A DNA stretch of 64,000 nucleotides from Aminomonas paucivorans DSM 12260 (lineage in GTDB: Bacteria; Synergistota; Synergistia; Synergistales; Synergistaceae). Location of the stretch: positions 2,265,812 to 2,329,811 of the forward strand of contig NZ_CM001022.1 of assembly GCF_000165795.1 (NCBI RefSeq), written 5' to 3'. Below are positions 1 to 64,000 of this stretch, one piece after another. A program made the position numbers and the translations under genes. The notes below the pieces were generated by a model. That model searched no databases. It saw only the letters and a program-made list of their open reading frames with translations, and was not told the origin of the DNA. Positions within the stretch are counted from its first letter, which is position 1. Every line of letters begins with the position of its first letter.

Positions 1-605
1 CGGGGGTTGTCCCCGATGAAGAGGAGGGCGTCCCCGAAGGGGTGCCGGTGGAGCAGCAGGGCCAGCCCCACCCCCAGGGCCAGGGCCCAGAGGGATTGGG
101 CGGGGATCTCCCAGGGTCCCAGACGCCCCACCAGGAGGGTGTGCAACCCCTGGCCCCGGAGAGCGTCCAGGGGGATGGCCAGGCCGTCTGCCAGCAGGAG
201 GATCAGGCCCCGCCAGAAGAACTGGGTCCCGATGGTGGCGATGATGGAGGGGACCCCCACCTTCACCGTCAGGAGGCCGTTGAGAAAACCCATGGCGGCC
301 CCCGCAAGGAGCGCCGCTCCCAGGGCCGCCGCCGGGGACCACCCCGCCTGGGCGTGGAGAAAGGCGAAGACGTAGGCCGCCGCTGCGGAGACGGAAGGGA
401 AGCTCAGGTCCATCTCCCCCAGCACCACCAGAAGGGTCATGCCCAGGGTGAGCACCAGGGTGACGGGGATGGTGGAGAGGAAGGAGTTGTAGATGCGCCC
501 GTCCAGGAAGGCCTCGGGGCTCGCCAGGACGAAGACGCCCCACACCCCCGCCAGGGCCAGGGTCACCAGGAGCTGGCGCCGGAAGCGTCCCAGGAGGAGG
601 TCCAT
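1..605 (-). CDS. ABC transporter permease, sugar type (partial)
   Basis: Inner-membrane permease of a ribose/monosaccharide-type ABC importer (RbsC-like family). The gene starts at the ATG complementary to 603-605 and runs off the left edge, so only about the first 201 residues are visible. They show several hydrophobic membrane segments, including TIPVTLVLTLGMTLLVVLGE followed by MDLSFPSVSA, a pattern typical of the early transmembrane region of RbsC-like permeases. The start overlaps the stop of the ATPase gene in an ATGA arrangement, so the two are translationally coupled. The substrate cannot be told from this part. The family assignment is firm, the sugar specificity is not. Confidence 0.85.
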   Translation of the reverse strand, partial: MDLLLGRFRRQLLVTLALAGVWGVFVLASPEAFLDGRIYNSFLSTIPVTLVLTLGMTLLVVLGEMDLSFPSVSAAAAYVFAFLHAQAGWSPAAALGAALLAGAAMGFLNGLLTVKVGVPSIIATIGTQFFWRGLILLLADGLAIPLDALRGQGLHTLLVGRLGPWEIPAQSLWALALGVGLALLLHRHPFGDALLFIGDNP

Positions 606-1360
606 CACGCCCCTCCTCGGGAGCCCAGGAGGAGCCGGTCCGCCAGGGCCGAAAGGCTCGTCCGGGAACGCTCCAGCACCTCCGCCACCCGCCCCCGCTC
701 CAGGAGGGCGAACCGGTCCGCCACCCGGTGGACGTGGTGCAGCTCGTGGCTCACCAGGAGACAGGAATGCCCCTCCTCCCGCAGGCGCTCCACGAAGGAG
801 AGGACCTGCTCCGCCTCCCCCGCCCCCAGGGCGGTGGTGGGCTCGTCCAGCACCAGGATGGGGGCCCGGAAGTACAGGGCCCGGGCGATGGCCAGGCCCT
901 GCCTCTCCCCCCCGGAGAGGGTGGCGGCCCGGGCGTCGGGGTGCATCCCCGCCCCTTTCAACCCGATCACGTCGGACAGGAGACGCTTCGTCTCCTCCCG
1001 CTCCCGCCTGGCGTCGATGAACCCCAGGGAGTTCTTCAGGTGGCGGCCCACGAAGACGTTTCTCCAAAGGGGCTGCTTCTCCCCGATGGAGCGCTCCTGG
1101 TGGACCGTCTCCACCCCCCGAAGTCGGGCCGAGGCCACGTCGTGGCGCCTCCAGTCCACCGGCTGCCCCTGGATCTCCAGGACGCCCCCGTCGGCGGGGT
1201 GCACCCCCGAGAGGATCTTCACCAGGGTGGACTTTCCCGCCCCGTTGTCCCCCAGAAGCGCCAGGACCTCTCCCCGGCGCAGGTCCAGGTCCACCCCCTC
1301 CAGGGCCCGCACGGGGCCGAAGGACTTGGTGATTCCCCTCATCCGGACTGCGGTCTCCAT
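605..1360 (-). CDS. ABC transporter ATP-binding protein, single-domain sugar type
   Basis: Cytoplasmic ATPase that powers the adjacent permease. Of 251 residues, the Walker A motif is GDNGAGKST near residue 37, the ABC signature is LSGGERQ, and Walker B is ILVLDEPT followed by the switch histidine in VSHELHHV. RbsA-type ATPases usually carry two fused ABC domains, but this one has a single domain, as in FrcA-like carbohydrate importers. It lies about 94 bases downstream of the binding-protein gene, separated by a hairpin that probably lowers its expression, and overlaps the permease by 3-4 bases. The family call is secure. The substrate is unknown. Confidence 0.9.
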   Translation of the reverse strand: METAVRMRGITKSFGPVRALEGVDLDLRRGEVLALLGDNGAGKSTLVKILSGVHPADGGVLEIQGQPVDWRRHDVASARLRGVETVHQERSIGEKQPLWRNVFVGRHLKNSLGFIDARREREETKRLLSDVIGLKGAGMHPDARAATLSGGERQGLAIARALYFRAPILVLDEPTTALGAGEAEQVLSFVERLREEGHSCLLVSHELHHVHRVADRFALLERGRVAEVLERSRTSLSALADRLLLGSRGGA

Positions 1361-1392
1361 GGTCTTCCCCCTCCGTGGTGGGGCTGCGCCCC

Positions 1393-1424
1393 AAAAAGGG
1401 CGGGAGGAAGGATCCCCCCGCCCT
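1393..1424 (-). terminator. Intercistronic attenuator or partial terminator
   Basis: On the minus strand a GC stem (GGGCGGG at 1398-1404 pairing with CCCGCCC at 1417-1423) is followed directly by five Ts. It lies between the binding-protein gene and its ATPase gene. Such structures commonly keep binding-protein expression above that of the membrane components. Confidence 0.6.
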
Positions 1425-1454
1425 CGCTTCGTCTCTTTCGTTGTGAGGCCGTCC

Positions 1455-2441
1455 CTACCGGATGCCCTTCTTGGCCAGGGGCGCCACGGCGGCGATGTTC
1501 TCCTGGGAGACGTAGCCCCCGCCGGTGTCCACGGTGAGGCCGCCGAAGCCGTACTTGGCGGTCTGCACGATCTGGAGCACCCCGAGGTAGCCCATGAGGT
1601 AGGGCTGGGCCTCCGAGACCAGGTTCAGGTAGCCGCTCTCGATGGACGCCGCCGTGGCGGGGTTGAGGCTGAAGCCCGTGGCGTACACCTGCCCCGGCTT
1701 GAGCTTCGCCGCCCGGAGGAAGTTCTGCATCTGCCCCGTGAGGGCTCCGTGGTCCACCACGATGAGCTTGCAGTCCTTGTTCGCCGCCAGGTAGCCCGTC
1801 AGCACCGGGGCCCCCAGGGAGGCGTCCTTGTTGATTTCGTCGGAGATCTCCAGATAGTCCACCTTGAGCCCCGCCTTCTTGAAGACCTCCAGCATGGCCC
1901 GGGCTCGCCGTCCCCGGCTCTCCAGCCTCTTGAGACCCCAGACGAAGGCCTTGTCCCCGGGTTTGAAGGCCTTGCGGCGCAGGATCTCCTTGGCCATGTC
2001 CTCTCCCTGCTTCCAGCCGTCGGGGCCCACGTAGCCGAAACCCCGGGCCTGGTACTTCGCCTGGAGCCCGGGCAGCTCCGTGTCCACGGCGGTGACGATC
2101 ATGCCCTTCTTGAAGGCCTCGTCCACCAGGGGGCCGTAGGCCTTGTCCCCGGGGTGTCCCATGACCACGTAGCCCGTGGGCTTGGCGGCCAGGCCGTGCT
2201 TGAAGTTCTCCAGCATCTTCTCGGCGTTCCAGTCCGAGTAGACCACCGTCAGGTCCACCCCCAGGTCCGCCGCCGCCTGCTTGGCTCCGTTCACCACGAT
2301 GGTGGTGTAGGGTTCCCCCGCCGCGCCACCCCCGTCGAACCACACCTTCATGCCCTTGCCGCTGGGGGGCAGGGGAGCGGCCACCGCCGCCCCCGCCGTC
2401 AGAAGAAGCACCGCGAGGATTCCCAAAAACCTCTTGATCAT
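1455..2441 (-). CDS. Periplasmic substrate-binding protein, PBP1/sugar type
   Basis: Extracytoplasmic binding protein of the ABC importer encoded downstream. Of 328 residues, the first 21 or so form a signal peptide (MIKRFLGILAVLLLTAGAAVAA). The mature part has the type-1 periplasmic-binding-protein pattern: a beta strand with FDGGG, then ANN-like repeats such as GYVVMGHPGDKAYGPLVDEA and TAVDTELPG, and a C-terminal GYLG segment. This resembles the RbsB/Peripla_BP_4 class. It starts 46 bases downstream of the double-cubane-type gene and is probably co-transcribed with it, which is unusual for a sugar importer. The real ligand may therefore not be a sugar. No ligand can be assigned from sequence. 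Confidence 0.85.
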   Translation of the reverse strand: MIKRFLGILAVLLLTAGAAVAAPLPPSGKGMKVWFDGGGAAGEPYTTIVVNGAKQAAADLGVDLTVVYSDWNAEKMLENFKHGLAAKPTGYVVMGHPGDKAYGPLVDEAFKKGMIVTAVDTELPGLQAKYQARGFGYVGPDGWKQGEDMAKEILRRKAFKPGDKAFVWGLKRLESRGRRARAMLEVFKKAGLKVDYLEISDEINKDASLGAPVLTGYLAANKDCKLIVVDHGALTGQMQNFLRAAKLKPGQVYATGFSLNPATAASIESGYLNLVSEAQPYLMGYLGVLQIVQTAKYGFGGLTVDTGGGYVSQENIAAVAPLAKKGIR

Positions 2442-2486
2442 GTCGATTCATCCTTTCCCGTTTCGGGTCTTATGTGTCCGTGAGCC

Positions 2487-3620
2487 TCAGAGCATCTCCA
2501 GGAAGGCCCCCACCCGGGTGGCCATCTGTTCCTGATCCCCCGGGGAGTAGTCCGTCTCCAGGGCCAGGTAACCCTTGCCCAGGGAGTGGGTCAGCCGCCG
2601 CACGGAGGTGCTCTCCACGGCGTAGGTGTGGCAGGCGGTGAGGACGATCTCCACCACCCCGTCGATCCGGTAGCGCTCCGTCAGCCTCTTCAGGTCCTCC
2701 ATGCGCCGGGGGTTGGGGCTCATGACGGAACACCCGATGGCCAGGTACTTCTCCGCCAAGGCGTCCATCACGTCTCCCTCCTCGTCCACGGAAAAGCCCG
2801 CGTCCTTCTGGCCGCCGCAGTTTTCGTAGCACACCACCAGTCCCCCCGCATCCTCCAGGAGCTGGAGCTTCTTCAGGACCCCCCCGATGGGACACCCCGT
2901 CACCAGAAGGCGGGGACGCCCGGAAAGGTCCCGTTCCGCCGGGGCCTGGGCCAGCTCCTCCGTGATCCCCTCCAGCCAGGAGATGGCGGCATCCTTGTCG
3001 AACCAGTACTGCACGCGCTCGGTGATCTCCTGCATCTCCAGCCCCGTAAGGGGCGGGTTCTCCCGCAGGGCCAGCTCCCAGAGGGCCCGCAGGGCTGCCC
3101 GCTCCCGATTCCGCAGGCGGATGGACGCGGCGATGTCCTCGTCCCGAATCCGCCGCCCCACCGCCTCCTCCATCCGCTCCCGGACCTTGAGGAACTCCGC
3201 CCGCATCAGGGCCAGGTCCTCCAGCCGGTCGGGCCTCTGGGGGATCTGGACGAGATGCACCGGCTTGATGTCGTTCAGAAGTTCGTACATCTTCTTCTTG
3301 CCGTCGCAGGTGGTCTCCGCGATGACGAAGTCGCAGAAGTGGAAATAGGGACAGCTCCCCCGAAGGGCGTGTCCGTAGCTGGCCTTGATGAGGGGGCACA
3401 GGTTCCGGGGCAGGTGTTCCTCCGCCGCCGGGATGGCCGCGTCGTTTCGGGCGCAGAGCCCCGCGGAGATCGCCCCCGCGGCGTCCACGATCTCCCAGGG
3501 CATGTAGCCGCAGTAGGTCCCCACGATGGGGACCCCCCGCTCGTGGGCCTCCTTGATCTCCAGGATCCCGTCCTGGGCGTGAATCCGAACCTCCTCCAGA
3601 ATCTCCGCGACGGTTCTCAT
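2487..3620 (-). CDS. 2-hydroxyacyl-CoA dehydratase D-family protein, probable double-cubane cluster protein
   Basis: Iron-sulfur protein of the HgdB/FldB/YjiM family, 377 residues from an ATG complementary to 3618-3620. Conserved-looking cysteines occur in TYCGYMPWE near the N-terminus, in the block RNLCPLIKASYGHALRGSC through FHFCDF, in ETTCDGKKKM, and near the C-terminus in TACHTY. True 2-hydroxyacyl-CoA dehydratases have two different subunits of this family plus an activase. Here a single such protein is next to one activase, the arrangement of the double-cubane cluster proteins, which form homodimers and use ATP-driven electrons to reduce small molecules at an Fe8S9 cluster. Choosing that class is an inference. 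The 4-base overlap with the activase shows coupling. Confidence 0.8.
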   Translation of the reverse strand: MRTVAEILEEVRIHAQDGILEIKEAHERGVPIVGTYCGYMPWEIVDAAGAISAGLCARNDAAIPAAEEHLPRNLCPLIKASYGHALRGSCPYFHFCDFVIAETTCDGKKKMYELLNDIKPVHLVQIPQRPDRLEDLALMRAEFLKVRERMEEAVGRRIRDEDIAASIRLRNRERAALRALWELALRENPPLTGLEMQEITERVQYWFDKDAAISWLEGITEELAQAPAERDLSGRPRLLVTGCPIGGVLKKLQLLEDAGGLVVCYENCGGQKDAGFSVDEEGDVMDALAEKYLAIGCSVMSPNPRRMEDLKRLTERYRIDGVVEIVLTACHTYAVESTSVRRLTHSLGKGYLALETDYSPGDQEQMATRVGAFLEML

Positions 3621-4465
3621 GCCTTCCGCTCCTCCCAACCGATCCGGGCCGCCCCCAGGGCCCCGGCAATCTGTCCCTCCGGGGAGGTGACCACGGGGCG
3701 CCCCAGCCGCCGCTCCAACAGCCGGACCAGGCTGGAGCTTCGGGAAACCCCGCCGGTAAAGGCCACGGGCCCCGCTCCTCCCAACCGCTGGAGCATGGAA
3801 CAGGCCCGGCTGGCCACCGCATCCAGCAACCCCAGGGCCAGGGATTCCACGTCCACCCCCCGGGCCAGGAGCCCCACCACCTCCGACTCCGCGAAGACCG
3901 TGCACATGCTGGAGATGGGCTGGGGTGTCCCGTCCACGGGGAGGGAACCGAAGTCCTCCAGCTCCATCTCCAGGTGGGCCGCCATGACCTGGAGGAAGCG
4001 CCCCGTCCCGGCGGCGCATTTGTCGTTCATCAGAAAATCCCGCACCGTCCCCCGCTCTTCCAGGGCGATGACCTTGCTGTCCTGCCCGCCGATGTCCAGA
4101 ACCGTGGTGACCCCCGGGTAGAGGAAGCTCGCCCCGGCGGCGTGGCAGGTGATCTCCGTCACCGTCCGGCCCCGTTCCTTCATGCTGTTCCTTCCGTACC
4201 CCGTGAGGACGGGAGGGAGGACGTCCGAGGGCTCCAGGCCGTTGCGGGCCAGGATCGCCCGAAGGGCCTTCTCCCCCGCCTCCCGGGGGTTCCAGCCCGT
4301 GGGCACCAGGAGGCGGTCCACCAGGGCCCCGTCGAAGAGGGCGACCTTTGTCCCCATGGACCCCAGGTCCACTCCCACGCCGAGCCTCTTCGCGCCCGGC
4401 CTTTCGGGCACGAAAAACCCCGAACCGGGACCTGGGCCTTGGTTCGTCTTGCGGCTATCCATCAT
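3617..4465 (-). CDS. BadF/HgdC-type ATPase, activator of the dehydratase/double-cubane protein
   Basis: ASKHA-fold ATPase that carries a [4Fe-4S] cluster between two subunits and injects electrons into its partner upon ATP hydrolysis. Visible motifs are GVDLGSMGTKVAL (phosphate 1), LDIGGQDSKVI (phosphate 2), NDKCAAGTGRF with one cluster-binding cysteine, SSMCTVFAESEV with the second, and VAFTGGVSRSS. I chose the ATG complementary to 4463-4465 (282 residues) because AAAGGTG lies about 8 bases upstream. A GTG three codons earlier is possible but has no good ribosome-binding site. It is first in the minus-strand operon and overlaps its partner by 4 bases. Confidence 0.88.
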   Translation of the reverse strand: MMDSRKTNQGPGPGSGFFVPERPGAKRLGVGVDLGSMGTKVALFDGALVDRLLVPTGWNPREAGEKALRAILARNGLEPSDVLPPVLTGYGRNSMKERGRTVTEITCHAAGASFLYPGVTTVLDIGGQDSKVIALEERGTVRDFLMNDKCAAGTGRFLQVMAAHLEMELEDFGSLPVDGTPQPISSMCTVFAESEVVGLLARGVDVESLALGLLDAVASRACSMLQRLGGAGPVAFTGGVSRSSSLVRLLERRLGRPVVTSPEGQIAGALGAARIGWEERKA

Positions 4466-4978
4466 GAAACGCACCTTTCGGGAACATGCCCCATCCGGTC
4501 TGCGCCCCCCAAGGGCGCAGGCCCGTCTTCGTGGGAGTAGGTATCCTGTCGGGGAAGAAACGGGAGGGTGGTTGGTTCAGAGCAGGCGGGAAGGAGGAAG
4601 AGAGAAGACCGACGGATCCGCGCCGCCCCGGCCGCCCGGGATCACCCCCGACGGGGATGCAGACCCTGCACCCCGGCTTCGGTCAGGTCAAAGACGTCCC
4701 GTCCGGATCATCGTCACTCCTCCTCTCCTCAAAGAAACCCCACGGCCTTGGATCATAGTCCGTCTCCCCGGAGAAGGGCAAGGGCTCCTCCCGCTCATGC
4801 CCCGGCCCGGACGGCGCAGAGGGACAGGGAGGTTCGGGACACCCTTCCAGGCCATAGGGCGGCGGACGCGGCAACCCGCAAAGGGGAGAAGAGGACTCGC
4901 TCCGCCGAAGGAGGGAGCACCGACAGGGATACAGTAGAAAGGAGCAGAAGACCTTGCGCTACCCGGCTCCGGACATCC
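4466..4978. other. Non-coding divergent intergenic region
   Basis: About 510 bases without a convincing gene between the leftward activase operon and the rightward RpiR gene. It contains a 7-bp hairpin, TGCGCCC at 4501-4507 with GGGCGCA at 4513-4519, which would lie in the leader of the leftward transcript. Open frames here have poor composition and no good ribosome-binding site. I see no recognisable riboswitch. Confidence 0.5.
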
Positions 4979-5007
4979 TTGACAGGACCAAAGGCGAATA
5001 GTATTCT
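4979..5007 (+). promoter_or_regulatory. Sigma-70-type promoter of the RpiR gene
   Basis: TTGACA at 4979-4984, a 17-base spacer, then TATTCT at 5002-5007. Start of transcription would be near 5014. A good ribosome-binding site (AAGGAG, 5026-5031) follows, 9 bases before the ATG at 5041. This is the closest match to the consensus promoter in the window. Confidence 0.8.
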
Positions 5008-5040
5008 TCAAAAAAATCAAAGACGAAGGAGATTCTTCTT

Positions 5041-5928
5041 ATGCCGATCCCCGACGATCTCCCTCTGGTGGAGCGGATCACGAACCTGGCGGGGACCCTG
5101 AGCCCCAAGCAGCACCGCCTGGCCAGCCACATCCTGGCGAATCCCCTGAAGGCCGCCTTCCTGACCTCCACCGCCCTGGCGGCGGAGGCGGGGGTCAGCG
5201 ATTCCACGGTGATCCGCTTCGCCGTCCTCCTGGGATTCGAGGGATACCCGCAGCTCCAGAAGGAACTGCAGCGGGCCTTCCAGGACCAGGTGGCCCAGCT
5301 GGACCAGTACCCCCTGGGGCAGGAGAACGAAGCGGTCCCCCTGTACCGCAAGGTGTTCGCCCTGGAGGCCTCCCTGTTGGCCGCCACGGAGGAGGCCCTC
5401 TGTCCCCGGGATTTCGAGACGGCGGTGGACCTTCTCGCCCGGGCCCGCAGCGTCGTGGTGCTGGGCACTCCGCCGAGCGCCAGCGTCGCCAGTTACGCCG
5501 CCTTCTTCCTGGGGGTCCTGCGCCCCGACGTCCGCCTGGTCACGGACCTGAGCGTAGGGTCCTACACATCCCTTCAGGACGTGGGTCCCGACTCGGTGGT
5601 CCTGGCCTTCAGCTTCCCGCGATACGCCGCACAGACAAGCGTCCTGGCGGAACACCTGCACGGCAAAGGGGTCCCCATCGTGGTGGTCACCGACTCCAAG
5701 CTGGCCCCCCTGGCGACCCTGGCTTCGACCCTCCTGGTGGTTCCCATGCGTTTCATCAGCTTCGTCGATCCCCTGGCGGCCCCCATGGCGCTGATGCACG
5801 CCCTGCTCATCGGGGTGTTTCTGAAGGACCCGGAGCATTCCCGAAAACAGGTGAAGCTCTTCGAACATTTCTGGAAGGAAAACCGGCTGTTCCTGCGGGA
5901 GGATATGGACATCCTCGGCCTCCTGTAG
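5041..5928 (+). CDS. RpiR-family transcriptional regulator (HTH + SIS)
   Basis: Cytoplasmic regulator of 295 residues. Residues 1-80 form an RpiR-type helix-turn-helix (SPKQHRLASHIL, then AAEAGVSDSTVIRFAVLLGF). Residues about 125-260 form a SIS sugar-isomerase-like domain (VVVLGTPPSASVA, DSVVLAFSFPRYAAQT, VVVTDSKLAPLA). SIS domains in RpiR proteins usually sense phosphosugars, but the neighbouring genes on the same strand are for amino-acid uptake and breakdown, so the effector here is open. The gene is 77 bases upstream of the amidohydrolase gene. The strong upstream promoter may drive it alone or with the following genes. Confidence 0.88.
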   Translation: MPIPDDLPLVERITNLAGTLSPKQHRLASHILANPLKAAFLTSTALAAEAGVSDSTVIRFAVLLGFEGYPQLQKELQRAFQDQVAQLDQYPLGQENEAVPLYRKVFALEASLLAATEEALCPRDFETAVDLLARARSVVVLGTPPSASVASYAAFFLGVLRPDVRLVTDLSVGSYTSLQDVGPDSVVLAFSFPRYAAQTSVLAEHLHGKGVPIVVVTDSKLAPLATLASTLLVVPMRFISFVDPLAAPMALMHALLIGVFLKDPEHSRKQVKLFEHFWKENRLFLREDMDILGLL

Positions 5929-6005
5929 CCAGGCCCCCGCATCCCGTCTTCCCCGGCGGGGCTGCCGCGAAGCGGCCCCGAAGACCCCAGAAGGAGGAAC
6001 CCTCC

Positions 6006-7601
6006 ATGACGAACCAGAACCGCTGCTCCGTCCCCGGTTTCGACGAACCGCCCCACCCCGTCCTGATTCGAGGAGGCCGCTGCTGGATCGCCGAGGCCGG
6101 TCGCCCCCCTCGGTTCGCCGAGGCCCTTCTCCTGCGGGAAGGGCGCATCGCCGCCGTGGGCTCCGACGAAGAAGTCCGCTCCCATCCCTCCGCGGCGGGG
6201 GCAGAGGTCGTGGAACTGCAGGGACAGACGGTCCTGCCGGGCCTCACGGACGCTCACGCCCACGCCCTCTACACCGCCCAGAACCGGAACACCCTGGACC
6301 TGTCGGACTGCGCCTCCCTGGAGGAAGCCCTGGGGCGAATCCGACGGGCCGCCGAATCCGCCCCTCGGGACCACTGGATCCACGGCACGGGCTTCAATGA
6401 GGCCTCGTGGCCGGAGAGCCGCGTCCCCACCAGACAGGATCTCGACCCCCTGGGGATCTCCCAGCCGGTGCTGCTGACCCGAAGCTGCGTCCACGTCCGG
6501 GTGGGCAACGGGGAAGCCCTGCGACAGGCGGGGCTTCCCCACGGTCCCGAAGCGACGGGGGTCCTGAAGGAGAACGATGCGGGCCCCCTGGTGCACGCCT
6601 ACAACCGATGGGTCCGGGAAAGCGGAGCGGAGGAACAGGCGCTGGAGGAACAGCTCCTGGCCTGGGCCTCCTGCGGGGTGACGGAGATCCACACCTGCGG
6701 CGCCGAGGACGTGGGTGTCTCGGAGAACCTCCTGGCCTACCAGAAGCTCCGGTCCCGGGGACACCTGCCCCTGCGGGTGCTGCTCTACTCGGACCAGGAA
6801 CCTTCCCTGGGCATGGCCAGCGGCTTCGGAGACCCCTGGCTCCGCTACGGGGGGTTCAAGTTCTTCCTGGACGGCTCCCTGGGAGGACGCACCGCGGCCC
6901 TTTCCGCTCCCTACGCCGACGACCCCGCCACCTGCGGGCAGCTGTGCTGGGAGGATGCCCCCCTCTTCAAGCAGGCCCGGGAGCTTCACGCCCGGGGCAT
7001 CCAGCTTCAGGTCCACACCATCGGGGACGCGGCGCTGGATCAGATGATCCGGCTGCTTGAGGACCTTCGCCGGGCGGGGCCCCATCCCCTGGGCTTCCGT
7101 CACCGGGTGAACCACGCCATGTTCTGCCGGGACGACCAGATGGAACGCCTTGCGGAGCTGGACCCGGTGCTGGACATCCAGCCCGCCTTCGTCCCCAGCG
7201 ATCTCCCCATGCTGGAGGACCGGGTGGGTCGGGACCGTCTGCCCTGGAGCTACCGCTGGGCGGACTTCGTCCGCCGGGGCTTCGTGGTCACCGGTTCCAG
7301 CGACTCCCCCGTGGAGCCCTTCTCCCCCTTCCGGGGCCTCTGGGCCGCCCTGACGAGGACGACCCTCCCGGGACTCCCCGAGGGGGGCTTCCAGCCCCAG
7401 CAGAAGCTGACCCTGGACGAAGCCTTGGGGCTCTTCACCCATGGCCCCGCAGAGGCGGCGGGGGAAAGGCGGGGGCGGCTGATCCCCGGGTGGGCCGCCG
7501 ACGTGGCGGTCTGCGATCGGGACCTCTTCTCCTCGTCCCCCGAGGAGATCCGGGGTGCCCGGGCCTCCGCCCTTTTCGTGGGGGGGCATCGCATCCTCTA
7601 G
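6006..7601 (+). CDS. YtcJ-like amidohydrolase family protein
   Basis: Metal-dependent hydrolase of the amidohydrolase_3/YtcJ group, 531 residues, expected in the cytoplasm (no signal peptide). The metal-site motifs are in order: TDAHAHAL (HxH pair), FKFFLDGSLGGRT (the lysine position of this group), QVHTIGDAALD, HRVNHAMF, and SSDSPVEPF near the C-terminus with the catalytic aspartate. Members hydrolyse C-N bonds of varied substrates, and the natural substrate is not predictable. A ribosome-binding site (AGAAGGAGG) precedes the ATG. It lies between the RpiR regulator and an amino-acid permease, suggesting release of an amino acid or amine from a larger compound. Confidence 0.85.
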   Translation: MTNQNRCSVPGFDEPPHPVLIRGGRCWIAEAGRPPRFAEALLLREGRIAAVGSDEEVRSHPSAAGAEVVELQGQTVLPGLTDAHAHALYTAQNRNTLDLSDCASLEEALGRIRRAAESAPRDHWIHGTGFNEASWPESRVPTRQDLDPLGISQPVLLTRSCVHVRVGNGEALRQAGLPHGPEATGVLKENDAGPLVHAYNRWVRESGAEEQALEEQLLAWASCGVTEIHTCGAEDVGVSENLLAYQKLRSRGHLPLRVLLYSDQEPSLGMASGFGDPWLRYGGFKFFLDGSLGGRTAALSAPYADDPATCGQLCWEDAPLFKQARELHARGIQLQVHTIGDAALDQMIRLLEDLRRAGPHPLGFRHRVNHAMFCRDDQMERLAELDPVLDIQPAFVPSDLPMLEDRVGRDRLPWSYRWADFVRRGFVVTGSSDSPVEPFSPFRGLWAALTRTTLPGLPEGGFQPQQKLTLDEALGLFTHGPAEAAGERRGRLIPGWAADVAVCDRDLFSSSPEEIRGARASALFVGGHRIL

Positions 7602-7723
7602 CCCTCCGATCCCTCCGCGTTTCTCCGGAGGAAGCACCCTTCCCCAAGGACCTGGAACACCCTCTTTTTCCGGCCGGGAGGAGGGTGCTGGGTGGCTTTG
7701 TCCCTCGGGACGGAGCCGGATAG

Positions 7724-9100
<1,377 letters not shown>

Positions 9101-9104
9101 ATCC

Positions 9105-9151
9105 CTCCGTCCCGCCGCTTCGGCGCATCCCCTTGGAGCGGCGGGACGGAG
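9105..9151 (+). other. Hairpin between permease and ridA
   Basis: A perfect 14-bp inverted repeat (CTCCGTCCCGCCGC at 9105-9118 with its complement at 9138-9151) with a 19-base loop lies in the gap between the permease and ridA. No T-run follows, so it is more likely an mRNA processing or stability element than a terminator. Confidence 0.5.
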
Positions 9152-9188
9152 AGGGGGGAAGACCACAAGACGACAAGGAGGAACAGCC

Positions 9189-9572
9189 ATGAGACGCACC
9201 ATCCAGACCGACGGAGCCCCCAAGGCCGTGGGCCCCTACAGCCAGGCCTGCTGGGCCGGCGACACGCTCTACCTTTCCGGACAGATCGCCTTGGATCCGA
9301 CCACCAACGCCCTCGTGGGAGACGGCAACCCCGCCGCGGAGACCGAGCAGATCCTGGACAACGTCGAGGCGGTCCTCCGCCAGGGGGGCATGGATTTCCG
9401 CCACGTGGTCAAGGCGGTGATCTACGCCGTGGACATCCGAGACTTCGGGGACATCAACGCGGCCTACGCCACGCGCTTCGACGGACCCCCTCCGGCCCGC
9501 TGCTTCGTGGAGGTCTCCCGGCTGGCCCTGGGAGCCAAGGTGGAAATCGACGTGGTCGCCTACCGGGCATGA
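9189..9572 (+). CDS. ridA: RidA/YjgF family 2-iminoacid deaminase
   Basis: Small cytoplasmic enzyme of 127 residues, normally a trimer, that hydrolyses reactive enamines and imines such as 2-aminoacrylate to 2-ketoacids. Motifs include GPYSQACWAGDTLYLSGQIA, the conserved arginine in PPARCFVEVSRL, and VEIDVVA near the end. AAGGAGG precedes the ATG. The stop overlaps the start of the cysteine desulfidase gene (ATGA), so the two are made together. The desulfidase releases 2-aminoacrylate, so the coupling places the detoxifying enzyme beside the source of its substrate. Confidence 0.92.
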   Translation: MRRTIQTDGAPKAVGPYSQACWAGDTLYLSGQIALDPTTNALVGDGNPAAETEQILDNVEAVLRQGGMDFRHVVKAVIYAVDIRDFGDINAAYATRFDGPPPARCFVEVSRLALGAKVEIDVVAYRA

Positions 9573-10912
9573 CGGACCAGCCGATACCGCACCGCTTTGG
9601 AGGGATCTCCCCCGCCGAAGCCCTCGGGCTTCTTCGGGAGCATGCTTTCCTCACCGTGGGGTGCACCGATCCGATCGCCATCGCCCTGGCTGCGGCCCAC
9701 GCCGCCCGGGCGGGGCAGGGAAACCCCCTGTCCATCCGGGTACGGTTGGACAAGAACGTCTACAAGGACGCTCTGGAGGTGGGCATCCCCGGCACCTCCA
9801 GCCGAGGCCTCCCCCTTGCGGCCGCACTGGGCGCCCTGAAGGGAGACCCGAAGAAGGGACTGGCCCTCCTGGAGGACGTGACCCCGGAGCAGGTCCTTCA
9901 GGCGGAGGCCTTTCTCGCCCGGTCCTCCGTGACTCTGGAGCTTGACCCCTGGGCGGAGGGCATCTTCGTCCACGCCACGGTCCTCACGGATCGGGGGGAG
10001 GGGGAAGCCGTCCTGAAGGGAGGACACGACCGTCTGGAGGAGGTTCGCCGGAACGGAGAGCTGCTGTTCTGTCGAGCCGAGGGGGAGGAGGAAGGGGCCC
10101 CCCGGAGGTGCCCCCTGGCTCTTCTGGAGGACGCCTCCATGGAGGACCTGAAGGAGTTGGCGGAGGCGCTCCCCCCGGAGGCTACCCGCTTCCTTCTGGA
10201 GGGCGTCTCCCTGAACCGGAGAGCCGCCGAGGTGGGGCTGCGAAGGGGATCCGGACTGGGTCTGGGAAAACGGCTGGAATCCCTTGCGGCGAAGGGCTTC
10301 TTGGAAGACGACGACCTCCGGGGGCGCATCCGAAGGTTGACGGCGGGGGCCGCGGATGCCCGCATGGGGGGCGAGCAAGTCCCCATCTTCGGCTGCTTCG
10401 GCAGCGGTAACCACGGGATCACTCTGTTCCTCACCCTGGGGCTTGCGGCGGAGGCATGGGGCTCATCGCCGGACGACCTGGCCCGGGCCTTGGCCTTGGG
10501 GCTTCTGGTGGTGGGGAGCATCAAGGCCCAGACGGGCATCCTCACCCCCCACTGCGGATGCGCCGTCGCTGCGGGATGCGGCGCGGCGGCGGGGCTTGTC
10601 CTCCTGCGCCGGGGCACCGCGAAACAGGCGGAAAGGGCCGTACTGCTCCTGTTCGCCGATCTGGCGGGGATGCTCTGCGACGGCGCGAAGTACGGATGCG
10701 CCCTGAAGATCTCCACCTCCGCGGGAGTCGCCCTGGAAAGCGCCCTCCTGGCCCTGGAAGGGGCCGCCCTCCCCCCGGGAAACGGGCTGGTGGGAAAGGA
10801 CTTCCGCGAAACCCTGAGGAACCTGCGGGAAGTCACGGAAAAGGGGATGAAGGACCTGGACCGTTCCTTGCTGGAGATCCTCCTCCGCCGGGAAACCTCC
10901 CCCTGCCCCTGA
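9569..10912 (+). CDS. cyuA: CyuA/YhaM-type L-cysteine desulfidase (UPF0597)
   Basis: Oxygen-sensitive cytoplasmic [4Fe-4S] enzyme of 447 residues that converts L-cysteine to sulfide, ammonia and pyruvate through 2-aminoacrylate. The family also resembles the serine dehydratase alpha chain. The N-terminal HAFLTVGCTDPIAIALA and the C-terminal cysteine clusters HCGCAVAAGCG and MLCDGAKYGC match the iron-sulfur and substrate positions of the family. Length is typical. The ATGA overlap with ridA and the upstream permease make a coherent uptake, cleavage and detoxification unit. Some relatives prefer other beta-substituted amino acids, so the exact substrate is not certain. Confidence 0.85.
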   Translation: MTDQPIPHRFGGISPAEALGLLREHAFLTVGCTDPIAIALAAAHAARAGQGNPLSIRVRLDKNVYKDALEVGIPGTSSRGLPLAAALGALKGDPKKGLALLEDVTPEQVLQAEAFLARSSVTLELDPWAEGIFVHATVLTDRGEGEAVLKGGHDRLEEVRRNGELLFCRAEGEEEGAPRRCPLALLEDASMEDLKELAEALPPEATRFLLEGVSLNRRAAEVGLRRGSGLGLGKRLESLAAKGFLEDDDLRGRIRRLTAGAADARMGGEQVPIFGCFGSGNHGITLFLTLGLAAEAWGSSPDDLARALALGLLVVGSIKAQTGILTPHCGCAVAAGCGAAAGLVLLRRGTAKQAERAVLLLFADLAGMLCDGAKYGCALKISTSAGVALESALLALEGAALPPGNGLVGKDFRETLRNLREVTEKGMKDLDRSLLEILLRRETSPCP

Positions 10913-10932
10913 CGGGGTCCCGTAGGCCGACA

Positions 10933-11439
10933 TCAGTCGTCCCGTCGGTACAGTTCCAGCTGGGGTTCCCCCGGAACCAGGGACACCGTTCCCTCCCGAA
11001 GGAACCCCAGCTTTTCCAGAAGCCTGCGGGACCGTTCGTTGTCCGGGGTGACCACCGCCAGCAGCCGGGAAAGGCCCAGCGCTCGGGCATGGTCCAGGAC
11101 GCCCCGGCCCGCCTCCAGGGCATAGCCCTTCCCCTCCGCCCCGGGCAGGAAGGCGTAGCCCAGGTCCGGGTGGTCCAGCCCCTCCCGTCGCACCAGCCCG
11201 CAGATCCCCAGGGGGACCTGCGTCTCCCTCTCCTCCACCAGGTACAGACCGAAGCCGTGGCGATCGTAGCTGGCCTGGGGCCCTTCCCGGACGTACCGGG
11301 CCGCGTCCGCCTCGGTTCGGACCTTCTTGTCCCCGATGTACCGCAGGAACGAGGGCTGGTTCAGCAGGTCCACCAGAAATGCCCCGTCCCCCTCCTCCAG
11401 ATGCCGCAACACGAGCCGCTCCGTCACCAGAACCTGCAT
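10933..11439 (-). CDS. GNAT acetyltransferase, RimJ/RimL type
   Basis: 168 residues with the GNAT fold of ribosomal-protein/antibiotic-type N-acetyltransferases: RLVLRHLEEGD at the N-terminus, DLGYAFLPGAEGKGYALEA (the acetyl-CoA phosphate-binding region, in a variant form), and TPDNERSRRLLEKLGF near the C-terminus. It converges on the cysteine desulfidase gene, only 20 bases away, with no visible terminator. The acceptor substrate is unknown. It is followed upstream by the uracil-DNA-glycosylase-fold gene in the same direction. Confidence 0.85.
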   Translation of the reverse strand: MQVLVTERLVLRHLEEGDGAFLVDLLNQPSFLRYIGDKKVRTEADAARYVREGPQASYDRHGFGLYLVEERETQVPLGICGLVRREGLDHPDLGYAFLPGAEGKGYALEAGRGVLDHARALGLSRLLAVVTPDNERSRRLLEKLGFLREGTVSLVPGEPQLELYRRDD

Positions 11440-11457
11440 GTCCGTAACCTCCCCGTT

Positions 11458-12141
11458 TCAGGACACCCCCCGTGGGGGACGCCCCACGGCACCCGGTCTC
11501 GGGGCAGGAAGGCCCGTGCTGGCGCCCTGTTCCCCCGCCCCGAGAGGAATCCCCGAGAGGAGCATCGCCTCCCGCAGATCCTGGGCGATCATGGCCCGTT
11601 TGCTCTTTTCCACGTAGAAACAGGGCCCCGCCTGGAGGTAGGAGGGAAAAACCCGGGCCACTCGATAGAAGAACGCTCCTTGGCGAACCCTGTACGTGGA
11701 GCCCCGGGGCACTGCCGGGGTTCCCTGAGTCCGGATCGCCAGGGCGTTGAACCCTCGAATGGCCACGTCCCCCATGAGGAGATAGGCTTTCACCTCCGAT
11801 AGTCTCTCCAGTTCCTCCTCCAGGAAACGCGAACAGGCCTCCGCTACCTCCCGGGGAACGGCAGGCTTGGGTTTGGGACAGCGCACCGCGTAGATACAGC
11901 CGATCCCCACGTCCCGAAGGTCCTCCAGGGAACCTACGTCCAGTCCCGCGTCCCGGAACGCCTCCAGGGTGGTGCGGAGGTGCAGCGGGTTCCCGGGGGC
12001 GTCGTATCGGTCCCCCGGATCCGCCGGGGGCGTCTCGGAGATCAGGACGACCCGGATCGTCCCCGGCTCCTTCGAAATCAGGGACATCCCCGGGCCGGGA
12101 CAGGCGTCCCCCCCGCATTGCCATCCGTCAGGAAGTGCCAT
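11458..12141 (-). CDS. Uracil-DNA-glycosylase-superfamily-like protein of unknown role
   Basis: 227 residues from the ATG complementary to 12139-12141, which has a GGGGGGAGAGG ribosome-binding site. The N-terminal CGGDACPGPG, then RVVLISETPPADPGD, and later AYLLMGDVAIRGFNAL look like the beta strands and loops of the uracil-DNA glycosylase superfamily (compare the VGEAPG-type motif). The catalytic motifs of family 4 or 5 enzymes are not clear, and the C-terminal 25 residues are low complexity. Several cysteines (CGGDAC, GCIYAVRC) could bind metal. I therefore keep the function open. Located 18 bases upstream of the acetyltransferase gene. Confidence 0.55.
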   Translation of the reverse strand: MALPDGWQCGGDACPGPGMSLISKEPGTIRVVLISETPPADPGDRYDAPGNPLHLRTTLEAFRDAGLDVGSLEDLRDVGIGCIYAVRCPKPKPAVPREVAEACSRFLEEELERLSEVKAYLLMGDVAIRGFNALAIRTQGTPAVPRGSTYRVRQGAFFYRVARVFPSYLQAGPCFYVEKSKRAMIAQDLREAMLLSGIPLGAGEQGASTGLPAPRPGAVGRPPRGVS

Positions 12142-12197
12142 GCCTCTCCCCCCCTTGCGACGAAAGGATACGCCTCCGCAAACGGAAGGGCCACCAT

Positions 12198-12230
12198 GAA
12201 AAAGGCCCCCGACCTTTCGGTCCGGGGGCC
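12198..12230 (-). terminator. Rho-independent terminator after the glycosyltransferase gene
   Basis: GC-rich stem (12204-12214 with 12219-12230, one bulged base, TTTC loop on the plus strand). On the minus strand it is followed by TTTTTC. It ends the leftward glycosyltransferase transcript 24 bases past its stop. Confidence 0.8.
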
Positions 12231-12254
12231 CAGGGATCGGGGGGGTGAAAAGGC

Positions 12255-13577
12255 TCAGTCCCGATGCCCCACCTGCTCCAGGGAGATGTCCCGGGTGTGC
12301 TCCGTCTTCACCCACACCGCCTGGCTGCTCGCCAGGAAGGCCGCCCGGAAGAGGATGGGGATCCAGGTGAGGCCGAACCAGAAGTAGCCGAAGGCATCCT
12401 TGGCGTAGCGGAAGGAGAGCTTCCGACGGTGCATGGAAGGCCCCACCACCACCACGAAGGCACAGTGGGCGAAGATGAGGAACAGGGGCATCCCCACGAA
12501 GGCCACCCACTCGAACATGGTCTGGGGGGTCTTGTTCTCCAGGGTGGGGAACAGGATGGCGTTGTTCACGATGGTGTAGATCATCCCCGCGAACATGGCC
12601 ACCAGGGAGATGCAGGCCTTGGCGGGGGCCAGCAGGTACAGGAACAGGTCCAGGTACTGGATGCGCCTCGTGCGGAAGAAGCTCTTCAGGGCCTCCATGC
12701 CGTAGCGCCAGCAGACCCAGTAGTGCCCCTGCATCCAGCGGGTGCGCTGCCGCACCGAGACCCGGTAGTCCAGGGGCTTCTCGTCGTACACCACCGCGTG
12801 GTCGTTCCAGTGCACCCGGCTTCCCGAGAGGATCAGACGGGTGGACATCTCCAGGTCCTCCGTGAGGCTCTCCAGGTTCCAGCCGATGCGCCGCAGGGTG
12901 GAAGACCGGATCACCAGCCCCGTGCCCCCGAGGGTGCAGGAGAGGCCCCAGTTGCCCCGGGCCAGCTGCCAGAACCGGTTGGTGTACCAGTAGGCCAGGG
13001 CGTAGGCCCGGGTGAGCCAGTTGTCGTCGGGGTTCTTCACGTCCAGGACCCCCTGCACCGCCTCCGCCTCCGGGTGCTGCTCCATGTAGTCGTTCATGCG
13101 GGAGAGGAAGTTCCGCTCCGCCAGGTTGTCCGCGTCGAACATCACCAGGGCGTCCACCGCGTCCATGGGGAGCTGGGTGAGGGCCCAGCGGACGTTCCAG
13201 GTCTTGCCGCCCTTGGAGGTGTCCGTGCGGATCAGCGCCTGTGCCCCGTGGGCTCGGGCCACGTCGGCGGTGTCGTCGGTGCAGTTGTCGCAGGAGACGA
13301 AGACGGTGTAGCAGTTCTTCGGGTAGTCCTGGAGACGCAGGCTCTCCAGAAGGGAGGCGATGACCCGAGCCTCGTTGTGCGCCGGCACCAGCACGGCGAA
13401 GCGCCGATACCGGGTGGCCGCAGGCAGGGGCTTGGCGGACCACCATCCCCGGAACCCCACCACGAACTGGTAGATCCCGTCCAGGATGAGGACGCCGAAC
13501 AGGGTGTACAGGCAACATTGAAGAATCCACCAGCTCCACCAGACGATCCAGTAGAACAGCTCTTCCGATCCGCTCAT
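12255..13577 (-). CDS. Membrane glycosyltransferase, family 2 (cellulose/hyaluronan-synthase-like)
   Basis: Inner-membrane glycosyltransferase of 440 residues from an ATG with GGAGG ten bases upstream. One or two N-terminal membrane segments (ELFYWIVWWSWWILQCCLY) are followed by a GT-A domain: VLVPAHNEARVI, SCDNCTDDT, MFDADNLAE (DxD metal site), TEDLEMSTRL (TED base) and QRTRWMQGH (the QxxRW motif of processive synthases). Three or four C-terminal membrane segments follow. The product is probably an exopolysaccharide or a lipid-linked sugar. It is on the same strand as the LtaS-like gene but separated from it by a terminator, so the two are likely separate transcripts. Confidence 0.88.
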   Translation of the reverse strand: MSGSEELFYWIVWWSWWILQCCLYTLFGVLILDGIYQFVVGFRGWWSAKPLPAATRYRRFAVLVPAHNEARVIASLLESLRLQDYPKNCYTVFVSCDNCTDDTADVARAHGAQALIRTDTSKGGKTWNVRWALTQLPMDAVDALVMFDADNLAERNFLSRMNDYMEQHPEAEAVQGVLDVKNPDDNWLTRAYALAYWYTNRFWQLARGNWGLSCTLGGTGLVIRSSTLRRIGWNLESLTEDLEMSTRLILSGSRVHWNDHAVVYDEKPLDYRVSVRQRTRWMQGHYWVCWRYGMEALKSFFRTRRIQYLDLFLYLLAPAKACISLVAMFAGMIYTIVNNAILFPTLENKTPQTMFEWVAFVGMPLFLIFAHCAFVVVVGPSMHRRKLSFRYAKDAFGYFWFGLTWIPILFRAAFLASSQAVWVKTEHTRDISLEQVGHRD

Positions 13578-13658
13578 GCTAGCGATGCCTCCGCATACGA
13601 AGTCTTCGGGCGTCGCGCTGCGGCTCCCGGGTGGGCCCATCATAGGCGCAGGACCCCA

Positions 13659-13699
13659 AAAACACAATCCGCCCCCCCCGACAACGCAGGGAGGGGCGG
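13659..13699 (-). terminator. Rho-independent terminator after the LtaS-like gene
   Basis: On the minus strand CCGCCCCTCCC (13689-13699) pairs imperfectly with the G-rich arm at 13669-13679 and is followed by ATTGTGTTTTTG. It sits 17 bases past the stop of the LtaS-like gene. Confidence 0.65.
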
Positions 13700-13715
13700 G
13701 ACACAGGTGCTTCGT

Positions 13716-15599
13716 TCAGGGCAGGACCCGGCAGATGCGGGGCAGCAGGTCCTGTTCCAGGATCAGGTCGCTGAAGCGCAGGGAGGTGCGCACCTCCTCC
13801 AGGATGGGGGCGTAGGCCTCGAAGGGCAGCTCCTGCCCCGTCTTGAGGCTTACCGCCCGCCCCTCTTCGGGCTGCACCCACACGTTCCCCTGGAGGAACG
13901 ACCCGTTGCGGAAGACAGCCCGCCCGCTGCCCGCCGAAAGGAGGTCCTGGCCGAAGGCCACGGGAAGGCGCACCCCCAGCAGGGAGGCCACCGTGGGGGC
14001 GATGTCCATGTGCCCCGTGGCGATCTCCTTCTCCCCCCGGATCGCGCCTCCGGGCACCCAGATCATCAGGGGGATCTTCTGCTGGGCCTTCCAGGCCAGG
14101 GGGTCCATCATGTCCCCCTTCAGGAAGGTCCCCAGCTCTCCCTTGTTGGCGCTGGGGATGGCGGTGTGGTCCCCGTAGAGCACCACCACGCTCCGCTCCA
14201 GCAGGCCGCAGGCCCGCATCCCCTCCAGGAATCGCCCCAGCTGTCGGTCCGTGTAGTGGATGAACCGGAGGTAGTCCCCCACCAGGGTGCCCTGAAGGTC
14301 CCCCAGGGGCAGGTCCCCACGGTTCCCCAGCTCCGGGAAGTTGTAGGGGTAGTGGCTGGTGAGGGTCACCAGGAAGGCGTAAAAGGGCTGCTTCTCTTTG
14401 CGGAGGATCCGGAGGCTCTGATCCAGGAAGCTGCGGTCCGAAAGGCCCAGACCGATGACCTCGTCCATCTTGAAGTCGTTCTTGCTCACGTACCGGTCGA
14501 ACCCCAGGGCGGGGTACATGCGGTTGCGGTTCCAGAAGCCCGGCCGGTCCCCGTGGAGGGCCAGGGTCCCGTACCCCTGGGAGCGCAGCACCGTCCCCAG
14601 GGAGACGTACCGGTTCCCGGCAAATCGCGTGTAGGCCACGCCCCGGGCGGAGGGGTAGAGGGAGGTGTTGGTCATGAACTCCGCGTCGGCGCTGTTGCCC
14701 AGGGCGGTCTGGTTGTAGGCGTTGGGGAAGTACAGGCACTCCCGGACGAAGCGGTTCAGGTTCGGGGTGATCTCCTGCCCCCCCACGGTCCGCCCCAGGA
14801 CGAACTGCTGCAGCGCCTCCACCTGGATCATCACCAGGTTCTTCCGGGCGCCGATGCCCCATCCCTGGGGGCGGTCCTCCGGGGGCAGGTCCCGGTCCCG
14901 TCGGCTCACCCATTGGACCACCGCCTCCTCCTCCTGGGCCGCCACGGCCTCGGAGGTGACGAGATCCTTGGCCACCATGCCCAGGTCCGCCAGGTGGTAC
15001 CCCAGAACCCCCATGCCCGTGGCCATGGCGGGACGGTCCCACATGGCCTCCACCACCGCGGGCATGTCCAGGCGGAACAGGCCCATCTGTCCCGCGAAGG
15101 GCAGCAGGGCCAGGAGGGAGCCCCCCAGGACCACCCCCACCCGACGACGGGTAACCGGAAGAGCCGATCGCCCCAGGGCCAGCATCGCCGCGGCCCCCGC
15201 CACCAGGGGCAGGTCCAGAAGGAGCAGGGCGTCCTCGGGACGCAGGAGGGCCAGCACCGAGTCGGCCACCTCTCCCACCTGACTGGAGAGACCCAGGTTG
15301 CGCAGGGTGAACAGGTCCGTGTAATAGCGGAAGGAAAGCAGGTCCGTGAGGACCAGGGCGGTGAGGAGCAGGTCCACCCCCAACAGTCCCACCCCCCGCA
15401 GCCTGCGGGGAAGCAGAAGGGGGAGCAGGACGAAGGGAAGAGCGGCTCCCAGGGTGGTGGCCAAAGAGGCGAGCTGAAGGTGGGATCCCGGCACCACCTC
15501 ATCGTTCACCGAGAAGAACTTGAGGACCAGGGCCAGGTACACGAAGGCCGCCAGAACGACCTCCCCGAACCCGGGAAGGCGGGGGGAACGCAGACGCAT
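13716..15599 (-). CDS. LtaS-like sulfatase/phosphoglycerol transferase, membrane-anchored
   Basis: 627 residues from the ATG complementary to 15597-15599, chosen because GGAGG lies about 8 bases upstream inside a possible earlier in-frame ATG. Residues about 10-175 contain five hydrophobic membrane segments, followed by an extracytoplasmic alkaline-phosphatase-fold domain like lipoteichoic acid synthase or OpgB/MdoB. Metal and catalytic positions visible are E261 (VEALQQF) and the DH pair in LYGDHTAIP. The nucleophile threonine of LtaS (GKTSD-type motif) is replaced by serine 303 in GNSADAEF. It probably transfers phosphoglycerol or another phospho-group to an envelope glycan. A soluble paralogue is encoded at 23048-24379. 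Confidence 0.85.
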   Translation of the reverse strand: MRLRSPRLPGFGEVVLAAFVYLALVLKFFSVNDEVVPGSHLQLASLATTLGAALPFVLLPLLLPRRLRGVGLLGVDLLLTALVLTDLLSFRYYTDLFTLRNLGLSSQVGEVADSVLALLRPEDALLLLDLPLVAGAAAMLALGRSALPVTRRRVGVVLGGSLLALLPFAGQMGLFRLDMPAVVEAMWDRPAMATGMGVLGYHLADLGMVAKDLVTSEAVAAQEEEAVVQWVSRRDRDLPPEDRPQGWGIGARKNLVMIQVEALQQFVLGRTVGGQEITPNLNRFVRECLYFPNAYNQTALGNSADAEFMTNTSLYPSARGVAYTRFAGNRYVSLGTVLRSQGYGTLALHGDRPGFWNRNRMYPALGFDRYVSKNDFKMDEVIGLGLSDRSFLDQSLRILRKEKQPFYAFLVTLTSHYPYNFPELGNRGDLPLGDLQGTLVGDYLRFIHYTDRQLGRFLEGMRACGLLERSVVVLYGDHTAIPSANKGELGTFLKGDMMDPLAWKAQQKIPLMIWVPGGAIRGEKEIATGHMDIAPTVASLLGVRLPVAFGQDLLSAGSGRAVFRNGSFLQGNVWVQPEEGRAVSLKTGQELPFEAYAPILEEVRTSLRFSDLILEQDLLPRICRVLP

Positions 15600-15762
15600 G
15601 ATTTTTTCCTCCATAGAGAAACATGGCTCCGCAGGGGTTCGCGCAACGGGGGGATTATACACCCTCCTTGCGAGCAGGTAACGGGAAGGTGACCAAACCC
15701 TTTCACCCGTCCTTCGGATCGCTTCCCATTCCCGGACGCTCCACGAGGCGGCCACCTCTCTC

Positions 15763-15791
15763 TTGACGGGGCGGACCGGGGGGACTACAAA
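15763..15791 (+). promoter_or_regulatory. Promoter of the NifX-like/Mrp unit
   Basis: TTGACG at 15763-15768, a 17-base GC-rich spacer, and TACAAA at 15786-15791. The predicted start point falls inside the palindrome at 15795-15811, the geometry expected for repression. The same TTGACG-17-TAC arrangement recurs at 19436-19464 on the other strand. Confidence 0.65.
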
Positions 15792-15794
15792 TTA

Positions 15795-15811
15795 TTGAGA
15801 AACGATCTCAA
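15795..15811. promoter_or_regulatory. Palindromic operator TTGAG-N7-CTCAA (copy 1)
   Basis: TTGAGAAACGATCTCAA is a 6-bp inverted repeat around 5 bases, directly downstream of a -10 element and just before the ribosome-binding site (15811-15817). It matches copy 2 at 19415-19431. Both copies share TTGAG and CTCAA halves spaced by 7 bases. The likely ligand is the Fur-family regulator encoded at 19461-20006. Confidence 0.7.
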
Positions 15812-15825
15812 AAGGAGTGGATCCC

Positions 15826-16143
15826 ATGTTGACGGCACTGGCCGCGGAAGGGCCGACCCTGGACGCGGTCCCGGCGGAGCGTTTCGGAAGGGCACCCTAT
15901 TTCGTTCTGGTGGAGGGCGGGAACCTGGTGGAGGCGATCCCCAATCAGGAGGCCCAGGGAAGTTCCGGAGTGGGGGGGCGCGTGGTGATGCAGCTCGCCC
16001 AAAAGGGAGTCCGGAGGGTCGTGGCCCCCCAGTTCGGCCCCAAGGCCCAGACGGCCCTGGACGCCGCGGGGATCGAGGCCCTGCCCCTCACCGGCGGCCC
16101 CACGCTGAAAGAGCTGGCGGCCTCCCTGGAGACCCGAGGATGA
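15826..16143 (+). CDS. NifX/NifB-type dinitrogenase iron-molybdenum cofactor-binding-domain protein
   Basis: 105-residue cytoplasmic protein of the NifX/NafY/MTH1175 fold, from the ATG at 15826 with AAAGGAG 8 bases upstream. It shows the family's pattern of an N-terminal strand with RFGRAPYFVLVEGG, a GVGGRVVMQLAQKGV helix and VVAPQFGPKAQTAL, ending with AAGIEALPL. Relatives bind iron-sulfur or heterometal clusters, including in the orange protein complex that contains Mrp- and MinD-type ATPases. No nif structural genes are near, so a nitrogenase role is unlikely. Its TGA overlaps an ATG (ATGA) that would open the Mrp gene if not for a frameshift. Confidence 0.82.
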   Translation: MLTALAAEGPTLDAVPAERFGRAPYFVLVEGGNLVEAIPNQEAQGSSGVGGRVVMQLAQKGVRRVVAPQFGPKAQTALDAAGIEALPLTGGPTLKELAASLETRG

Positions 16144-16206
16144 GCGGCTGCGCCGCCGCCCAGGGGGGGGCCCGCCTCCCTGCCGGAGCGGCACAACCCC
16201 GAGGGC

Positions 16207-16950
16207 GTGGCCCGGGTCCTGGCGGTGGGCAGCGGCAAGGGAGGCGTGGGCAAGAGCACCGTCACGGCCCTCTCCGCGGTGGCCCTGGCCCGGCGGGGCC
16301 TGAAGGTGGGGATCTTCGACGCGGACCTCACGGGCCCCTCCATCCCCAAGCTCCTGGGGGTCACGGAACGTCCCACGGGGTACGGGGAGGGGATCCTCCC
16401 CCCCGTCACCTCCACGCTGAAAATCTCCGTCCTGTCCATGAACCTCCTGCTGGAGGACCCCAGCCGTCCCGTCATCTGGCGAGGCCCCCTCATTGCCCAG
16501 GCCATCCGCCAGTTCTGGGGCGAGACCGTCTGGGGAAACCTGGACCTGCTTCTGGTGGACCTTCCCCCCGGGACCTCCGACGCCCCCCTCACGGTGTTCC
16601 AGACCGCCCGGTTGGACGGATTCCTTGCGGTCACCACCCCCCAGGGCCTGGCGGGGGAAGTGATGGAGAAATCCCTCCACCTGGCCCGAGAGCTGGACAC
16701 GCCCCTGGCGGGGGTGGTGGAGAACCAGTCCTACGCCCTCTGTCCCTGCTGCGGCAAGACCTTCGAGCCCTTCGGGCCGGGGAACCTCCAGTCCATCCAG
16801 GACCGGTGGGGCATGGACGTGGGCATCCGTCTCCCCCTGGACCCGGACCTGGCAGCTCTGGGAGACCGGGGGAAGCTGGAGGAGTACCGCAACGACCAGG
16901 TCCTGACCCCTCTGGAGGAAGGGCTTCGGGCCATCTTCCCGGTGATGTAG
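16207..16950 (+). CDS. mrp: Mrp/NBP35-type P-loop ATPase, apparent N-terminal frameshift
   Basis: Iron-sulfur cluster carrier ATPase, 247 residues if read from GTG 16207. Features: Walker A SGKGGVGKST, DADLTGPSIPKLLG, DLPPGTSDAPLT, and the cluster-binding CPCC motif in YALCPCCGKTFEPFG. The GTG has no convincing ribosome-binding site and leaves only about 5 residues before the first strand. A better start is ATG 16140, which overlaps the previous stop and reads MSGCAAAQGG, but that frame is lost at a run of eight Gs (16163-16170). With seven Gs the frame would continue through LPERHNPEG into the ATPase. This may be a sequence error, a real mutation or slippage. Confidence 0.85.
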   Translation: MARVLAVGSGKGGVGKSTVTALSAVALARRGLKVGIFDADLTGPSIPKLLGVTERPTGYGEGILPPVTSTLKISVLSMNLLLEDPSRPVIWRGPLIAQAIRQFWGETVWGNLDLLLVDLPPGTSDAPLTVFQTARLDGFLAVTTPQGLAGEVMEKSLHLARELDTPLAGVVENQSYALCPCCGKTFEPFGPGNLQSIQDRWGMDVGIRLPLDPDLAALGDRGKLEEYRNDQVLTPLEEGLRAIFPVM

Positions 16951-16973
16951 CGATCCGCCACCGGAGGAATGCG

Positions 16974-17008
16974 CAAGGGGGAGGGACCGGGTCGGTCCCT
17001 CCCCCTTG
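16974..17008. terminator. Bidirectional terminator between convergent ATPase genes
   Basis: A perfect 15-bp inverted repeat (16974-16988 and 16994-17008, loop GGGTC) lies between the rightward Mrp gene and the leftward ferredoxin-ATPase gene. T-content after it is modest on both sides, but position and stem strength favour termination. Confidence 0.7.
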
Positions 17009-17030
17009 TCCGTTTCCCGGCCCTCGTCCT

Positions 17031-17906
17031 CTACTCGGCTCGGGAAGCGACCTGGCGCTCCAGAAATTCCACGGCTCCTCGAAGGTGCGGGAACACGTGG
17101 TCCGAGGGAATCCGGCGGTGGGAAAGCCCCTTGGGGATCCCCGGATCGAAGGGGACCTCCCCCCAAAGGGGCCAGCCCCTCTCCCGCGCCAGGGCGCGAA
17201 GGGCCTCCGTCCCCTCGGGGGAGAGGTTCGCCTTGTTCACCACCAACCCCACGGGAACCTGGAAGCGGGCGCAGACGTCCCCGACCCGGCGAAGATCCTC
17301 CCGGGCCGTGGGGGTGGGCTCCGCCACCAGAAGGACCAGGTTCGCCCCCGCCAGGGACGACACCACGGGACAGGCCACTCCAGGCGGACCGTCCACCAGG
17401 ACCAACCCCAAACCCTCCCGCTGGGCCTCCTCCGCCCCTCGCTCCAGAACCTGCTGCACCAGCTTCCCGGAGTTCTCCCCGCCGGGCTTCAGACGAGCAT
17501 GCCACAAGGTCCCGGCGGCGCAGACCGAACGGAGGAGCTTCCCCTGCTCCGTGGGCACCAGGGAAAAAGCCTCCTGGGGACAAACATGGTGACACAGGGC
17601 GCACCCCTCGCACCGAGTCGCGTCGACCCGGGGCCCCTCCTCCCACGGGAGGGCGTCGAACCGGCACAGATCCCGGCAGGCACCGCAGCGGGTACAGCGC
17701 TTCTCGTCCAGCACCGCCACGGACTTGCCCACGAAGGGCCATTCTTCCGTGCTCTGGGGATCCAGGAGGATGCGAAGGTTGGGGGCATCCACGTCGGCAT
17801 CGCAGAAGACCCCCCGTTTGGCGAAATGAGCCGCCAGCACGGAGGTCACGCAGGTCTTCCCCGTCCCCCCCTTGCCGCTCAAAACCACGCAGCGAAAGGG
17901 CCTCAC
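17031..17906 (-). CDS. MinD-type P-loop ATPase with inserted 2x[4Fe-4S] ferredoxin domain (first copy)
   Basis: 291 residues from a GTG complementary to 17904-17906 with AGAGG upstream, which overlaps the previous stop (GTGA). Deviant Walker A is SGKGGTGKT near residue 10, followed by FCDADVDAPNL. Residues about 60-110 form a bacterial ferredoxin domain with CTRCGACRDLC and CEGCALCHHVC. The later DGPPGVACPVV and VVNKANL are switch and base-recognition motifs. These proteins are found beside NifX-like proteins in anaerobes and are thought to act in metallocluster assembly or electron transfer. It is a diverged tandem copy of the next gene, so the two may form a heterodimer. Confidence 0.85.
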   Translation of the reverse strand: MRPFRCVVLSGKGGTGKTCVTSVLAAHFAKRGVFCDADVDAPNLRILLDPQSTEEWPFVGKSVAVLDEKRCTRCGACRDLCRFDALPWEEGPRVDATRCEGCALCHHVCPQEAFSLVPTEQGKLLRSVCAAGTLWHARLKPGGENSGKLVQQVLERGAEEAQREGLGLVLVDGPPGVACPVVSSLAGANLVLLVAEPTPTAREDLRRVGDVCARFQVPVGLVVNKANLSPEGTEALRALARERGWPLWGEVPFDPGIPKGLSHRRIPSDHVFPHLRGAVEFLERQVASRAE

Positions 17907-18781
17907 GGGGCCACCTCTTTCCGGGCCACCTGCCAGATATGGGCCAAAACGGGTTCCCACCTCGGGTCCGCGTCCAGGGGAAGCTGTCCCCTGGCGTACC
18001 CTTGAGCCACCTGATCCGAATAGGGCAAGTATCCCAGGATGGGGACCTGATACCGCTCGCTCGTGGGCGTCAGATCCTCCGACCCCATGCCGGCGCGGTT
18101 CACCAGGATCCCTGCGGGAATCCCCAGGTCCTGCACCACCTCCAGGGTGGACTCCAGATCAGAAACCCCAAAGGGGGTGGGCTCCGTCACCAGCACCGCA
18201 AAGTCCCCGTGGCGCAGGGTGGCCACCAGGGGGCAGGCGTTTCCCGGCGGACCGTCCACCACCAGGGGACGACCGAAAGACTCCGCCGCCGCCAAGGTGG
18301 CCTCCAGGACCGGGATGGGGTTGGGTTCCCCCAGGAACAGCCGCCCCTCCAGACAGGAAAGCCGTCCCGCTGCGGCAAGCCGTCGCTCCCCCACGGGGAC
18401 GGGCTCCTCCCGGATCGCCCCCCGGGGGCAGACCCGGGCGCAAAGGCCGCAGCCGTGGCACAGGTCCTCCAGCACCCGCACGGGCCCGGCCCCCAGGCAG
18501 AGAAGCGCCCCGAACCGGCAGGCCTGGGCGCACCTGCCGCAACGATCGCACCGATCCGGGTCCACCACGGGACGGAGGACCCGGACCAGATCACATTCCC
18601 GATACTCCGCCCCCAGCATCAGACACAGATTGGGGGCCTCCACGTCCGCGTCCACCCCCAGGGCCTCGGGGTGCAGACACAGCATCGAAGCGGCCACACA
18701 GGTCTTGCCGGTACCCCCTTTGCCGCTGACCACGACGAGGGAGAAGGGACGTCCCCCCGCAGGATCAGTGGGAACAGCCAT
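17903..18781 (-). CDS. MinD-type P-loop ATPase with inserted 2x[4Fe-4S] ferredoxin domain (second copy)
   Basis: 292 residues. Walker A SGKGGTGKT at about 19-27, VDADVEAPNLCLML, ferredoxin insert with CDRCGRCAQAC and CHGCGLCARVC, then DGPPGNACPLVA and LVNRAGMG. It overlaps the NifX-like gene upstream by 17 bases and the first copy downstream by 4 bases, so all three are translated together. The pair resembles ATPases of the orange protein complex neighbourhood. The two paralogues differ in their insert spacing and N-terminus, which suggests distinct roles rather than redundancy. Confidence 0.85.
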   Translation of the reverse strand: MAVPTDPAGGRPFSLVVVSGKGGTGKTCVAASMLCLHPEALGVDADVEAPNLCLMLGAEYRECDLVRVLRPVVDPDRCDRCGRCAQACRFGALLCLGAGPVRVLEDLCHGCGLCARVCPRGAIREEPVPVGERRLAAAGRLSCLEGRLFLGEPNPIPVLEATLAAAESFGRPLVVDGPPGNACPLVATLRHGDFAVLVTEPTPFGVSDLESTLEVVQDLGIPAGILVNRAGMGSEDLTPTSERYQVPILGYLPYSDQVAQGYARGQLPLDADPRWEPVLAHIWQVARKEVAP

Positions 18782-19160
18782 TCCCGCAGGAACCGTGTTC
18801 CTCCCCGTGATCGTGTCCGTGGGAGGAACAGAGCGCTCCGGTGGAGCGAAGCTGTCCCCGGAGATACGACAGAAGCACGTCCTCCACGGGGCCCGAAACC
18901 CCGGAGATCAGGTCGATCCCCGCCTCCTCGAAGAGCTGGGCCGCCCGGGCCCCGATGCCCCCCGCCACCACCAGATCCACCTCGAAGCCCCGAAGCCACT
19001 GGGGGATCAGGCCGGGCTGGTGCTCCGGGCTGGGGTGGGTCTGCCGGGAGACTTCCTTGCCCTCCTGCACGTCCACCAGAAGAAACTCCGGGGCATGGCC
19101 GAAGTGCCCGGAGAGCTGGTTCCCCTCCACGGGGAAGGCGACGCGCACCAGGGCGCTCAC
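18765..19160 (-). CDS. NifX-type cluster-binding protein with His/Cys-rich tail
   Basis: 131 residues. Residues 1-105 have the NifX/MTH1175 fold pattern (RVAFPVEGNQLSGHFGHAPEF, VVAGGIGARAAQLFEEAGIDL). The last 20 or so residues (from LCSSHGHDHG to the end) are rich in His and Cys and probably bind a metal. The tail is absent from the other NifX-like protein at 15826-16143. The gene overlaps DUF5320-type gene upstream by 4 bases and the ATPase downstream by 17 bases. A cluster carrier or scaffold served by the two ATPases is a reasonable reading. Confidence 0.82.
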   Translation of the reverse strand: MSALVRVAFPVEGNQLSGHFGHAPEFLLVDVQEGKEVSRQTHPSPEHQPGLIPQWLRGFEVDLVVAGGIGARAAQLFEEAGIDLISGVSGPVEDVLLSYLRGQLRSTGALCSSHGHDHGEEHGSCGNGCSH

Positions 19161-19399
19161 TGGTTTCCCTCCTGCTGAGGCGCCGCCTTCAGGGCCTCAA
19201 GCCTCGCCACCTCCTGCTGGAGGTACGCAAGCCTCTGGTCCACCCAGGCCTGCTGCGAACCGGCGGCCAAGCCCCAGCCGCAAGGCCCCAGACCTCGGCC
19301 CGACCCCATGCCTCCGCGAAAACCCCTGGCGCCTCCGGGCCCGGTTCCTGGACCGCAATTCCCGGCGAAACGACCGCCAAAACCCCGTCCGAATCCCAT
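19157..19399 (-). CDS. Small Gly/Arg-rich DUF5320-type protein
   Basis: 80 residues: a glycine- and arginine-rich N-terminal half (MGFGRGFGGRFAGNCGPG, with FRGGMGSGRGLGPCGWG) and a C-terminal helix likely to form a coiled coil (QRLAYLQQEVARLEALKA). This layout matches small proteins that occur beside NifX-like and ferredoxin-ATPase genes in many anaerobes. Function is unknown. AAGGGGGGA precedes the ATG. It is the first gene of the leftward unit and lies right behind operator copy 2. Confidence 0.75.
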   Translation of the reverse strand: MGFGRGFGGRFAGNCGPGTGPGGARGFRGGMGSGRGLGPCGWGLAAGSQQAWVDQRLAYLQQEVARLEALKAAPQQEGNQ

Positions 19400-19411
19400 G
19401 ATGATCCCCCC

Positions 19412-19434
19412 TTATTGAGTTTAGTTCTCAATAA
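19412..19434. promoter_or_regulatory. Palindromic operator TTGAG-N7-CTCAA (copy 2)
   Basis: A perfect 8-bp inverted repeat, TTATTGAG (19412-19419) and CTCAATAA (19427-19434), separated by 7 bases. Read leftward it lies directly after the -10 element and ahead of the ribosome-binding site of the DUF5320-type gene. Its 17-bp core has the same halves and spacing as copy 1. It is 27 bases from the stop of the Fur-family gene. Confidence 0.75.
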
Positions 19435-19435
19435 G

Positions 19436-19464
19436 AGCGTAGCGCCGAAGGGTCCCCCCGTCAA
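19436..19464 (-). promoter_or_regulatory. Promoter of the leftward NifX/ATPase unit
   Basis: On the minus strand TTGACG (19459-19464), 17-base spacer, and TACGCT (19436-19441), followed at once by the palindrome. It overlaps the last codons of the Fur-family gene. The -10 is weak, but the arrangement copies the promoter-operator at 15763-15811. Confidence 0.55.
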
Positions 19465-20006
19465 GCCGCTGGCCCCGTCCCCCAGCGCCCCTTCCGTCGG
19501 CCGCATCGGCAGCCCCCGCAAAGAGCGCACCGGGGCAGTTCCTGCCCCTCCCCCCGGCAGCGATCGCACACTCCCCGCAGGGAAATCCGCTGCCCCAGAA
19601 GGGAGAAATCCTGCTCCCGAGCCCAGGATCGTAGAGAATCCACCAGCTCCGCCGGGGCCTCCTGGGTCCGGCCGCAGCAGCGGCACACCAGCTCCAGCCG
19701 GGGACGGTCCTCTGTGGGGGCGAAGCGCTGCCTTCCCTCTTCCCCCTCCCGACGATGCACCAGCTCCAGATCCCCGAGAAGGTCCAAGGTCCTGTACACC
19801 GTGGCCAACCCCACGGACGGGTCCAGAGCCCGGACCCGGAGGAACAGGTCCTGGGCACCGACCCCGTCCCCCGCCTCCAGCAGAACCTCCACGATGCGCC
19901 GCCGCTGGGCGGTGATCCGACACCCCACCCCCCGCAGCGCCTCCAGGTATCGCTCCGTCTCCTCGGTCACAGAGGCCTTCCCGGCCTCGTCCCTTTCCTC
20001 ACCCAT
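19461..20006 (-). CDS. Fur-family regulator with altered sensor site and Cys-rich tail
   Basis: 181 residues, cytoplasmic. The winged-helix part spans about 15-90 (GCRITAQRRRIVEVLL, then VGLATVYRTLDLLGDL, the recognition helix). The structural zinc site appears intact: C108xxC111 and C147xxC150. The histidine cluster that normally precedes the first CxxC in Fur is absent (RPRLELVC instead of an HHDH-type sequence), so ordinary iron sensing is doubtful. After residue 155 there is an extra tail with C160, C163, C166 and C168, a possible site for an iron-sulfur cluster or another metal. By position it is the likely regulator of the two palindrome-controlled units beside it. That link is an inference. 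Confidence 0.85.
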   Translation of the reverse strand: MGEERDEAGKASVTEETERYLEALRGVGCRITAQRRRIVEVLLEAGDGVGAQDLFLRVRALDPSVGLATVYRTLDLLGDLELVHRREGEEGRQRFAPTEDRPRLELVCRCCGRTQEAPAELVDSLRSWAREQDFSLLGQRISLRGVCDRCRGEGQELPRCALCGGCRCGRRKGRWGTGPAA

Positions 20007-20077
20007 GCCGCACCTCCCGGAAAACCCAAGAACCAGGAAAACGTCAAGGCCATTTTACCCTACCCAACCCTTGCCCC

Positions 20078-20106
20078 TTGACGGCCCTCGTTCCAGGACA
20101 CTCAAT
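20078..20106 (+). promoter_or_regulatory. Possible promoter of the MOSC gene with an operator half-site
   Basis: TTGACG at 20078-20083, then 17 bases, then CTCAAT at 20101-20106, a weak -10. The CTCAATA sequence equals one half of the palindromes at 15795 and 19412, but the matching TTGAG half is missing. Regulation by the same protein is possible but not supported by a full site. Confidence 0.3.
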
Positions 20107-20145
20107 AGGGGGAACGAAACCATCATCCTTGGGAGGTCGATCCCC

Positions 20146-20571
20146 ATGGCCCGTCTGGTGGCGGTGTGTGCGAGCAAGGTGCGGCAGGAGCCAAAGGTGG
20201 AGCTGCCCGAAGGGACCTGCGTGGAGGGCAAGGGGTTGGAGGGGGATTCCCACTTCGGCATCCCCGGACGTCCCTTGAGCCTCCTGCGGAGGGAGGACGT
20301 GGAGCAGGTGGAGGTCCTGGCAGGCTTCCCCTTCCCCCCGGGCTCCCTGGCGGAGAACCTGGTGGTGGAGGGACTGCCGGATCTGGCGGTGGGGGACCTG
20401 CTGGAGATCGGGGGAGCGCTGCTTCGGGTGGCGGAGAAGGGCAAACGCCCCGAAGAGCCCCACAGCTACGACTACCGGGGCTGGTGCCTGCTGCCCACGG
20501 TGGGGTTCTTCTTGGAGGTGGAGCGGGGGGGAGTCCTGCGCCCCGGCGACGAGGTGACCCTGAAGAGGTAG
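20146..20571 (+). CDS. MOSC-domain protein
   Basis: 141 residues from ATG 20146 with GGGAGG 9 bases upstream. This is a stand-alone MOSC domain (MLVA-type start MARLVAVCASKV, GLEGDSHFG, LSLLRREDVEQ, GSLAENLVVEG). MOSC domains are related to the C-terminal domain of molybdenum-cofactor sulfurase and are thought to handle a sulfur or molybdenum-cofactor group. The conserved cysteine of many members is not clear here. A molybdenum hydroxylase is encoded at 54461-58130 in this window, so a cofactor role is plausible. Divergent from the Fur-family gene. Confidence 0.82.
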   Translation: MARLVAVCASKVRQEPKVELPEGTCVEGKGLEGDSHFGIPGRPLSLLRREDVEQVEVLAGFPFPPGSLAENLVVEGLPDLAVGDLLEIGGALLRVAEKGKRPEEPHSYDYRGWCLLPTVGFFLEVERGGVLRPGDEVTLKR

Positions 20572-20578
20572 GCCCTCC

Positions 20579-20608
20579 GGGTCCGGCGGCAGAGTCTCCG
20601 CCGGACCC
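20579..20608. terminator. Bidirectional terminator
   Basis: A perfect 11-bp inverted repeat (GGGTCCGGCGG at 20579-20589, complement at 20598-20608) lies between the convergent MOSC and PNPOx-like genes. No long T-run is present. Confidence 0.55.
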
Positions 20609-20618
20609 GAAGCCTCCT

Positions 20619-21029
20619 CTAAGGCCGCACCACCCGGGTGGTGCCGGAGAAGTCCCAGAACCGAGCCTCCCAATCCTCCAGGCGGAAGACTTCGAAGATC
20701 GAGTTGTCCGGGGAACCGTACATCTCCTTCAGGGACGGGTTCTCCTCCAGGATCCGGGTTTTCTGTTCCTCCCCGGGGAAGAAGACCGCCCGCCCCCGGA
20801 CCCGCAGGGTCACCGACCAGTCGGGGGAGCAGAACGCCACCTCGCACCGGGGATCCTCCTGAAGCTGCCGGAACACGTCTTTGAAGTTTGCGGTGCAGAA
20901 CAGGGGACACCCGCCGTCCTCGAACTGGAACATGAAGGGCCGGACCCGGGCCCCCTCCGGCTCCTGGGTGGCCAGAAACCCGAACCGATTCTTCCCCAAA
21001 AACTCGAACACCTCTCGCACGCCTTCCAT
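20619..21029 (-). CDS. Pyridoxamine 5'-phosphate oxidase-fold flavin-binding protein
   Basis: 136 residues from the ATG complementary to 21027-21029 with AGGAGG upstream. The split-barrel fold is recognised from FGFLATQEPEGARVRPFMFQF, GCPLFCTANFKDVFRQLQEDPRCEVAFCSPD and VRGRAVFF. Relatives bind FMN or F420 or haem and reduce or protect against reactive compounds. True pyridoxal-phosphate synthesis is unlikely because of the short length. A longer in-frame start exists upstream but would span the operator. It shares its operator with the MarR gene next door, which likely represses it. Confidence 0.8.
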   Translation of the reverse strand: MEGVREVFEFLGKNRFGFLATQEPEGARVRPFMFQFEDGGCPLFCTANFKDVFRQLQEDPRCEVAFCSPDWSVTLRVRGRAVFFPGEEQKTRILEENPSLKEMYGSPDNSIFEVFRLEDWEARFWDFSGTTRVVRP

Positions 21030-21064
21030 CTCGTTTCCTCCTTTGCCTCTCGGGACCCGATTTA

Positions 21065-21078
21065 GTTCGACATCGAAC
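21065..21078. promoter_or_regulatory. MarR-type operator upstream of the PNPOx-like gene
   Basis: GTTCGA-CA-TCGAAC inverted repeat, 6-bp arms. It matches the site at 21542-21555 over TAGTwCGACrTCGAAC. A possible minus-strand promoter surrounds it (TTGCGC at 21084-21089 and CTAAAT at 21060-21065, 18-base spacing), so the site would cover the spacer. Confidence 0.65.
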
Positions 21079-21097
21079 CAACAGCGCAAAAAAAGAG

Positions 21098-21529
21098 CTA
21101 CTCCTCCCTCAGGTTCGCCCGGAGACGGTCCAGCATCCCCTCCAGTGCCCGGACCTCCTCCTCCCTGAAGCCGTCCAGGAGACGGCGGTTCAGCGCCTCG
21201 GACACCTCCTCGAAGGCGGGACGCAGGGCCTGCCCCCGCTCCGTGAGGCGCACCCGACAGACCCTGCCGTCCCCCCCGTCCCGCTCCCGGGCCACGAACC
21301 CCCGGGATTCCAGCTTGTCCACCAGGGTGGTGACGGTGGCCTTGGTGCGGCCGATGCGCCCCGCCAGCTCCGTCATGGGGAGCCGGTCCTCCACGAACAG
21401 GTGGTGCAGGATGTCCCCGTGGGAGGGGACCACCCCCTCCACCCCTCGAACCTCCAGCTCCCGGAGGATCAGGCGGTGGGCGCCTTCATGGATGCGGCTG
21501 ATCTGGGCGACGACCTTCGAAGGGCTCAT
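21098..21529 (-). CDS. MarR-family transcriptional regulator, probably leaderless mRNA
   Basis: 143 residues from the ATG complementary to 21527-21529. Winged helix: HDILHHLFVEDRLPMTELAGR, IGRTKATVTTLVDKLESRG (recognition helix), then the wing VARERDGGDGRVCRVRLTERG. N- and C-terminal helices form the dimer region. There is no ribosome-binding site: the six bases before ATG are all C, and the -10 box ends just 6 bases before the ATG, so transcription should begin at or next to the start codon. An upstream in-frame start would include promoter DNA and is less likely. It faces the PNPOx-like gene, 68 bases downstream. Confidence 0.85.
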   Translation of the reverse strand: MSPSKVVAQISRIHEGAHRLILRELEVRGVEGVVPSHGDILHHLFVEDRLPMTELAGRIGRTKATVTTLVDKLESRGFVARERDGGDGRVCRVRLTERGQALRPAFEEVSEALNRRLLDGFREEEVRALEGMLDRLRANLREE

Positions 21530-21535
21530 GGGGGG

Positions 21536-21564
21536 AATATAGTACGACGTCGAACTTCTTGCAA
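21536..21564 (-). promoter_or_regulatory. Promoter of the MarR gene with operator in the spacer
   Basis: On the minus strand TTGCAA (21559-21564), exactly 17 bases, and TATATT (21536-21541). The palindrome at 21542-21555 fills the spacer, so regulator binding would exclude RNA polymerase (autorepression). Confidence 0.75.
21542..21555. promoter_or_regulatory. MarR-type operator at its own promoter
   Basis: GTACGACGTCGAAC, an inverted repeat with one mismatch, between the -35 and -10 boxes of the MarR promoter. The same 14-bp element occurs at 21065-21078. Confidence 0.7.
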
Positions 21565-21575
21565 GGTCCCCCACC

Positions 21576-22613
21576 TCATCCTTCCGACTGGACCTCCTCC
21601 AGGTTGGATCGGCCCAGGTTGCACTTCATGCAGAGGGTCCGCAGGTTGTCCATTTCGTCGGTCCCCCCCTTGGATCGGGGCACGATGTGGTCCACGTGGA
21701 GCACCACCCCGTGCCTTTCCGCAGAACGCCCGCAGAGGCGGCAGGTGTACCGATCCCGGGAGAGGACCTGCCACCACTTTCGGGGCCGAAGGAACCGATA
21801 GGATTCCATCTCCGGGAGATCTGGCTCCTCCTCCGATGCCTCCGGGGGCTGGGTCAGGGGAGGGACGCCTTCTTCTGCCCACTGTGCCACGCTTGCTTTC
21901 AGACGACGCACCAGGATCCCCAGCCGCGAAGGTTCGCCCCTCGCCAGACGGAGGCCGCAATCCAGCAAAGGGTACAGGGCCACGAAGGGAAGCACCAGTT
22001 CACGCATCCATCCATGGGAACCGAAGGGAAAGGGAAGAGGCGGAGAGTCCCAGGTGACCCAGGGCTCCCCAAGGCTCTCCAGCAACTTGGCATCATAATA
22101 GTTCGGCGCTATCCGTGCCTGGACCAGGGCCGGGGCAAGTCCCTGCCAGGCGAGGCGCATCTCCCGGATCACCCGCCTTCGGTAAACCCCATCCACGTGG
22201 TAGACGAAGGGGCGGAAGGACACTCGCAGGGCCCCGGCGGGCTCCACCACCAGTAACAGTTCGCAGGGGGGATAACGGAACGGAGTCCCGTCGGGGTGGA
22301 CAACCGCCAGCCCCTCCTCGTTCTTCCTTCCACAAACTCCCACGAAGACCTCCGCATAGTCCTTCACCTCCCGGGCGTCCTTGCGGTGGGAGGGACGACG
22401 GCGAAGCACCGTGTCCCCAAAGGGGTCGATCCCGTAAACCTCCCGAGTCCGCCCCAGGAGGAGCATCACCACGCGCTCCAGGCGGGGGAAGAAATAGCTC
22501 TGCAGAGCTTCCAGCCGGGTCTTCACGTCGGGGATGCGAAAAATCCCCGCATCCTGCGTTTCGAAACGGACCTCTTCCGTGGATGGACAAGCGAGGACAG
22601 AAGATCGCCCCAT
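21576..22613 (-). CDS. HNH endonuclease-domain protein with unknown N-terminal domain
   Basis: 345 residues from an ATG with GGAGGGAG upstream. Residues about 285-335 form a canonical HNH zinc-finger nuclease: CRLCG, then LHVDHIVPRSKGG with the DH pair, NLRTLCMKCNLGR with the asparagine and second CxxC. The first 280 residues have no domain I recognise. They contain FRIPDVKTRLEALQSYFFPRLE and VYGIDPFGDTVLRR and look like a folded, non-membrane domain. No methyltransferase or restriction specificity gene is adjacent, so this is not an obvious restriction system. It may be a stand-alone defence or DNA-processing nuclease. Confidence 0.75.
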   Translation of the reverse strand: MGRSSVLACPSTEEVRFETQDAGIFRIPDVKTRLEALQSYFFPRLERVVMLLLGRTREVYGIDPFGDTVLRRRPSHRKDAREVKDYAEVFVGVCGRKNEEGLAVVHPDGTPFRYPPCELLLVVEPAGALRVSFRPFVYHVDGVYRRRVIREMRLAWQGLAPALVQARIAPNYYDAKLLESLGEPWVTWDSPPLPFPFGSHGWMRELVLPFVALYPLLDCGLRLARGEPSRLGILVRRLKASVAQWAEEGVPPLTQPPEASEEEPDLPEMESYRFLRPRKWWQVLSRDRYTCRLCGRSAERHGVVLHVDHIVPRSKGGTDEMDNLRTLCMKCNLGRSNLEEVQSEG

Positions 22614-22755
22614 GGCAACTCCCTCCTGAAATAAAAATGAACTCCAATGAAGAATACCCATCTCCCTGCCGCCTCGCAAGGGGCCTATACTGATGGGGAC
22701 CCGCTGGGACCAGGCGGGGCGAATCGAGAAACCCGCGCCCCAAGGAGGGAGACCC

Positions 22756-23061
22756 ATGTCGTTGCAGACCTCTCCAGTCCCCGAAGAGCTGGCTGCCTTC
22801 TGCCGCCGCCACCACATCCGCCGGCTGGCACTGTTCGGCTCGGCGCTGGGCCCCGGTTTTCGCGAATCCAGCGACATCGACCTCCTGGTGGAATTCCGGC
22901 CGGAGCACATCCCCGGCCTCCTGGGAATGGCCCGACTGGAGCGGGAGCTCTCCGCCTTCTGGGGAGGACGTCGGGTAGACCTGCGTACCCCGGAGGACCT
23001 GAGCCCCTATTTCCGCCAGCAGGTTTTGGAGGAGGCGAAGGAGCAGTATGCGGAAGGATGA
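22756..23061 (+). CDS. MNT-type nucleotidyltransferase-domain protein
   Basis: 101 residues from ATG 22756 with AAGGAGG upstream. A minimal nucleotidyltransferase fold with the catalytic motif [22 protein letters not shown] (GS then DxD). The family includes the antitoxin half of HEPN/MNT systems, which adenylylates its HEPN partner. No HEPN gene follows. Instead the sequence overlaps the sulfatase gene by 14 bases in another frame. A TATACT box at 22686-22691 lies upstream. It could be an orphan antitoxin or have an unrelated role. Confidence 0.78.
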
Positions 23062-24379
23062 CCACCTCGGGAGCCGCAGGCTTCCCTTTGGGGTCGCTTG
23101 GGTGTCCTTGGCCCTGATTCTGATCTCTCCCGCATGGGCGGCTCCCCTGGACGAGGCGGAGCTGCGGGGGTTCTTCGAGGCGCGATGGCGGGCCGCCGCG
23201 GAGGCCCCCTCCCCCCTTCGGGGGGCCTACGGGGGGTGCAATGTGGTCTCGATCCAGATCGAGTCCCTCCAGACCTTCCCCCTGCACAGGAGGCTGGAGG
23301 GAAGGGAGATCACCCCGGAGCTGAACCGGCTGGCGGAGCGGGGCCTGGAGTGGACCTGCTGCTTCGGCCAGACAGCGGGGGGCAACACCTCCGACGCGGA
23401 GCTGCTGGCTCTGTGTTCCCTGCTGCCCCTTCAGGAGGGGGCGGCGTTTCGGCGGTGCGCCGGGTGCGACCTGCCCTCCCTGCCCCGGGCGCTGAAGGCG
23501 GCGGGCTACCGCACCGCGGTCTTCCACGGCAACGAGCCGGAGGTGTGGAACCGCCACCGCATCTACCCCCGCCTGGGGATGGATCTGTACGTCCACGCCC
23601 GGGAGTTCGGCATGGACGAGCGCATCGGCCTGGGCCTTTCGGACCGGAGCTTCTTCGAACAGACCCTGCCCCGCCTCAAGGAGCTGCGTCGTCCCTTCTT
23701 CGCCCACCTCATGACCCTCTCCAGCCACCACCCCTTCCAGGTGGGGGACGCCACGGACTTCCATCCGGGCCCCTTCGCGGGAAACCCCTTCGGGGACTAC
23801 CTGCGGAGCGTCCACTACGCGGACCGCTGCATCGGGGATTTCGTGCGGCACCTGGAGGCCTCGGAGCTGGGGGGCAACACCCTGGTGGTGCTCTACGGGG
23901 ACCATCGGGGGATCACCCTGGAACAGAGGGGGGATCTGGCCCGGTTCTACGCCCTCACCGGGGGCGGAGGACCGACGGGGGAAAGGGAGGACGCCTTCTG
24001 GTGGCGCCAGACCCTGACGGTGCCCCTGATCCTTCTGGCGCCGGGAAGAGAGGGGGTCCCGACCCTTCAGGGCCGCATGGACGCGCCGGTGGGACAGGTG
24101 GACATCGCCCCCACCCTGGCGTCCCTGTTGGGGGTTCCCCTCCCCTGGGCCCTGGGGCAGGACCTGCTGAACCACCCCGACGGGCTGGTGGTGTTCCGGC
24201 GTCCCGAGCTGATCGACCGGGACTACTGGAGCGCCTTCGAGGGCCAGCGGGTGCGGGATCGGCACACGGGAGGAGCGGTGCTGTCCGTGGCGGTGCGCAG
24301 CGCCTGGCGGGAGGCGATGCGCCGCCAGGCGGCCAGCGACGCCCTGCTGGAGCGGGGGATCCCCTCCACCGGCCCTTGA
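23048..24379 (+). CDS. Secreted LtaS-like sulfatase, no membrane domain
   Basis: 443 residues with a signal peptide ([18 protein letters not shown], cleavage near residue 31). The rest is an alkaline-phosphatase-superfamily domain similar in motif order to the membrane protein at 13716-15599: metal ligand E72 in IQIESLQTF, nucleophile T114 in [32 protein letters not shown], and the DH pair in LYGDHRGI. The usual five membrane helices of LtaS are absent, so it is a soluble periplasmic form. It may process phosphoglycerol or phosphoethanolamine groups on envelope glycans. The start overlaps the nucleotidyltransferase gene. Confidence 0.82.
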
Positions 24380-24386
24380 GGGAGGT

Positions 24387-24704
24387 TCAGTGGGTGGTCA
24401 GCTTGAGGCCCACCAGACCCGCCAGCACCAGGCCCAGGGAAAGCAGCCTTCCGGGGGACGCGGACTCCCCGAAGAGCAGGATGCCCAAGAGGGCGGTCCC
24501 CACGGCGCCGATGCCGGTCCACACGGCGTAGGCGGTGCCCAGGGGAAGGCGGCGCACCGCCCAGCCCAGAAGCACCACGCTGGCGGTCATGACCGTCAGG
24601 GTGACGACGCTGGGGACCAGGCGGGTGAACCCCTGGGTGTACTTGAGCCCCACCGCCCAGCCGCACTCGCAGATCCCCGCCAGGAAGAGCACCAGCCAGC
24701 TCAC
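24387..24704 (-). CDS. sugE: SMR-family guanidinium exporter (Gdx/SugE)
   Basis: 105 residues, exactly the length of Escherichia coli SugE/Gdx, from a GTG overlapping the previous stop (GTGA). Four membrane helices. Helix 1 contains the essential glutamate ([17 protein letters not shown]), and the helix 3 region [22 protein letters not shown] followed by [14 protein letters not shown] is characteristic of the Gdx subtype rather than of multidrug EmrE. Gdx proteins export guanidinium in exchange for protons. The upstream overlapping gene is a YheO-type regulator, so regulation of guanidinium export is likely. Confidence 0.9.
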
Positions 24705-25435
24705 GACGTGGCCTCCGGGACGCCGTTTCGGCGCAGCTCCCGCAGACAGCCGTAGAGGGTGAAGCGGCTCTTCCCGGTCTCCCGGGAAAGAAGCTCCACC
24801 GCCCCCCGAAAGGCAAAGAACCCCCGCTCCTCCAGCCGGGCAAGGAGGGTCATCCTCTCCCCCCGGTCCAGGTAGCGCAGGGGCTTGCCGAAGAGGGGAC
24901 GCACCTCCTCCAGCATCCCCTCCAGCAGGTCCTCTTTGCGGGCGGCGAAGCGCTCCGCCTGGTCGCACCCCACCGGAAGGGGCTCCGTGCGGGTCTGGGC
25001 GTCGGCCCACTCCCGCACCATCCGGGCCCGGGTGGTGTCGTGGTTGAGGCACAGAAACCCCACGATGTGCCGGTGTTCGTCCCGGATGAGGGCCACGCTG
25101 GAGCGCAGGGACCGTCCGTCCGGGGCGGTGGAGGCGTAGTTGGCCAGGTGGTCCACCTCCCGGAACTCCTCCGCGTGGAGCAGATAAGCCCCGAAGTCCG
25201 TGAGGGGGGCGTCCTCGGTGCGCCCCGTGAGGGCGCCGTTCTCCAGGGCCACGATGACGTGGTCTCCCCCGGACACGTCGTGGAGCACCACCTCCCACTC
25301 CGGCCCCAGGGCGGCTCCCAGGGTGTGCACCACCGGGACGAGGGGCTTGAGCAGGGGATGACAGGATCGCTTGGGCAGGACCAACGCCTCCTCTCGAAGG
25401 AAACGGGCGGAGCGGGGATCCCCGCTCCGCTCCAT
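24701..25435 (-). CDS. YheO/DauR-type PAS-HTH transcriptional regulator
   Basis: 244 residues. An N-terminal YheO-like PAS domain ([25 protein letters not shown], then [20 protein letters not shown]) is followed by a C-terminal helix-turn-helix ([26 protein letters not shown]). Family members such as DauR respond to arginine-related ligands. Immediate overlap with the guanidinium exporter gene and the ornithine-cyclodeaminase homologue 30 bases upstream fit a guanidine/arginine theme. Ligand is unproven. Confidence 0.85.
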
Positions 25436-25465
25436 CCCTTCTTCATGATACCTCTTGTCCGAGGC

Positions 25466-26449
25466 TTAGAGGGAGACGGGGCGTCCCACCCCCGCCGCGC
25501 GGGCCTTCTCCAGGATGCGGTGCCCCGCCACCACGTCCAGGGCGGCAAACCCCACGGTCTTCATCACCGTGATCTCCTCCCGGTCGCCTCGCCCAGGCAC
25601 CTGCCCCAGGATCAGCTGCCCCAGCTCCCCGGCGAGGCGCTCCTCCCCGAAGCAGCCCTGGCGCATGGGGACGATCAGGTCCCCCGCCTCCGCCAGCACC
25701 GCCTCCCGGTTGTCCACGAACACCCGATCCGCCCGGGCCAGCAGGACCTCGTCCAACTCCTGCATCTGGGGGGTGTAGGAACCCACCCCGTTGACGTGGG
25801 CCCCCGGCTCCACCCGGTTCCCCGGGAACACGGGACGGGGGGAGGTGGTGACGGCGGTGACCACCTGGGCCCCCTCCAGCGCCGCCTCCGGGGAGGCAGC
25901 GGCCGCCAGCCGGGCGCCATGCCGCTCCGCCAGGGGGGAGACCCGCTCCAGAAAGGCCTTCACCCGCCCCGGATCGATGTCGTAGACCCGCACCTCCACC
26001 AGGGGGCGGACGGTGAGCAGGGCCTCCAGCTGGGCCTCCGCCTGTCCCCCCGTGCCGAAGAGGGCCCCCACGGAGGCGTCGGGAAGGGCCAACAGCTCCG
26101 TGGCCGCCCCGGCGATGGCGGCGGTGCGCATCTGGGTCAGCGTCGTCCCGTCCAGCAGGGCCTCCGCCTCCCCGGTGGCCCCGTCCAGGAGGACCACCAG
26201 GGCGGGCACCACCGGTTTGCCCCGGGCCGCGTTGCCCGGGAACACGGAGACGATCTTGATGCCCGGCCGGTCGATGCCCCCGGCGAAGGCGGGCATGAAC
26301 AGACAGGTTCCCCCAGGAGCCTCCACCCCCGTCCGCAGGGAGACCTGGGTCCTCCCCTGGGAATGGAGGACGAAGGCCTCCTTGTCCGCCTCGATGGCGT
26401 CCCTCATGGTGAAGACCGACCGGATCTCCTCTCCCGAAAGCACCAGCAT
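25466..26449 (-). CDS. Ornithine cyclodeaminase/mu-crystallin family dehydrogenase
   Basis: 327 residues from an ATG with GGGGAGG upstream. Cytoplasmic NAD(P)-dependent enzyme: MLVLSGEEIRSVFTM, RTGVEAPGGTCLFMPAF, TQMRTAAIAGAATELLA, the nucleotide-binding VGALFGTGGQAEAQLEAL, and GVGSYTPQMQELD. The family includes ornithine cyclodeaminase, alanine dehydrogenase and ketimine reductases, which this sequence alone does not separate. It lies between a TSUP permease gene and the YheO-type regulator gene, likely one operon from the promoter at 27439-27467. Confidence 0.85.
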   Translation of the reverse strand: MLVLSGEEIRSVFTMRDAIEADKEAFVLHSQGRTQVSLRTGVEAPGGTCLFMPAFAGGIDRPGIKIVSVFPGNAARGKPVVPALVVLLDGATGEAEALLDGTTLTQMRTAAIAGAATELLALPDASVGALFGTGGQAEAQLEALLTVRPLVEVRVYDIDPGRVKAFLERVSPLAERHGARLAAAASPEAALEGAQVVTAVTTSPRPVFPGNRVEPGAHVNGVGSYTPQMQELDEVLLARADRVFVDNREAVLAEAGDLIVPMRQGCFGEERLAGELGQLILGQVPGRGDREEITVMKTVGFAALDVVAGHRILEKARAAGVGRPVSL

Positions 26450-26493
26450 GTCCCGACCTCCCCTTTTTGGATGATCCAAACGTCGAAGCTGTC

Positions 26494-27360
26494 TCAAGCC
26501 CTTTCCGCGAAGGCGCTGTGCAGCAGGGTCAGGGCGGAATAGAGCACCACCGCCGCCACCACCCACTGAAGCATGGCCAGGTTGAGGCTCTTCACCACGA
26601 ACACCGCCGCCAGGACCCCGACGATCCCGAAAAGCCCCACGAAGAAGGTGATCTTCCGGCCGTAGGCTCCCAGACGCACGAATTCCATGGCCCCCAGGGG
26701 CACGGAGAAGGTGCAGGCCCCCATCATGATGGGAAAGGCCACCGCGGGGCTCATGCCCAGGGCGTAGATGGTGGCCATGGTGGGGGCGTAGGAGCCGATG
26801 CCCACGTTGTTGAGGGCCCCGTAGGCGAAGAGCAGACCCAGGGCCAGGACCAGCTTGCCCCCGGAAAGCCCCGTGGCCTCCCCGCCGGAGGGGACCCAGC
26901 CGAACTTGCCCGCCACCACGAAGAACGCCGCCAGGATCAACCCCACCCCCATGCAGACCCGCAGGGTCCGCACGGGCAGCTTCACCACGAACCGGGGACC
27001 CAGGTAGGCCCCCGCCATCTGGGCGGCGATGCAGGACACCAGGGTGACGGGCTCCACCTGGATGGCGGAGATGTACGCCAGGGCCATCACCGCCACGGGG
27101 ATGGCACACTGGGTGTTCAGGGTCCCGGGGAGCTTGGCGTCCTCCACCAGCTTGCGCATCCGGTAGAACACCGTGGACAGGGCGAAGTCGGAGATGCCGA
27201 AGGTGGAGAGGAAGAACACCACCGCCCCCCAGGCGCCCAGAAACGCCCCGCTGCCCGGCTCCGCCAGGGCCTCCTGCCGATGGGCCCGAAAGTCCTGAAA
27301 AAACCGCCACGCGAACAACCCGTTGACCAGCACGATGAGGACCAGAACCGCCTGCACCAT
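26494..27360 (-). CDS. TSUP/TauE-SafE family membrane permease
   Basis: 288 residues from the ATG complementary to 27358-27360 with GGAG upstream. About eight hydrophobic segments in two halves with the family's repeated motif (GAVVFFLSTFGISDFALSTVFY in the first half, FAYGALNNVGIGSYAPTMATI in the second). Family members export or import sulfonates, sulfite, sulfoacetate or other small organic anions. A longer frame exists upstream but lacks a ribosome-binding site and crosses the promoter. First gene of a leftward operon with the ornithine-cyclodeaminase homologue. Confidence 0.85.
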   Translation of the reverse strand: MVQAVLVLIVLVNGLFAWRFFQDFRAHRQEALAEPGSGAFLGAWGAVVFFLSTFGISDFALSTVFYRMRKLVEDAKLPGTLNTQCAIPVAVMALAYISAIQVEPVTLVSCIAAQMAGAYLGPRFVVKLPVRTLRVCMGVGLILAAFFVVAGKFGWVPSGGEATGLSGGKLVLALGLLFAYGALNNVGIGSYAPTMATIYALGMSPAVAFPIMMGACTFSVPLGAMEFVRLGAYGRKITFFVGLFGIVGVLAAVFVVKSLNLAMLQWVVAAVVLYSALTLLHSAFAERA

Positions 27361-27438
27361 GAGACACCACTCCTCGTTTGCGGCCTCGCCGCAGGATGCG
27401 AATCGTCTTGTGATTCCGAACGCATGTTTTCTGGACGC

Positions 27439-27467
27439 TTTGTACCCCATCGGCAATCACTTGTCAA
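27439..27467 (-). promoter_or_regulatory. Promoter of the TSUP permease operon
   Basis: On the minus strand TTGACA (27462-27467), exactly 17 bases, and TACAAA (27439-27444). Transcription would begin near 27432, giving a leader of about 70 bases. It faces the divergent AraC-family gene, a usual arrangement for control by that regulator. Confidence 0.75.
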
Positions 27468-27523
27468 GTTCACAAAAAGATGACCGCTCCGCTGTGGTAC
27501 CCTGACCGAGAGGGGGCGATCCC

Positions 27524-28366
27524 ATGGATTCCGAGAAGAAGGGGGCCGCAAGCCGCCGGGTGGTCTACCTCCGGGAGGAGGGAACCCTCCGTTTCGAGGT
27601 GCAGGTCTGCCGCTTCGATCCCCACGCCCGACACCGGCACTTTCACCCCGAGCGGGCCCTGGCCTTCATCCGGGAGGGAACCAGCCGCACCGTCCTGGGG
27701 ACGACGGAACACCTCCTGGGTCCGGGGATGCTGGTGCACTTCCCGCCGGGCACTCCCCATTCCTGCGACCCCCAGGACCCCTCGTCGTGGCGCTACGACA
27801 TGCTCTTCCTTCAGGGCCCGGAGGAACCCCTTCCCTTCGGGGGACCCGGAGCGGTGCTTCTTCCCCCGGAGGAGAGAAAGCCCCTGGGGCGGCTCTTCCG
27901 GGAACTGGCCTCCCTCCGCCTTTCCCCGACGGATCGGGAGCACCGGTTCTACGAACTGCTGGAGAGGGCCGCGGCCCTGCTGGGGGAAGGCATCCCCTTG
28001 GAACCCCCTCTCCGGGACCCCCGGATGCTTCCGGTGGAGGCCCTGCTTCGGGAACGGTTTCGGGAGGGGGTCTCTCTGGAGGAGCTGGCGGACCGGGCGG
28101 GGCTGAGCCGGTTCCACCTGGTGCGGGCCTTCCGGCGCCACGCGGGGATGCCTCCCCACGCCTTCCAGACGGCGTTGCGCATCAACGCCGCCAAGGATCT
28201 GCTCCGCCAGGGAATGGGGGTCCAACGGGTGGCCCAGGAGATGGGGTTCTTCGACCAGAGCCACTTCGCCGCCGCCTTCCGGGAGCGGTGCGGGGTCCGT
28301 CCTCGGGACTACGCCCGGGGGGAGCAAGTTTTTCCTATCCCCGAGGGGCCGAAGGGGGCATCCTGA
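27524..28366 (+). CDS. AraC-family transcriptional regulator (cupin + HTH)
   Basis: 280 residues. An N-terminal cupin-type ligand domain (HRHFHPERALAFIREG, and GMLVHFPPGTPHSCDP) is followed by the AraC double helix-turn-helix from about 175: SLEELADRAGLSRFHLVRAFRRHAG and VQRVAQEMGFFDQSHFAAAFRE, the latter the conserved second helix region. It diverges from the permease-dehydrogenase operon across 163 bases and probably controls it. The DUF2000 gene begins 35 bases downstream on the same strand. Confidence 0.87.
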   Translation: MDSEKKGAASRRVVYLREEGTLRFEVQVCRFDPHARHRHFHPERALAFIREGTSRTVLGTTEHLLGPGMLVHFPPGTPHSCDPQDPSSWRYDMLFLQGPEEPLPFGGPGAVLLPPEERKPLGRLFRELASLRLSPTDREHRFYELLERAAALLGEGIPLEPPLRDPRMLPVEALLRERFREGVSLEELADRAGLSRFHLVRAFRRHAGMPPHAFQTALRINAAKDLLRQGMGVQRVAQEMGFFDQSHFAAAFRERCGVRPRDYARGEQVFPIPEGPKGAS

Positions 28367-28400
28367 TCCTCAGGAAACATCCGCAGGAAGGGATGGGAAC

Positions 28401-28802
28401 ATGAAGGTGGTTCTGGTGGTGGATCAAGACCTGCCCCGGGGGCTTCAGGCCAACGCGGCGGCGGCGTTGGGGCTGAGCCTGGGGGCTCAGGAGGAGGGGC
28501 TGTGCGGCCCCGCGGTGACGGACCGGGCCGGAGGGGTCCACGGGGGCATCACCCGGGTGAACCTGCCGGTGCTGGCCGCCTCGGGGGAGCAGCTTCGGGA
28601 GCTGTACCGGCGAGCCCGAGAATCGGCGGACCTCCGGGCCCTGGGGTTCAGCTCCCTGGCCCAGCGCAGCCGGGATTACGAGACCTACCGCACCGCCATG
28701 GAGGGCACGGACCCGGGGGCCCTGGGGTTTTCGGGAATCTGCCTCTGGGGACCTCCCGGAGCGGTGAACGCCCTGGCGGGCTCCCTGAAGACCCTCAAGT
28801 AG
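28401..28802 (+). CDS. DUF2000 family protein
   Basis: 133 residues of the DUF2000 family, with a peptidyl-tRNA-hydrolase-like fold (VVLVVDQDLPRGLQANAAAALGL, GGITRVNLPVL, and GFSGICLWGPPGAVNALAG). Function unknown. Its stop region overlaps the convergent response-regulator gene by 8 bases. The gene lies in the same direction as the AraC regulator and may be co-transcribed. Confidence 0.78.
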   Translation: MKVVLVVDQDLPRGLQANAAAALGLSLGAQEEGLCGPAVTDRAGGVHGGITRVNLPVLAASGEQLRELYRRARESADLRALGFSSLAQRSRDYETYRTAMEGTDPGALGFSGICLWGPPGAVNALAGSLKTLK

Positions 28803-29700
28803 CCTCACCCTCCGGAGAGGGGGCGAAGACCACCCGATCCCGCCCCTCCCTCTTGGCCCGGTAGAGGGCCTCGTCCGCCCGGGCCAGGAGGAGGTCCAGA
28901 CGACCTCCCCCGCGCCCCCAGACCGCCCCGACGCTCATGGTCACCCGGACCTCCCCGGAACGGGTGGGCAGACCTCGGGACGAGAGATCCCGAAGAAGCC
29001 CCTCAAGCCTGGGACGGTTCTCCCCGGGGGAGGGGAACCCCAGCAGGAACTCCTCCCCCCCGTAGCGCCCGAAGAGATCCCCCTTTTCGAGGCGCTCCCC
29101 GATCCGGGAGGCGAAGGCCCGAAGCACGTCGTCCCCCACCAGGTGGCCGTGACGATCGTTCACCTCCTTGAACCGGTCCAGGTCGCAGAGGGCCACGACC
29201 ACCCCGGTCCGCAGGAGAAGGCGCTCCAGCTCCTCCAGGACCGCCCGGCGGTTCAGGATCCCCGTGAGGCCGTCGTGTCGGGCCTGATGGATCAGGGCCG
29301 CCTTGGCCCCGTTCAGGGCCTCCTGAAGGGCCAGCATTCGTTCCCCCACCCGAAGCCGGGCCCGAAGCTCCTCGTTGTCGTAAGGTTTGGTGACGTAGTC
29401 GTTGGCCCCCGCCTCCAGCCCTTCCACGATACTCTCCTTCTCGCTCCTCCCGGTGAGAAGCACCACGTAGGGGGGGTCGTCGGGGTCCTCCCTCTCCCGA
29501 AGGCGCCGACAGGCCTCCACGCCGTCCACCCGGGGCATGGACCAATCCAGCAACACCAACCTCGCCGCCCCCGCCCCCTCCAGAAGCGCCAGGGCCTCCT
29601 CTCCGTCCTCCGCCACTACCGGCTCGAAACCCCACTTGCGGAGCACCGAGACCAGGAGGGTCCGGGAGGTCAGATCATCCTCCGCCACCAGAACCTTCAC
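28795..29700 (-). CDS. Response regulator with GGDEF diguanylate cyclase domain
   Basis: 301 residues from a GTG with GGAGG 9 bases upstream. Receiver domain 1-120: phospho-acceptor aspartate in LVLLDWSMPR, the threonine in VVLLTGRS and lysine in VTKPYD. The GGDEF domain occupies about 150-295, with the active site RYGGEEF and DRFKEVNDRHGH. The inhibitory RxxD site is lost (EKGD at the usual position), so feedback inhibition by c-di-GMP is unlikely. It overlaps the 3' end of the large hybrid kinase gene by 26 bases, so that kinase is its probable partner. Output: c-di-GMP in the cytoplasm. Confidence 0.88.
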   Translation of the reverse strand: MKVLVAEDDLTSRTLLVSVLRKWGFEPVVAEDGEEALALLEGAGAARLVLLDWSMPRVDGVEACRRLREREDPDDPPYVVLLTGRSEKESIVEGLEAGANDYVTKPYDNEELRARLRVGERMLALQEALNGAKAALIHQARHDGLTGILNRRAVLEELERLLLRTGVVVALCDLDRFKEVNDRHGHLVGDDVLRAFASRIGERLEKGDLFGRYGGEEFLLGFPSPGENRPRLEGLLRDLSSRGLPTRSGEVRVTMSVGAVWGRGGGRLDLLLARADEALYRAKREGRDRVVFAPSPEGEAT

Positions 29701-32700
29701 GGCCCATCGCCTCCACCCTCTCGCGGAACCGCAGGAACCGGACCCGCACCTCCGGGAGCCAGGAAGACAAGGCCTCCCCGTCGCCCCTTCGCCCCGCCTG
29801 CTCCATCTCCCAGGCCGCCTCCCGCAGGGCCTCCGCTCCCACGTTGGCGGCGGCCCCCTTGATGGTGTGGGCCCGAAGCCCCGCCTCCGCCGCCTCCCCC
29901 CGGTCCACCAGGTCCTCAAGCATCCGGAGCTGTCGGGGCAGATCCCCCAGGAAGGCTCGGTGGATCTCCGCCGCCAGGTCCTCGTCTCCCCCCAGGCGCC
30001 TCATCAGACCCTCCCGGTCGTAGTCCGGGGGGCTGGGAGTCTGCACCCCTTCCCCCGCCCCTTCCGCCCCCCCCGGCGAAACCTCCGAGGGGGCGTTATC
30101 CTCTCCCCCCAACCAGGGAGACAGGCTCTCCGCCAGGGTGGAAAAGTCCAGGGGTTTGGAGAGGAAGCCGTCCATCCCCGCCTCCAGGCACCGCTCCCGG
30201 TCCCCCTGCATGGCGTGGGCGGTCATGGCCACGATGGGGACCCGGGGGTTCCGGGCCCGGGACCCGGGAGCCCGGATGGCCCGAGTGGTCTCCACGCCGT
30301 CCATGCCGGGCATCTGCACGTCCATGAGCACCAGGTCGTAGTCCCCTTCCTCCAGCGCCCGAAGAGCCCCCAGCCCGTCCTCCGCCACATCCGCCCTCAG
30401 GCCCAGGCGACGCAGCATCCCCAGGGCCACCTGGCGGTTCACCTCGTTGTCCTCCACCAGGAGCGCCCGCCCCCGACGGCGCAGTTCCCGGATCCGATGG
30501 CGGGTCACCAGGGGCTGCTTCTCCCCCGCCAGCACCGCCGTAAGGGAGTCCCGCAGGTCCTGGTGGCGAAGGGGCTTGGTGAGGTAGGCGGAGAACCCGA
30601 TCTCCTCCATCCTGTGGGCATCGCCTCTCTGTCCCATGGAGGTCATCATCACCAGCTTCAGGCCACCCAACTTCGGGTCCTCCCGGAGGATCCGCCCCAG
30701 GGTCTCCCCGTCCATGCCGGGCATCTGCATGTCCAGGACCGCCATCTCGAAGGGAACGCCCCTGGCCGAAGCGGCGCGGAGAACCTCCAGCGCCGAGGGA
30801 CCGTCCGCCACCGCCTCCACCGCCATGCCCCATCCCGTCAGGCGGGCCAGGAGGATCTCCCGGTTGGTGGCGTTGTCGTCCACCACCAGGGCCCGGACTC
30901 CCTTCAGGTCCCGGGAGTCTCCTCCTCTGGCCCCCTCTCCCCCGGGCTGTTTGGCGAAGTCGAGGGTGAACCAAAACTCCGAACCCACCCCCTCCCGGCT
31001 GTGCACCCCAATCTCTCCCCCCATGAGTTCCACCAGGTTCTTGGAGATGGCCAGCCCCAGCCCCGTGCCCCCGTAGTGCCGGGTGGTGGAGGCGTCGGCC
31101 TGGGTGAACTTCTGGAAGAGAAGGTCCACCTTGTCCGCAGGGATGCCGATGCCCGTGTCCCGCACGGAGAACCGGACCTGCACCCGCTCCGGGGATTCGG
31201 AAACCCGCCGGGCCCGAACCACCACCTCCCCCCGGTGGGTGAACTTCACCGCGTTGCCCAGGAGGTTGGTCAGCACCTGCCTCAGCCTTCCGGGATCGCC
31301 CCGCAGGGCCGAGGGGACGTCGGGCTCCACGCTGCCCAGGAACTCCAGCCCCTTGGCCTGGGCCTGGGCAGCCAGGGCGGCGCCCACGTCGTCGAAGAGG
31401 GAGCGCAGGTCGAAGTCCACCTCCTCCAGGGCAAGGCGCCCCGCCTCGATCTTGGAGAGGTCCAGGATGTCGTTGAGCAGCCCCAGAAGGTTCTCCGCGC
31501 TGGCCTGGACGATCTCCCCGAAGTGGCGCTGTTCCGGGGTCAGGTCCGTGTCCAGGAGGAGCGCCGCCATCCCCAGGATGCCGTTCATGGGGGTCCGGAT
31601 CTCATGGCTCATGTTGGCCAGGAAATCGCTCTTCGCCCGGTTGGCCTGGTCCGCCTGCAGGGCCATGCTCCGGGCCAGGGCTGTCTGTTCCTCCAGGCGG
31701 CGGTTCGCCTCCTGAAGGCGCGCTTCCGTTTCCACCCGGTCCGAGATGTCCCGGGCCACCGCGTAGATGAGGGTCCCGAAGGGGCGGGATCGCCATTCGA
31801 TCCACCGATAGGTCCCGTCCTTGCAGCGGTAGCGGTTGACGAAGTCCAGCACCTCCTCCTGCCCTCCGAGGCGTCCCAAGGCTTCCAGGGTGGCGGGCAG
31901 GTCCTCCGGGTGCACCAGGTCCAGGAAACTCCGTCCCTCCAGTTCGCCCATGGCATAGCCCAACACCCGGGTCCATTCGGGGTTGAGGCGCACGAACCGC
32001 CCTTCGGTGGTGGCGATGCAGAGCAGATCCAGGCTGAGGGTGAAGTACCGGTCCAGCTCCTCCCCCGTGGCCCGCAGGGCCTTCTCCGCCTCCTTGAGGA
32101 CCGTCTGATCCACCAGGTAGCCCCGAAGCCGTTCCACCTCCCCCGCCTCGTCCTTCTCCAGCACCGTGAAGTCCGCCACCCAGCGGTACTCTCCGTCCCG
32201 GCGCCGCAGGCGGTAGGACTGTTCGAAGTGGGATCGCCCCTGGTCGGCGTGGTCCCGGATCTCCCGGACCACCCGATCCCTGTCCTCCGGGTGAACCAGC
32301 TCCATGAAGAGAAAACCCTTCCGGGTCATCTCCTCCGGGGTGTACCCCCAGACCGCCTCCACGTTGCCGGAGACGTACTCCACCGTCCCCGTCTCGTCGG
32401 TCCCCCAGAGAAAGACCACCACGGGCCCCCCGGAGAAGAGGTCCCGCTCCCGGCGGATCGTCTCCAGGACCCGGCGGAGTTCCTCCGTGCGGGTCCCCAC
32501 CTCCCGGGCCAGGAGAAGCCTGCGATTGGCCAGATACCCCGCGAAGACCGCCCCCGCCAGGGTGATCAGAAGCCCCGCCCCCAAAACCAGCCATCGCACC
32601 CAGGAAAGATGCTGGCCCCAAAAGGCCTCCCCCGGCGCGGGACGCAGGACGAAGGTCTTGCCGAAGGCGAACAGGGGGATCTGGTAGGCCTCCCAGGAAG

Positions 32701-34216
32701 GGGGAAGGGGACGGGAACGCCCCTGGGGGACCGAGGCCGCCAGGAGGAGAGGCTCCTTCCCCTCCCGAAGCTGCAACAGGGTCCACCGGACCCAGCTCCC
32801 CCCTCCGAAACCCCGAAGCACCGTCCGAAGCAGTGCCTCGTACCGGAACCAGGCGGCGGCATAACCCGCAGGATCGGGGGCCCCCGGGGCAGACACGGGG
32901 AGGTAGAGGAAGCCCACGGAAGGGTTCCCCCGTTCGTTGGCGGGGGTCAGGGGATCGGTGATGGTGGCGAACCCCGTCCGGGCCGCCTCCTCCAAGGCCG
33001 AGCGGCGTCGCGTCTCGGACCCCACGTCGAACCCCAGAACCGCCCGATTCCCCTCCTCCGGGAGGATCTGGCACACCGGGAAGAAGACCCGACGCCCCGA
33101 GGCGGGAATCGGCATCCCCCGCCCATCGAACTGCCAGACGCGGTAGTCCGGTCTCCCCTGGCGACGCATGGAGGTTTCGAAGGCCCGCAGGTCTCCCTCC
33201 CGCACCGCTGGCATCCAGAACAGTGCCTCTACGAAGGATTCCCGCACCAGAGGCTCCGCGTAACGGGCGAATCCCTCCTTCCCCACCTCGGGGTTCTGCT
33301 CCAAAAAGCGGGCCAGCCCCTCCAGGAGGAAACCCCGCAGGTCCCGGACCGCCATGGAGACCGCCGATACCTGGGGGGTCACGAAATGGAGAAAGGCCTT
33401 CTGGAGGGAGCGATCCTCCATCTGCCAAACCAGGGAGGCCGCCTGGAGGGAGAGCACCAGCCCCAGGACGCCCACGACCAGGGCCTCCTGGTGCCGAAGG
33501 GCCCGGGCAAGACGCACCGGGGACCGATCCCCTCGTCTCAGGAGGATCAGGGGGAGAAGGAGCAGAAGGAAGGAGAGGGGGAGGAGGGCGGCCCGGAACC
33601 GGTCCTTCTGCCAACCCGAGGCCATCCGGTCCATCCCCACCACCAGCATCACCTCGCCGGTTCGGGGGTCCAGCACCGGGGCAAAAGCGCTGACGAAGGA
33701 TCCGTACTCGTCTCGAAAGGGCCCCGCCACCTCGGGGCGGGCGGTCTCGAAGACCCGCCGCACCTCGTCGGGGGGCTCCAGATAGGGGGTTCCGGGGGGA
33801 GAGGCCTGGGGGGCCCCCTCGTCGATGTTCTCCGGACCGAAGAGGATCCGCCCGCCCCGAAGGGCCATGGTGTAGATGCTCAGGTAGGAAAGGCCCTGGG
33901 AGGCATCGTCGGAACCGGCGCTTCGGTGGAGGGGATCCCCGTGGACGTGGCAGGGACGGAACAGCACCATCTGGGACCGCATCCGCAGGAAGGCGGGGTT
34001 GTCCCGATCCTCCGGGGAGAACCGAAGCCCCCGGACCAGCTCGGGATCCACCGCTGCCGCCAGCCAGAGGACCTGCTGGAGCAGATCCTCCTTCATGCGG
34101 GTTCCCGCAACCTGCACCGCCAGGGACACCAACACCAGGGAGACCGTCAGGAAGAGCCCCGCAAGCCCCCCCAGAAACCAGCGTCCTCTTCCTCGTCCGC
34201 GAAGGGCCTCCTCCAC
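29675..34216 (-). CDS. Large membrane hybrid sensor histidine kinase (CHASE-PAS-PAS-HisKA-HATPase-REC-REC-HPt)
   Basis: 1513 residues from GTG. Membrane segments near 15-37, about 212-230, 245-265 and 552-572. The periplasmic part includes a region with the CHASE-like pattern around 330-400. Two PAS domains lie at roughly 600-715 and 735-850, with HisKA phospho-acceptor H871 ([11 protein letters not shown]), HATPase motifs ([26 protein letters not shown]), receivers with D1162 and D1299, and an HPt domain with H1450 (HTIKGAA). This allows an internal phosphorelay ending on the REC-GGDEF protein encoded directly downstream. The start is 12 bases after malQ. Confidence 0.88.
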
Positions 34217-34228
34217 GGCGGCTTCCCC

Positions 34229-35731
34229 CTATCCCGGAAACTCCAGGCTCCGGGCCCGCCAGGCCCAGTTGCCCCCCTTCGACGCCGGACGGTTCATCCG
34301 GGCCGAACCGGGGAGGCCCTGGAGATCCTGAAGCGGCACCACCGCCAGGCGGGATGGGGACTGGAGGGCCAACCGGGTCAGCTCCCGCGGCACCTCCTCC
34401 GCCCCCACGGGGCGCCCCAGGTAGTCGAAGAGGGCCCGTTTCTCCTCCCCCGTGGCGTCGGAGGTCCACCAGCCCCGGGCGGTGTTGTTGTCGTGGGTCC
34501 CCGTGTAGACCACCCCCAGGGGCTCGTGGTTCGGGGGAAGGTGGGGGTTGTCCCCGTCGCCCCCGAAGGCGAACTGGAGCACCCGCATCCCCGGCAGACG
34601 GTAGCGGTGCATCAGGGCGATCACGTCCTCCGTGATGACCCCCAGGTCCTCCGCCACCAGGGGCAGGGGGGAGGGAACGCCGGGGGGCAGGTCCTCCACG
34701 GGAGGAACCCCGAAGGCGGCGTGGAGGGCGTCGAAGAAGGCCTTCCCCGGACCGGGGCGCCAACACCCCTTCACCGCCGTGGCCTCCCCCGCCGGGATGG
34801 CCCAGTAGCCGCAGAACCCCCGGAAGTGGTCGATGCGCACCGTGTCCAGCCCCCGCAGGGTCCAGCGCAGCCGGTCCACCCACCAGCGGAAGCCCTGGGC
34901 CTCCAGGACGTCCCACCGGAACAAGGGGTTGCCCCACCGTTGTCCCGTCTCGCTGAAGTAGTCCGGCGGCACCCCCGCCACCTCCACGGGCCGACCGGAC
35001 GCATCCAGCTGAAAAAGCTCCCGGTGGGCCCAGGCGTCCGCCCCGTCGGCGGCCACGTAGATGGGCAGGTCCCCGAAGAGGTGCACCCCCGCCCCGGCAC
35101 AGTGCCCCTTCAGGCGGTCCAGCTGCCGGTGGGCCAGAAACTGGACGAACCCCTCGAAGGCCATCCGTTCCCCCGCCGAGCCGTCCCGGTCCAGCGCCGC
35201 AAGGGCCTCGAGGCTGCGGTCCCGCAGAGCCTCGGGCCAATCGGTCCAGGGAACCCCGCCGAACCGCTCCTTCAGGGCCACGAAGCGGCACCAGTCCCGC
35301 AGCCACCCCGAGGCCTCGTCGGCGAAACGCTCCCGGTCCTCCCGGAAGCGCCCGTCCCGTCGGGCCCGGTCCCAGGCGGCGGCCAGCAGACGGTTCTTGG
35401 CGCGGACCGATCGTTCCAGCTCCGCCCGGTCCGGCCGGGCCGGGGCGATCCGGGCGGCGGCCTCCTCCCCCTCGTCGATCCATCCCTCTTCCCGGAGGTC
35501 TTCCGGGGAGACGAGGAGGGGGTTCAGGGCGAAGGCGCTGGGGGAGGCGTAGGGGCTGAACCCGAAGGCCCCCTCCACGGGCCCCAGGGGCAACACCTGC
35601 CAGACCGACCAGCCCCGGTCCCCCAGGGTCCGGGCGAACCCCCGGGCTCGGGGCCCCAGATCCCCCACCCCGTAGGGGCCGGGCAGAGAGGTCACGTGAA
35701 GCAGCACGCCCTTGCGTCGCCGGGAGAACAC
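34229..35731 (-). CDS. malQ: 4-alpha-glucanotransferase (GH77)
   Basis: 500 residues, cytoplasmic amylomaltase that disproportionates maltodextrins. Motifs include HVTSLPGPYGVGDLGP, FSPYASPSAFALNPLLV, VAADGADAWAH, DTVRIDHFRGFCGYW (nucleophile Asp in the R-I-D-H context), LVAEDLGVITEDV (Glu acid/base region) and YTGTHDNNTARGWW. Start is GTG, with GAGGAGGGG upstream, overlapping the region after glgB by a 12-base gap. Length is typical. Together with GlgB it remodels alpha-1,4-glucans. Confidence 0.93.
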   Translation of the reverse strand: MFSRRRKGVLLHVTSLPGPYGVGDLGPRARGFARTLGDRGWSVWQVLPLGPVEGAFGFSPYASPSAFALNPLLVSPEDLREEGWIDEGEEAAARIAPARPDRAELERSVRAKNRLLAAAWDRARRDGRFREDRERFADEASGWLRDWCRFVALKERFGGVPWTDWPEALRDRSLEALAALDRDGSAGERMAFEGFVQFLAHRQLDRLKGHCAGAGVHLFGDLPIYVAADGADAWAHRELFQLDASGRPVEVAGVPPDYFSETGQRWGNPLFRWDVLEAQGFRWWVDRLRWTLRGLDTVRIDHFRGFCGYWAIPAGEATAVKGCWRPGPGKAFFDALHAAFGVPPVEDLPPGVPSPLPLVAEDLGVITEDVIALMHRYRLPGMRVLQFAFGGDGDNPHLPPNHEPLGVVYTGTHDNNTARGWWTSDATGEEKRALFDYLGRPVGAEEVPRELTRLALQSPSRLAVVPLQDLQGLPGSARMNRPASKGGNWAWRARSLEFPG

Positions 35732-35743
35732 CCCATCCCCTCC

Positions 35744-37657
35744 TCAGGCAGGCTCGAAGAACGAAAAGGACAGCCCCGGCAGGTCCAGGCACAGGCTGTG
35801 GGGCCGACCGTGGCAGGGAACGTCCTCTCCCTGCCGCCCCCCCAGGTTGCCTCCCCCGGAACCGCCGTAGCAGGGCGCGTCGGAGTTCAGAAGCTCCCGC
35901 CAGAATCCCCCCCGGGGCACCCCCACCCGGTAGCCCCGCCGGGGCACGGGGGTGAAGTTCCCCACCCCCAGCACCGTCCCCCCGTCCCCGTCCAGGCGCA
36001 GGCAGGCCAGCACCCCTCCGGCGGAGTCGGTGCAGTCGATCCACTGAAACCCCTGGGGGGAGAAATCCAGCCGGTGCAGGGCGGGACGGCTGCGCAGCAG
36101 GGCATTGAGGTCCCTCACCCAGCGGCGCACCCCGTCGTGCAGAGGGTCCGTCAGGATGTGCCAGTCCAGGCTGCGGTCGTGGTCCCACTCCCCCTCCTGG
36201 CCGAACTCGTCCCCCATGAAGAGAAGCTTCTTCCCGGGATGGGCGAACATCCACCCGTAGAGGAGCCGGAGCCCCGCCGCCTTGTTCCAGGAATCCCCCC
36301 ACATCTTGCCCCACAGGGAGCCCTTGCCGTGCACCACCTCGTCGTGGGACAGGGGCAGGAGGAAGTTCTCCGTGTAGGCGTACCACATGCCGAAGGTAAG
36401 CTCGTTCCAGTGCCATCGGCGGTGGATGGGGTCCCGGCCCATGTGGGCCAGCACGTCGTGCATCCACCCCATGTTCCACTTCATGCCGAACCCCAGCCCC
36501 CCCAGGAAGACCGGGCGGCTCACCTGGGGCCAGGCGGTGGACTCCTCCGCGATGGTCTGGATGCCCTCGTAGCGGCCGTAAAGCTCTCCGTTGGCATCCT
36601 GAAGGAACTTCACCGCCTCCAGGTTCTCCCGCCCCCCGTAGCGGTTGGGGACCCACTGCCCCTCCTTGCGGGAGTAGTCCAGGTAGAGCATGGAGGCCAC
36701 CGCGTCCACCCGCAGGCCGTCGGCGTGGTACCGATCCAGCCAGAAGGAGGCGGAGCTGGCCAGGAAGCTGCGCACCTCGTTGCGCCCGTAATTGAACACC
36801 CCGGACTTCCAGTCCGGGTGGAACCCCTGCCGGGGGTCCGCGTGCTCGTACAGGCAGGTGCCGTCGAAGAAGGCCAGGCCATGGCCGTCCTGGGGGAAGT
36901 GGGAGGGCACCCAGTCCAGGATCACCCCGATGCCTCGGCGATGCAGCTCCTCCACCAGGGCCATGAAGTCCTGGGGGTCCCCATAGCGCCGCGTGGGGGC
37001 GAAGTACCCCAGGGTCTGGTACCCCCAGGAACCGTAGAAGGGGTGCTCCATCACCGGCAGGAACTCCACGTGGGTGAACCCCATCTCCTGGACGTAGTTC
37101 CCCAGGCGCGCACCCAGCTCCCGGTAGCCCAGGAAGCGGTTTCCCTCCTCCGGGACCCGCTGCCAGGAGCCCGGATGCACCTCGTAGACCGACCAGGGAG
37201 CCCCCAGGGCGTTGCGCTCCCCCCGGGAGGCCATCCACGCCCCATCTCCCCAGTCATAGTCCAGGGACCACACCCGGGAGGCGCTCTTGGGCGGGGCTTC
37301 CCAGGAGACGGCGAAGGGGTCCCCCTTCTCGAAGAGCCGCCCCTGCACCTGGGAACGAAGGCGGTACTTGTACAGCGCCCCGGGGCCCACCCCCGGGACG
37401 AAGCCCTCGTGGATCCCCGACCCGTCCCACCGGGAGGCCAGACGGTGCGCCCCGTCGTCCCACCCGTTGAAGTCCCCCACCACGGAGACCCACTCCGCGT
37501 TGGGAGCCCACACGGAGAAGAGGGTCCCCGGGACGCCCTCCACCGTCATGGGGTGGGCCCCCAGGACCTCGTAGAGCCTCGTGTGGTTCCCCTCCCGAAA
37601 CAGGTAGAGGTCGTAGTCCGTCAGGAGGCTCACGCCATGCACCACCGATCCGGCCAT
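35744..37657 (-). CDS. glgB: 1,4-alpha-glucan branching enzyme (GH13)
   Basis: 637 residues. An N-terminal beta-sandwich CBM48 domain ([26 protein letters not shown]) is followed by the GH13 barrel: [21 protein letters not shown], nucleophile in [12 protein letters not shown], acid/base in IAEESTAWP, and transition-state Asp in [12 protein letters not shown]. The order and length match bacterial GlgB of the shorter group. First gene of a leftward unit glgB-malQ-kinase-GGDEF. It introduces alpha-1,6 branches in glycogen. Confidence 0.94.
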
Positions 37658-37824
37658 CCCCTCGCCCCCCTCGTGTCGTGATGCCCCATTTTACCCTCTA
37701 ACGGCTTCCCGGGGAAAAGTCGCCTCCCCCCGGTGCGTTCCATGGACTATACTGACCCTCCGAGCCCCACCCTGCGGCGCCCCTTCGGGGCCGCGCCGCC
37801 CCATCCCCCCTTGCGAGGTGCCCC

Positions 37825-40071
37825 ATGGATTCCCACGATTACATCGGCGTCCGAGACGCCAGCGAACACAACCTGAAGCACCTTTCCCTGAAGATCCCCA
37901 AGAGGAAGATCGTCCTGTTCACGGGCATCTCCGGCTCGGGGAAGTCCTCCCTGGTCTTCGACACCATCGCCGCCCAGTCCCGAAGGGAGCTGCACGAGAC
38001 CTTCCCCTCCTTCGTCCAGCACCTGCTGCCCCGGTACGACCGACCGGAGGTGGCGGCCCTGGAGAACCTGCCCGTCACCATCCTCATCGACCAGAAGCCC
38101 GTGGGGGCCAACATCCGCTCCACCGTGGGCACCTACACGGACACCCACGCGCTGCTTCGGCTCCTCTACTCCCGCATGGGCAAACCCTTCGTGGGCTACT
38201 CCGACGTGTTCTCCTTCAACCACCCCAAGGGGAGCTGCCCCTGCTGCGAGGGGCTGGGCTTCGTGGAGGACATCGACGAGTCCCTGCTCCTGGACCGGGA
38301 CAAGTCCCTGAACGAAGGGGCCATCCGGTTCGTCAGCTTCGGGGTGGACACCTGGCGCTGGAAGCGCTACGTCTACAGCGGCCTCTTCGACAACCACAAG
38401 AAGGTGCGGGACTACACCCCCCAGGAGCTGGACCTGCTGCTCCACGCGCCGCAGCAGAAGGTCCCGAACCCTCCCGCCCGGTGGCCCAAGACGGCCCTGT
38501 ACGAGGGCCTCGTCCCTCGCATCAAGCGGTCCATCCTGCACCAGAAGGAGGCGGACCACCACCGGGAACAGATCGCCCAGCTGGTCACCCGCATCCCCTG
38601 CCCCTGCTGCGGGGGCCTAAGACTCAACGCGGAGGTCCTTTCCTGCCGCATCGGGGGGCTCCACATCGCCCAGTTCACCGCCCTCTCCGTCGACGGGGGC
38701 ATCGCGTTCCTGGAGGGTCTGGACCCCGGCCCTTTCCGGGATCTGACCGAGGCCCTTCTCGCGAGGCTGCGCACCCTCTCGGGCATCGGCCTGGGGTATC
38801 TGTCCCTGGATCGCCCCACCACCACCCTTTCCGGAGGGGAGGCGGCGCGGGTGAAGCTGGCCAAGTTCCTGGGAAGCAGCCTCTCGGACCTGGTCTACGT
38901 GATGGACGAGCCCAGCGCGGGGCTGCACGCCTACGACATCGAGCTGGTGAAGCGGGCGGTCCTGCGGCTGAAGGAGCGAGGGAACACGGTGCTGCTGGTG
39001 GAACACCATCGGGACTTCTTCGACATCGCCGACCTGGTGGTGGAGCTGGGGCCCGGGGCGGGGGAAAAGGGCGGAGAGATCACCTTCCAGGGAACCCCTT
39101 CGGAACTGCGGGGATCCGAAACCGCCACGGGTCGGGTCCTGCGGGAGGGGGCGGCCTTCCGTCGCCCGGGCCGGGAACCCAAGGGCTTCCTGGAGGTCCG
39201 GGCCGGAGGCCGCCACAACCTGAAGGGAGTGGACGCCCGGTTTCCCCTGGGCTGTCTGACGGTGGTCTCGGGGGTGGCGGGCAGCGGCAAGAGTTCCCTG
39301 GTGGAGGAACTGATGCGCCAGAACCCCGATCGCCCCTTCACGGTCATGGAACAGGGGGCCGTGGGGGTCCAGTCCCGATCCACCCCGGCCACCTATCTGG
39401 GGTTCGCCGACGCCCTCCGGGACCTCTTCGCCGCCCGAACCGGCCAGAGCAAGGGGCTGTTCAGCTTCAACTCCGCCGGGGCCTGTGGGGAGTGCAAGGG
39501 CAAGGGGTGGATCGAGACCAACATGGCCTTCATGGGGACGGTCTCCCACCTCTGCGAGGCCTGCAGGGGGAGGCGGTTCTCCCCGGAGGCCTGCGCCCAT
39601 CTGTACCGGGGCCTCTCCATCGCGGACCTCTACGACCTGGACGTGGACCGGGCCCTGGACTTCTTCCGGGAGGAGGAAGATGCCCTGGCCGCCCCCCTGC
39701 GGCAGCTGCAGGAGGTGGGGCTGGGGTACCTGCGCCTCAACCAGGCCCTGCCCACCCTCTCGGGAGGGGAACGGCAGAGGCTGAAGCTGGCGGCCTGCCT
39801 CGGGGGGCGGAAGCAGATCTACGTGCTGGACGAACCCACCTCGGGGCTCCACCTGCAGGACATCCGGGCCCTCATGGCCTGCTTCGAGAAGCTCCTGGAC
39901 CAGGGCAACGCCCTGGTGGTGGTGGAACACAACCTGGACGTGCTCCGCGCCGCGGACTGGGTGGTGGACCTGGGGCCCCACGCGGGGGACCGGGGGGGGG
40001 AGGTGCTCTACCAGGGGCCGCCGGAGGGGTTGGTGGCCTGCGACCGCTCCGTCACGGCGCGGTATCTGTAG
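37825..40071 (+). CDS. Short UvrA-family ABC ATPase (no UvrB-binding insertion)
   Basis: 748 residues, about 190 shorter than UvrA. Two ABC modules: GISGSGKSSLVFDT (Walker A 1) with signature LSGGEAARVKLAKFLG, and GVAGSGKSSLVEEL (Walker A 2) with signature LSGGERQRLKLAACLG. Zinc-like motifs CPCCEGLGF and CGECKGKG, typical of UvrA, remain. The region that binds UvrB is missing or short, and the middle of the first module is compact. Relatives are called UvrA paralogues or drug-resistance UvrA-like proteins and may act on DNA-bound drugs. A role in standard nucleotide excision repair is unlikely. TATACT lies at 37748-37753. Confidence 0.82.
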   Translation: MDSHDYIGVRDASEHNLKHLSLKIPKRKIVLFTGISGSGKSSLVFDTIAAQSRRELHETFPSFVQHLLPRYDRPEVAALENLPVTILIDQKPVGANIRSTVGTYTDTHALLRLLYSRMGKPFVGYSDVFSFNHPKGSCPCCEGLGFVEDIDESLLLDRDKSLNEGAIRFVSFGVDTWRWKRYVYSGLFDNHKKVRDYTPQELDLLLHAPQQKVPNPPARWPKTALYEGLVPRIKRSILHQKEADHHREQIAQLVTRIPCPCCGGLRLNAEVLSCRIGGLHIAQFTALSVDGGIAFLEGLDPGPFRDLTEALLARLRTLSGIGLGYLSLDRPTTTLSGGEAARVKLAKFLGSSLSDLVYVMDEPSAGLHAYDIELVKRAVLRLKERGNTVLLVEHHRDFFDIADLVVELGPGAGEKGGEITFQGTPSELRGSETATGRVLREGAAFRRPGREPKGFLEVRAGGRHNLKGVDARFPLGCLTVVSGVAGSGKSSLVEELMRQNPDRPFTVMEQGAVGVQSRSTPATYLGFADALRDLFAARTGQSKGLFSFNSAGACGECKGKGWIETNMAFMGTVSHLCEACRGRRFSPEACAHLYRGLSIADLYDLDVDRALDFFREEEDALAAPLRQLQEVGLGYLRLNQALPTLSGGERQRLKLAACLGGRKQIYVLDEPTSGLHLQDIRALMACFEKLLDQGNALVVVEHNLDVLRAADWVVDLGPHAGDRGGEVLYQGPPEGLVACDRSVTARYL

Positions 40072-40110
40072 GGCGGGACGGAGCGTTTCCGGGGAAAAGG
40101 GGGAATCGGT

Positions 40111-40119
40111 TGCTATAAT
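40111..40119 (+). promoter_or_regulatory. Extended -10 promoter of the FAD-linked oxidase gene
   Basis: TGCTATAAT: a perfect TATAAT at 40114-40119 with the TGn extension at 40111-40113, and no good -35 box. It lies 36 bases before the ATG at 40155. Confidence 0.75.
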
Positions 40120-40154
40120 CCTCCCAACTTGCACCCTTACAAGAGGTGACCCCC

Positions 40155-41582
40155 ATGGAAGAGCGACAACCCTACGGGAGCGTGACGGCAAAAACCCTCC
40201 GGGACCTGGCGGAGCTGGTGGGGCCCCGCAACGTGAGCGGCGACCCGGAGAAGCTGGCGGCGTACTCCCACGACGAGGTGCCCTCCGCGTCCCTGCCCGA
40301 AGCCACCCTGGCCCAGGCCCTGGTGTTCCCGGAGAGCACGGAGCACGTCTCGCTGGTGATGGCCTACGCGGACCGACACCGCATCCCCGTGACCCCTCGG
40401 GGGGCGGGGACGGGGCTTTCCGGCGGGGCGGTGCCCGCCTGCGGGGGCATCCTCCTCTCCTTCGAGAAGATGAACCGCATCCTGGAGCTGGACCGGGAAA
40501 ACCTCACCGTCACGGTGGAACCCGGGGTGGTGACGGCGGAGATCAACCGGGCAGCGGCGAAGCACCGGCTCCTCTACGCCGGGGACCCCTGCAGCGGCGA
40601 CGCCTCCTTCATCGGGGGCAACGTGGCGGAGAACGCGGGGGGCAACAAGGTGATCAAGTACGGCGCCACGGGAGCCCAGGTCCTGGGGCTGGAGGCGGTG
40701 CTGGCGGACGGGTCCGTCACCTGGTTCGGGGGCAAGCGGCGCAAGGACGTGACGGGGTACGACTTCGTCCACCTCCTGGCGGGCTCCGAGGGCACCCTGG
40801 CGGTGATCACGAAGATCATCCTGCGCCTGCTGCCCCTGCCCAAGCACACCACGGACCTGCTGGCCCCCTTCGGCTCCGTGGAGGAGGCCCTGGGGTTCGT
40901 CCCCCGCATCGTCATCGAAGCGGGGCTGCTGCCCGCGTCGGTGGAACTTCTGGACCGGCGGGCGGTGGAGGTGGCCATGCGCTACCTGAACGCCAAGCTG
41001 CCGGAACCCGACGCGGCGGCCCACCTGCTGATCCAGCTGGAGGGGAACGACCCGGAGGTGCTGGCGGACGAGGTGGAGAAGGTGGGGGACCTGTGCCTGG
41101 CCCACGGGGCGCGGCAGGTGTACGTGGCGGACAACCGCACCGCCCGGGACAAGCTGTGGAAGGCCCGCAAGGCGGTGCCGGAAGCCATCGTGGCGTTCCA
41201 CTCCCGCTACGCCAAGGAGGACGTGGTGGTGCCCACGGGTTCCGTTCCGACGCTCATGGTGGCCCTGGAGGAGGTGGACCGTGCCTGGGGGGTGGAACAC
41301 ATCGCCTACGGCCACGTGGGGGACGGGAACATGCACGTCACCCTGCTGCCCCCGGAGGGACCGGAAGGGCCGGAGAAGCTCCGCGAGGCTCGCCACGACC
41401 TGTACCGCCGGGTGGCGGCCCTGGGAGGCACCCTGTCGGGGGAGCACGGCATCGGCCTCAAGCGCCGGGACGACACCCCCCTGTTCCTGGACGAGGCCCA
41501 ACTGGCCCTGATCCGTCGGGTGAAGGCCGCCTTCGACCCCAAGGGCATCCTGAACCCCCGCAAGATCGTCCCGGGGAACTGA
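40155..41582 (+). CDS. FAD-linked oxidase, GlcD/2-hydroxyacid dehydrogenase type
   Basis: 475 residues from ATG 40155 with AGAGG 8 bases upstream (a GTG three codons earlier is less suitable). Vanillyl-alcohol-oxidase-type FAD domain: PVTPRGAGTGLSGGAVP, CSGDASFIGGNVAENAGG, GYDFVHLLAGSEGTLAVIT, and the C-terminal GHVGDGNMHVTLLPP and SGEHGIGLKRR. Known relatives oxidise D-lactate, glycolate or other 2-hydroxyacids, often with a ferredoxin or electron-transfer-flavoprotein partner. No iron-sulfur partner gene is next to it. Acceptor and substrate are open. Confidence 0.88.
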   Translation: MEERQPYGSVTAKTLRDLAELVGPRNVSGDPEKLAAYSHDEVPSASLPEATLAQALVFPESTEHVSLVMAYADRHRIPVTPRGAGTGLSGGAVPACGGILLSFEKMNRILELDRENLTVTVEPGVVTAEINRAAAKHRLLYAGDPCSGDASFIGGNVAENAGGNKVIKYGATGAQVLGLEAVLADGSVTWFGGKRRKDVTGYDFVHLLAGSEGTLAVITKIILRLLPLPKHTTDLLAPFGSVEEALGFVPRIVIEAGLLPASVELLDRRAVEVAMRYLNAKLPEPDAAAHLLIQLEGNDPEVLADEVEKVGDLCLAHGARQVYVADNRTARDKLWKARKAVPEAIVAFHSRYAKEDVVVPTGSVPTLMVALEEVDRAWGVEHIAYGHVGDGNMHVTLLPPEGPEGPEKLREARHDLYRRVAALGGTLSGEHGIGLKRRDDTPLFLDEAQLALIRRVKAAFDPKGILNPRKIVPGN

Positions 41583-41593
41583 GGGCAACGAAA

Positions 41594-41625
41594 AGGGGCC
41601 GGAGCGGATCGCCGCCCCGGCCCCT
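41594..41625. terminator. Bidirectional terminator
   Basis: A 14-bp inverted repeat (41594-41607 with 41612-41625, one mismatch) lies between the convergent FAD-linked oxidase and acyl-CoA ligase genes. CTCCTCTT follows on the plus side and CGTTG on the minus side. Confidence 0.65.
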
Positions 41626-41642
41626 CTCCTCTTGCGGTACTC

Positions 41643-43124
41643 CTACGCCTCCAGGTCCCGGAGGGCCCGGCGCTGCACCTTGCCGGTGCTGGACAGGGGC
41701 AGCTCCGTCACGAAGCGCACCTTTCGGGGGACCTTGAAGTGGGCCAGCCGCTCCTTGCAGAAGTCCACCAGCTCCTTGGGGGTGACGGAGGCCCCCTCCT
41801 GGAGGATCACGAAGGCCTTGACGATCTCCCCGGTCAGGGGGTTCGGCTCCCCCGCCACGGCGGCGGTGTGCACCGCCGGGTGCTCCTGGAGAACCCGCTC
41901 CACCTCCTGGGGGTACACGTTGAACCCTCCCACGATGAGGATGTCCGTGGCCCGCTCCAGGACCGTAACGAAACCCTCGTCGTCCAGGCGCACCACGTCC
42001 CCCGTGTCGAACCACCCGTCCACGAAGCGCCCCTCGGAGTTCGCCGGATCCCGGAAGTACCCCGAGGTGACCGAGGGCCCCTTCACCCAGAGCACCCCGT
42101 CCTGTCCGGGAGGCAGGACCTGCCCCTCCGGGCCCCGCACCTGCACCTGGTAGCTGTCCAGCACCGTCCCCACGGTGCCCAGCTTGCGCCTCTCGTAGTC
42201 CGGGTTCACGGACACCACGGGGGAACACTCCGTGAGGCCGTACCCCTCCAGCAGTCCCGCCCCCAGGAGATCCCGGGCCCGCCGGTCCAGCTGGGGGTTC
42301 AGCCGGTCCCCCCCGGAGATGATGAAGGAGAGGGATTCCGGCCGAGCCCCTCCCCGGCCCACCGCCCCCAGGAGGAGGGAGATCATGGTGGGCACCGCCA
42401 CGATCCCCGTCACCCCGGCCTGGCGGATGGCTTCCAGGGCCGCCTCGGCGGGGATGAAGGTGGGCAGAATGGCCTGTCCCATGGAGCAGAGAAGGGGCAG
42501 TACCCCCGCCACGCTGAAGCCCAGAGTGTGGAAGTTGGGCAGGGCGTTGAGAAGCACCCCCCCGGGGTTCAGATAGGGGATGTGGCGGGTCACCGCGGAG
42601 GTGTTGTCCAGGAGGTTGCCGTGGCTGATGGGCACCGCCTTGGGAAGCCCCGTGGTGCCGGAGGTGCTGAAGACCACCGCCGTGTCCGCCCCGTCCGGGG
42701 CCCCCCCCCGGCCGGTGAAGTCCCCCAGGGGCCCCTCGGCGGAGGCCGCCGTCCAGGGGAGGTTCAGGGGCGCCAGGGCGGAGGCCAGTTCGGGCTTCTC
42801 CGCAGGCACCACCGCGGAGTGGACGTCCAGCATCCCCAGGGTCCGCTGCATCCCCTGGATCCCCGCCTTGAGGTTCAGGGGAGCGATGGCCCCTCCCAGG
42901 CGCCAACAGGCAATGGACAGGGCCGTGAGCAACGGAGAGTTGGGCAGAGGGGCGGCCAGGCGCATCCCCTCCCCGAAGCCCGACCGCGCCAACGTGGACT
43001 CGCAGGACCGAACCAGCCGGGACAGGTCCTCCCGGCTCCACCAGGACCCCTTCCACCAGATACAGGGGGCTGCGGGGTCCTCCCGCAGCCGTTCGAGAAG
43101 GGCCTCCTCCAATCGCTCCGCCAT
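41643..43124 (-). CDS. AMP-forming acyl-CoA synthetase family protein
   Basis: 493 residues from the ATG complementary to 43122-43124 with AGGAG upstream. Adenylate-forming enzyme: P-loop STSGTTGLPKAV, GGDRLNPQL, LEGYGLTECSPVVSVN, WFDTGDVVRLD, and the C-terminal lysine in STGKVQRRAL. It activates an unknown carboxylic acid as acyl-AMP and then acyl-CoA. The acid substrate is not predictable from the motifs. No transcript partner is obvious. A TAGAAT box on the minus strand at 43212-43217 is a candidate -10. Confidence 0.88.
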   Translation of the reverse strand: MAERLEEALLERLREDPAAPCIWWKGSWWSREDLSRLVRSCESTLARSGFGEGMRLAAPLPNSPLLTALSIACWRLGGAIAPLNLKAGIQGMQRTLGMLDVHSAVVPAEKPELASALAPLNLPWTAASAEGPLGDFTGRGGAPDGADTAVVFSTSGTTGLPKAVPISHGNLLDNTSAVTRHIPYLNPGGVLLNALPNFHTLGFSVAGVLPLLCSMGQAILPTFIPAEAALEAIRQAGVTGIVAVPTMISLLLGAVGRGGARPESLSFIISGGDRLNPQLDRRARDLLGAGLLEGYGLTECSPVVSVNPDYERRKLGTVGTVLDSYQVQVRGPEGQVLPPGQDGVLWVKGPSVTSGYFRDPANSEGRFVDGWFDTGDVVRLDDEGFVTVLERATDILIVGGFNVYPQEVERVLQEHPAVHTAAVAGEPNPLTGEIVKAFVILQEGASVTPKELVDFCKERLAHFKVPRKVRFVTELPLSSTGKVQRRALRDLEA

Positions 43125-43264
43125 GGGCGTCTCTCCTCTCTGTGAAAGGTCCCCCAGGAGATCGGACCTGCAAATCCAAGGCATCCCCCCGGTTTCCCTC
43201 GGGAACACCTTATTCTACAGGGGCCAAAGGACCTTGTCCCCGGCAAACATCGCGCCCCCGTTCC

Positions 43265-44842
43265 CTATCGGCGCATCCAGATCCGCTTCTGGAAACGCCC
43301 CATCCCGTCCAGGGCGTAGAGGAGAGCCGCCGCCTTGTTGCGCGGCCCGTGGGTGGCCGCGTCGATGGTGAGGGTCCCGTGGGCCAGGGAGAGATTGCGG
43401 GTGGCCGCCAGGGCGTGGCGGATCCCGTCGGGACGGTAGGAGGAGGCCCGCTCCAGGGCATCCGCCGCCCACTTCACCCCGTCGTAGGCCAGGACCCCCG
43501 GGACCACCAGGGATCGGGGCAGGGGATCCCGGTACTTCTGTCGGTAGGCCTTCAGGAAGGGTTGGAGCCCCGGGTCTCCCGGCGCCGCGTGGACCAGCCA
43601 CCAGGTCCGGTTCAGGGCGCTCCCGCCCTGGGCCCAGAGGGAATCGTCGTACCCCGTGCCCCCGAGGACGGGCCCTTCGAACCCCGCCTCCCGGGCCTGA
43701 ATCAGCAGCCGGGCCAGGATCCTGCCGGAGGCGGGGAACACCAGGACCTCCGTGCCCGCGTCCCTCACCACCCCCAGGGCGGGGGCGATGTCCTGCTCCG
43801 GCCCCTCCACCCCGAACCGGGCGGTCACCACCCCTCCCAGGCGCCGGTAGGCCGCCTCGAAGGCCCGGTCCACCGCCACCCCCCGGGGGTCCTCCAGGGG
43901 AAAGAACAGGGCCGCGGTGCGCCGCCCCAATCCCTGTCGGATGAAGTAGGCCAGGAGCTTCCCCTCGTAGGCGTCGTCGAAGACCAGCCGGAAGACGTAG
44001 GGATACGGGCGGTCCGGGGCGGCCAGGGTGATCCGGGAATCCCCCCCCTCCAGGACCACCAGGGGCACCCGGGCGGAGGTGCTCCAGGGGGCCAGCGCCA
44101 GCCCCCCCTCGTTGCCGCAGGCCGCCAGGATCAGGGAGGGCCGCAGGGACTGGGTGGCCTTGCGAGCCAGGGGAAGGACCTTCTGCGGGTCCGGCGCGTC
44201 GTACCCCAACAGCCGCACCCGGTACCCCCGGACTCCTCCCTGGGCGTTGATCTGGTCCACCGCCAGCTGGGCCGCCTTGAGGCGCGCCTGCCCCACCGGC
44301 CCCTGAGGGCCCGTCAGGGCGGTGAGGAGCACCAGGCGGAACTCCCCCCCCTCGGGGCGTCGGTCCGCCACGATCCGGTAGACCAGGGCCCCCATCATGA
44401 GCACCACCGCCAGGATCCCCATGCCCGCCCAGAACCGCTGTCGCGGGGACAGACGCCGAAGCGGCCGTCCCCCGGAACCGTCCAGGGGGGGCAGGTTGCC
44501 CGGTCGGGCCTCGATCCCCCGGCCTCCCTCCTCCGGGTACAGGGTCAGGAGGACCCGCTCCAGGGCGGAGAGAACCCAGATGGCGGACTCCCGGGAGACC
44601 CCCAGGCGTTCCTGAAGGTGCTCCCCCAACCCCAGCAGCACGTCCCGTTCCAGGGGACGGTCCAAGGGGACCCCCTCCTGCAGCGCCTCCCTCAGGGCGA
44701 AGGAGAAGAGGAAGTTCTCCCTGCGGTAATCGTCGCCGCAACGCTCCTCCAGGAGCTGGGAAAGCTGGTCCGGGTCCTGAAGCAGTCCCGGACCGAACTG
44801 GGACAGCACCTCCAGAATCCGCTCCACCGATCGATCGTTCAT
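43265..44842 (-). CDS. Membrane-anchored PBP1 ligand-binding protein with cytoplasmic helical domain
   Basis: 525 residues. Residues 1-105 are an all-helical cytoplasmic domain (LQDPDQLSQLLEERCGDDYRRE, then LSALERVLLTLY), of a type found at the ends of several bacterial signalling proteins. About 138-160 is a single membrane helix (FWAGMGILAVVLMMGALVYRI). The remainder is a Leu/Ile/Val-type periplasmic binding fold (LTGPQGPVGQARLKAAQLAVDQI, ACGNEGGLALAPWS, VGGTGYDD-like). Ordinary binding proteins have a cleavable signal peptide instead. The layout suggests a transmembrane sensor that passes a ligand signal inward. No permease is adjacent. Confidence 0.75.
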   Translation of the reverse strand: MNDRSVERILEVLSQFGPGLLQDPDQLSQLLEERCGDDYRRENFLFSFALREALQEGVPLDRPLERDVLLGLGEHLQERLGVSRESAIWVLSALERVLLTLYPEEGGRGIEARPGNLPPLDGSGGRPLRRLSPRQRFWAGMGILAVVLMMGALVYRIVADRRPEGGEFRLVLLTALTGPQGPVGQARLKAAQLAVDQINAQGGVRGYRVRLLGYDAPDPQKVLPLARKATQSLRPSLILAACGNEGGLALAPWSTSARVPLVVLEGGDSRITLAAPDRPYPYVFRLVFDDAYEGKLLAYFIRQGLGRRTAALFFPLEDPRGVAVDRAFEAAYRRLGGVVTARFGVEGPEQDIAPALGVVRDAGTEVLVFPASGRILARLLIQAREAGFEGPVLGGTGYDDSLWAQGGSALNRTWWLVHAAPGDPGLQPFLKAYRQKYRDPLPRSLVVPGVLAYDGVKWAADALERASSYRPDGIRHALAATRNLSLAHGTLTIDAATHGPRNKAAALLYALDGMGRFQKRIWMRR

Positions 44843-44985
44843 CCTCCAGCCCTCCTCGCCCCCGCTCTCAGGCGGGAAAAACCCGGGGTCATTGTAGCGC
44901 CCTCCCGGGGCCGCCCCAAGTCGCCCCTTCCCAAGGGCGAGGGGGAACCGGCGGGACGGGGTTCTGCCTCACTATCTTGAGGTTC

Positions 44986-44994
44986 TGCTATACT
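44986..44994 (+). promoter_or_regulatory. Extended -10 promoter of the HD-GYP-like gene
   Basis: TGCTATACT (TGn extension at 44986-44988, hexamer 44989-44994) without a good -35 box. It precedes the ATG at 45095 by about 100 bases. Confidence 0.6.
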
Positions 44995-45094
44995 CTTGAT
45001 TGCTCCCGGCTCAATGCTGGGCTGCAAAGTGTTTCTCCGTCAAGAGGAGGTGACCGGGGCATCCCGTCCTTGGGGAGGAGGGGGGCTCCACGCG

Positions 45095-46255
45095 ATGAAG
45101 CGAACCCGGAAGTACCGCAAGATGGTCCCGGTGAAGGAAGTGCTCCAACACCCCAAGGCCTGCTTCGTCCAGAACATCTTCACCCCCAACGGCAGCGCCG
45201 TCCTGGTGCCCAACAAAGTCCCCATCTGCGACCTGGTGGCAAGCCTTCCGGAACCGGAACGGCTGATCCGCTCCCTGGAGAGCCAGGGCATCCGGGAAGT
45301 GGAGCTGGAGTTCCGTCACCCCCTGGACGTCCAGAAGACCAAGGCCCTCCTGGAGGAGATCGATTCCTCCTTCCGGGTGGTGGACGCCCAGCTGAGCAGC
45401 CAGGTGGTGGAGGACCTCTCGGACATCTACTCCCGCCTCACCATCGACCAGAAGTTCCACTTCCCCCGGGGAGAGGTGGAGCGCCTGGGGGGGATGCTGG
45501 CGGAGGAGGTGGGCAAGGCCACCCACATCCTGATGTCTCTGGTGAACCCGGAGACCGCGGACACCTACACCCAGACCCACAGCCTCAACGTCTCCCTCCT
45601 CTCGGGCTACCTGGCCAAGCGGCTCTGCGAACTCAAGGGTTTCCACCCCTCCCTGGTGGAGAAGGCCATCCAGGCGGGGCTCCTCTTCGACCTGGGCAAG
45701 GCGACGCTCCCCCGGGAGATCCTGGAGAAGCCGGAACCCCTGGGGGCGGAGGAACTTCGAATCGTCCGCTCCCACCCCGCCGAGAGCGTCCGCATCGCCC
45801 GGGCCTCGGGGGTCTCCGATCCGGACATCCTGGAGGGCATCCTGCACCACCACGAGCGATGGGACGGCTCGGGCTACCCCGACGGGCTGACGGAGAAGAA
45901 GATCCCCGTGATCGCCCGCATCCTGGCGGTGGCGGACACCTTCGACGCCATGACCTCCCAGAGGGTGTACAAGAACGCCGTGTCCTCCAAGGTCTCCTTC
46001 AACTTCATCATGAGCGCCAACGAGACCCACTTCGACCCGGACGTGTGCCGGGTCTTCCTGAGCGGCATGGGCATCTACCCGCCGGGCTGCGTGGTGGAAC
46101 TCTCCGACGGCACCGTGGGCACCGTGGCGGCCTCCACGGAGGGCAACCTCCTCCAGCCCAAGATCCTCCTCCAGGAGGGGGACCAGACCCGAATCATCGA
46201 ACTCTGCCGGGAAGCCCACCGCAATCTCTTCATCAAACGGGCACTGGACGTCTAA
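45095..46255 (+). CDS. HD-GYP-like protein with degenerate HD site
   Basis: 386 residues from ATG 45095 (GGGGAGGAG upstream, somewhat far). Residues 1-130 have no recognised domain. 155-350 are the HD-GYP domain: H162 in THSLNVSLLSG, H227, the GYP region HHHERWDGSGYPDG (251-264) and D281. The catalytic HD pair reads F198-D199 in LLFDLGK in place of LLHDIGK, so one metal-binding histidine is missing. Activity against c-di-GMP is therefore in doubt. It may have reduced activity or act as a receptor. A strong terminator follows its stop. Confidence 0.85.
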   Translation: MKRTRKYRKMVPVKEVLQHPKACFVQNIFTPNGSAVLVPNKVPICDLVASLPEPERLIRSLESQGIREVELEFRHPLDVQKTKALLEEIDSSFRVVDAQLSSQVVEDLSDIYSRLTIDQKFHFPRGEVERLGGMLAEEVGKATHILMSLVNPETADTYTQTHSLNVSLLSGYLAKRLCELKGFHPSLVEKAIQAGLLFDLGKATLPREILEKPEPLGAEELRIVRSHPAESVRIARASGVSDPDILEGILHHHERWDGSGYPDGLTEKKIPVIARILAVADTFDAMTSQRVYKNAVSSKVSFNFIMSANETHFDPDVCRVFLSGMGIYPPGCVVELSDGTVGTVAASTEGNLLQPKILLQEGDQTRIIELCREAHRNLFIKRALDV

Positions 46256-46295
46256 AGAGAGAGGGGGGGAGGCGCCAGCCTCCCCCCCTCTCTTT
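46254..46295. terminator. Terminator after the HD-GYP-like gene
   Basis: An 18-20-bp inverted repeat (AAAGAGAG... at 46254-46273 with ...CTCTCTTT at 46278-46295) begins at the stop codon. The arms end in A- and T-runs, so it can work in both directions between convergent genes. Confidence 0.8.
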
Positions 46296-46341
46296 GGCGT
46301 CGCCTCTTCGCCCCAACCTGCGGGGCGCCCCGCCTCCGCCC

Positions 46342-47439
46342 TCAGCCCGCGACGGTGAGCTCCCGGGGGAAGGCGTTGAGAGGTTCGCACCCCGTCTCCG
46401 TCACCGCCACCAGGTTCTCGATGCGCACCCCGAACTCTCCGGGCAGGTAGATCCCCGGCTCGATGCTGAAGACGTTCCCCACCTCCAGGGGCAGCTCGCT
46501 CCCCTCGATGATGTAGGGGGCCTCGTGGACCGCCACGCCGATGCCGTGCCCCAGGCGGTTGAGGAAGTAGTTCCCGTAGCCCGCGTCGGCGATCACCTTC
46601 CGCGCCGCCCGGTCCACCTCCTGGGCGGGCACCCCCGGGCGCACCGCCGCCTCCCCTGCGACTTGGGCCTGTCGGACGATCTCGTAGACTTCCTTCTGCT
46701 TCGCCGTGGGCTCTCCCACGAAGAGGGTCCGGGTGGTGTCGGAGCAGTAGCCCCGGTAGCGGCACCCCAGGTCGAAGATCACCAGGTCGTTCTCCTGGAT
46801 CACCCGGTCGCACCCCCCGTAGTGGGGCATGGAACCGTTGGGCCCCGAGGCCACGATGGGCTGGAAGGAGAGATCCTGAGCCCCCAGCTCCTCGAACCAC
46901 TCCAGGATCTTCTTGGAAAGCTCCCGTTCCACCTGCCCGGGACGCAGGTACGCCGCCAGACGCCGCACCACCTCGTCGGCCATCTTGGAGGCCTGGCGCA
47001 TCTTGTCCAGCTCCTCCGGGTCCTTGCGGCGGCGCAGGGGCTCCAGCAGCCGGGCCCCGTTGAGGTACGTCCCCGGCAGCGCCCCCTGGGCGTCCAGCAG
47101 GTCCACCGCCCGCATTCCGTCGTTGACGGCGATGCGTTTGCCCGCAAGCCCCAGGGCCTCGCACCCCCGGGTCCAGGCACCCAGGAAGCCCTGGTGGTCC
47201 TCCCAGACCTGGAGGGGCACGTCCGCCCCCAGGGTGCACCCCATGTCCTCCTGATAGAGCATGGGGGTCAGGGCGAAGAGACCGCTTCGGGAGACCATAA
47301 GCCCCTTGGGGCGCTCGTCGGGAAACAGCACCAGGCCGGACAGATATTCCAGGTCCGAAGAGGGCCCCAGATACACCGCATCCAGTCCCTCCTCCTCCAA
47401 ACGTCTCCGAAGCCGCGCAACCCGCTGCTGCTGCAACAT
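46342..47439 (-). CDS. M24 family metallopeptidase, Xaa-Pro dipeptidase/aminopeptidase type
   Basis: 365 residues. N-terminal creatinase-like domain, then the pita-bread domain with five metal ligands: D in LVIFDLGCRYRG, D in GYCSDTTRTLF, H in RLGHGIGVAVHE, E in VFSIEPGIYLP and E in GVRIENLVAV. Cytoplasmic enzyme that splits bonds next to proline. The promoter upstream is TTGACG (47527-47532) with TAAAGT (47505-47510), spacing 16, on the minus strand. It diverges from the response regulator gene. Confidence 0.9.
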   Translation of the reverse strand: MLQQQRVARLRRRLEEEGLDAVYLGPSSDLEYLSGLVLFPDERPKGLMVSRSGLFALTPMLYQEDMGCTLGADVPLQVWEDHQGFLGAWTRGCEALGLAGKRIAVNDGMRAVDLLDAQGALPGTYLNGARLLEPLRRRKDPEELDKMRQASKMADEVVRRLAAYLRPGQVERELSKKILEWFEELGAQDLSFQPIVASGPNGSMPHYGGCDRVIQENDLVIFDLGCRYRGYCSDTTRTLFVGEPTAKQKEVYEIVRQAQVAGEAAVRPGVPAQEVDRAARKVIADAGYGNYFLNRLGHGIGVAVHEAPYIIEGSELPLEVGNVFSIEPGIYLPGEFGVRIENLVAVTETGCEPLNAFPRELTVAG

Positions 47440-47504
47440 GGAATCGTTCCTCCTCCCACGATTTCAGACCGAAGCCGAAGCTGATATTTCTATTCCCTGT
47501 TTCC

Positions 47505-47532
47505 ACTTTACTTTTTCTTCTTCGTTCGTCAA
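47505..47532 (-). promoter_or_regulatory. Promoter of the M24 peptidase gene
   Basis: On the minus strand TTGACG (47527-47532), 16 bases, TAAAGT (47505-47510). The leader up to the ATG at 47439 would be about 60 bases and is A-rich. Confidence 0.55.
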
Positions 47533-47573
47533 TCCGCCTGCGCCACCTCTTACCCCCAATGGGAAACTTTTGG

Positions 47574-47601
47574 TATGATACGTACGTTACGCGCGTTACG
47601 C
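47574..47601 (+). promoter_or_regulatory. Response-regulator promoter with two GTTACGC repeats
   Basis: TATGAT at 47574-47579 with TGG before it makes an extended -10. Directly downstream, GTTACGC occurs twice in direct orientation (47586-47592 and 47595-47601), 9 bases apart, next to the expected start point. Possible binding site of the regulator encoded downstream. Confidence 0.45.
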
Positions 47602-47645
47602 ACGGCTCCCCAGGCAACCACCAAGCGCACAGGGAGGTCGACGGG

Positions 47646-48329
47646 ATGAAGCCCATCCGGATCCTGATCACCGAAGACGACCCCATGGTCTCCTTCATCG
47701 TGGGGCGCATCGTGCACTCCCTGGGGGATTTCCTGGTGGTGGGACAAGCCGCCACGGGAGCGGAGGCGTTGGCCCAGATCCAGAGCCACACGGTGGACCT
47801 GGTGCTCCTGGACCTCTTCCTCCCGGGCAAGCATGGCGATCAGGCCTTGGCGGAGCTTCGCGCCCAGCGTTTCCCCGTGGACGTGATCGTCATCACCGCC
47901 GCCACGGACCGTTCCCGGGCACTGGACGCCCTTCGACTGGGGGCCTGGGACTACGTGGTCAAACCCTTCTCCTACGACCGCCTTCGGATCGCCTTGGAGA
48001 CCTATCGGGACGCTTTCCGGTATCGGGAAAACCTCCCGCCCCAGCTCACCCAGGACCACCTGGACCGGCTTTTCTACCCCGAGGGACGGGAGTTTCTCTC
48101 CTCCCTGGGCACCTTGGCCCATCGCGGGGACATGACGGACCGCATCCTGGAGATCCTCAACCAGGAGAGCGAGTCCATGGCGGCGGGGGAAGTGGCGGAA
48201 AAGCTCGGGGTCTCCCGCATCACCGTGCGCAAGTACTGCGAGGCCCTGGTGTCCGCAGGCCGCCTGGTCTCCAAGAACCACTACCAGTCCAAGGGACGCC
48301 CCATCAAGAAGTACCAGGTCCTCGACTGA
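47646..48329 (+). CDS. CitB/DcuR-type response regulator
   Basis: 227 residues from ATG 47646 with GGAGG upstream (a longer frame begins earlier but spans the promoter). Receiver domain 1-120: DDP acidic pocket, phospho-acceptor aspartate in LVLLDLFLPG, VITAAT and KPFSYD. The C-terminal helix-turn-helix reads AAGEVAEKLGVSRITVRKYCEALV, a pattern of regulators of carboxylate metabolism such as CitB. Ten bases later the soluble hybrid kinase gene starts, so the two are probably one unit. Target genes are unknown. Confidence 0.87.
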   Translation: MKPIRILITEDDPMVSFIVGRIVHSLGDFLVVGQAATGAEALAQIQSHTVDLVLLDLFLPGKHGDQALAELRAQRFPVDVIVITAATDRSRALDALRLGAWDYVVKPFSYDRLRIALETYRDAFRYRENLPPQLTQDHLDRLFYPEGREFLSSLGTLAHRGDMTDRILEILNQESESMAAGEVAEKLGVSRITVRKYCEALVSAGRLVSKNHYQSKGRPIKKYQVLD

Positions 48330-48339
48330 CCTCCCTGCC

Positions 48340-50946
48340 ATGACCGCCCCCGAACCTCCCTATCCAGGCCTGACCCTCTTCGTCCCGCAAAGGCCGCTTC
48401 CCCTGCTGGTCCTTCGCCAGGGGCGAACCGTCCTCTGCAACGAGGCGGCGGAACGGTTCTGGGAAGTCCCCCCCGGGGGGCTTTGCGGCCTGCCCCTGCC
48501 ACCGGAGCTGGCGACCCCGCCCGCGGTCCCCTCCGTCTCCTCCGCGTGGCGTCGTCTCCTCCCGTCGTCCCCTCGGGACTCCGAGACGACGGGCTTTCGG
48601 TACGCCCTGCCCGACGGACAGGGCACCCACGTCCTCCTGCTGGTCCGCCGGTCCTGCTGTCCCTCCGGCTCCCCGATCCCCCCGGAGCGCTCCACGTCTC
48701 CCCCCCTCCTGGATCTGGTGGGGAACCCCCTTCTCCTCCTGGGGCTCGACGGGACCATCCTGGGGGCGAATCGCCCCGCCTGCAAGCGCCTGGGAATCCC
48801 CCTGGAGGCCCTGCGCCGCCGAAGCCTCTACGACGTGACCCCCCTCCCGAACCGGGGACAGACCGCAGCCCTCCACCTCCGCGCCCTCCTGGAAGGCTCC
48901 TCCCTGGGAAACGGAATCCTTGCCACCCAAGACGGCTTTCCCTTCCCCGTGCCCATGCAGCTCTTCCTCGGGTTCTGGGAGGGGTGCCCCCTGCTGTTCC
49001 TGGGAGGGCGGGATCCCTTCTGCTCCCTCTCCTCCGAATCCCCGGGGGACCGACGACGCCGGCAACGCACCCTCCGGGCCCTCCTGGGGGCCTTCCCGGA
49101 ACCGGCCTTCTTCCTGGACGTGCAGGGGTTCTTCCGGGACTGCAACGGCGCCTTCGAAGCCCTCACGGGGCTGTCTCGGGATCAGATGACGGGACGCCTC
49201 TTCGCGGACCTCCCCCTGGACTCCCTCTCCCGGTTGGACCCCCTGGAGAGCCGCACCCTCTCCCTGGACTTCTCCGGCCCTTCGGGAACGCGCCAGTTCC
49301 TCCTGCGCCGTTCTCCCTGCAACGACGGCAAGGAAGAGGGCCTCCTGGGAATCCTCTTCGACGTCACGGAACGGGCCCGGGGGGAGGCGATCCTTCGGGA
49401 GGCCCGCAAGGCGGCGGAGGAGGCGGACCAGGCCAAGAGCGCCTTCCTGGCCCAGGTGAGCCACGAGATCCGCAACCCCCTGAGCACCCTCCTGGGGCTG
49501 TCGGAACTCTGCCTGGGGACCCCTCTCCAGCCGAGGCAGCGCCACTGGATCCAGAGCATCCACCAGGCCTCCACCCATATGCTGCGCATCGCCAACGACG
49601 TTCTGGACCTCTCCCGGGTGGAGGCGGGAAAACTGGAGCTGCAGCAGGTTCCCTACTCCCTGCCCCAGCTCCTCCGGGATGCCCTCAAGGCCGTTCTGCC
49701 ACAGGGGGAGGCCAAGGGACTCGCCCTGGCCCTGCGGGAGGAACCGGGCCTTCCGGAACGCCTCCTGGGGGACCCGGGACGGATCCAGCAGATCCTGGTG
49801 AACCTGCTGACCAACGCGGTGAAGTTCTGCGATCGGGGACGGGTGGAGCTGCGCGCCCGGAAGGACCCGCAGGGACCCTGGCTGGAGCTGGCGGTGGAGG
49901 ACACGGGGCAGGGCATCGAGCCGGAGGACCTTCGGCGGGTGTTCCAGCCCTTCTGGCAGGCTTCGCCTTCCACCTCCGCCCAGGGCATGGGGCTGGGGCT
50001 TCCCATCGCCCTCCAGCTGACCCGAAGCATGGGAGGAAACATCGAGGCGAGCAGCCTTCCCGGTTCGGGGACCACCTTCCTGGTCCGCCTGCCCCTGGAG
50101 GAGGCCGAGGCGGAGCCGTCCCCCTCCCTCTCCCCGACCTGCGCCCGTGCCCCGGAGGTGCCCGGCGAGAAGACCCCCGCGCCCCTGCGGATCCTCCTGG
50201 CGGAGGACAGCCCCATGAACCGGGAACTCATGGAGACGGTGCTGACCCTCTGGGGACACGGGGTGACCGCCGTCTCCAGCGGCCGCCAGGCCCTGGAGGC
50301 TCTGGAAAGGAACCCCTTCGACGTGGCGATCCTGGACATCCAGATGCCCGACGGAGACGGGCTGTCCACGGCCCGGCACATCCGATGCCGGGAGGAGGGG
50401 ACGGGATGTCGGCTCCCCCTGGTCGCCCTCACCGCCTACGCCATGGAGGAGGACCGGATCCGCTGCTTGGAGGCGGGCATGGACTGCTACCTCGCCAAGC
50501 CCGTGAGCCTCCAGACCCTCCAGAAGACCCTGGAGGGTCTGATCCCCCCCACCGCCGACCTCGGGCAGCCCCCGGCCCCTCCCTGCGAAGCCCTCGATCC
50601 CGCCCCGGATCTGTCCGTCCTGGCGGACCTCACGGGGGGCCGGGAGGACCTGATGCGTCGGGCGGTGCACCTGTTCTTCCAGGGAACCCCCCTGATGCTG
50701 GAAAACCTTCGGGTGGCCCTGCTTCGGGACAACCCCAAAGGGGTGGAGGCGGCGGCCCACCGCCTCAAGGGCAGCCTGTCCCACCTGGGGGACCCCGAGG
50801 CCACCCGCCTGGCGGAGGAGCTGCACCACCTCCATCAGGAACCCCAGGAGGTGCTCCTGCCCCTCCTGGAGTCGCTGGAGAACCGGGTGGAGCGTCTCCA
50901 CGCCCACTTCCGCGCCCGGGGCTGGCTGGGGGAGGAGGGGGAGTAG
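48340..50946 (+). CDS. Soluble hybrid histidine kinase (PAS-HisKA-HATPase-REC-HPt)
   Basis: 868 residues with no membrane segments. Three likely PAS-type regions cover 1-340 (e.g. LLLLGLDGTILGANRPACKRL and AFFLDVQGFFRDCNGAFEALTG). HisKA phospho-acceptor H375 in VSHEIRNPLST, HATPase N-box LLTNAVKFCD and DTGQGIE, GMGLGLPIALQL. The receiver contains D666 (VAILDIQMPDGD) and the C-terminal HPt H807 (AAHRLKGSL). Next to a CitB-type response regulator on the same strand, so likely part of an intracellular phosphorelay. The gene ends in a terminator. Confidence 0.87.
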   Translation: MTAPEPPYPGLTLFVPQRPLPLLVLRQGRTVLCNEAAERFWEVPPGGLCGLPLPPELATPPAVPSVSSAWRRLLPSSPRDSETTGFRYALPDGQGTHVLLLVRRSCCPSGSPIPPERSTSPPLLDLVGNPLLLLGLDGTILGANRPACKRLGIPLEALRRRSLYDVTPLPNRGQTAALHLRALLEGSSLGNGILATQDGFPFPVPMQLFLGFWEGCPLLFLGGRDPFCSLSSESPGDRRRRQRTLRALLGAFPEPAFFLDVQGFFRDCNGAFEALTGLSRDQMTGRLFADLPLDSLSRLDPLESRTLSLDFSGPSGTRQFLLRRSPCNDGKEEGLLGILFDVTERARGEAILREARKAAEEADQAKSAFLAQVSHEIRNPLSTLLGLSELCLGTPLQPRQRHWIQSIHQASTHMLRIANDVLDLSRVEAGKLELQQVPYSLPQLLRDALKAVLPQGEAKGLALALREEPGLPERLLGDPGRIQQILVNLLTNAVKFCDRGRVELRARKDPQGPWLELAVEDTGQGIEPEDLRRVFQPFWQASPSTSAQGMGLGLPIALQLTRSMGGNIEASSLPGSGTTFLVRLPLEEAEAEPSPSLSPTCARAPEVPGEKTPAPLRILLAEDSPMNRELMETVLTLWGHGVTAVSSGRQALEALERNPFDVAILDIQMPDGDGLSTARHIRCREEGTGCRLPLVALTAYAMEEDRIRCLEAGMDCYLAKPVSLQTLQKTLEGLIPPTADLGQPPAPPCEALDPAPDLSVLADLTGGREDLMRRAVHLFFQGTPLMLENLRVALLRDNPKGVEAAAHRLKGSLSHLGDPEATRLAEELHHLHQEPQEVLLPLLESLENRVERLHAHFRARGWLGEEGE

Positions 50947-51012
50947 CCTCCGTTTTCCACCGGGACTCCTCCATCGGAAGGCCCGGCTCCCCGTCCGTCT
51001 CCGGAAAACCTC

Positions 51013-51042
51013 GACACCCTTTCGGGGGGTCTTCGTTTTTTT
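51013..51042 (+). terminator. Rho-independent terminator after the soluble kinase gene
   Basis: GACACCC (51013-51019) pairs with GGGGGTC (51025-51031) around a TTTC loop with one A-G mismatch, followed by TTCGTTTTTTT. Confidence 0.7.
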
Positions 51043-51147
51043 GACGGATCTCCCGTTCCCGACGCACCATAGGACCGCTGCGCCCAGATCCCCTATCATG
51101 ACAGTGGGGGCCGATGCTCTCCGCCCCCAACCCAGGGAGGTGGAAAC

Positions 51148-52200
51148 ATGGCATCACATGCCGAGGTGCAACTCCAGGACGTGCTGGACCTGAACTTCCT
51201 CCAGAAGTTCCAGGACGCCTTTGCCCAGGCCATGGGCATGGCGGCCCTGGCGGTGGACACCCAGGGGAACCCCGTCACCCAACCGAGCAATTTCTCCGAG
51301 TTCTGCATGGAGATCACCCGAAAGAGCCCCGAGGGAGGCCGGCGGTGCAGCGAATGTGACGTCCGGGGCGGACAAGAGGCGGCCCGCACGGGAAAGCCTT
51401 CGGTGTACTTCTGCCACGGAGGGCTCATGGACATGGCGGCTCCCATCATGGTGGAGGGACGCCAGATCGGCAGCATGCTGGCGGGACAGGTGCTTCCCCA
51501 ACCCCCGGACGAGGATAAGTTCCGCCGCATCGCCCGGGAGATCGGGGTGGACCCGGAGGCCTACGTCCGGGCGGTGCGGAAGGTCCGGGTGGTCCCGGAG
51601 GGGAGCATCCGGGCGGCGGCGGACCTGCTGTATCTGGTGGCCAACACCCTGTCCCAGATCGGCTTCGAGAAGTGCAAGAAGGCTCGCCTCAGCGGAGACT
51701 ACGAGGACATCGCCGCCTCCATGGTGGGGGACGTGTCGGCCCTTTCCGATCGGGCCCGGGCGCTTCAGGAGCAGGTGGAATCCCTGGTGGAGACTTCCGG
51801 GATGCTCCTGTCCAGCTCTTCGGAGGCGAAGAAGAAGGTGGCGGAGACCGACGAGATCCTCCGGTTCATCCGCAACGTGGCAGGACAGACGAAGCTTCTG
51901 GGTCTGAACGCGGCCATCGAGGCGGCCCGAGCGGGGGACCACGGCAAGGGCTTCGCGGTGGTGGCCGACGAGGTGCGCAAGCTGGCGGAGGTGAGCGTGT
52001 CCGCCGCGGGGAAGATCGAAGAGATCCTCCAGAGCATCCACGGGGGCATGGTGGGGATCGAAGAGGGCATCCGGCGCACCGGTTCGGTGGTGGAGCAGCA
52101 CACGGAGCACATGAACGAGATTCTGGAGGTCATAGACCGGCTCTCGGAGTTCTCCGGACGGCTCCGCACCGCCTCCGAACTGGCCCGCAAGGAGGCCTGA
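51148..52200 (+). CDS. Soluble methyl-accepting chemotaxis protein with PocR sensor domain
   Basis: 350 residues, no membrane segments. The first 180 are a PocR-type ligand-binding domain ([62 protein letters not shown]). Residues about 200-345 form an MCP signalling domain with the hairpin motif [21 protein letters not shown]. The cytoplasmic location and the sensor suggest an internal metabolite signal. The two cysteines in CSEC and the C in YFCHGG may bind metal. A TATCAT box lies at 51094-51099. Confidence 0.85.
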
Positions 52201-52215
52201 CCCCGCACCGCAGCA

Positions 52216-52248
52216 GTCGGGGGAGGGGCTTTGCGCCCCTCCCCCGAC
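52216..52248. terminator. Bidirectional terminator
   Basis: A perfect 14-bp inverted repeat (52216-52229 and 52235-52248, loop TTTGC) lies between the convergent chemoreceptor genes. Confidence 0.7.
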
Positions 52249-52275
52249 CCGTTCCGGACGGTTCCCCCGACGCCC

Positions 52276-54324
52276 CTATCGGCCTCCCGAAAGGGCCAGG
52301 TCGGAGCCTCCCTCCACCTTGAAACGCTCCAGCAGCCCGTGCATCCGCTGGGCCCCCGTGGCCATGGACTGGGCCTCCTGGGCCACCCCTTCGGAGGCCT
52401 TGGTGGTCTCCACGGCAGACTTGCGGATGTTCTCGATGCTCTCCACCACCTCCACGGTCCCCTTGGTGACCTGGTCGATCCCCGTGGCCATCTCCGCGCT
52501 GGCGGCGGCCTGCTCCTGGGCCACGGAGGCGATGTTCTGCATCACGTCGTTGATCCTCCCGATCTCCTCCAGGGCGGTCTCCAGACCCGAACGGGCCTCC
52601 TGGGCCCGCTCCACCGTGGCGGCCATGATGGAGGAGGTCTGCTCCGTCACCCGGATGGAAGCCTCCGCGTGCCCCTGGAGCACCCCGATGATCTCCCCCA
52701 CCTGTCGGGCCGCCCCGTTGGACTCCTCCGCCAGCTTGCGGACCTCCTCCGCCACCACGGCGAAGCCCCGTCCCGCCTCCCCCGCCCGGGCCGCCTCGAT
52801 GGCGGCGTTTAAGGCCAGCAGGTTCGTCTGGTCCGCGATCTGGGAGATGGTGGCCACGAAGCCCGTGATGCCCTTCACCGACTCCGCCAGCTCCCGGATC
52901 TTGGCGGTGGTCTCCAGGGAACGCTGGTTCACCGCCTGGACCTCTTCGATGACCCCCTTCACGGTCTTCACGGCGGATTCGGAGACCTCCGTGACCCGGG
53001 AGGCCACCTCCGCCCCCTCCGTGGCGCTGTTCGCAGCGCTGGTGGCCCCGGAGGAGACCTCCTCCACCCCCGCGTTGGTCTCCTCCAGGGCAGCGGAGTT
53101 GGACTCGGAGAGGTGGGCCACCTGCTCGATGGCCCCTCGGACCTCCTCCATGGAGGCCACGGACTCCTCCGAAAGGGCCGCCAGGGATTCCGCCCGGGTG
53201 AGGGTCTCCTGGGCCTCTCCGCGGATGGCCCGAAGGGCCTCCCGGAGGGAGCCGAGCATCCCGTTCAGGCGTCCCGAGACCAGGGCCAGTTCGTCCCTCC
53301 CCCGGGCCTCGTAGGCCACGGTGAAGTCCCCTTGAGCCACTTGATCCGTGGTCTCGAAGAGGGAGCGGATGCTTCGGCTCAGCCCCAGAATGATGGACAC
53401 CACGAGGCCCATCACCACCAGGAGCACCAGGGCGGAGATGAGGAGCTGGCTGTTGGTCATGGAGCGCACCACCCCGTCCCGCACCTCCAGGGGGTAGAGG
53501 ATCCCCAGGATGAACCCCGCCTTGGTGGGGGCGAAGTAGATCCGCTTGTCCACCCCCTTGAGGGCGTAGTCCGAGAAACCGGGATGACCTCCCAGCATGG
53601 CCCTTCCCGCCGCCGTGGCGGATTCCTCCAGGGCGGCGGAGGTCTTGGTGATGTTCTCCTTCATGACCCATTCCGGGTTGGGAGCCGCCAGCACCAGACC
53701 CTCCCGGTCCACCAGGATCCCCGAGCCGTGGCCCAGCACCTTTTGGGCCACCACGAACTGGGAGAGGCTCTCCAGGTTGATGTCTCCCCCCACCACCCCC
53801 AGGACGCCCCCGGAGGGATCCGCCACGGCACAGGCGATGCTGATGACCAGCTTCTTGGTGATGCCGTCCACGTAGGGGGCGGTGTAGATCACCTTCCCCG
53901 GTCCCGCCGCCAGGGCGTCCTTGAACCAGGCCCGGTTCCGGGCGTCGTAGTCCACCGGCTCCTTCCACCCCGTGCCGTCGGCGAAGCGCCCCGATGCGGC
54001 GATCCCCATGAAGACGTCCTGGAAACCCATGTCCACGTTTCCCTTCGTGATCTGGGTCATGAGCTTTTCCAGCTGCTCCTCCGTCCGGATGTTCCCCTCC
54101 GTCCAGGCGTGCTGCACCGTCCCGGCGGCGTTGAAGACCACCTTCTCCATCCCCTGGAAGAGCAGGTCGATGTTCCGGGCGGAGGCTTCCACCGAGGCTA
54201 GCCCTGCCTGGTCGTACTGCTCGCTCATCACCGCGCGGCTCTTGAGGAACGTCGTCCCCGCCATGACCAGCGTCCCCACCAGAACCCCCAGTGCCAGGAT
54301 CCACAGCCTCACCTTGATGGTCAT
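52276..54324 (-). CDS. Transmembrane methyl-accepting chemotaxis protein (dCache + HAMP)
   Basis: 682 residues. TM1 near 8-25, a periplasmic dCache-type sensor region to about 285 ([29 protein letters not shown] and [17 protein letters not shown]), TM2 near 290-312, HAMP to about 365, then the signalling domain with [21 protein letters not shown] and [13 protein letters not shown]. dCache domains of this type often bind amino acids, amines or organic acids. It diverges from the molybdenum hydroxylase operon, so its ligand may relate to that pathway, but the link is only positional. Confidence 0.87.
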
Positions 54325-54365
54325 CCCGATCCTCCCTTTCGGTACTGGCGTTCCCTACCTGTTAC

Positions 54366-54393
54366 ATTTTACTGAAGCAACGTTTCATGTCAT
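54366..54393 (-). promoter_or_regulatory. Promoter of the transmembrane chemoreceptor gene
   Basis: On the minus strand ATGACA (54388-54393), 16 bases, TAAAAT (54366-54371). This is a housekeeping-type promoter rather than a sigma-28 flagellar type. Confidence 0.6.
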
Positions 54394-54460
54394 TGCGAGG
54401 GAATTATGTTGCTTTTGTCCCCGAAAGGAAACGCAAGGGAACACCTGGGGAGGGACACAG

Positions 54461-55012
54461 ATGCGACAGGGGAAGATTTGGCGGTGTTTTGACGCCCGTT
54501 GGATACTCTTCGCGCAAGTCCTGCGGGGCGAAGGAACGGAGGGGAACCCCTTGCTGCTGGAACTGACGGTGAACGACCGTAAGCGAAGCGTGGATGTGGA
54601 TCCGAGCCTGAGGCTGGTGGACCTGCTTCGGGACGTGCTGGGGCTGACCAGCGTCAAGGAGGGCTGCTCCGAGGGGGAGTGCGGCGCCTGCACGGTCCTC
54701 CTGGACGGGGAGGCGGTGACCAGCTGCACCACCCTGGCGGTGCAGGCCCGGGGGCGGTCGGTGCTCACCCTGGAGGGCCTCGCGGCCCGGGGGGAGCTGC
54801 ACCCCCTGCAGCGGGCCTTCGAGGAGCACGACGCGGTGCAGTGCGGCTTCTGCACCCCCGGCATGATCCTTTCGGCCTACGGGCTGCTGAAGAAAAACCC
54901 CCGACCCGACGAGGAGGCCATCCGCCGAGCCTTGGAGGGCAACCTGTGCCGGTGCACCGGCTACGTGCCCATCCTCCGGGCGGTTCGGGCGGCGGCGGAG
55001 GCCCTTTCATGA
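54461..55012 (+). CDS. Molybdenum hydroxylase iron-sulfur subunit (CoxS/XdhC type)
   Basis: Small 2x[2Fe-2S] subunit that passes electrons from the molybdenum centre. Read from ATG 54461 (GGGAGG upstream) it has 183 residues. The domain itself begins around residue 31, where TTG 54551 with GGAGGGG upstream is a credible alternative start giving 153 residues, closer to the family length. The plant-type cluster CSEGECGACTVLLDG and the helical-domain cluster CGFCTPGM with LCRCTGY are both intact. Its last bases overlap the FAD-subunit ATG (ATGA). First gene of the hydroxylase, lyase and transporter operon. Confidence 0.9.
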   Translation: MRQGKIWRCFDARWILFAQVLRGEGTEGNPLLLELTVNDRKRSVDVDPSLRLVDLLRDVLGLTSVKEGCSEGECGACTVLLDGEAVTSCTTLAVQARGRSVLTLEGLAARGELHPLQRAFEEHDAVQCGFCTPGMILSAYGLLKKNPRPDEEAIRRALEGNLCRCTGYVPILRAVRAAAEALS

Positions 55013-55845
55013 GGGTCGACGTCCCCGCCTCCCTGGAGGAGCTGAAGGACTGCGTCGCCCGGGCCCCCGAGGGCTTCCGCCTTCTGGCGGGGGGCACGGA
55101 TCTGGTGGTGCACCTGCGGGCCCACCCCGAGGAGACCCCCCACCTGGTGGACCTCTGGGGGATCCCGGAGCTGCGGGAGGTCCGCCGGGAGGAGTCCCCC
55201 GAGGGGCCGTTCCTGCGCATCGGCGCCGCCGCCACCTTCGCGGACCTGGAGCGTCACCCCCTGGTGCGGCGCCACGCCGCCGCCCTGGCCCGGGCCGCCG
55301 CCTCGGTGGGGTCCACGCAGATCCGCAACCGCGCCACCCTGGGGGGCAACGTGGCCCACGCCTCCCCCGCCGCGGACTCCCTGCCCGCCCTGGCCTGCCT
55401 GGAGGCCCGGGCCCTGGTGGTCACCCCGGAGGGGGAGGAGGTCCGCCCCCTGGGCTCCCTGATCTCCGGCCCCGGGGAAAGCGCCCTGAGGCCCCGGGAG
55501 TTCCTCTCCGCCTTCCTGGTTCCCCTGGGGGAGGGATGGTCCTCCTTCCACAAGCTGGGAAGCCGCAGGGCGGTGAGCATCTCCCGGGTCAACCTGGCCC
55601 TGTGGACCCACGGCGAAACGGCCCGGCTCTTCCTGGGAGCCCTGGGGGCGCTGCCCGTCCCCTGCCCGGAGGGGGAACAGGCCCTGGCCCTTCGGGGGGT
55701 GGAACGACGCCTTGCCCTGGAGGAGGCCCTGACGGGGACGGTGGACCGAACCATCCCGGGGCGGTCCTCCCTGGCCTACAAGCGCGACGCGGTGCGGGGC
55801 CTGGGGGCGGACCTGTGCGACGCCCTGGAGGAGGCGGGACGATGA
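55009..55845 (+). CDS. Molybdenum hydroxylase FAD-binding subunit (CoxM/XdhB type)
   Basis: 278 residues. FAD-binding fold with FRLLAGGTDLVVHLRAHP, RIGAAATFADLERHP, and the cofactor motif TQIRNRATLGGNVAHASPAADSLPAL, then the CO-dehydrogenase flavoprotein C-terminal domain with SFHKLGSRRAVSISRVNLAL. It transfers electrons from the iron-sulfur subunit to an acceptor. Its length is typical. It overlaps both neighbours by 4 bases, so the three subunits are produced together. Confidence 0.9.
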   Translation: MRVDVPASLEELKDCVARAPEGFRLLAGGTDLVVHLRAHPEETPHLVDLWGIPELREVRREESPEGPFLRIGAAATFADLERHPLVRRHAAALARAAASVGSTQIRNRATLGGNVAHASPAADSLPALACLEARALVVTPEGEEVRPLGSLISGPGESALRPREFLSAFLVPLGEGWSSFHKLGSRRAVSISRVNLALWTHGETARLFLGALGALPVPCPEGEQALALRGVERRLALEEALTGTVDRTIPGRSSLAYKRDAVRGLGADLCDALEEAGR

Positions 55846-58130
55846 GCGGGAAACCGGAGGACCTCCGCCACATCGGCCGGGACGTGCCCCGCCTGGACCT
55901 GCGGGAGAAGGTGACGGGGCGCTTCCCCTACCTGGGAGACCGACCCGCCGGGGGCACCGCCCACGCCCGCCTCCTCACCAGCACCGTGCCCCACGGACGG
56001 GTGCGGTCCCTGGACCTGGAGGAGGCCCTGCGGGTCCCCGGGGTCATCCGGATCTTCACCCCCGAAGACGACCCGGGGCGCCCCGTGAACAGCGCCGTGT
56101 TCCTCCCGGACCAGACGGACCCAAGGGACGAGCGGGTCTTCACGGACCACCCCCTCTTCGTGGGGGATCGCATCGGGGCAGTGCTGGCGGACAGCGACGA
56201 GGCGGCCCGAAAGGCGGCGGCGCTGGTGCGGGTGGACTACGAGCCCCTCCCGGCGGTGACGGATCTCCAGGAGGCCCTGACCTCTCCCTCCCCGGTGGAG
56301 GGACGCCCTCCCTTCCTGGAGGGCCGCATCGCCTACGGCCCCGGCGAACCGGAACCGTCGGAAGACCTGGTGTGCCTGGAGACGGTGGTGCGCACCCCCA
56401 AGATCCACCACACCGCCCTGGAACCCCACCTCTGCTGCGCCCGCATGGAGGGGGATCTGCTGGTGGTGGAGTCCCCCTGTCAGATGGCCTTCACGGTGCG
56501 CTTCGCCCTGGCGGAGGCCCTGGGGCTGCCCTTCCGGCGGATTCGGGTGGTGAAGGCCCCCATGGGGGGCACCTTCGGGGGCAAGCAGGAGGTGATTCTG
56601 GAGCTTCCCTGCGCCCTCATGAGCCTGGCCACGGGGCTTCCGGTCCGTCTGGTCCTGGACCGACGGGAAACCATCCTCTGCACCCGCACCCGGGCGGCGG
56701 CGGAGGGTCGGGTGCGCACCGTGGCGGACCGGGAGGGGCACCTGCTCTTCCGGGAGACGGAGGTGCTCTGCGACAGCGGGGCCTACGCCACCGGGGGGCA
56801 CCGGATCACCATGGCCATGGGGAAGAAGACCTCCCGGCTCTACCGCATCCCCTCCCAGTCCTTCCGGGGACGCACGGTCTTCACGAACACCACCCCCAGC
56901 GGGGCCTGCCGGGGCTACGGATCCCCCCAGATCCACGCCGTCACGGAGATCCACCTGGACCTGCTGGCCCGAAAGCTGGGGATGGACCCGGCGGAACTGC
57001 GGCGGCGCAACCTGGTCCACCCCGGGGACCCGGACCCCACGGGGGCACCGGACCTGGGGAACGCCCGAGTGCGGGAATGCCTGGACCGGGGGGCGGAAGC
57101 CTTCCGCTGGACGGAGCGCCTCGCCGCCCCCCCCGGGACGGGACGGTACCGCACCGGGGTGGGCCTGGCCTGCGCCACCCACGGCAACGGGTATTTCGGC
57201 TCCCCCTACCCGGACTTCCTCTCCCTGGCCCTGCGGGTGGCGGAGGACGGATCGGTGTTGTTGAATGGGGCCTTCCACGAGCTGGGCAACGGCACCCTCA
57301 CGGTGATGGCCCAGATCGTGGCGGAGGCGCTGCACACGACGCCGGAGCAGGTCTGGGTCTCCGAGGCGGACACCCACCTCACCCCCTTCGACGTGGGGTG
57401 CGTGGCCAGCCGGGTCACCTACGTCTGCGGGGCCTGCGCCTTGGAACTGGCGGAGCGGGTCCGGGACCGGATGGTGGACGCGGCGGCCCGTCTGGCGGGG
57501 TGCCCCCGGGAGGACGTGGTCCTGGGGGAGGGGACCCTGAGGGCGGGGGACCGGACCTGGACCCATGGGGAGCTGGTCTGCGAGGCGGCCAAGGTCCTCC
57601 GGGAGGAGCTGGGGGACTACCTGCGCTTCGCCCCCCGGGGCAACCCCGCCTCCTTCGGGGTCCACTTCGCCCAGGTGCGGGTGGATACCCTCACGGGGCT
57701 GGTGCGGGTGACGGACTACCTGGCGGCCCACGATGTGGGGCGGGCCCTGAACCCCAAGCTCCTGCGGGGACAGATCTACGGGGGGGTCCAGATGGGCTTG
57801 GGAATGGGGCTGTGCGAGGAGCTGCGCTACGACCGAAAGGGGGTCCCCAGGTGCGCCTCCTTGAGCCGCTACCACACGGTGAACGCCCCGGACATGCCGG
57901 AGATCCGGGTGCTGCTGGTGGAGGAAGGGGAACCGGGGGGGCCCTTCGGGGCCAAGAGCATCGGGGAGATCGCCACAGTGCCCGCGGCCCCCGCGGTGGT
58001 CAACGCGGTGAACCGGGCACTGGGGACGGAGCTGACCCACCTGCCCCTGACGCCGGAGCGGATCCTGGAGGGGTTGCGGGAACGGGACGGGGAGGGCCGG
58101 GAGGCCCGGAAAGGACGTGAGGGAGCATGA
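55842..58130 (+). CDS. Molybdenum hydroxylase large subunit (XdhA/CoxL type)
   Basis: 762 residues, the molybdopterin-binding catalytic subunit of the xanthine-dehydrogenase family. It contains the N-terminal hammerhead region (RLDLREKVTGRFPYLGDRPAGG), cofactor-contact motifs GGTFGGKQE, ACRGYGSPQ, HGNGYFGSPY and HELGNGT, and the catalytic glutamate E709 in GAKSIGEIA. The CO dehydrogenase active-site loop with the copper-binding cysteine (VAYRCSFR) is not seen, so it is a hydroxylase of N-heterocycles or similar, not CO dehydrogenase. It overlaps the lyase gene by 4 bases, which points to a substrate related to the lyase product or substrate. Confidence 0.9.
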   Translation: MSGKPEDLRHIGRDVPRLDLREKVTGRFPYLGDRPAGGTAHARLLTSTVPHGRVRSLDLEEALRVPGVIRIFTPEDDPGRPVNSAVFLPDQTDPRDERVFTDHPLFVGDRIGAVLADSDEAARKAAALVRVDYEPLPAVTDLQEALTSPSPVEGRPPFLEGRIAYGPGEPEPSEDLVCLETVVRTPKIHHTALEPHLCCARMEGDLLVVESPCQMAFTVRFALAEALGLPFRRIRVVKAPMGGTFGGKQEVILELPCALMSLATGLPVRLVLDRRETILCTRTRAAAEGRVRTVADREGHLLFRETEVLCDSGAYATGGHRITMAMGKKTSRLYRIPSQSFRGRTVFTNTTPSGACRGYGSPQIHAVTEIHLDLLARKLGMDPAELRRRNLVHPGDPDPTGAPDLGNARVRECLDRGAEAFRWTERLAAPPGTGRYRTGVGLACATHGNGYFGSPYPDFLSLALRVAEDGSVLLNGAFHELGNGTLTVMAQIVAEALHTTPEQVWVSEADTHLTPFDVGCVASRVTYVCGACALELAERVRDRMVDAAARLAGCPREDVVLGEGTLRAGDRTWTHGELVCEAAKVLREELGDYLRFAPRGNPASFGVHFAQVRVDTLTGLVRVTDYLAAHDVGRALNPKLLRGQIYGGVQMGLGMGLCEELRYDRKGVPRCASLSRYHTVNAPDMPEIRVLLVEEGEPGGPFGAKSIGEIATVPAAPAVVNAVNRALGTELTHLPLTPERILEGLRERDGEGREARKGREGA

Positions 58131-59653
58131 AGCCGCTGGTGTTGGACGGAAGCAACCTGACCGTGGCGGACCTGGTGAGCGTGGCCCGGGAGGGCCGCAG
58201 GGTGGAGATCGCCCCGGAGGCGCTGGAGCGGGTCCGGGCTGCCTCCGCTTTCCTGCATCGCATCGCGGAGGCGGGAACCCCCAAGGTGTACGGCCTGAAC
58301 ACGGGGGTGGGGATCAACAAGGACCAGGCCGTCACGGCGGAGCACTACATCGAATACAACCAGAACATGCTCCGGGTCCACTGCGTGGGGGTCCCTCCCT
58401 ACGCCACGGAGGCACAGACCCGGGCGGTCATGACGGCGAAGCTCCACAGCCTCCTGGGGGGGCACGTGGGGATGAAGCCGGACCTGGTGCTCCTGTACCG
58501 GGACTTCCTCAACGAGGGCATCCACCCCCTCATCCCCCTGCGGGGCTCCGTGGGGGAGGCGGACATCACCAGCCTGTCCCACCTGGGCATGGCCCTGCTG
58601 GGGGAGGGGGAGGCGGTCTACCGGGGACGCACCGTCCCGGTGGCGGAGGCCCTGGGGAAGGCGGGGCTGACCCCGGGGACCCTGGGATCCCGGGACGGGC
58701 TGGCCCTGGTAAGCTCCAACGCCCTGGGGGCCGCCCTGGGGGCCCTGGTCCTGGAGGAGTTCCGGGCCCTGGTGGACACGGCGGACCTGGCCTACGCCCT
58801 GACCCTGGAGGGGTTCCGGGGCAACGTGTCCCCCCTGGACCCGGCCACCTTCCGGGTGCGTCCCTACCGGGGGGGCATCGCCAGCATGGAGCACGCCCGG
58901 CAGCTCCTGGAGGGAAGCTACCTCTGGGAGGTCCAGGCGGAGCTTCAGGACCCCCTGTCCCTCCGCTGCTCCGTCCACGTGCACGGGGCGGTGCGGGACG
59001 CCCTGGACCACGCGGAGGCCCTGCTGTCGGTCCAGCTCAACGGGTGCGACGAAAACCCGGTGGTGCTCGTCGAGGAGGGGCGCCTGGTGCCCTGCGGCAA
59101 CTTCGAGCCCCTCAACTGGGTGCTCCCCTTCGAGACCCTGGGGGTGGCGGCGGGACACCTCTCCCAGACCTCCGTCCGCCGGACCCTGCGCCTGGGTTCC
59201 CCCCGGTTCACCGGGCTTCCCCGGTTCCTGAACCCCCGGGAGGGGATCTGCCACGCCTTCGGGGTGATCCAGAAGACCTTCACCACCCTGGACGCGGAGA
59301 TCCACCACCTGGCCCACCCCCTCTCCTGGGACACCACCCCCCTCTCGGAGGACCAGGAGGACCGGGGCTGCAACACCCCCTACGTGATGCTGAACCTGGG
59401 GAGGATCCTGGACAACCTGGCCTACATCCTGGGCATGGAGTTCCTCCACGCCGCCCAGGCGGTGGACCTGCGCCGTCCCCCCCGGCTGGGGCGGGGCACG
59501 GAGGCGGCACACCGACGCTTCCGGGAGTCCGTCCCCTTCCTGGACACGGACCGGGAACTCTCCCGGGACATCCGGGAGGCCCGCCGTCTGGTGGCCTCCC
59601 GGGAGCTTCTGGCGGCGGCCCGGGAAGCCCTGGGCTCCCCAGAGGGGAGGTGA
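58127..59653 (+). CDS. HAL-fold lyase without MIO triad, candidate ergothionase
   Basis: 508 residues of the histidine/phenylalanine ammonia-lyase superfamily. Conserved residues include Y55 in VYGLNTGVG, R280 in DPLSLR (Tyr of DPYSLR is Leu277) and Q410-E411 in EDQED. The Ala-Ser-Gly triad that forms the MIO cofactor is replaced by Glu144-Ala145-Asp146 (GSVGEADITSLSH). Normal ammonia elimination is therefore not expected. Ergothionase, which removes trimethylamine from ergothioneine to give thiourocanate, is a family member that works without MIO because trimethylamine is a better leaving group. The downstream betaine-type transporter fits. Function is inferred, and another betaine substrate is possible. 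Confidence 0.75.
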   Translation: MKPLVLDGSNLTVADLVSVAREGRRVEIAPEALERVRAASAFLHRIAEAGTPKVYGLNTGVGINKDQAVTAEHYIEYNQNMLRVHCVGVPPYATEAQTRAVMTAKLHSLLGGHVGMKPDLVLLYRDFLNEGIHPLIPLRGSVGEADITSLSHLGMALLGEGEAVYRGRTVPVAEALGKAGLTPGTLGSRDGLALVSSNALGAALGALVLEEFRALVDTADLAYALTLEGFRGNVSPLDPATFRVRPYRGGIASMEHARQLLEGSYLWEVQAELQDPLSLRCSVHVHGAVRDALDHAEALLSVQLNGCDENPVVLVEEGRLVPCGNFEPLNWVLPFETLGVAAGHLSQTSVRRTLRLGSPRFTGLPRFLNPREGICHAFGVIQKTFTTLDAEIHHLAHPLSWDTTPLSEDQEDRGCNTPYVMLNLGRILDNLAYILGMEFLHAAQAVDLRRPPRLGRGTEAAHRRFRESVPFLDTDRELSRDIREARRLVASRELLAAAREALGSPEGR

Positions 59654-59749
59654 GGCCCCCGTCCTCCCGCCCCTCCAAGCCCTCGTCCCCCCAACCCATC
59701 AGAGGCGCCCCGGCTCTCCGGGACGCCACGTGAAGGAGGTCGTTCCGCC

Positions 59750-61354
59750 GTGGAAGGATTCGACAAGCAGCGCGTGCAGATCCGCTGGTCCATCTTCGTG
59801 CCCATGAGCGTGCTCTTCGTGGGCGCGGTCCTGCTGGGCCTCTTCAAACCCGAGGCGTTCTACAACGCCGAGAACGCCGTCGTCCAGTTCGCCTTCCTCA
59901 ATTTCGGCTGGCTCTTCCAGCTCTCCGGGGTCCTCTTCCTGCTCATCTGCCTCTACCTGGCCTACTCCCGGACGGGGAACATCCGCTTCGGCGGCCCCGA
60001 CGCCAAGCCGGAACTCACGGACTGGCAGTGGTTCTCCATCCTCCTCTGCGCAGGCATCGGCACGGGGATCATGTTCTGGGGCGTGGCGGAGCCCATGACC
60101 CACTTCATGAGCCCCCCGGACAAGCTGGGCCTGGCCCCGGGCACCGAGGGGTCCGCCACCTTCGCCATGGTCACCACCTTCATCCACTGGACCTTCATCC
60201 CCTACGCCATGTACACCCTGGCGGGGGTGGGGATCGCCTTCGCGGCCCACAACATGAAGCTGCCCTACAACGTGAGTTCCTCCCTCTACCCCCTGTTCGG
60301 CAGGCGCATCCAGGGCCCTGTGGCCACCTTCGTGGACGGGATCTGTCTGTTCGCCATCGCCGGGGGCGTGGCGGCCATCCTGGGGGTGGGGACCATGCAG
60401 ACCGCCAGCGGCCTCAGCCTGCTCCTGCCCGGGATGGTGACGGACCCCAAGGCGGTGTGGGTCTACGTGCTGGCGGCCATCATCACGGTCTACCTGGTGT
60501 CCAGCTACACGGGCCTCATGAGCGGCATGCGCCTCATGTCCGACGTGAACACGAAGCTGTACTTCGTCATGATGGTGTTCTTCTTCTTCGCCGGGGGCAT
60601 CCCCATGACCCAGTTCATCCTGAACCTCATGACCCAGTCCCTGGGGGTCTTCCTGGGGGACTTCTTCGTGCGCACCACCTACCTGAGCCCCGTGGACGGA
60701 TCCGAGTGGCCCCGGTGGTGGCCCGTGTACTACTGGGCCATCTGGCTGGCCTACGCCCCCCTCATGGGCATGTTCTTCGCCAAGCTCTGCAAGGGGCGCA
60801 CCATCCGCCAGTTCGTGTCCTTCAACCTGATCTTCCCCGCCCTCTTCGGGATCCTGTGGTTTTCCGTCTTCGGGGGGGCCTCCATCTTCAAGGAACTCCA
60901 CGGGGGGAGCATCTGGGCCATGCAGAAGAGCGGCGGCCTGGAGGTGTCCGTGTTCGCCTTCCTGAAGAACTTCCCCCTCTCCCAGATGTGGAGCTGGATC
61001 TTCATCTTCGTGCTGATCCTCTCCATCGTCACCCTCTGCGACTCCATGACCCGCACCATCGCCTCCCTGTCCACCACCATCGCCCACAAGGAGGGGGTGG
61101 AACCCCCGGTGTCCCTGAAGCTCTTCTGGGGGTTCGCCATGTCCTCCATGGCCCTGGTGAACATCCTGGCCCCGGCGGGGAAGATCAGCGGCATCGACGC
61201 CACCAAGCAGATCGCCACGGTGGCGGGGTTCCCCATCCTCTTCCTGATGCTCCTCATGGCCTACTGCGTGGTGCGCATGGTGGCCCGGCAGGACCGGTAC
61301 GACCTGGCCAACTGCCCCGAAACCGCCCGGGTGGAGGAGATCGCGGACCTGTAG
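59750..61354 (+). CDS. BCCT-family betaine/trimethylammonium transporter
   Basis: 534 residues with 12 predicted membrane helices. It has the family motif GIGTGIMFWGVAEPMTH and the helix-8 signature YYWAIWLAYAPLMGMFFAKL, in which two of the four Trp of the BetP-type aromatic box are changed to Ile and Tyr. No long N- or C-terminal osmosensing extension is present, so it is a nutrient transporter rather than an osmotic one. BCCT proteins carry quaternary ammonium compounds such as betaine, carnitine or choline. The gene follows the lyase gene by 96 bases on the same strand and probably imports its substrate. Confidence 0.88.
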   Translation: MEGFDKQRVQIRWSIFVPMSVLFVGAVLLGLFKPEAFYNAENAVVQFAFLNFGWLFQLSGVLFLLICLYLAYSRTGNIRFGGPDAKPELTDWQWFSILLCAGIGTGIMFWGVAEPMTHFMSPPDKLGLAPGTEGSATFAMVTTFIHWTFIPYAMYTLAGVGIAFAAHNMKLPYNVSSSLYPLFGRRIQGPVATFVDGICLFAIAGGVAAILGVGTMQTASGLSLLLPGMVTDPKAVWVYVLAAIITVYLVSSYTGLMSGMRLMSDVNTKLYFVMMVFFFFAGGIPMTQFILNLMTQSLGVFLGDFFVRTTYLSPVDGSEWPRWWPVYYWAIWLAYAPLMGMFFAKLCKGRTIRQFVSFNLIFPALFGILWFSVFGGASIFKELHGGSIWAMQKSGGLEVSVFAFLKNFPLSQMWSWIFIFVLILSIVTLCDSMTRTIASLSTTIAHKEGVEPPVSLKLFWGFAMSSMALVNILAPAGKISGIDATKQIATVAGFPILFLMLLMAYCVVRMVARQDRYDLANCPETARVEEIADL

Positions 61355-61385
61355 GCCCGACGGCCACCCCTCCCCCGCAAATCGG

Positions 61386-61419
61386 CGAAGGCCCCGGATC
61401 GCCCGATCCGGGGCCTTCG
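61386..61419. terminator. Terminator after the BCCT transporter gene
   Basis: A perfect 14-16-bp inverted repeat (61386-61401 and 61404-61419) ends the operon, followed by TCCTTCT. The convergent CapA-type gene ends 20 bases further on. Confidence 0.75.
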
Positions 61420-61439
61420 TCCTTCTCGAGGCCTACGCC

Positions 61440-62633
61440 CTACGGGGCCTTCGATTCGGGGGCCTCGAAGAGGACCCAGCTCCTTCCGTCGTGACGCAGG
61501 GGGGTCTGCCCCCGGGCGCCCCGGGTGAGCAGGTCCAGGACCTGGCGGCGCACCCGGTCCAGGCGCCCCGATCCCTCCGGGTCTCCCTTCTCCCGAAGGG
61601 GGAGCACCTCCACCCGGCGCCTTCCCCCGGGGCGGTCGAAGCGCACCCACAGGGGCACCGCCCCCACCCGGACGATCCGGGCCACCCCGTCGGCCCCCCG
61701 GAGGGCCTCCACCTCCAGCACCGCCCCCCGTTCCCGGGGCAGGGTGCGCTGGGAGGAGACGAAGTTCCCCAGGGACCAGGCCACCACCCGAGAGGTGCCC
61801 CCCGGACGGCCCGGGGGGAGCACATCCACCCGCTGGAGCACGTGGGGGTGCCCCCCCAGGATCAGGTCCGCCCCCGCCCCCAGGGCGGCCTCCACCGCCT
61901 CCTCCTGGGAGGGGTGGGGCTCCGTGCGGTACTCCGGCCCGTAGTGGAACGCCACCGCCACGAAGTCCGGGGACGCAGCCCGGGCGGACCGGACGTCCTC
62001 GGCCACCCGCTCCGGGTCGATGCGGTTCACCCGAACCCCCGGAGGCACGGGGACGCCGTTGGTGCCGTAGGTATAGGCAAGGAAGGCGAAGGAGATGCCC
62101 CTTCGGACCACCCGAAGGGATGCGGGGGCCTCCGCGGCGGCGAAGGTGCCCGTGTGGGCCAGCCCCAGCCGGTCCAGCGCCTCCAGGGTCCGCAGTGCCC
62201 CCGCCTCCCCCCGGTCCAGGCAGTGGTTGTTGGCCGTGAACAGCACGTCGAACCCCGCCCAGGCCAGGGCTTCCCCCAGGGCGTCGGGAGCGTTGAAGGC
62301 GGGGTATCCTGTGTAGTCCCCCGCCTCTCCTCCCAGGGGGATCTCCAGGTTCCCCACCGTCAGATCCCCCTCCCGCAGCAGCGCGGCCACCGGGGCGAAG
62401 GCAGGCCGGAAGTCCCACGAATCGGGCCCCCGCCGGGCCGCCTCCAGCTGGGGCTCGTGGACCAGCACATCCCCCACCGCCAGGAGGCGGACCCGGGGCA
62501 AGGGGGCGGCGGAAGCCGCCTGGAAACCCCCAGCCCCCCACACCCCGAGAAACGCCAGGGCAGCCAGGAAGAGAACCCTTCCCCCGAAACGACGGGATCT
62601 GCCCGAGTCCCTGCGCGTGTCCACCTCGCCCAC
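61440..62633 (-). CDS. CapA-type metallophosphatase-fold protein
   Basis: 397 residues from GTG (AGGGAGG upstream). A signal anchor or signal peptide spans about 18-43 (GRVLFLAALAFLGVWGAGGFQAASA). Metal and active-site motifs of the PGA_cap/CapA family are LLAVGDVLVHEPQ, VGNLEIPLGG, TANNHCLDRGEAG, VAFHYGPEY and LGGHPHVLQRV. Family members take part in poly-gamma-glutamate capsule formation or act as envelope phosphatases. No capB/capC genes are in the window. It is 21 bases after the TPR protein gene on the same strand. Confidence 0.85.
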   Translation of the reverse strand: MGEVDTRRDSGRSRRFGGRVLFLAALAFLGVWGAGGFQAASAAPLPRVRLLAVGDVLVHEPQLEAARRGPDSWDFRPAFAPVAALLREGDLTVGNLEIPLGGEAGDYTGYPAFNAPDALGEALAWAGFDVLFTANNHCLDRGEAGALRTLEALDRLGLAHTGTFAAAEAPASLRVVRRGISFAFLAYTYGTNGVPVPPGVRVNRIDPERVAEDVRSARAASPDFVAVAFHYGPEYRTEPHPSQEEAVEAALGAGADLILGGHPHVLQRVDVLPPGRPGGTSRVVAWSLGNFVSSQRTLPRERGAVLEVEALRGADGVARIVRVGAVPLWVRFDRPGGRRRVEVLPLREKGDPEGSGRLDRVRRQVLDLLTRGARGQTPLRHDGRSWVLFEAPESKAP

Positions 62634-62654
62634 GCTGTCGCCTCCCTGGGGACC

Positions 62655-64000
62655 CTACCGACCAGGGCGGGACAACGCCCGGTGCCGCCCCTCTCGGAGC
62701 CGCTCCAGCAGGGCCAGGCGGTGTCCCATCCCCAGATCCCGGCAAAGCCCCTCCGCCCGGGCCAGGGAAGCCTCCGGCGGGTCGGGGAGAAGGGGCTCCA
62801 GCTCCCGCATCCGGGGAAGGAGGCCCTTCACCAGCTCCAGCAGGGCTGTCCAGGAGCGCTTGTTCAGGGATTCGCAGAGCCGTGCCGCCCTGCCCAGGTG
62901 CTCCACGGCGGAGGCTCCGTCCCCCCGCCCCGCAGCCTCCCAGGCCGCCAGGGCGTAGGTGGGGGCGTCCCCCCGGCTCCAAGGCAACCCCGCCATCTCC
63001 CCCAGGGCTCCGGAGAGGTGGCGTGCCAGGCCTTCCCGGTCCCCCGCGTCGAAGGCCCCCTGGGCCCCCAGGCCGTGGAAGAACCCCAGTCCCCGGAAGA
63101 AGCCCTCCCGGCGGCACTCCTCCAGACAGGCGTCGTAGAGCGCCCGGGCCTCCTCCAGACGGCCCTGGCGGTGACGGCACTCCCCCAGGTACCCCCGGGC
63201 GGCCAGGACGTGGAACCGATAGGGTTCGTCCAGGGCCTCCAGGTCCCGGAACCGGTCCATGGAAAGCAGAAGGAACCGCTCCGCCTCTCCGTGGTCCCGA
63301 AGGAACAGGCGAGCCAGGCCCAGAAAGCGCAGGGCCATGCCCCTCCAAGGGAGGCCCCGGCTTCCCCCGCATAGGGGCAGGAGTCTTCGGGCGATCCCCT
63401 CCAGCTCCGCCCCGTCCTCCCGCTGGATGGCGTCGTACCCCAGGTGTTTGAGACAGTCCGCCTCCACCCTCCGGTCCCCGCCCTCCGAGGCCCGCTCCAG
63501 TGCGGCCTCCACCAGGGCTCGGCCCTGGTCGGACTCCCCCCACCAGAGGTGGAATCCCCCTCGGATGGCCCGATACTCCCGCTCCAGGGATTCCAGGGTC
63601 TTTCGATCCTCCTGGGAGCGCTTCAGATCCCCCAGCAGGGACCGGGTCTCCTCCAACCTCTCCAGGGTGGCGTCCCGCCCCCCGAAGAAGGTGCTGGAGC
63701 TGCGAAGCTCCTCGTCGCTCAACAGGGGGAACAGCTCGTAGTACAGGGCGATGTGCCGGCGGAGGCTGCGGATGCGGTGGGTCAGTTCCTCCCGCCGCAG
63801 GCCGCCCCTGCGACAGTGGTGGATCAGTCGGCCCTCCAGAAGACCGTCCCCGGGGTTCGCGGCGGCCCGCCGTCCCAGGGCCTCCGCGAGGCTTCGGTGC
63901 AACGACCGCCGACGCCCCTCCGGAAGGGTCCGGTAGAGGTGCTCCCGCACCAGAGAGTGCCCGAAGTCCACCGTCGTCTCCCCTCCCGTCCGGTCCTCCG
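62655..64000 (-). CDS. TPR-repeat protein, C-terminal part of a large ATPase or signalling protein (partial)
   Basis: At least 448 residues. The frame is open to the right edge, so the N-terminus is missing. The first visible part (FGHSLVREHLYRTLPEGRRRSLHRSLAEAL) is the region that follows the ATPase domain in AAA/STAND proteins coupled to a kinase or LuxR/BTAD output. The remainder is all-helical with repeated TPR-like units (AERFLLLSMDRFRDL, AARGYLGECRHRQGRLEEARALYDACLEE). Such proteins sense and signal. The output domain is outside the window. Confidence 0.75.
   Translation of the reverse strand, partial: EDRTGGETTVDFGHSLVREHLYRTLPEGRRRSLHRSLAEALGRRAAANPGDGLLEGRLIHHCRRGGLRREELTHRIRSLRRHIALYYELFPLLSDEELRSSSTFFGGRDATLERLEETRSLLGDLKRSQEDRKTLESLEREYRAIRGGFHLWWGESDQGRALVEAALERASEGGDRRVEADCLKHLGYDAIQREDGAELEGIARRLLPLCGGSRGLPWRGMALRFLGLARLFLRDHGEAERFLLLSMDRFRDLEALDEPYRFHVLAARGYLGECRHRQGRLEEARALYDACLEECRREGFFRGLGFFHGLGAQGAFDAGDREGLARHLSGALGEMAGLPWSRGDAPTYALAAWEAAGRGDGASAVEHLGRAARLCESLNKRSWTALLELVKGLLPRMRELEPLLPDPPEASLARAEGLCRDLGMGHRLALLERLREGRHRALSRPGR

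Follow-up and report, generated by a model that had tools for sequence, protein, structure and literature searches.

Fur-box-like palindromes at both operons of a NifX/Mrp/MinD gene island in Aminomonas paucivorans point to a small dedicated control circuit in Synergistales

Results

The window, by which we mean the whole 64,000-nucleotide stretch of the Aminomonas paucivorans DSM 12260 genome that was analysed, carries two convergent operons, nifX-mrp on the plus strand and a DUF5320-like gene, nifX and two ferredoxin-MinD ATPase genes on the minus strand. The plus-strand operon encodes a NifX-like protein with a Nitro_FeMo-Co domain (15817 to 16143, +; PF02579, 9.9e-14), whose likely start is the ATG at 15826 behind the RBS AAGGAG, and an Mrp/NBP35-type iron-sulfur carrier P-loop ATPase (16207 to 16950, +; PF10609, 3.7e-75), which matches the NCBIfam MrpORP model at 7.8e-76, under its cut-off. 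The minus-strand operon opens with a small Gly-rich protein (19157 to 19399, -) which has no Pfam or NCBIfam match and occupies the position of the DUF5320 gene (PF17253) that comes first in relatives. It is followed by a second NifX-like protein with a Nitro_FeMo-Co domain (18765 to 19160, -; PF02579, 1.4e-20), which matches the ORP half of MrpORP (NF041136 positions 265-365), and by MinD1 (17903 to 18781, -) and MinD2 (17031 to 17960, -), both MinD-type P-loop ATPases with a 4Fe-4S ferredoxin insert, assigned from Pfam and from orthologs in relatives. The Mrp/NBP35 ATPase, the Di-Nase domain and the MinD-type ATPases of an ORP/MrpORP system are encoded together here, with Mrp and Di-Nase as separate proteins and the MinD pair present.

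Next to this island lies a gene for a Fur-family regulator of 181 aa with a Cys-rich tail (19461 to 20006, -), our candidate repressor, identified from PF01475 (1.5e-18), its orthologs, a structural model and matches to Fur structures in the PDB. The first-pass annotation had this gene beginning beside the second palindrome described below; it is in fact the 3' end that lies there, and the start is about 570 bp away. Divergent from fur is a gene for a MOSC-domain protein (20146 to 20571, +; PF03473, 3.6e-10), which adjoins fur in several relatives.

Two further observations were made on the window. At the 5' end of mrp (16140-16206), an ATG overlapping the nifX stop reads MSGCAAAQGG..., resembling the Mrp starts of relatives, and it is one frame off the Mrp body with an 8-G homopolymer (16163-16170) between them; this may be explained by an error in the sequence, by slippage or by a start site further downstream. 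The near-identical palindromes GTTCGACATCGAAC and GTACGACGTCGAAC, at 21065-21078 and 21542-21555, precede a PPOX-type gene and a MarR-family gene (21574-21098), and are likely MarR operators (6 matches against 0.5 expected).

A pattern search of the window found exact TTGAG-N7-CTCAA twice, at 15795-15811 and 19415-19431, which bears out the earlier observation of two palindromes with the same half-sites and a 7-base spacing; the half-sites and the spacer are identical between the two. Operator 1 spans 15792 to 15814 with TTGAGAAACGATCTCAA as its core, and operator 2, TTATTGAGTTTAGTTCTCAATAA, is a palindrome extended to 23 bp (19412 to 19434). Both are symmetric features without an assigned strand, defined from pattern searches, promoter alignment and conservation in relatives. 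The bare TTGAG-N7-CTCAA pattern has 3 exact copies in the 2.63 Mb genome, which is about the chance level. The extended form TTATTGAG-N7-CTCAATAA, searched with 16 fixed bases and at most 3 mismatches, matched the genome only at the two island promoters, and its reversed control gave 0 matches. The scatter of random genomic matches that could have undermined the proposed regulon was thus not seen. The third exact core copy, at 940089, was rejected as an operator, as it lies in coding-looking sequence and is devoid of the symmetric extension; one-mismatch sites at 643.7 and 648.1 kb were set aside as regulon members, no NifX/Mrp link being seen at either.

Both operators are situated 32-33 bp past a TTGACG -35-like element; they follow closely on the -10 and lie ahead of the RBS. 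On the plus strand the order is TTGACG-17-TACAAA-TTA-site, then RBS and ATG, with the -35-like element at 15763 to 15768 (at the distance from the operator seen in relatives) and the weak -10-like element TACAAA at 15786 to 15791 behind a 17-bp spacer. On the minus strand it is TTGACG-17-TACGCT-CTTA-site, again followed by RBS and ATG; here the -35-like element (19459 to 19464) overlaps the fur stop codon, and the weak -10-like element TACGCT of the NifX/MinD operon lies at 19436 to 19441. Both minus-strand elements and the plus-strand -10 were assigned from the promoter alignment and from relatives. The two promoter regions can be aligned from the -35 through the start codon, and this confirms the earlier placing of the palindromes behind TTGACG-17-TAC-type promoters and before an RBS, one for each direction of transcription. 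A mechanical scan for sigma-70 promoters reported no strong one at either site and missed the plus-strand -10 as well, owing to the weakness of the -10 elements. We base the promoter call on the parallel structure of the two regions and on its conservation. With this layout, the operator would cover the transcription start. In the MOSC promoter region (about 20078-20107) we noticed TTGACG, 17 bp and a lone half-site CTCAATA with a G-run, an arrangement that closely resembles operator 2. The half-site has no partner, and the corresponding region of the relative G081 is also without a box.

In ten Synergistales families, the same promoter position was observed to carry a Fur-family 7-1-7 box with the consensus TTGATAAT-N-ATTATCAA. 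De novo clustering of palindromes upstream of island genes, for which the box was not supplied as input, yielded TTGATAATNATTATCAT, a classical 7-1-7 Fur box, and TTGAGAATNNTTCTCAA. The window's exact core had been tried as a motif across relatives and was abandoned: it returned mostly background matches and missed the T-type boxes, which only the de novo clustering recovered. Over the ten families, boxes at 0, 1, 2 and 3 mismatches numbered 8, 12, 21 and 34, against 0, 0.2, 1.4 and 9.8 in locally shuffled sequence. With K/M permitted at position 4 of the half-site, a single box was seen ahead of the DUF5320-NifX-MinD operon in nearly all islands. The T form is the commonest, the G form occurs in the window genome, family f5 and part of f6, and the boxes of family f7 combine one T half with one G half. 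Among 27 sites, the TGA.A...T.TC(A) positions are invariant or almost so, and it is position 4 that varies within the outer arms. The -35 starts 32-34 bp before the box in many relatives, including all full G-class sites of the main operon.

The window operators show the inverted heptamers TGANAAT-N-ATTNTCA at a promoter, with a symmetric T to G change at half-site position 4 (TGATAAT to TGAGAAT). Relatives match at 0-2 mismatches; the window sites keep TGAG/CTCA while their inner bases deviate, giving at least 3 mismatches to the full consensus, more than in relatives. Judged on its sequence, the window operator is a variant of the Fur box and no new class, because it is a 7-1-7 box with a T to G change at a position that is already degenerate in Vibrionaceae, whose Fur box AATGANAATNATTNTCATT is written with N at half-site position 4 (PMC5511505). 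A chance origin of the extended site was rejected on its uniqueness to two places; the 5+5 core alone is not significant. The idea that the palindromes are accidental or non-regulatory, for example mRNA hairpins near the RBS, can appeal to the chance-level frequency of that core, but it is at odds with a promoter position conserved over ten families and with changes that keep the symmetry, and we regard it as extremely improbable.

Among 16 island genomes, boxes with at most 1 mismatch number 0-3 per genome, and all perfect copies are at the island. Further boxes precede other DUF5320 genes (G045, G107) and mrp (G080). A Fur-type box also precedes a rhodanese-domain gene in two f3 genomes (L188 1501, L189 1501), which suggests, from sequence context, that this gene may be a sulfur-handling satellite of the regulon. 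Island-less relatives have 0-4 one-mismatch boxes each, and no perfect box was found in them; single off-island sites are therefore weak evidence and only suggestive. A stretch of 10 kb in G057 holds four sites with no more than 1 mismatch: one precedes NifX or an oxidoreductase, and the others precede the DUF5320 operon, Mrp and a radical-SAM gene. The neighbours of the island in family f5 include a periplasmic-binding/permease/ATPase transporter and a radical-SAM gene that is preceded by a box (L047 13641, L047 10636-13586); both may be extra members of the regulon.

The candidate regulator scores 67.5 bits against the Fur superfamily profile PF01475 (cut-off 23.1), and does not reach the cut-off of the Fur equivalog NF051892 (84.3 against 220 bits). 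Its AlphaFold model (pLDDT 86.6) has the Fur fold, with a winged-helix and a dimerisation domain and a disordered tail. The top Foldseek matches are all Fur/Mur/PerR, and the solved relatives are Fur, PerR, Mur and Nur. The CxxC...CxxC structural zinc site is present, C108, C111, C147 and C150 being invariant in the ortholog alignment. The DNA contacts of Fur include Tyr56, Arg57 and Lys14 (PMC7536154); the first two are invariant in orthologs, and the Lys14 position is always Arg. The regulatory metal sites are different. The site-2 ligands H33, E81, H88 and H90 (E. coli numbering) are all retained by most orthologs, but are G, A, R and E in the window protein, and only H33 is kept in the G081 protein. 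The site-3 ligands H87, D89, E108 and H125 read P, L, V and Q in the window protein, with H125 replaced by Gln in 41/41 orthologs aligned. Since all site-2 and site-3 ligands are lost, canonical iron sensing cannot be assumed for the window protein. Its tail carries C160-x2-C163-x2-C166-x-C168, and the cysteine corresponding to C168 is at least 90% conserved among orthologs.

Just three positions, Ile50/Val, Leu59 and Arg70 (E. coli numbering), distinguish the G-class proteins from the T-class ones. The last of these has been placed near the box (PMC7536154) and is R/Q in G-class proteins. Covariation of Arg70 with the operator class is suggestive; we make no such claim because Arg is present in one T-type genus as well and the independent G-type clades number only two.

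Searching relatives with the window's Fur-like protein (E < 1e-19) gave an ortholog in 42 of 121 genomes, and the MinD island was present in 42/42 of these. The island occurs without a detected ortholog in 5 genomes, and 74 have neither (Fisher p of about 2e-27, uncorrected for relatedness). In most ortholog genomes, fur lies directly beside MOSC, NifX, Mrp or the NifX-MinD operon, and the gene order MOSC-fur-nifX-mrp-DUF5320-nifX-MinD-MinD recurs. Family f5 counts against the reading of a dedicated regulator, as its ortholog lies far from the island and is without a box of its own. No box was found for the window fur gene itself, and autoregulation is therefore not indicated. A Fur-like gene followed by a DUF5320-resembling gene, NifX and Mrp was also seen on a contig (L246 32-1414 and on) that is filed under a Sediminispirochaeta MAG, with no recognisable box found; transfer or misbinning is possible.

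In a phylogenetic tree, the island orthologs stand apart from the other Fur-family paralogs of the order (support 0.979). Three such proteins are present in the window genome and Fur-family boxes resemble one another, hence a paralog, either the PerR-like protein at 1366.8 kb or a Zur-like one, might be the true binder. We hold this to be quite improbable, since the island-less relatives, in which no perfect box was detected, have PerR-like and Zur-like paralogs too, and the PerR-like recognition helix reads ATIYST instead of ATVYRT. An ordinary global Fur that acts on the island as on many other iron-Fur targets, the Fur-like gene next to it being incidental, would fit the classical form of the ancestral box and the site-2 ligands kept by most orthologs. 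This too is unlikely, if somewhat less so. Complete genomes contain only the 0-3 boxes with at most 1 mismatch, perfect ones being confined to the island; the ortholog tracks the island and not all genomes; the window genome has no good classical Fur box; and no box was found at its two strongest FeoB loci or at a third locus tested.

Discussion

Taken together, the two palindromes very probably serve a dedicated repressor of the Fur family as its operators; this repressor, most likely the product of 20006-19461, would co-regulate both operons. The parts that we infer are the binding of this protein to the sites, the direction of control (repression, not activation) and the signal. In the proposed mechanism, a Fur-family dimer would bind the 7-1-7 box TGAGAAN-N-NTTCTCA, which follows closely on the -10 and overlies the expected start of transcription, and the bound dimer would obstruct RNA polymerase at each of the two convergent operons. 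This would co-regulate NifX, Mrp and the ferredoxin-MinD ATPases, which would make up an ORP/Mrp-like iron-sulfur or metal-sulfur cofactor system. The first-pass annotation had proposed a new regulon with an operator unlike the Fur box. A small dedicated regulon on both halves of the island, with the adjacent Fur protein as the best candidate, is upheld by co-occurrence, synteny and the shared promoter position of the box in ten families; the operator, being a 7-1-7 Fur box with T to G at position 4, is not of a new kind.

The window system shares with Fur the fold, the winged-helix contacts and the two CxxC pairs, and with the 7-1-7 Fur box, including that of Vibrionaceae, the inverted repeat with TGA...TCA ends and the operator position at the promoter. 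It differs in that each genome has one to few sites, which lie at a NifX/Mrp/MinD island rather than at iron uptake genes, in the G at half-site position 4 and in the Gln at the site-3 His125 position of all aligned orthologs; the window protein has in addition lost the whole of site 2 and carries the Cys tail. The nearest characterised relatives in sequence and structure are Fur proteins of the Bacillus/Paenibacillus type (PDB 9ire, 9a4a; NF051892), from which the window protein differs in its metal site and targets, and in a score far under the NCBIfam cut-off.

In Desulfovibrio vulgaris, the divergent orp1/orp2 operons (ORP complex, MrpORP) are activated by sigma-54, the enhancer-binding protein DVU2106 and IHF (PMC6345978, PMC3897727). 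Each system has MinD-type ATPases, Di-Nase (NifX/ORP) proteins and an Mrp/NBP35 protein, encoded in two operons, and the logic of matching palindromes with one cognate regulator for both operons appears to be shared, the regulator being putative here. In contrast to orp1/orp2, the window operons are convergent, with sigma-70-like promoters and a Fur-family box. Within the papers it covered, a literature search found no Fur regulon in Synergistetes and no Fur-NifX-Mrp link, and we found no description of a dedicated Fur-type circuit on a metal-cofactor island.

As to the signal, relatives which keep site 2 probably respond to iron or Fe-S status, and for the window protein a signal based on the Cys tail or on a cluster is possible, going by the residues retained. 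More tentatively, it may be speculated that in the window lineage and G081 a Fur-fold repressor that lost metal-sensing sites 2 and 3 (apart from H33 in G081) senses the island's own Fe-S or metal-sulfur cluster through the Cys tail, acting as a cluster or thiol sensor in feedback control, with the operator shifted to TGAG; we consider this rather doubtful.

Regulator, site and genes travel together across the order Synergistales, a pattern which points to a small dedicated control circuit. The functions of the NifX/Mrp/MinD (ORP-like) islands of anaerobes are poorly known, and a compact order-wide regulon with a Fur-family protein would offer a direct handle on the physiological signal, because whatever releases the repressor is likely to be what the island handles. 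It appears that a protein of the Fur type has turned into a local regulator that has one to few sites in each genome and whose sensing ligands, along with one operator base, have drifted. Its orthologs share the same target genes, and retention and loss of sensing may thus be compared among them.
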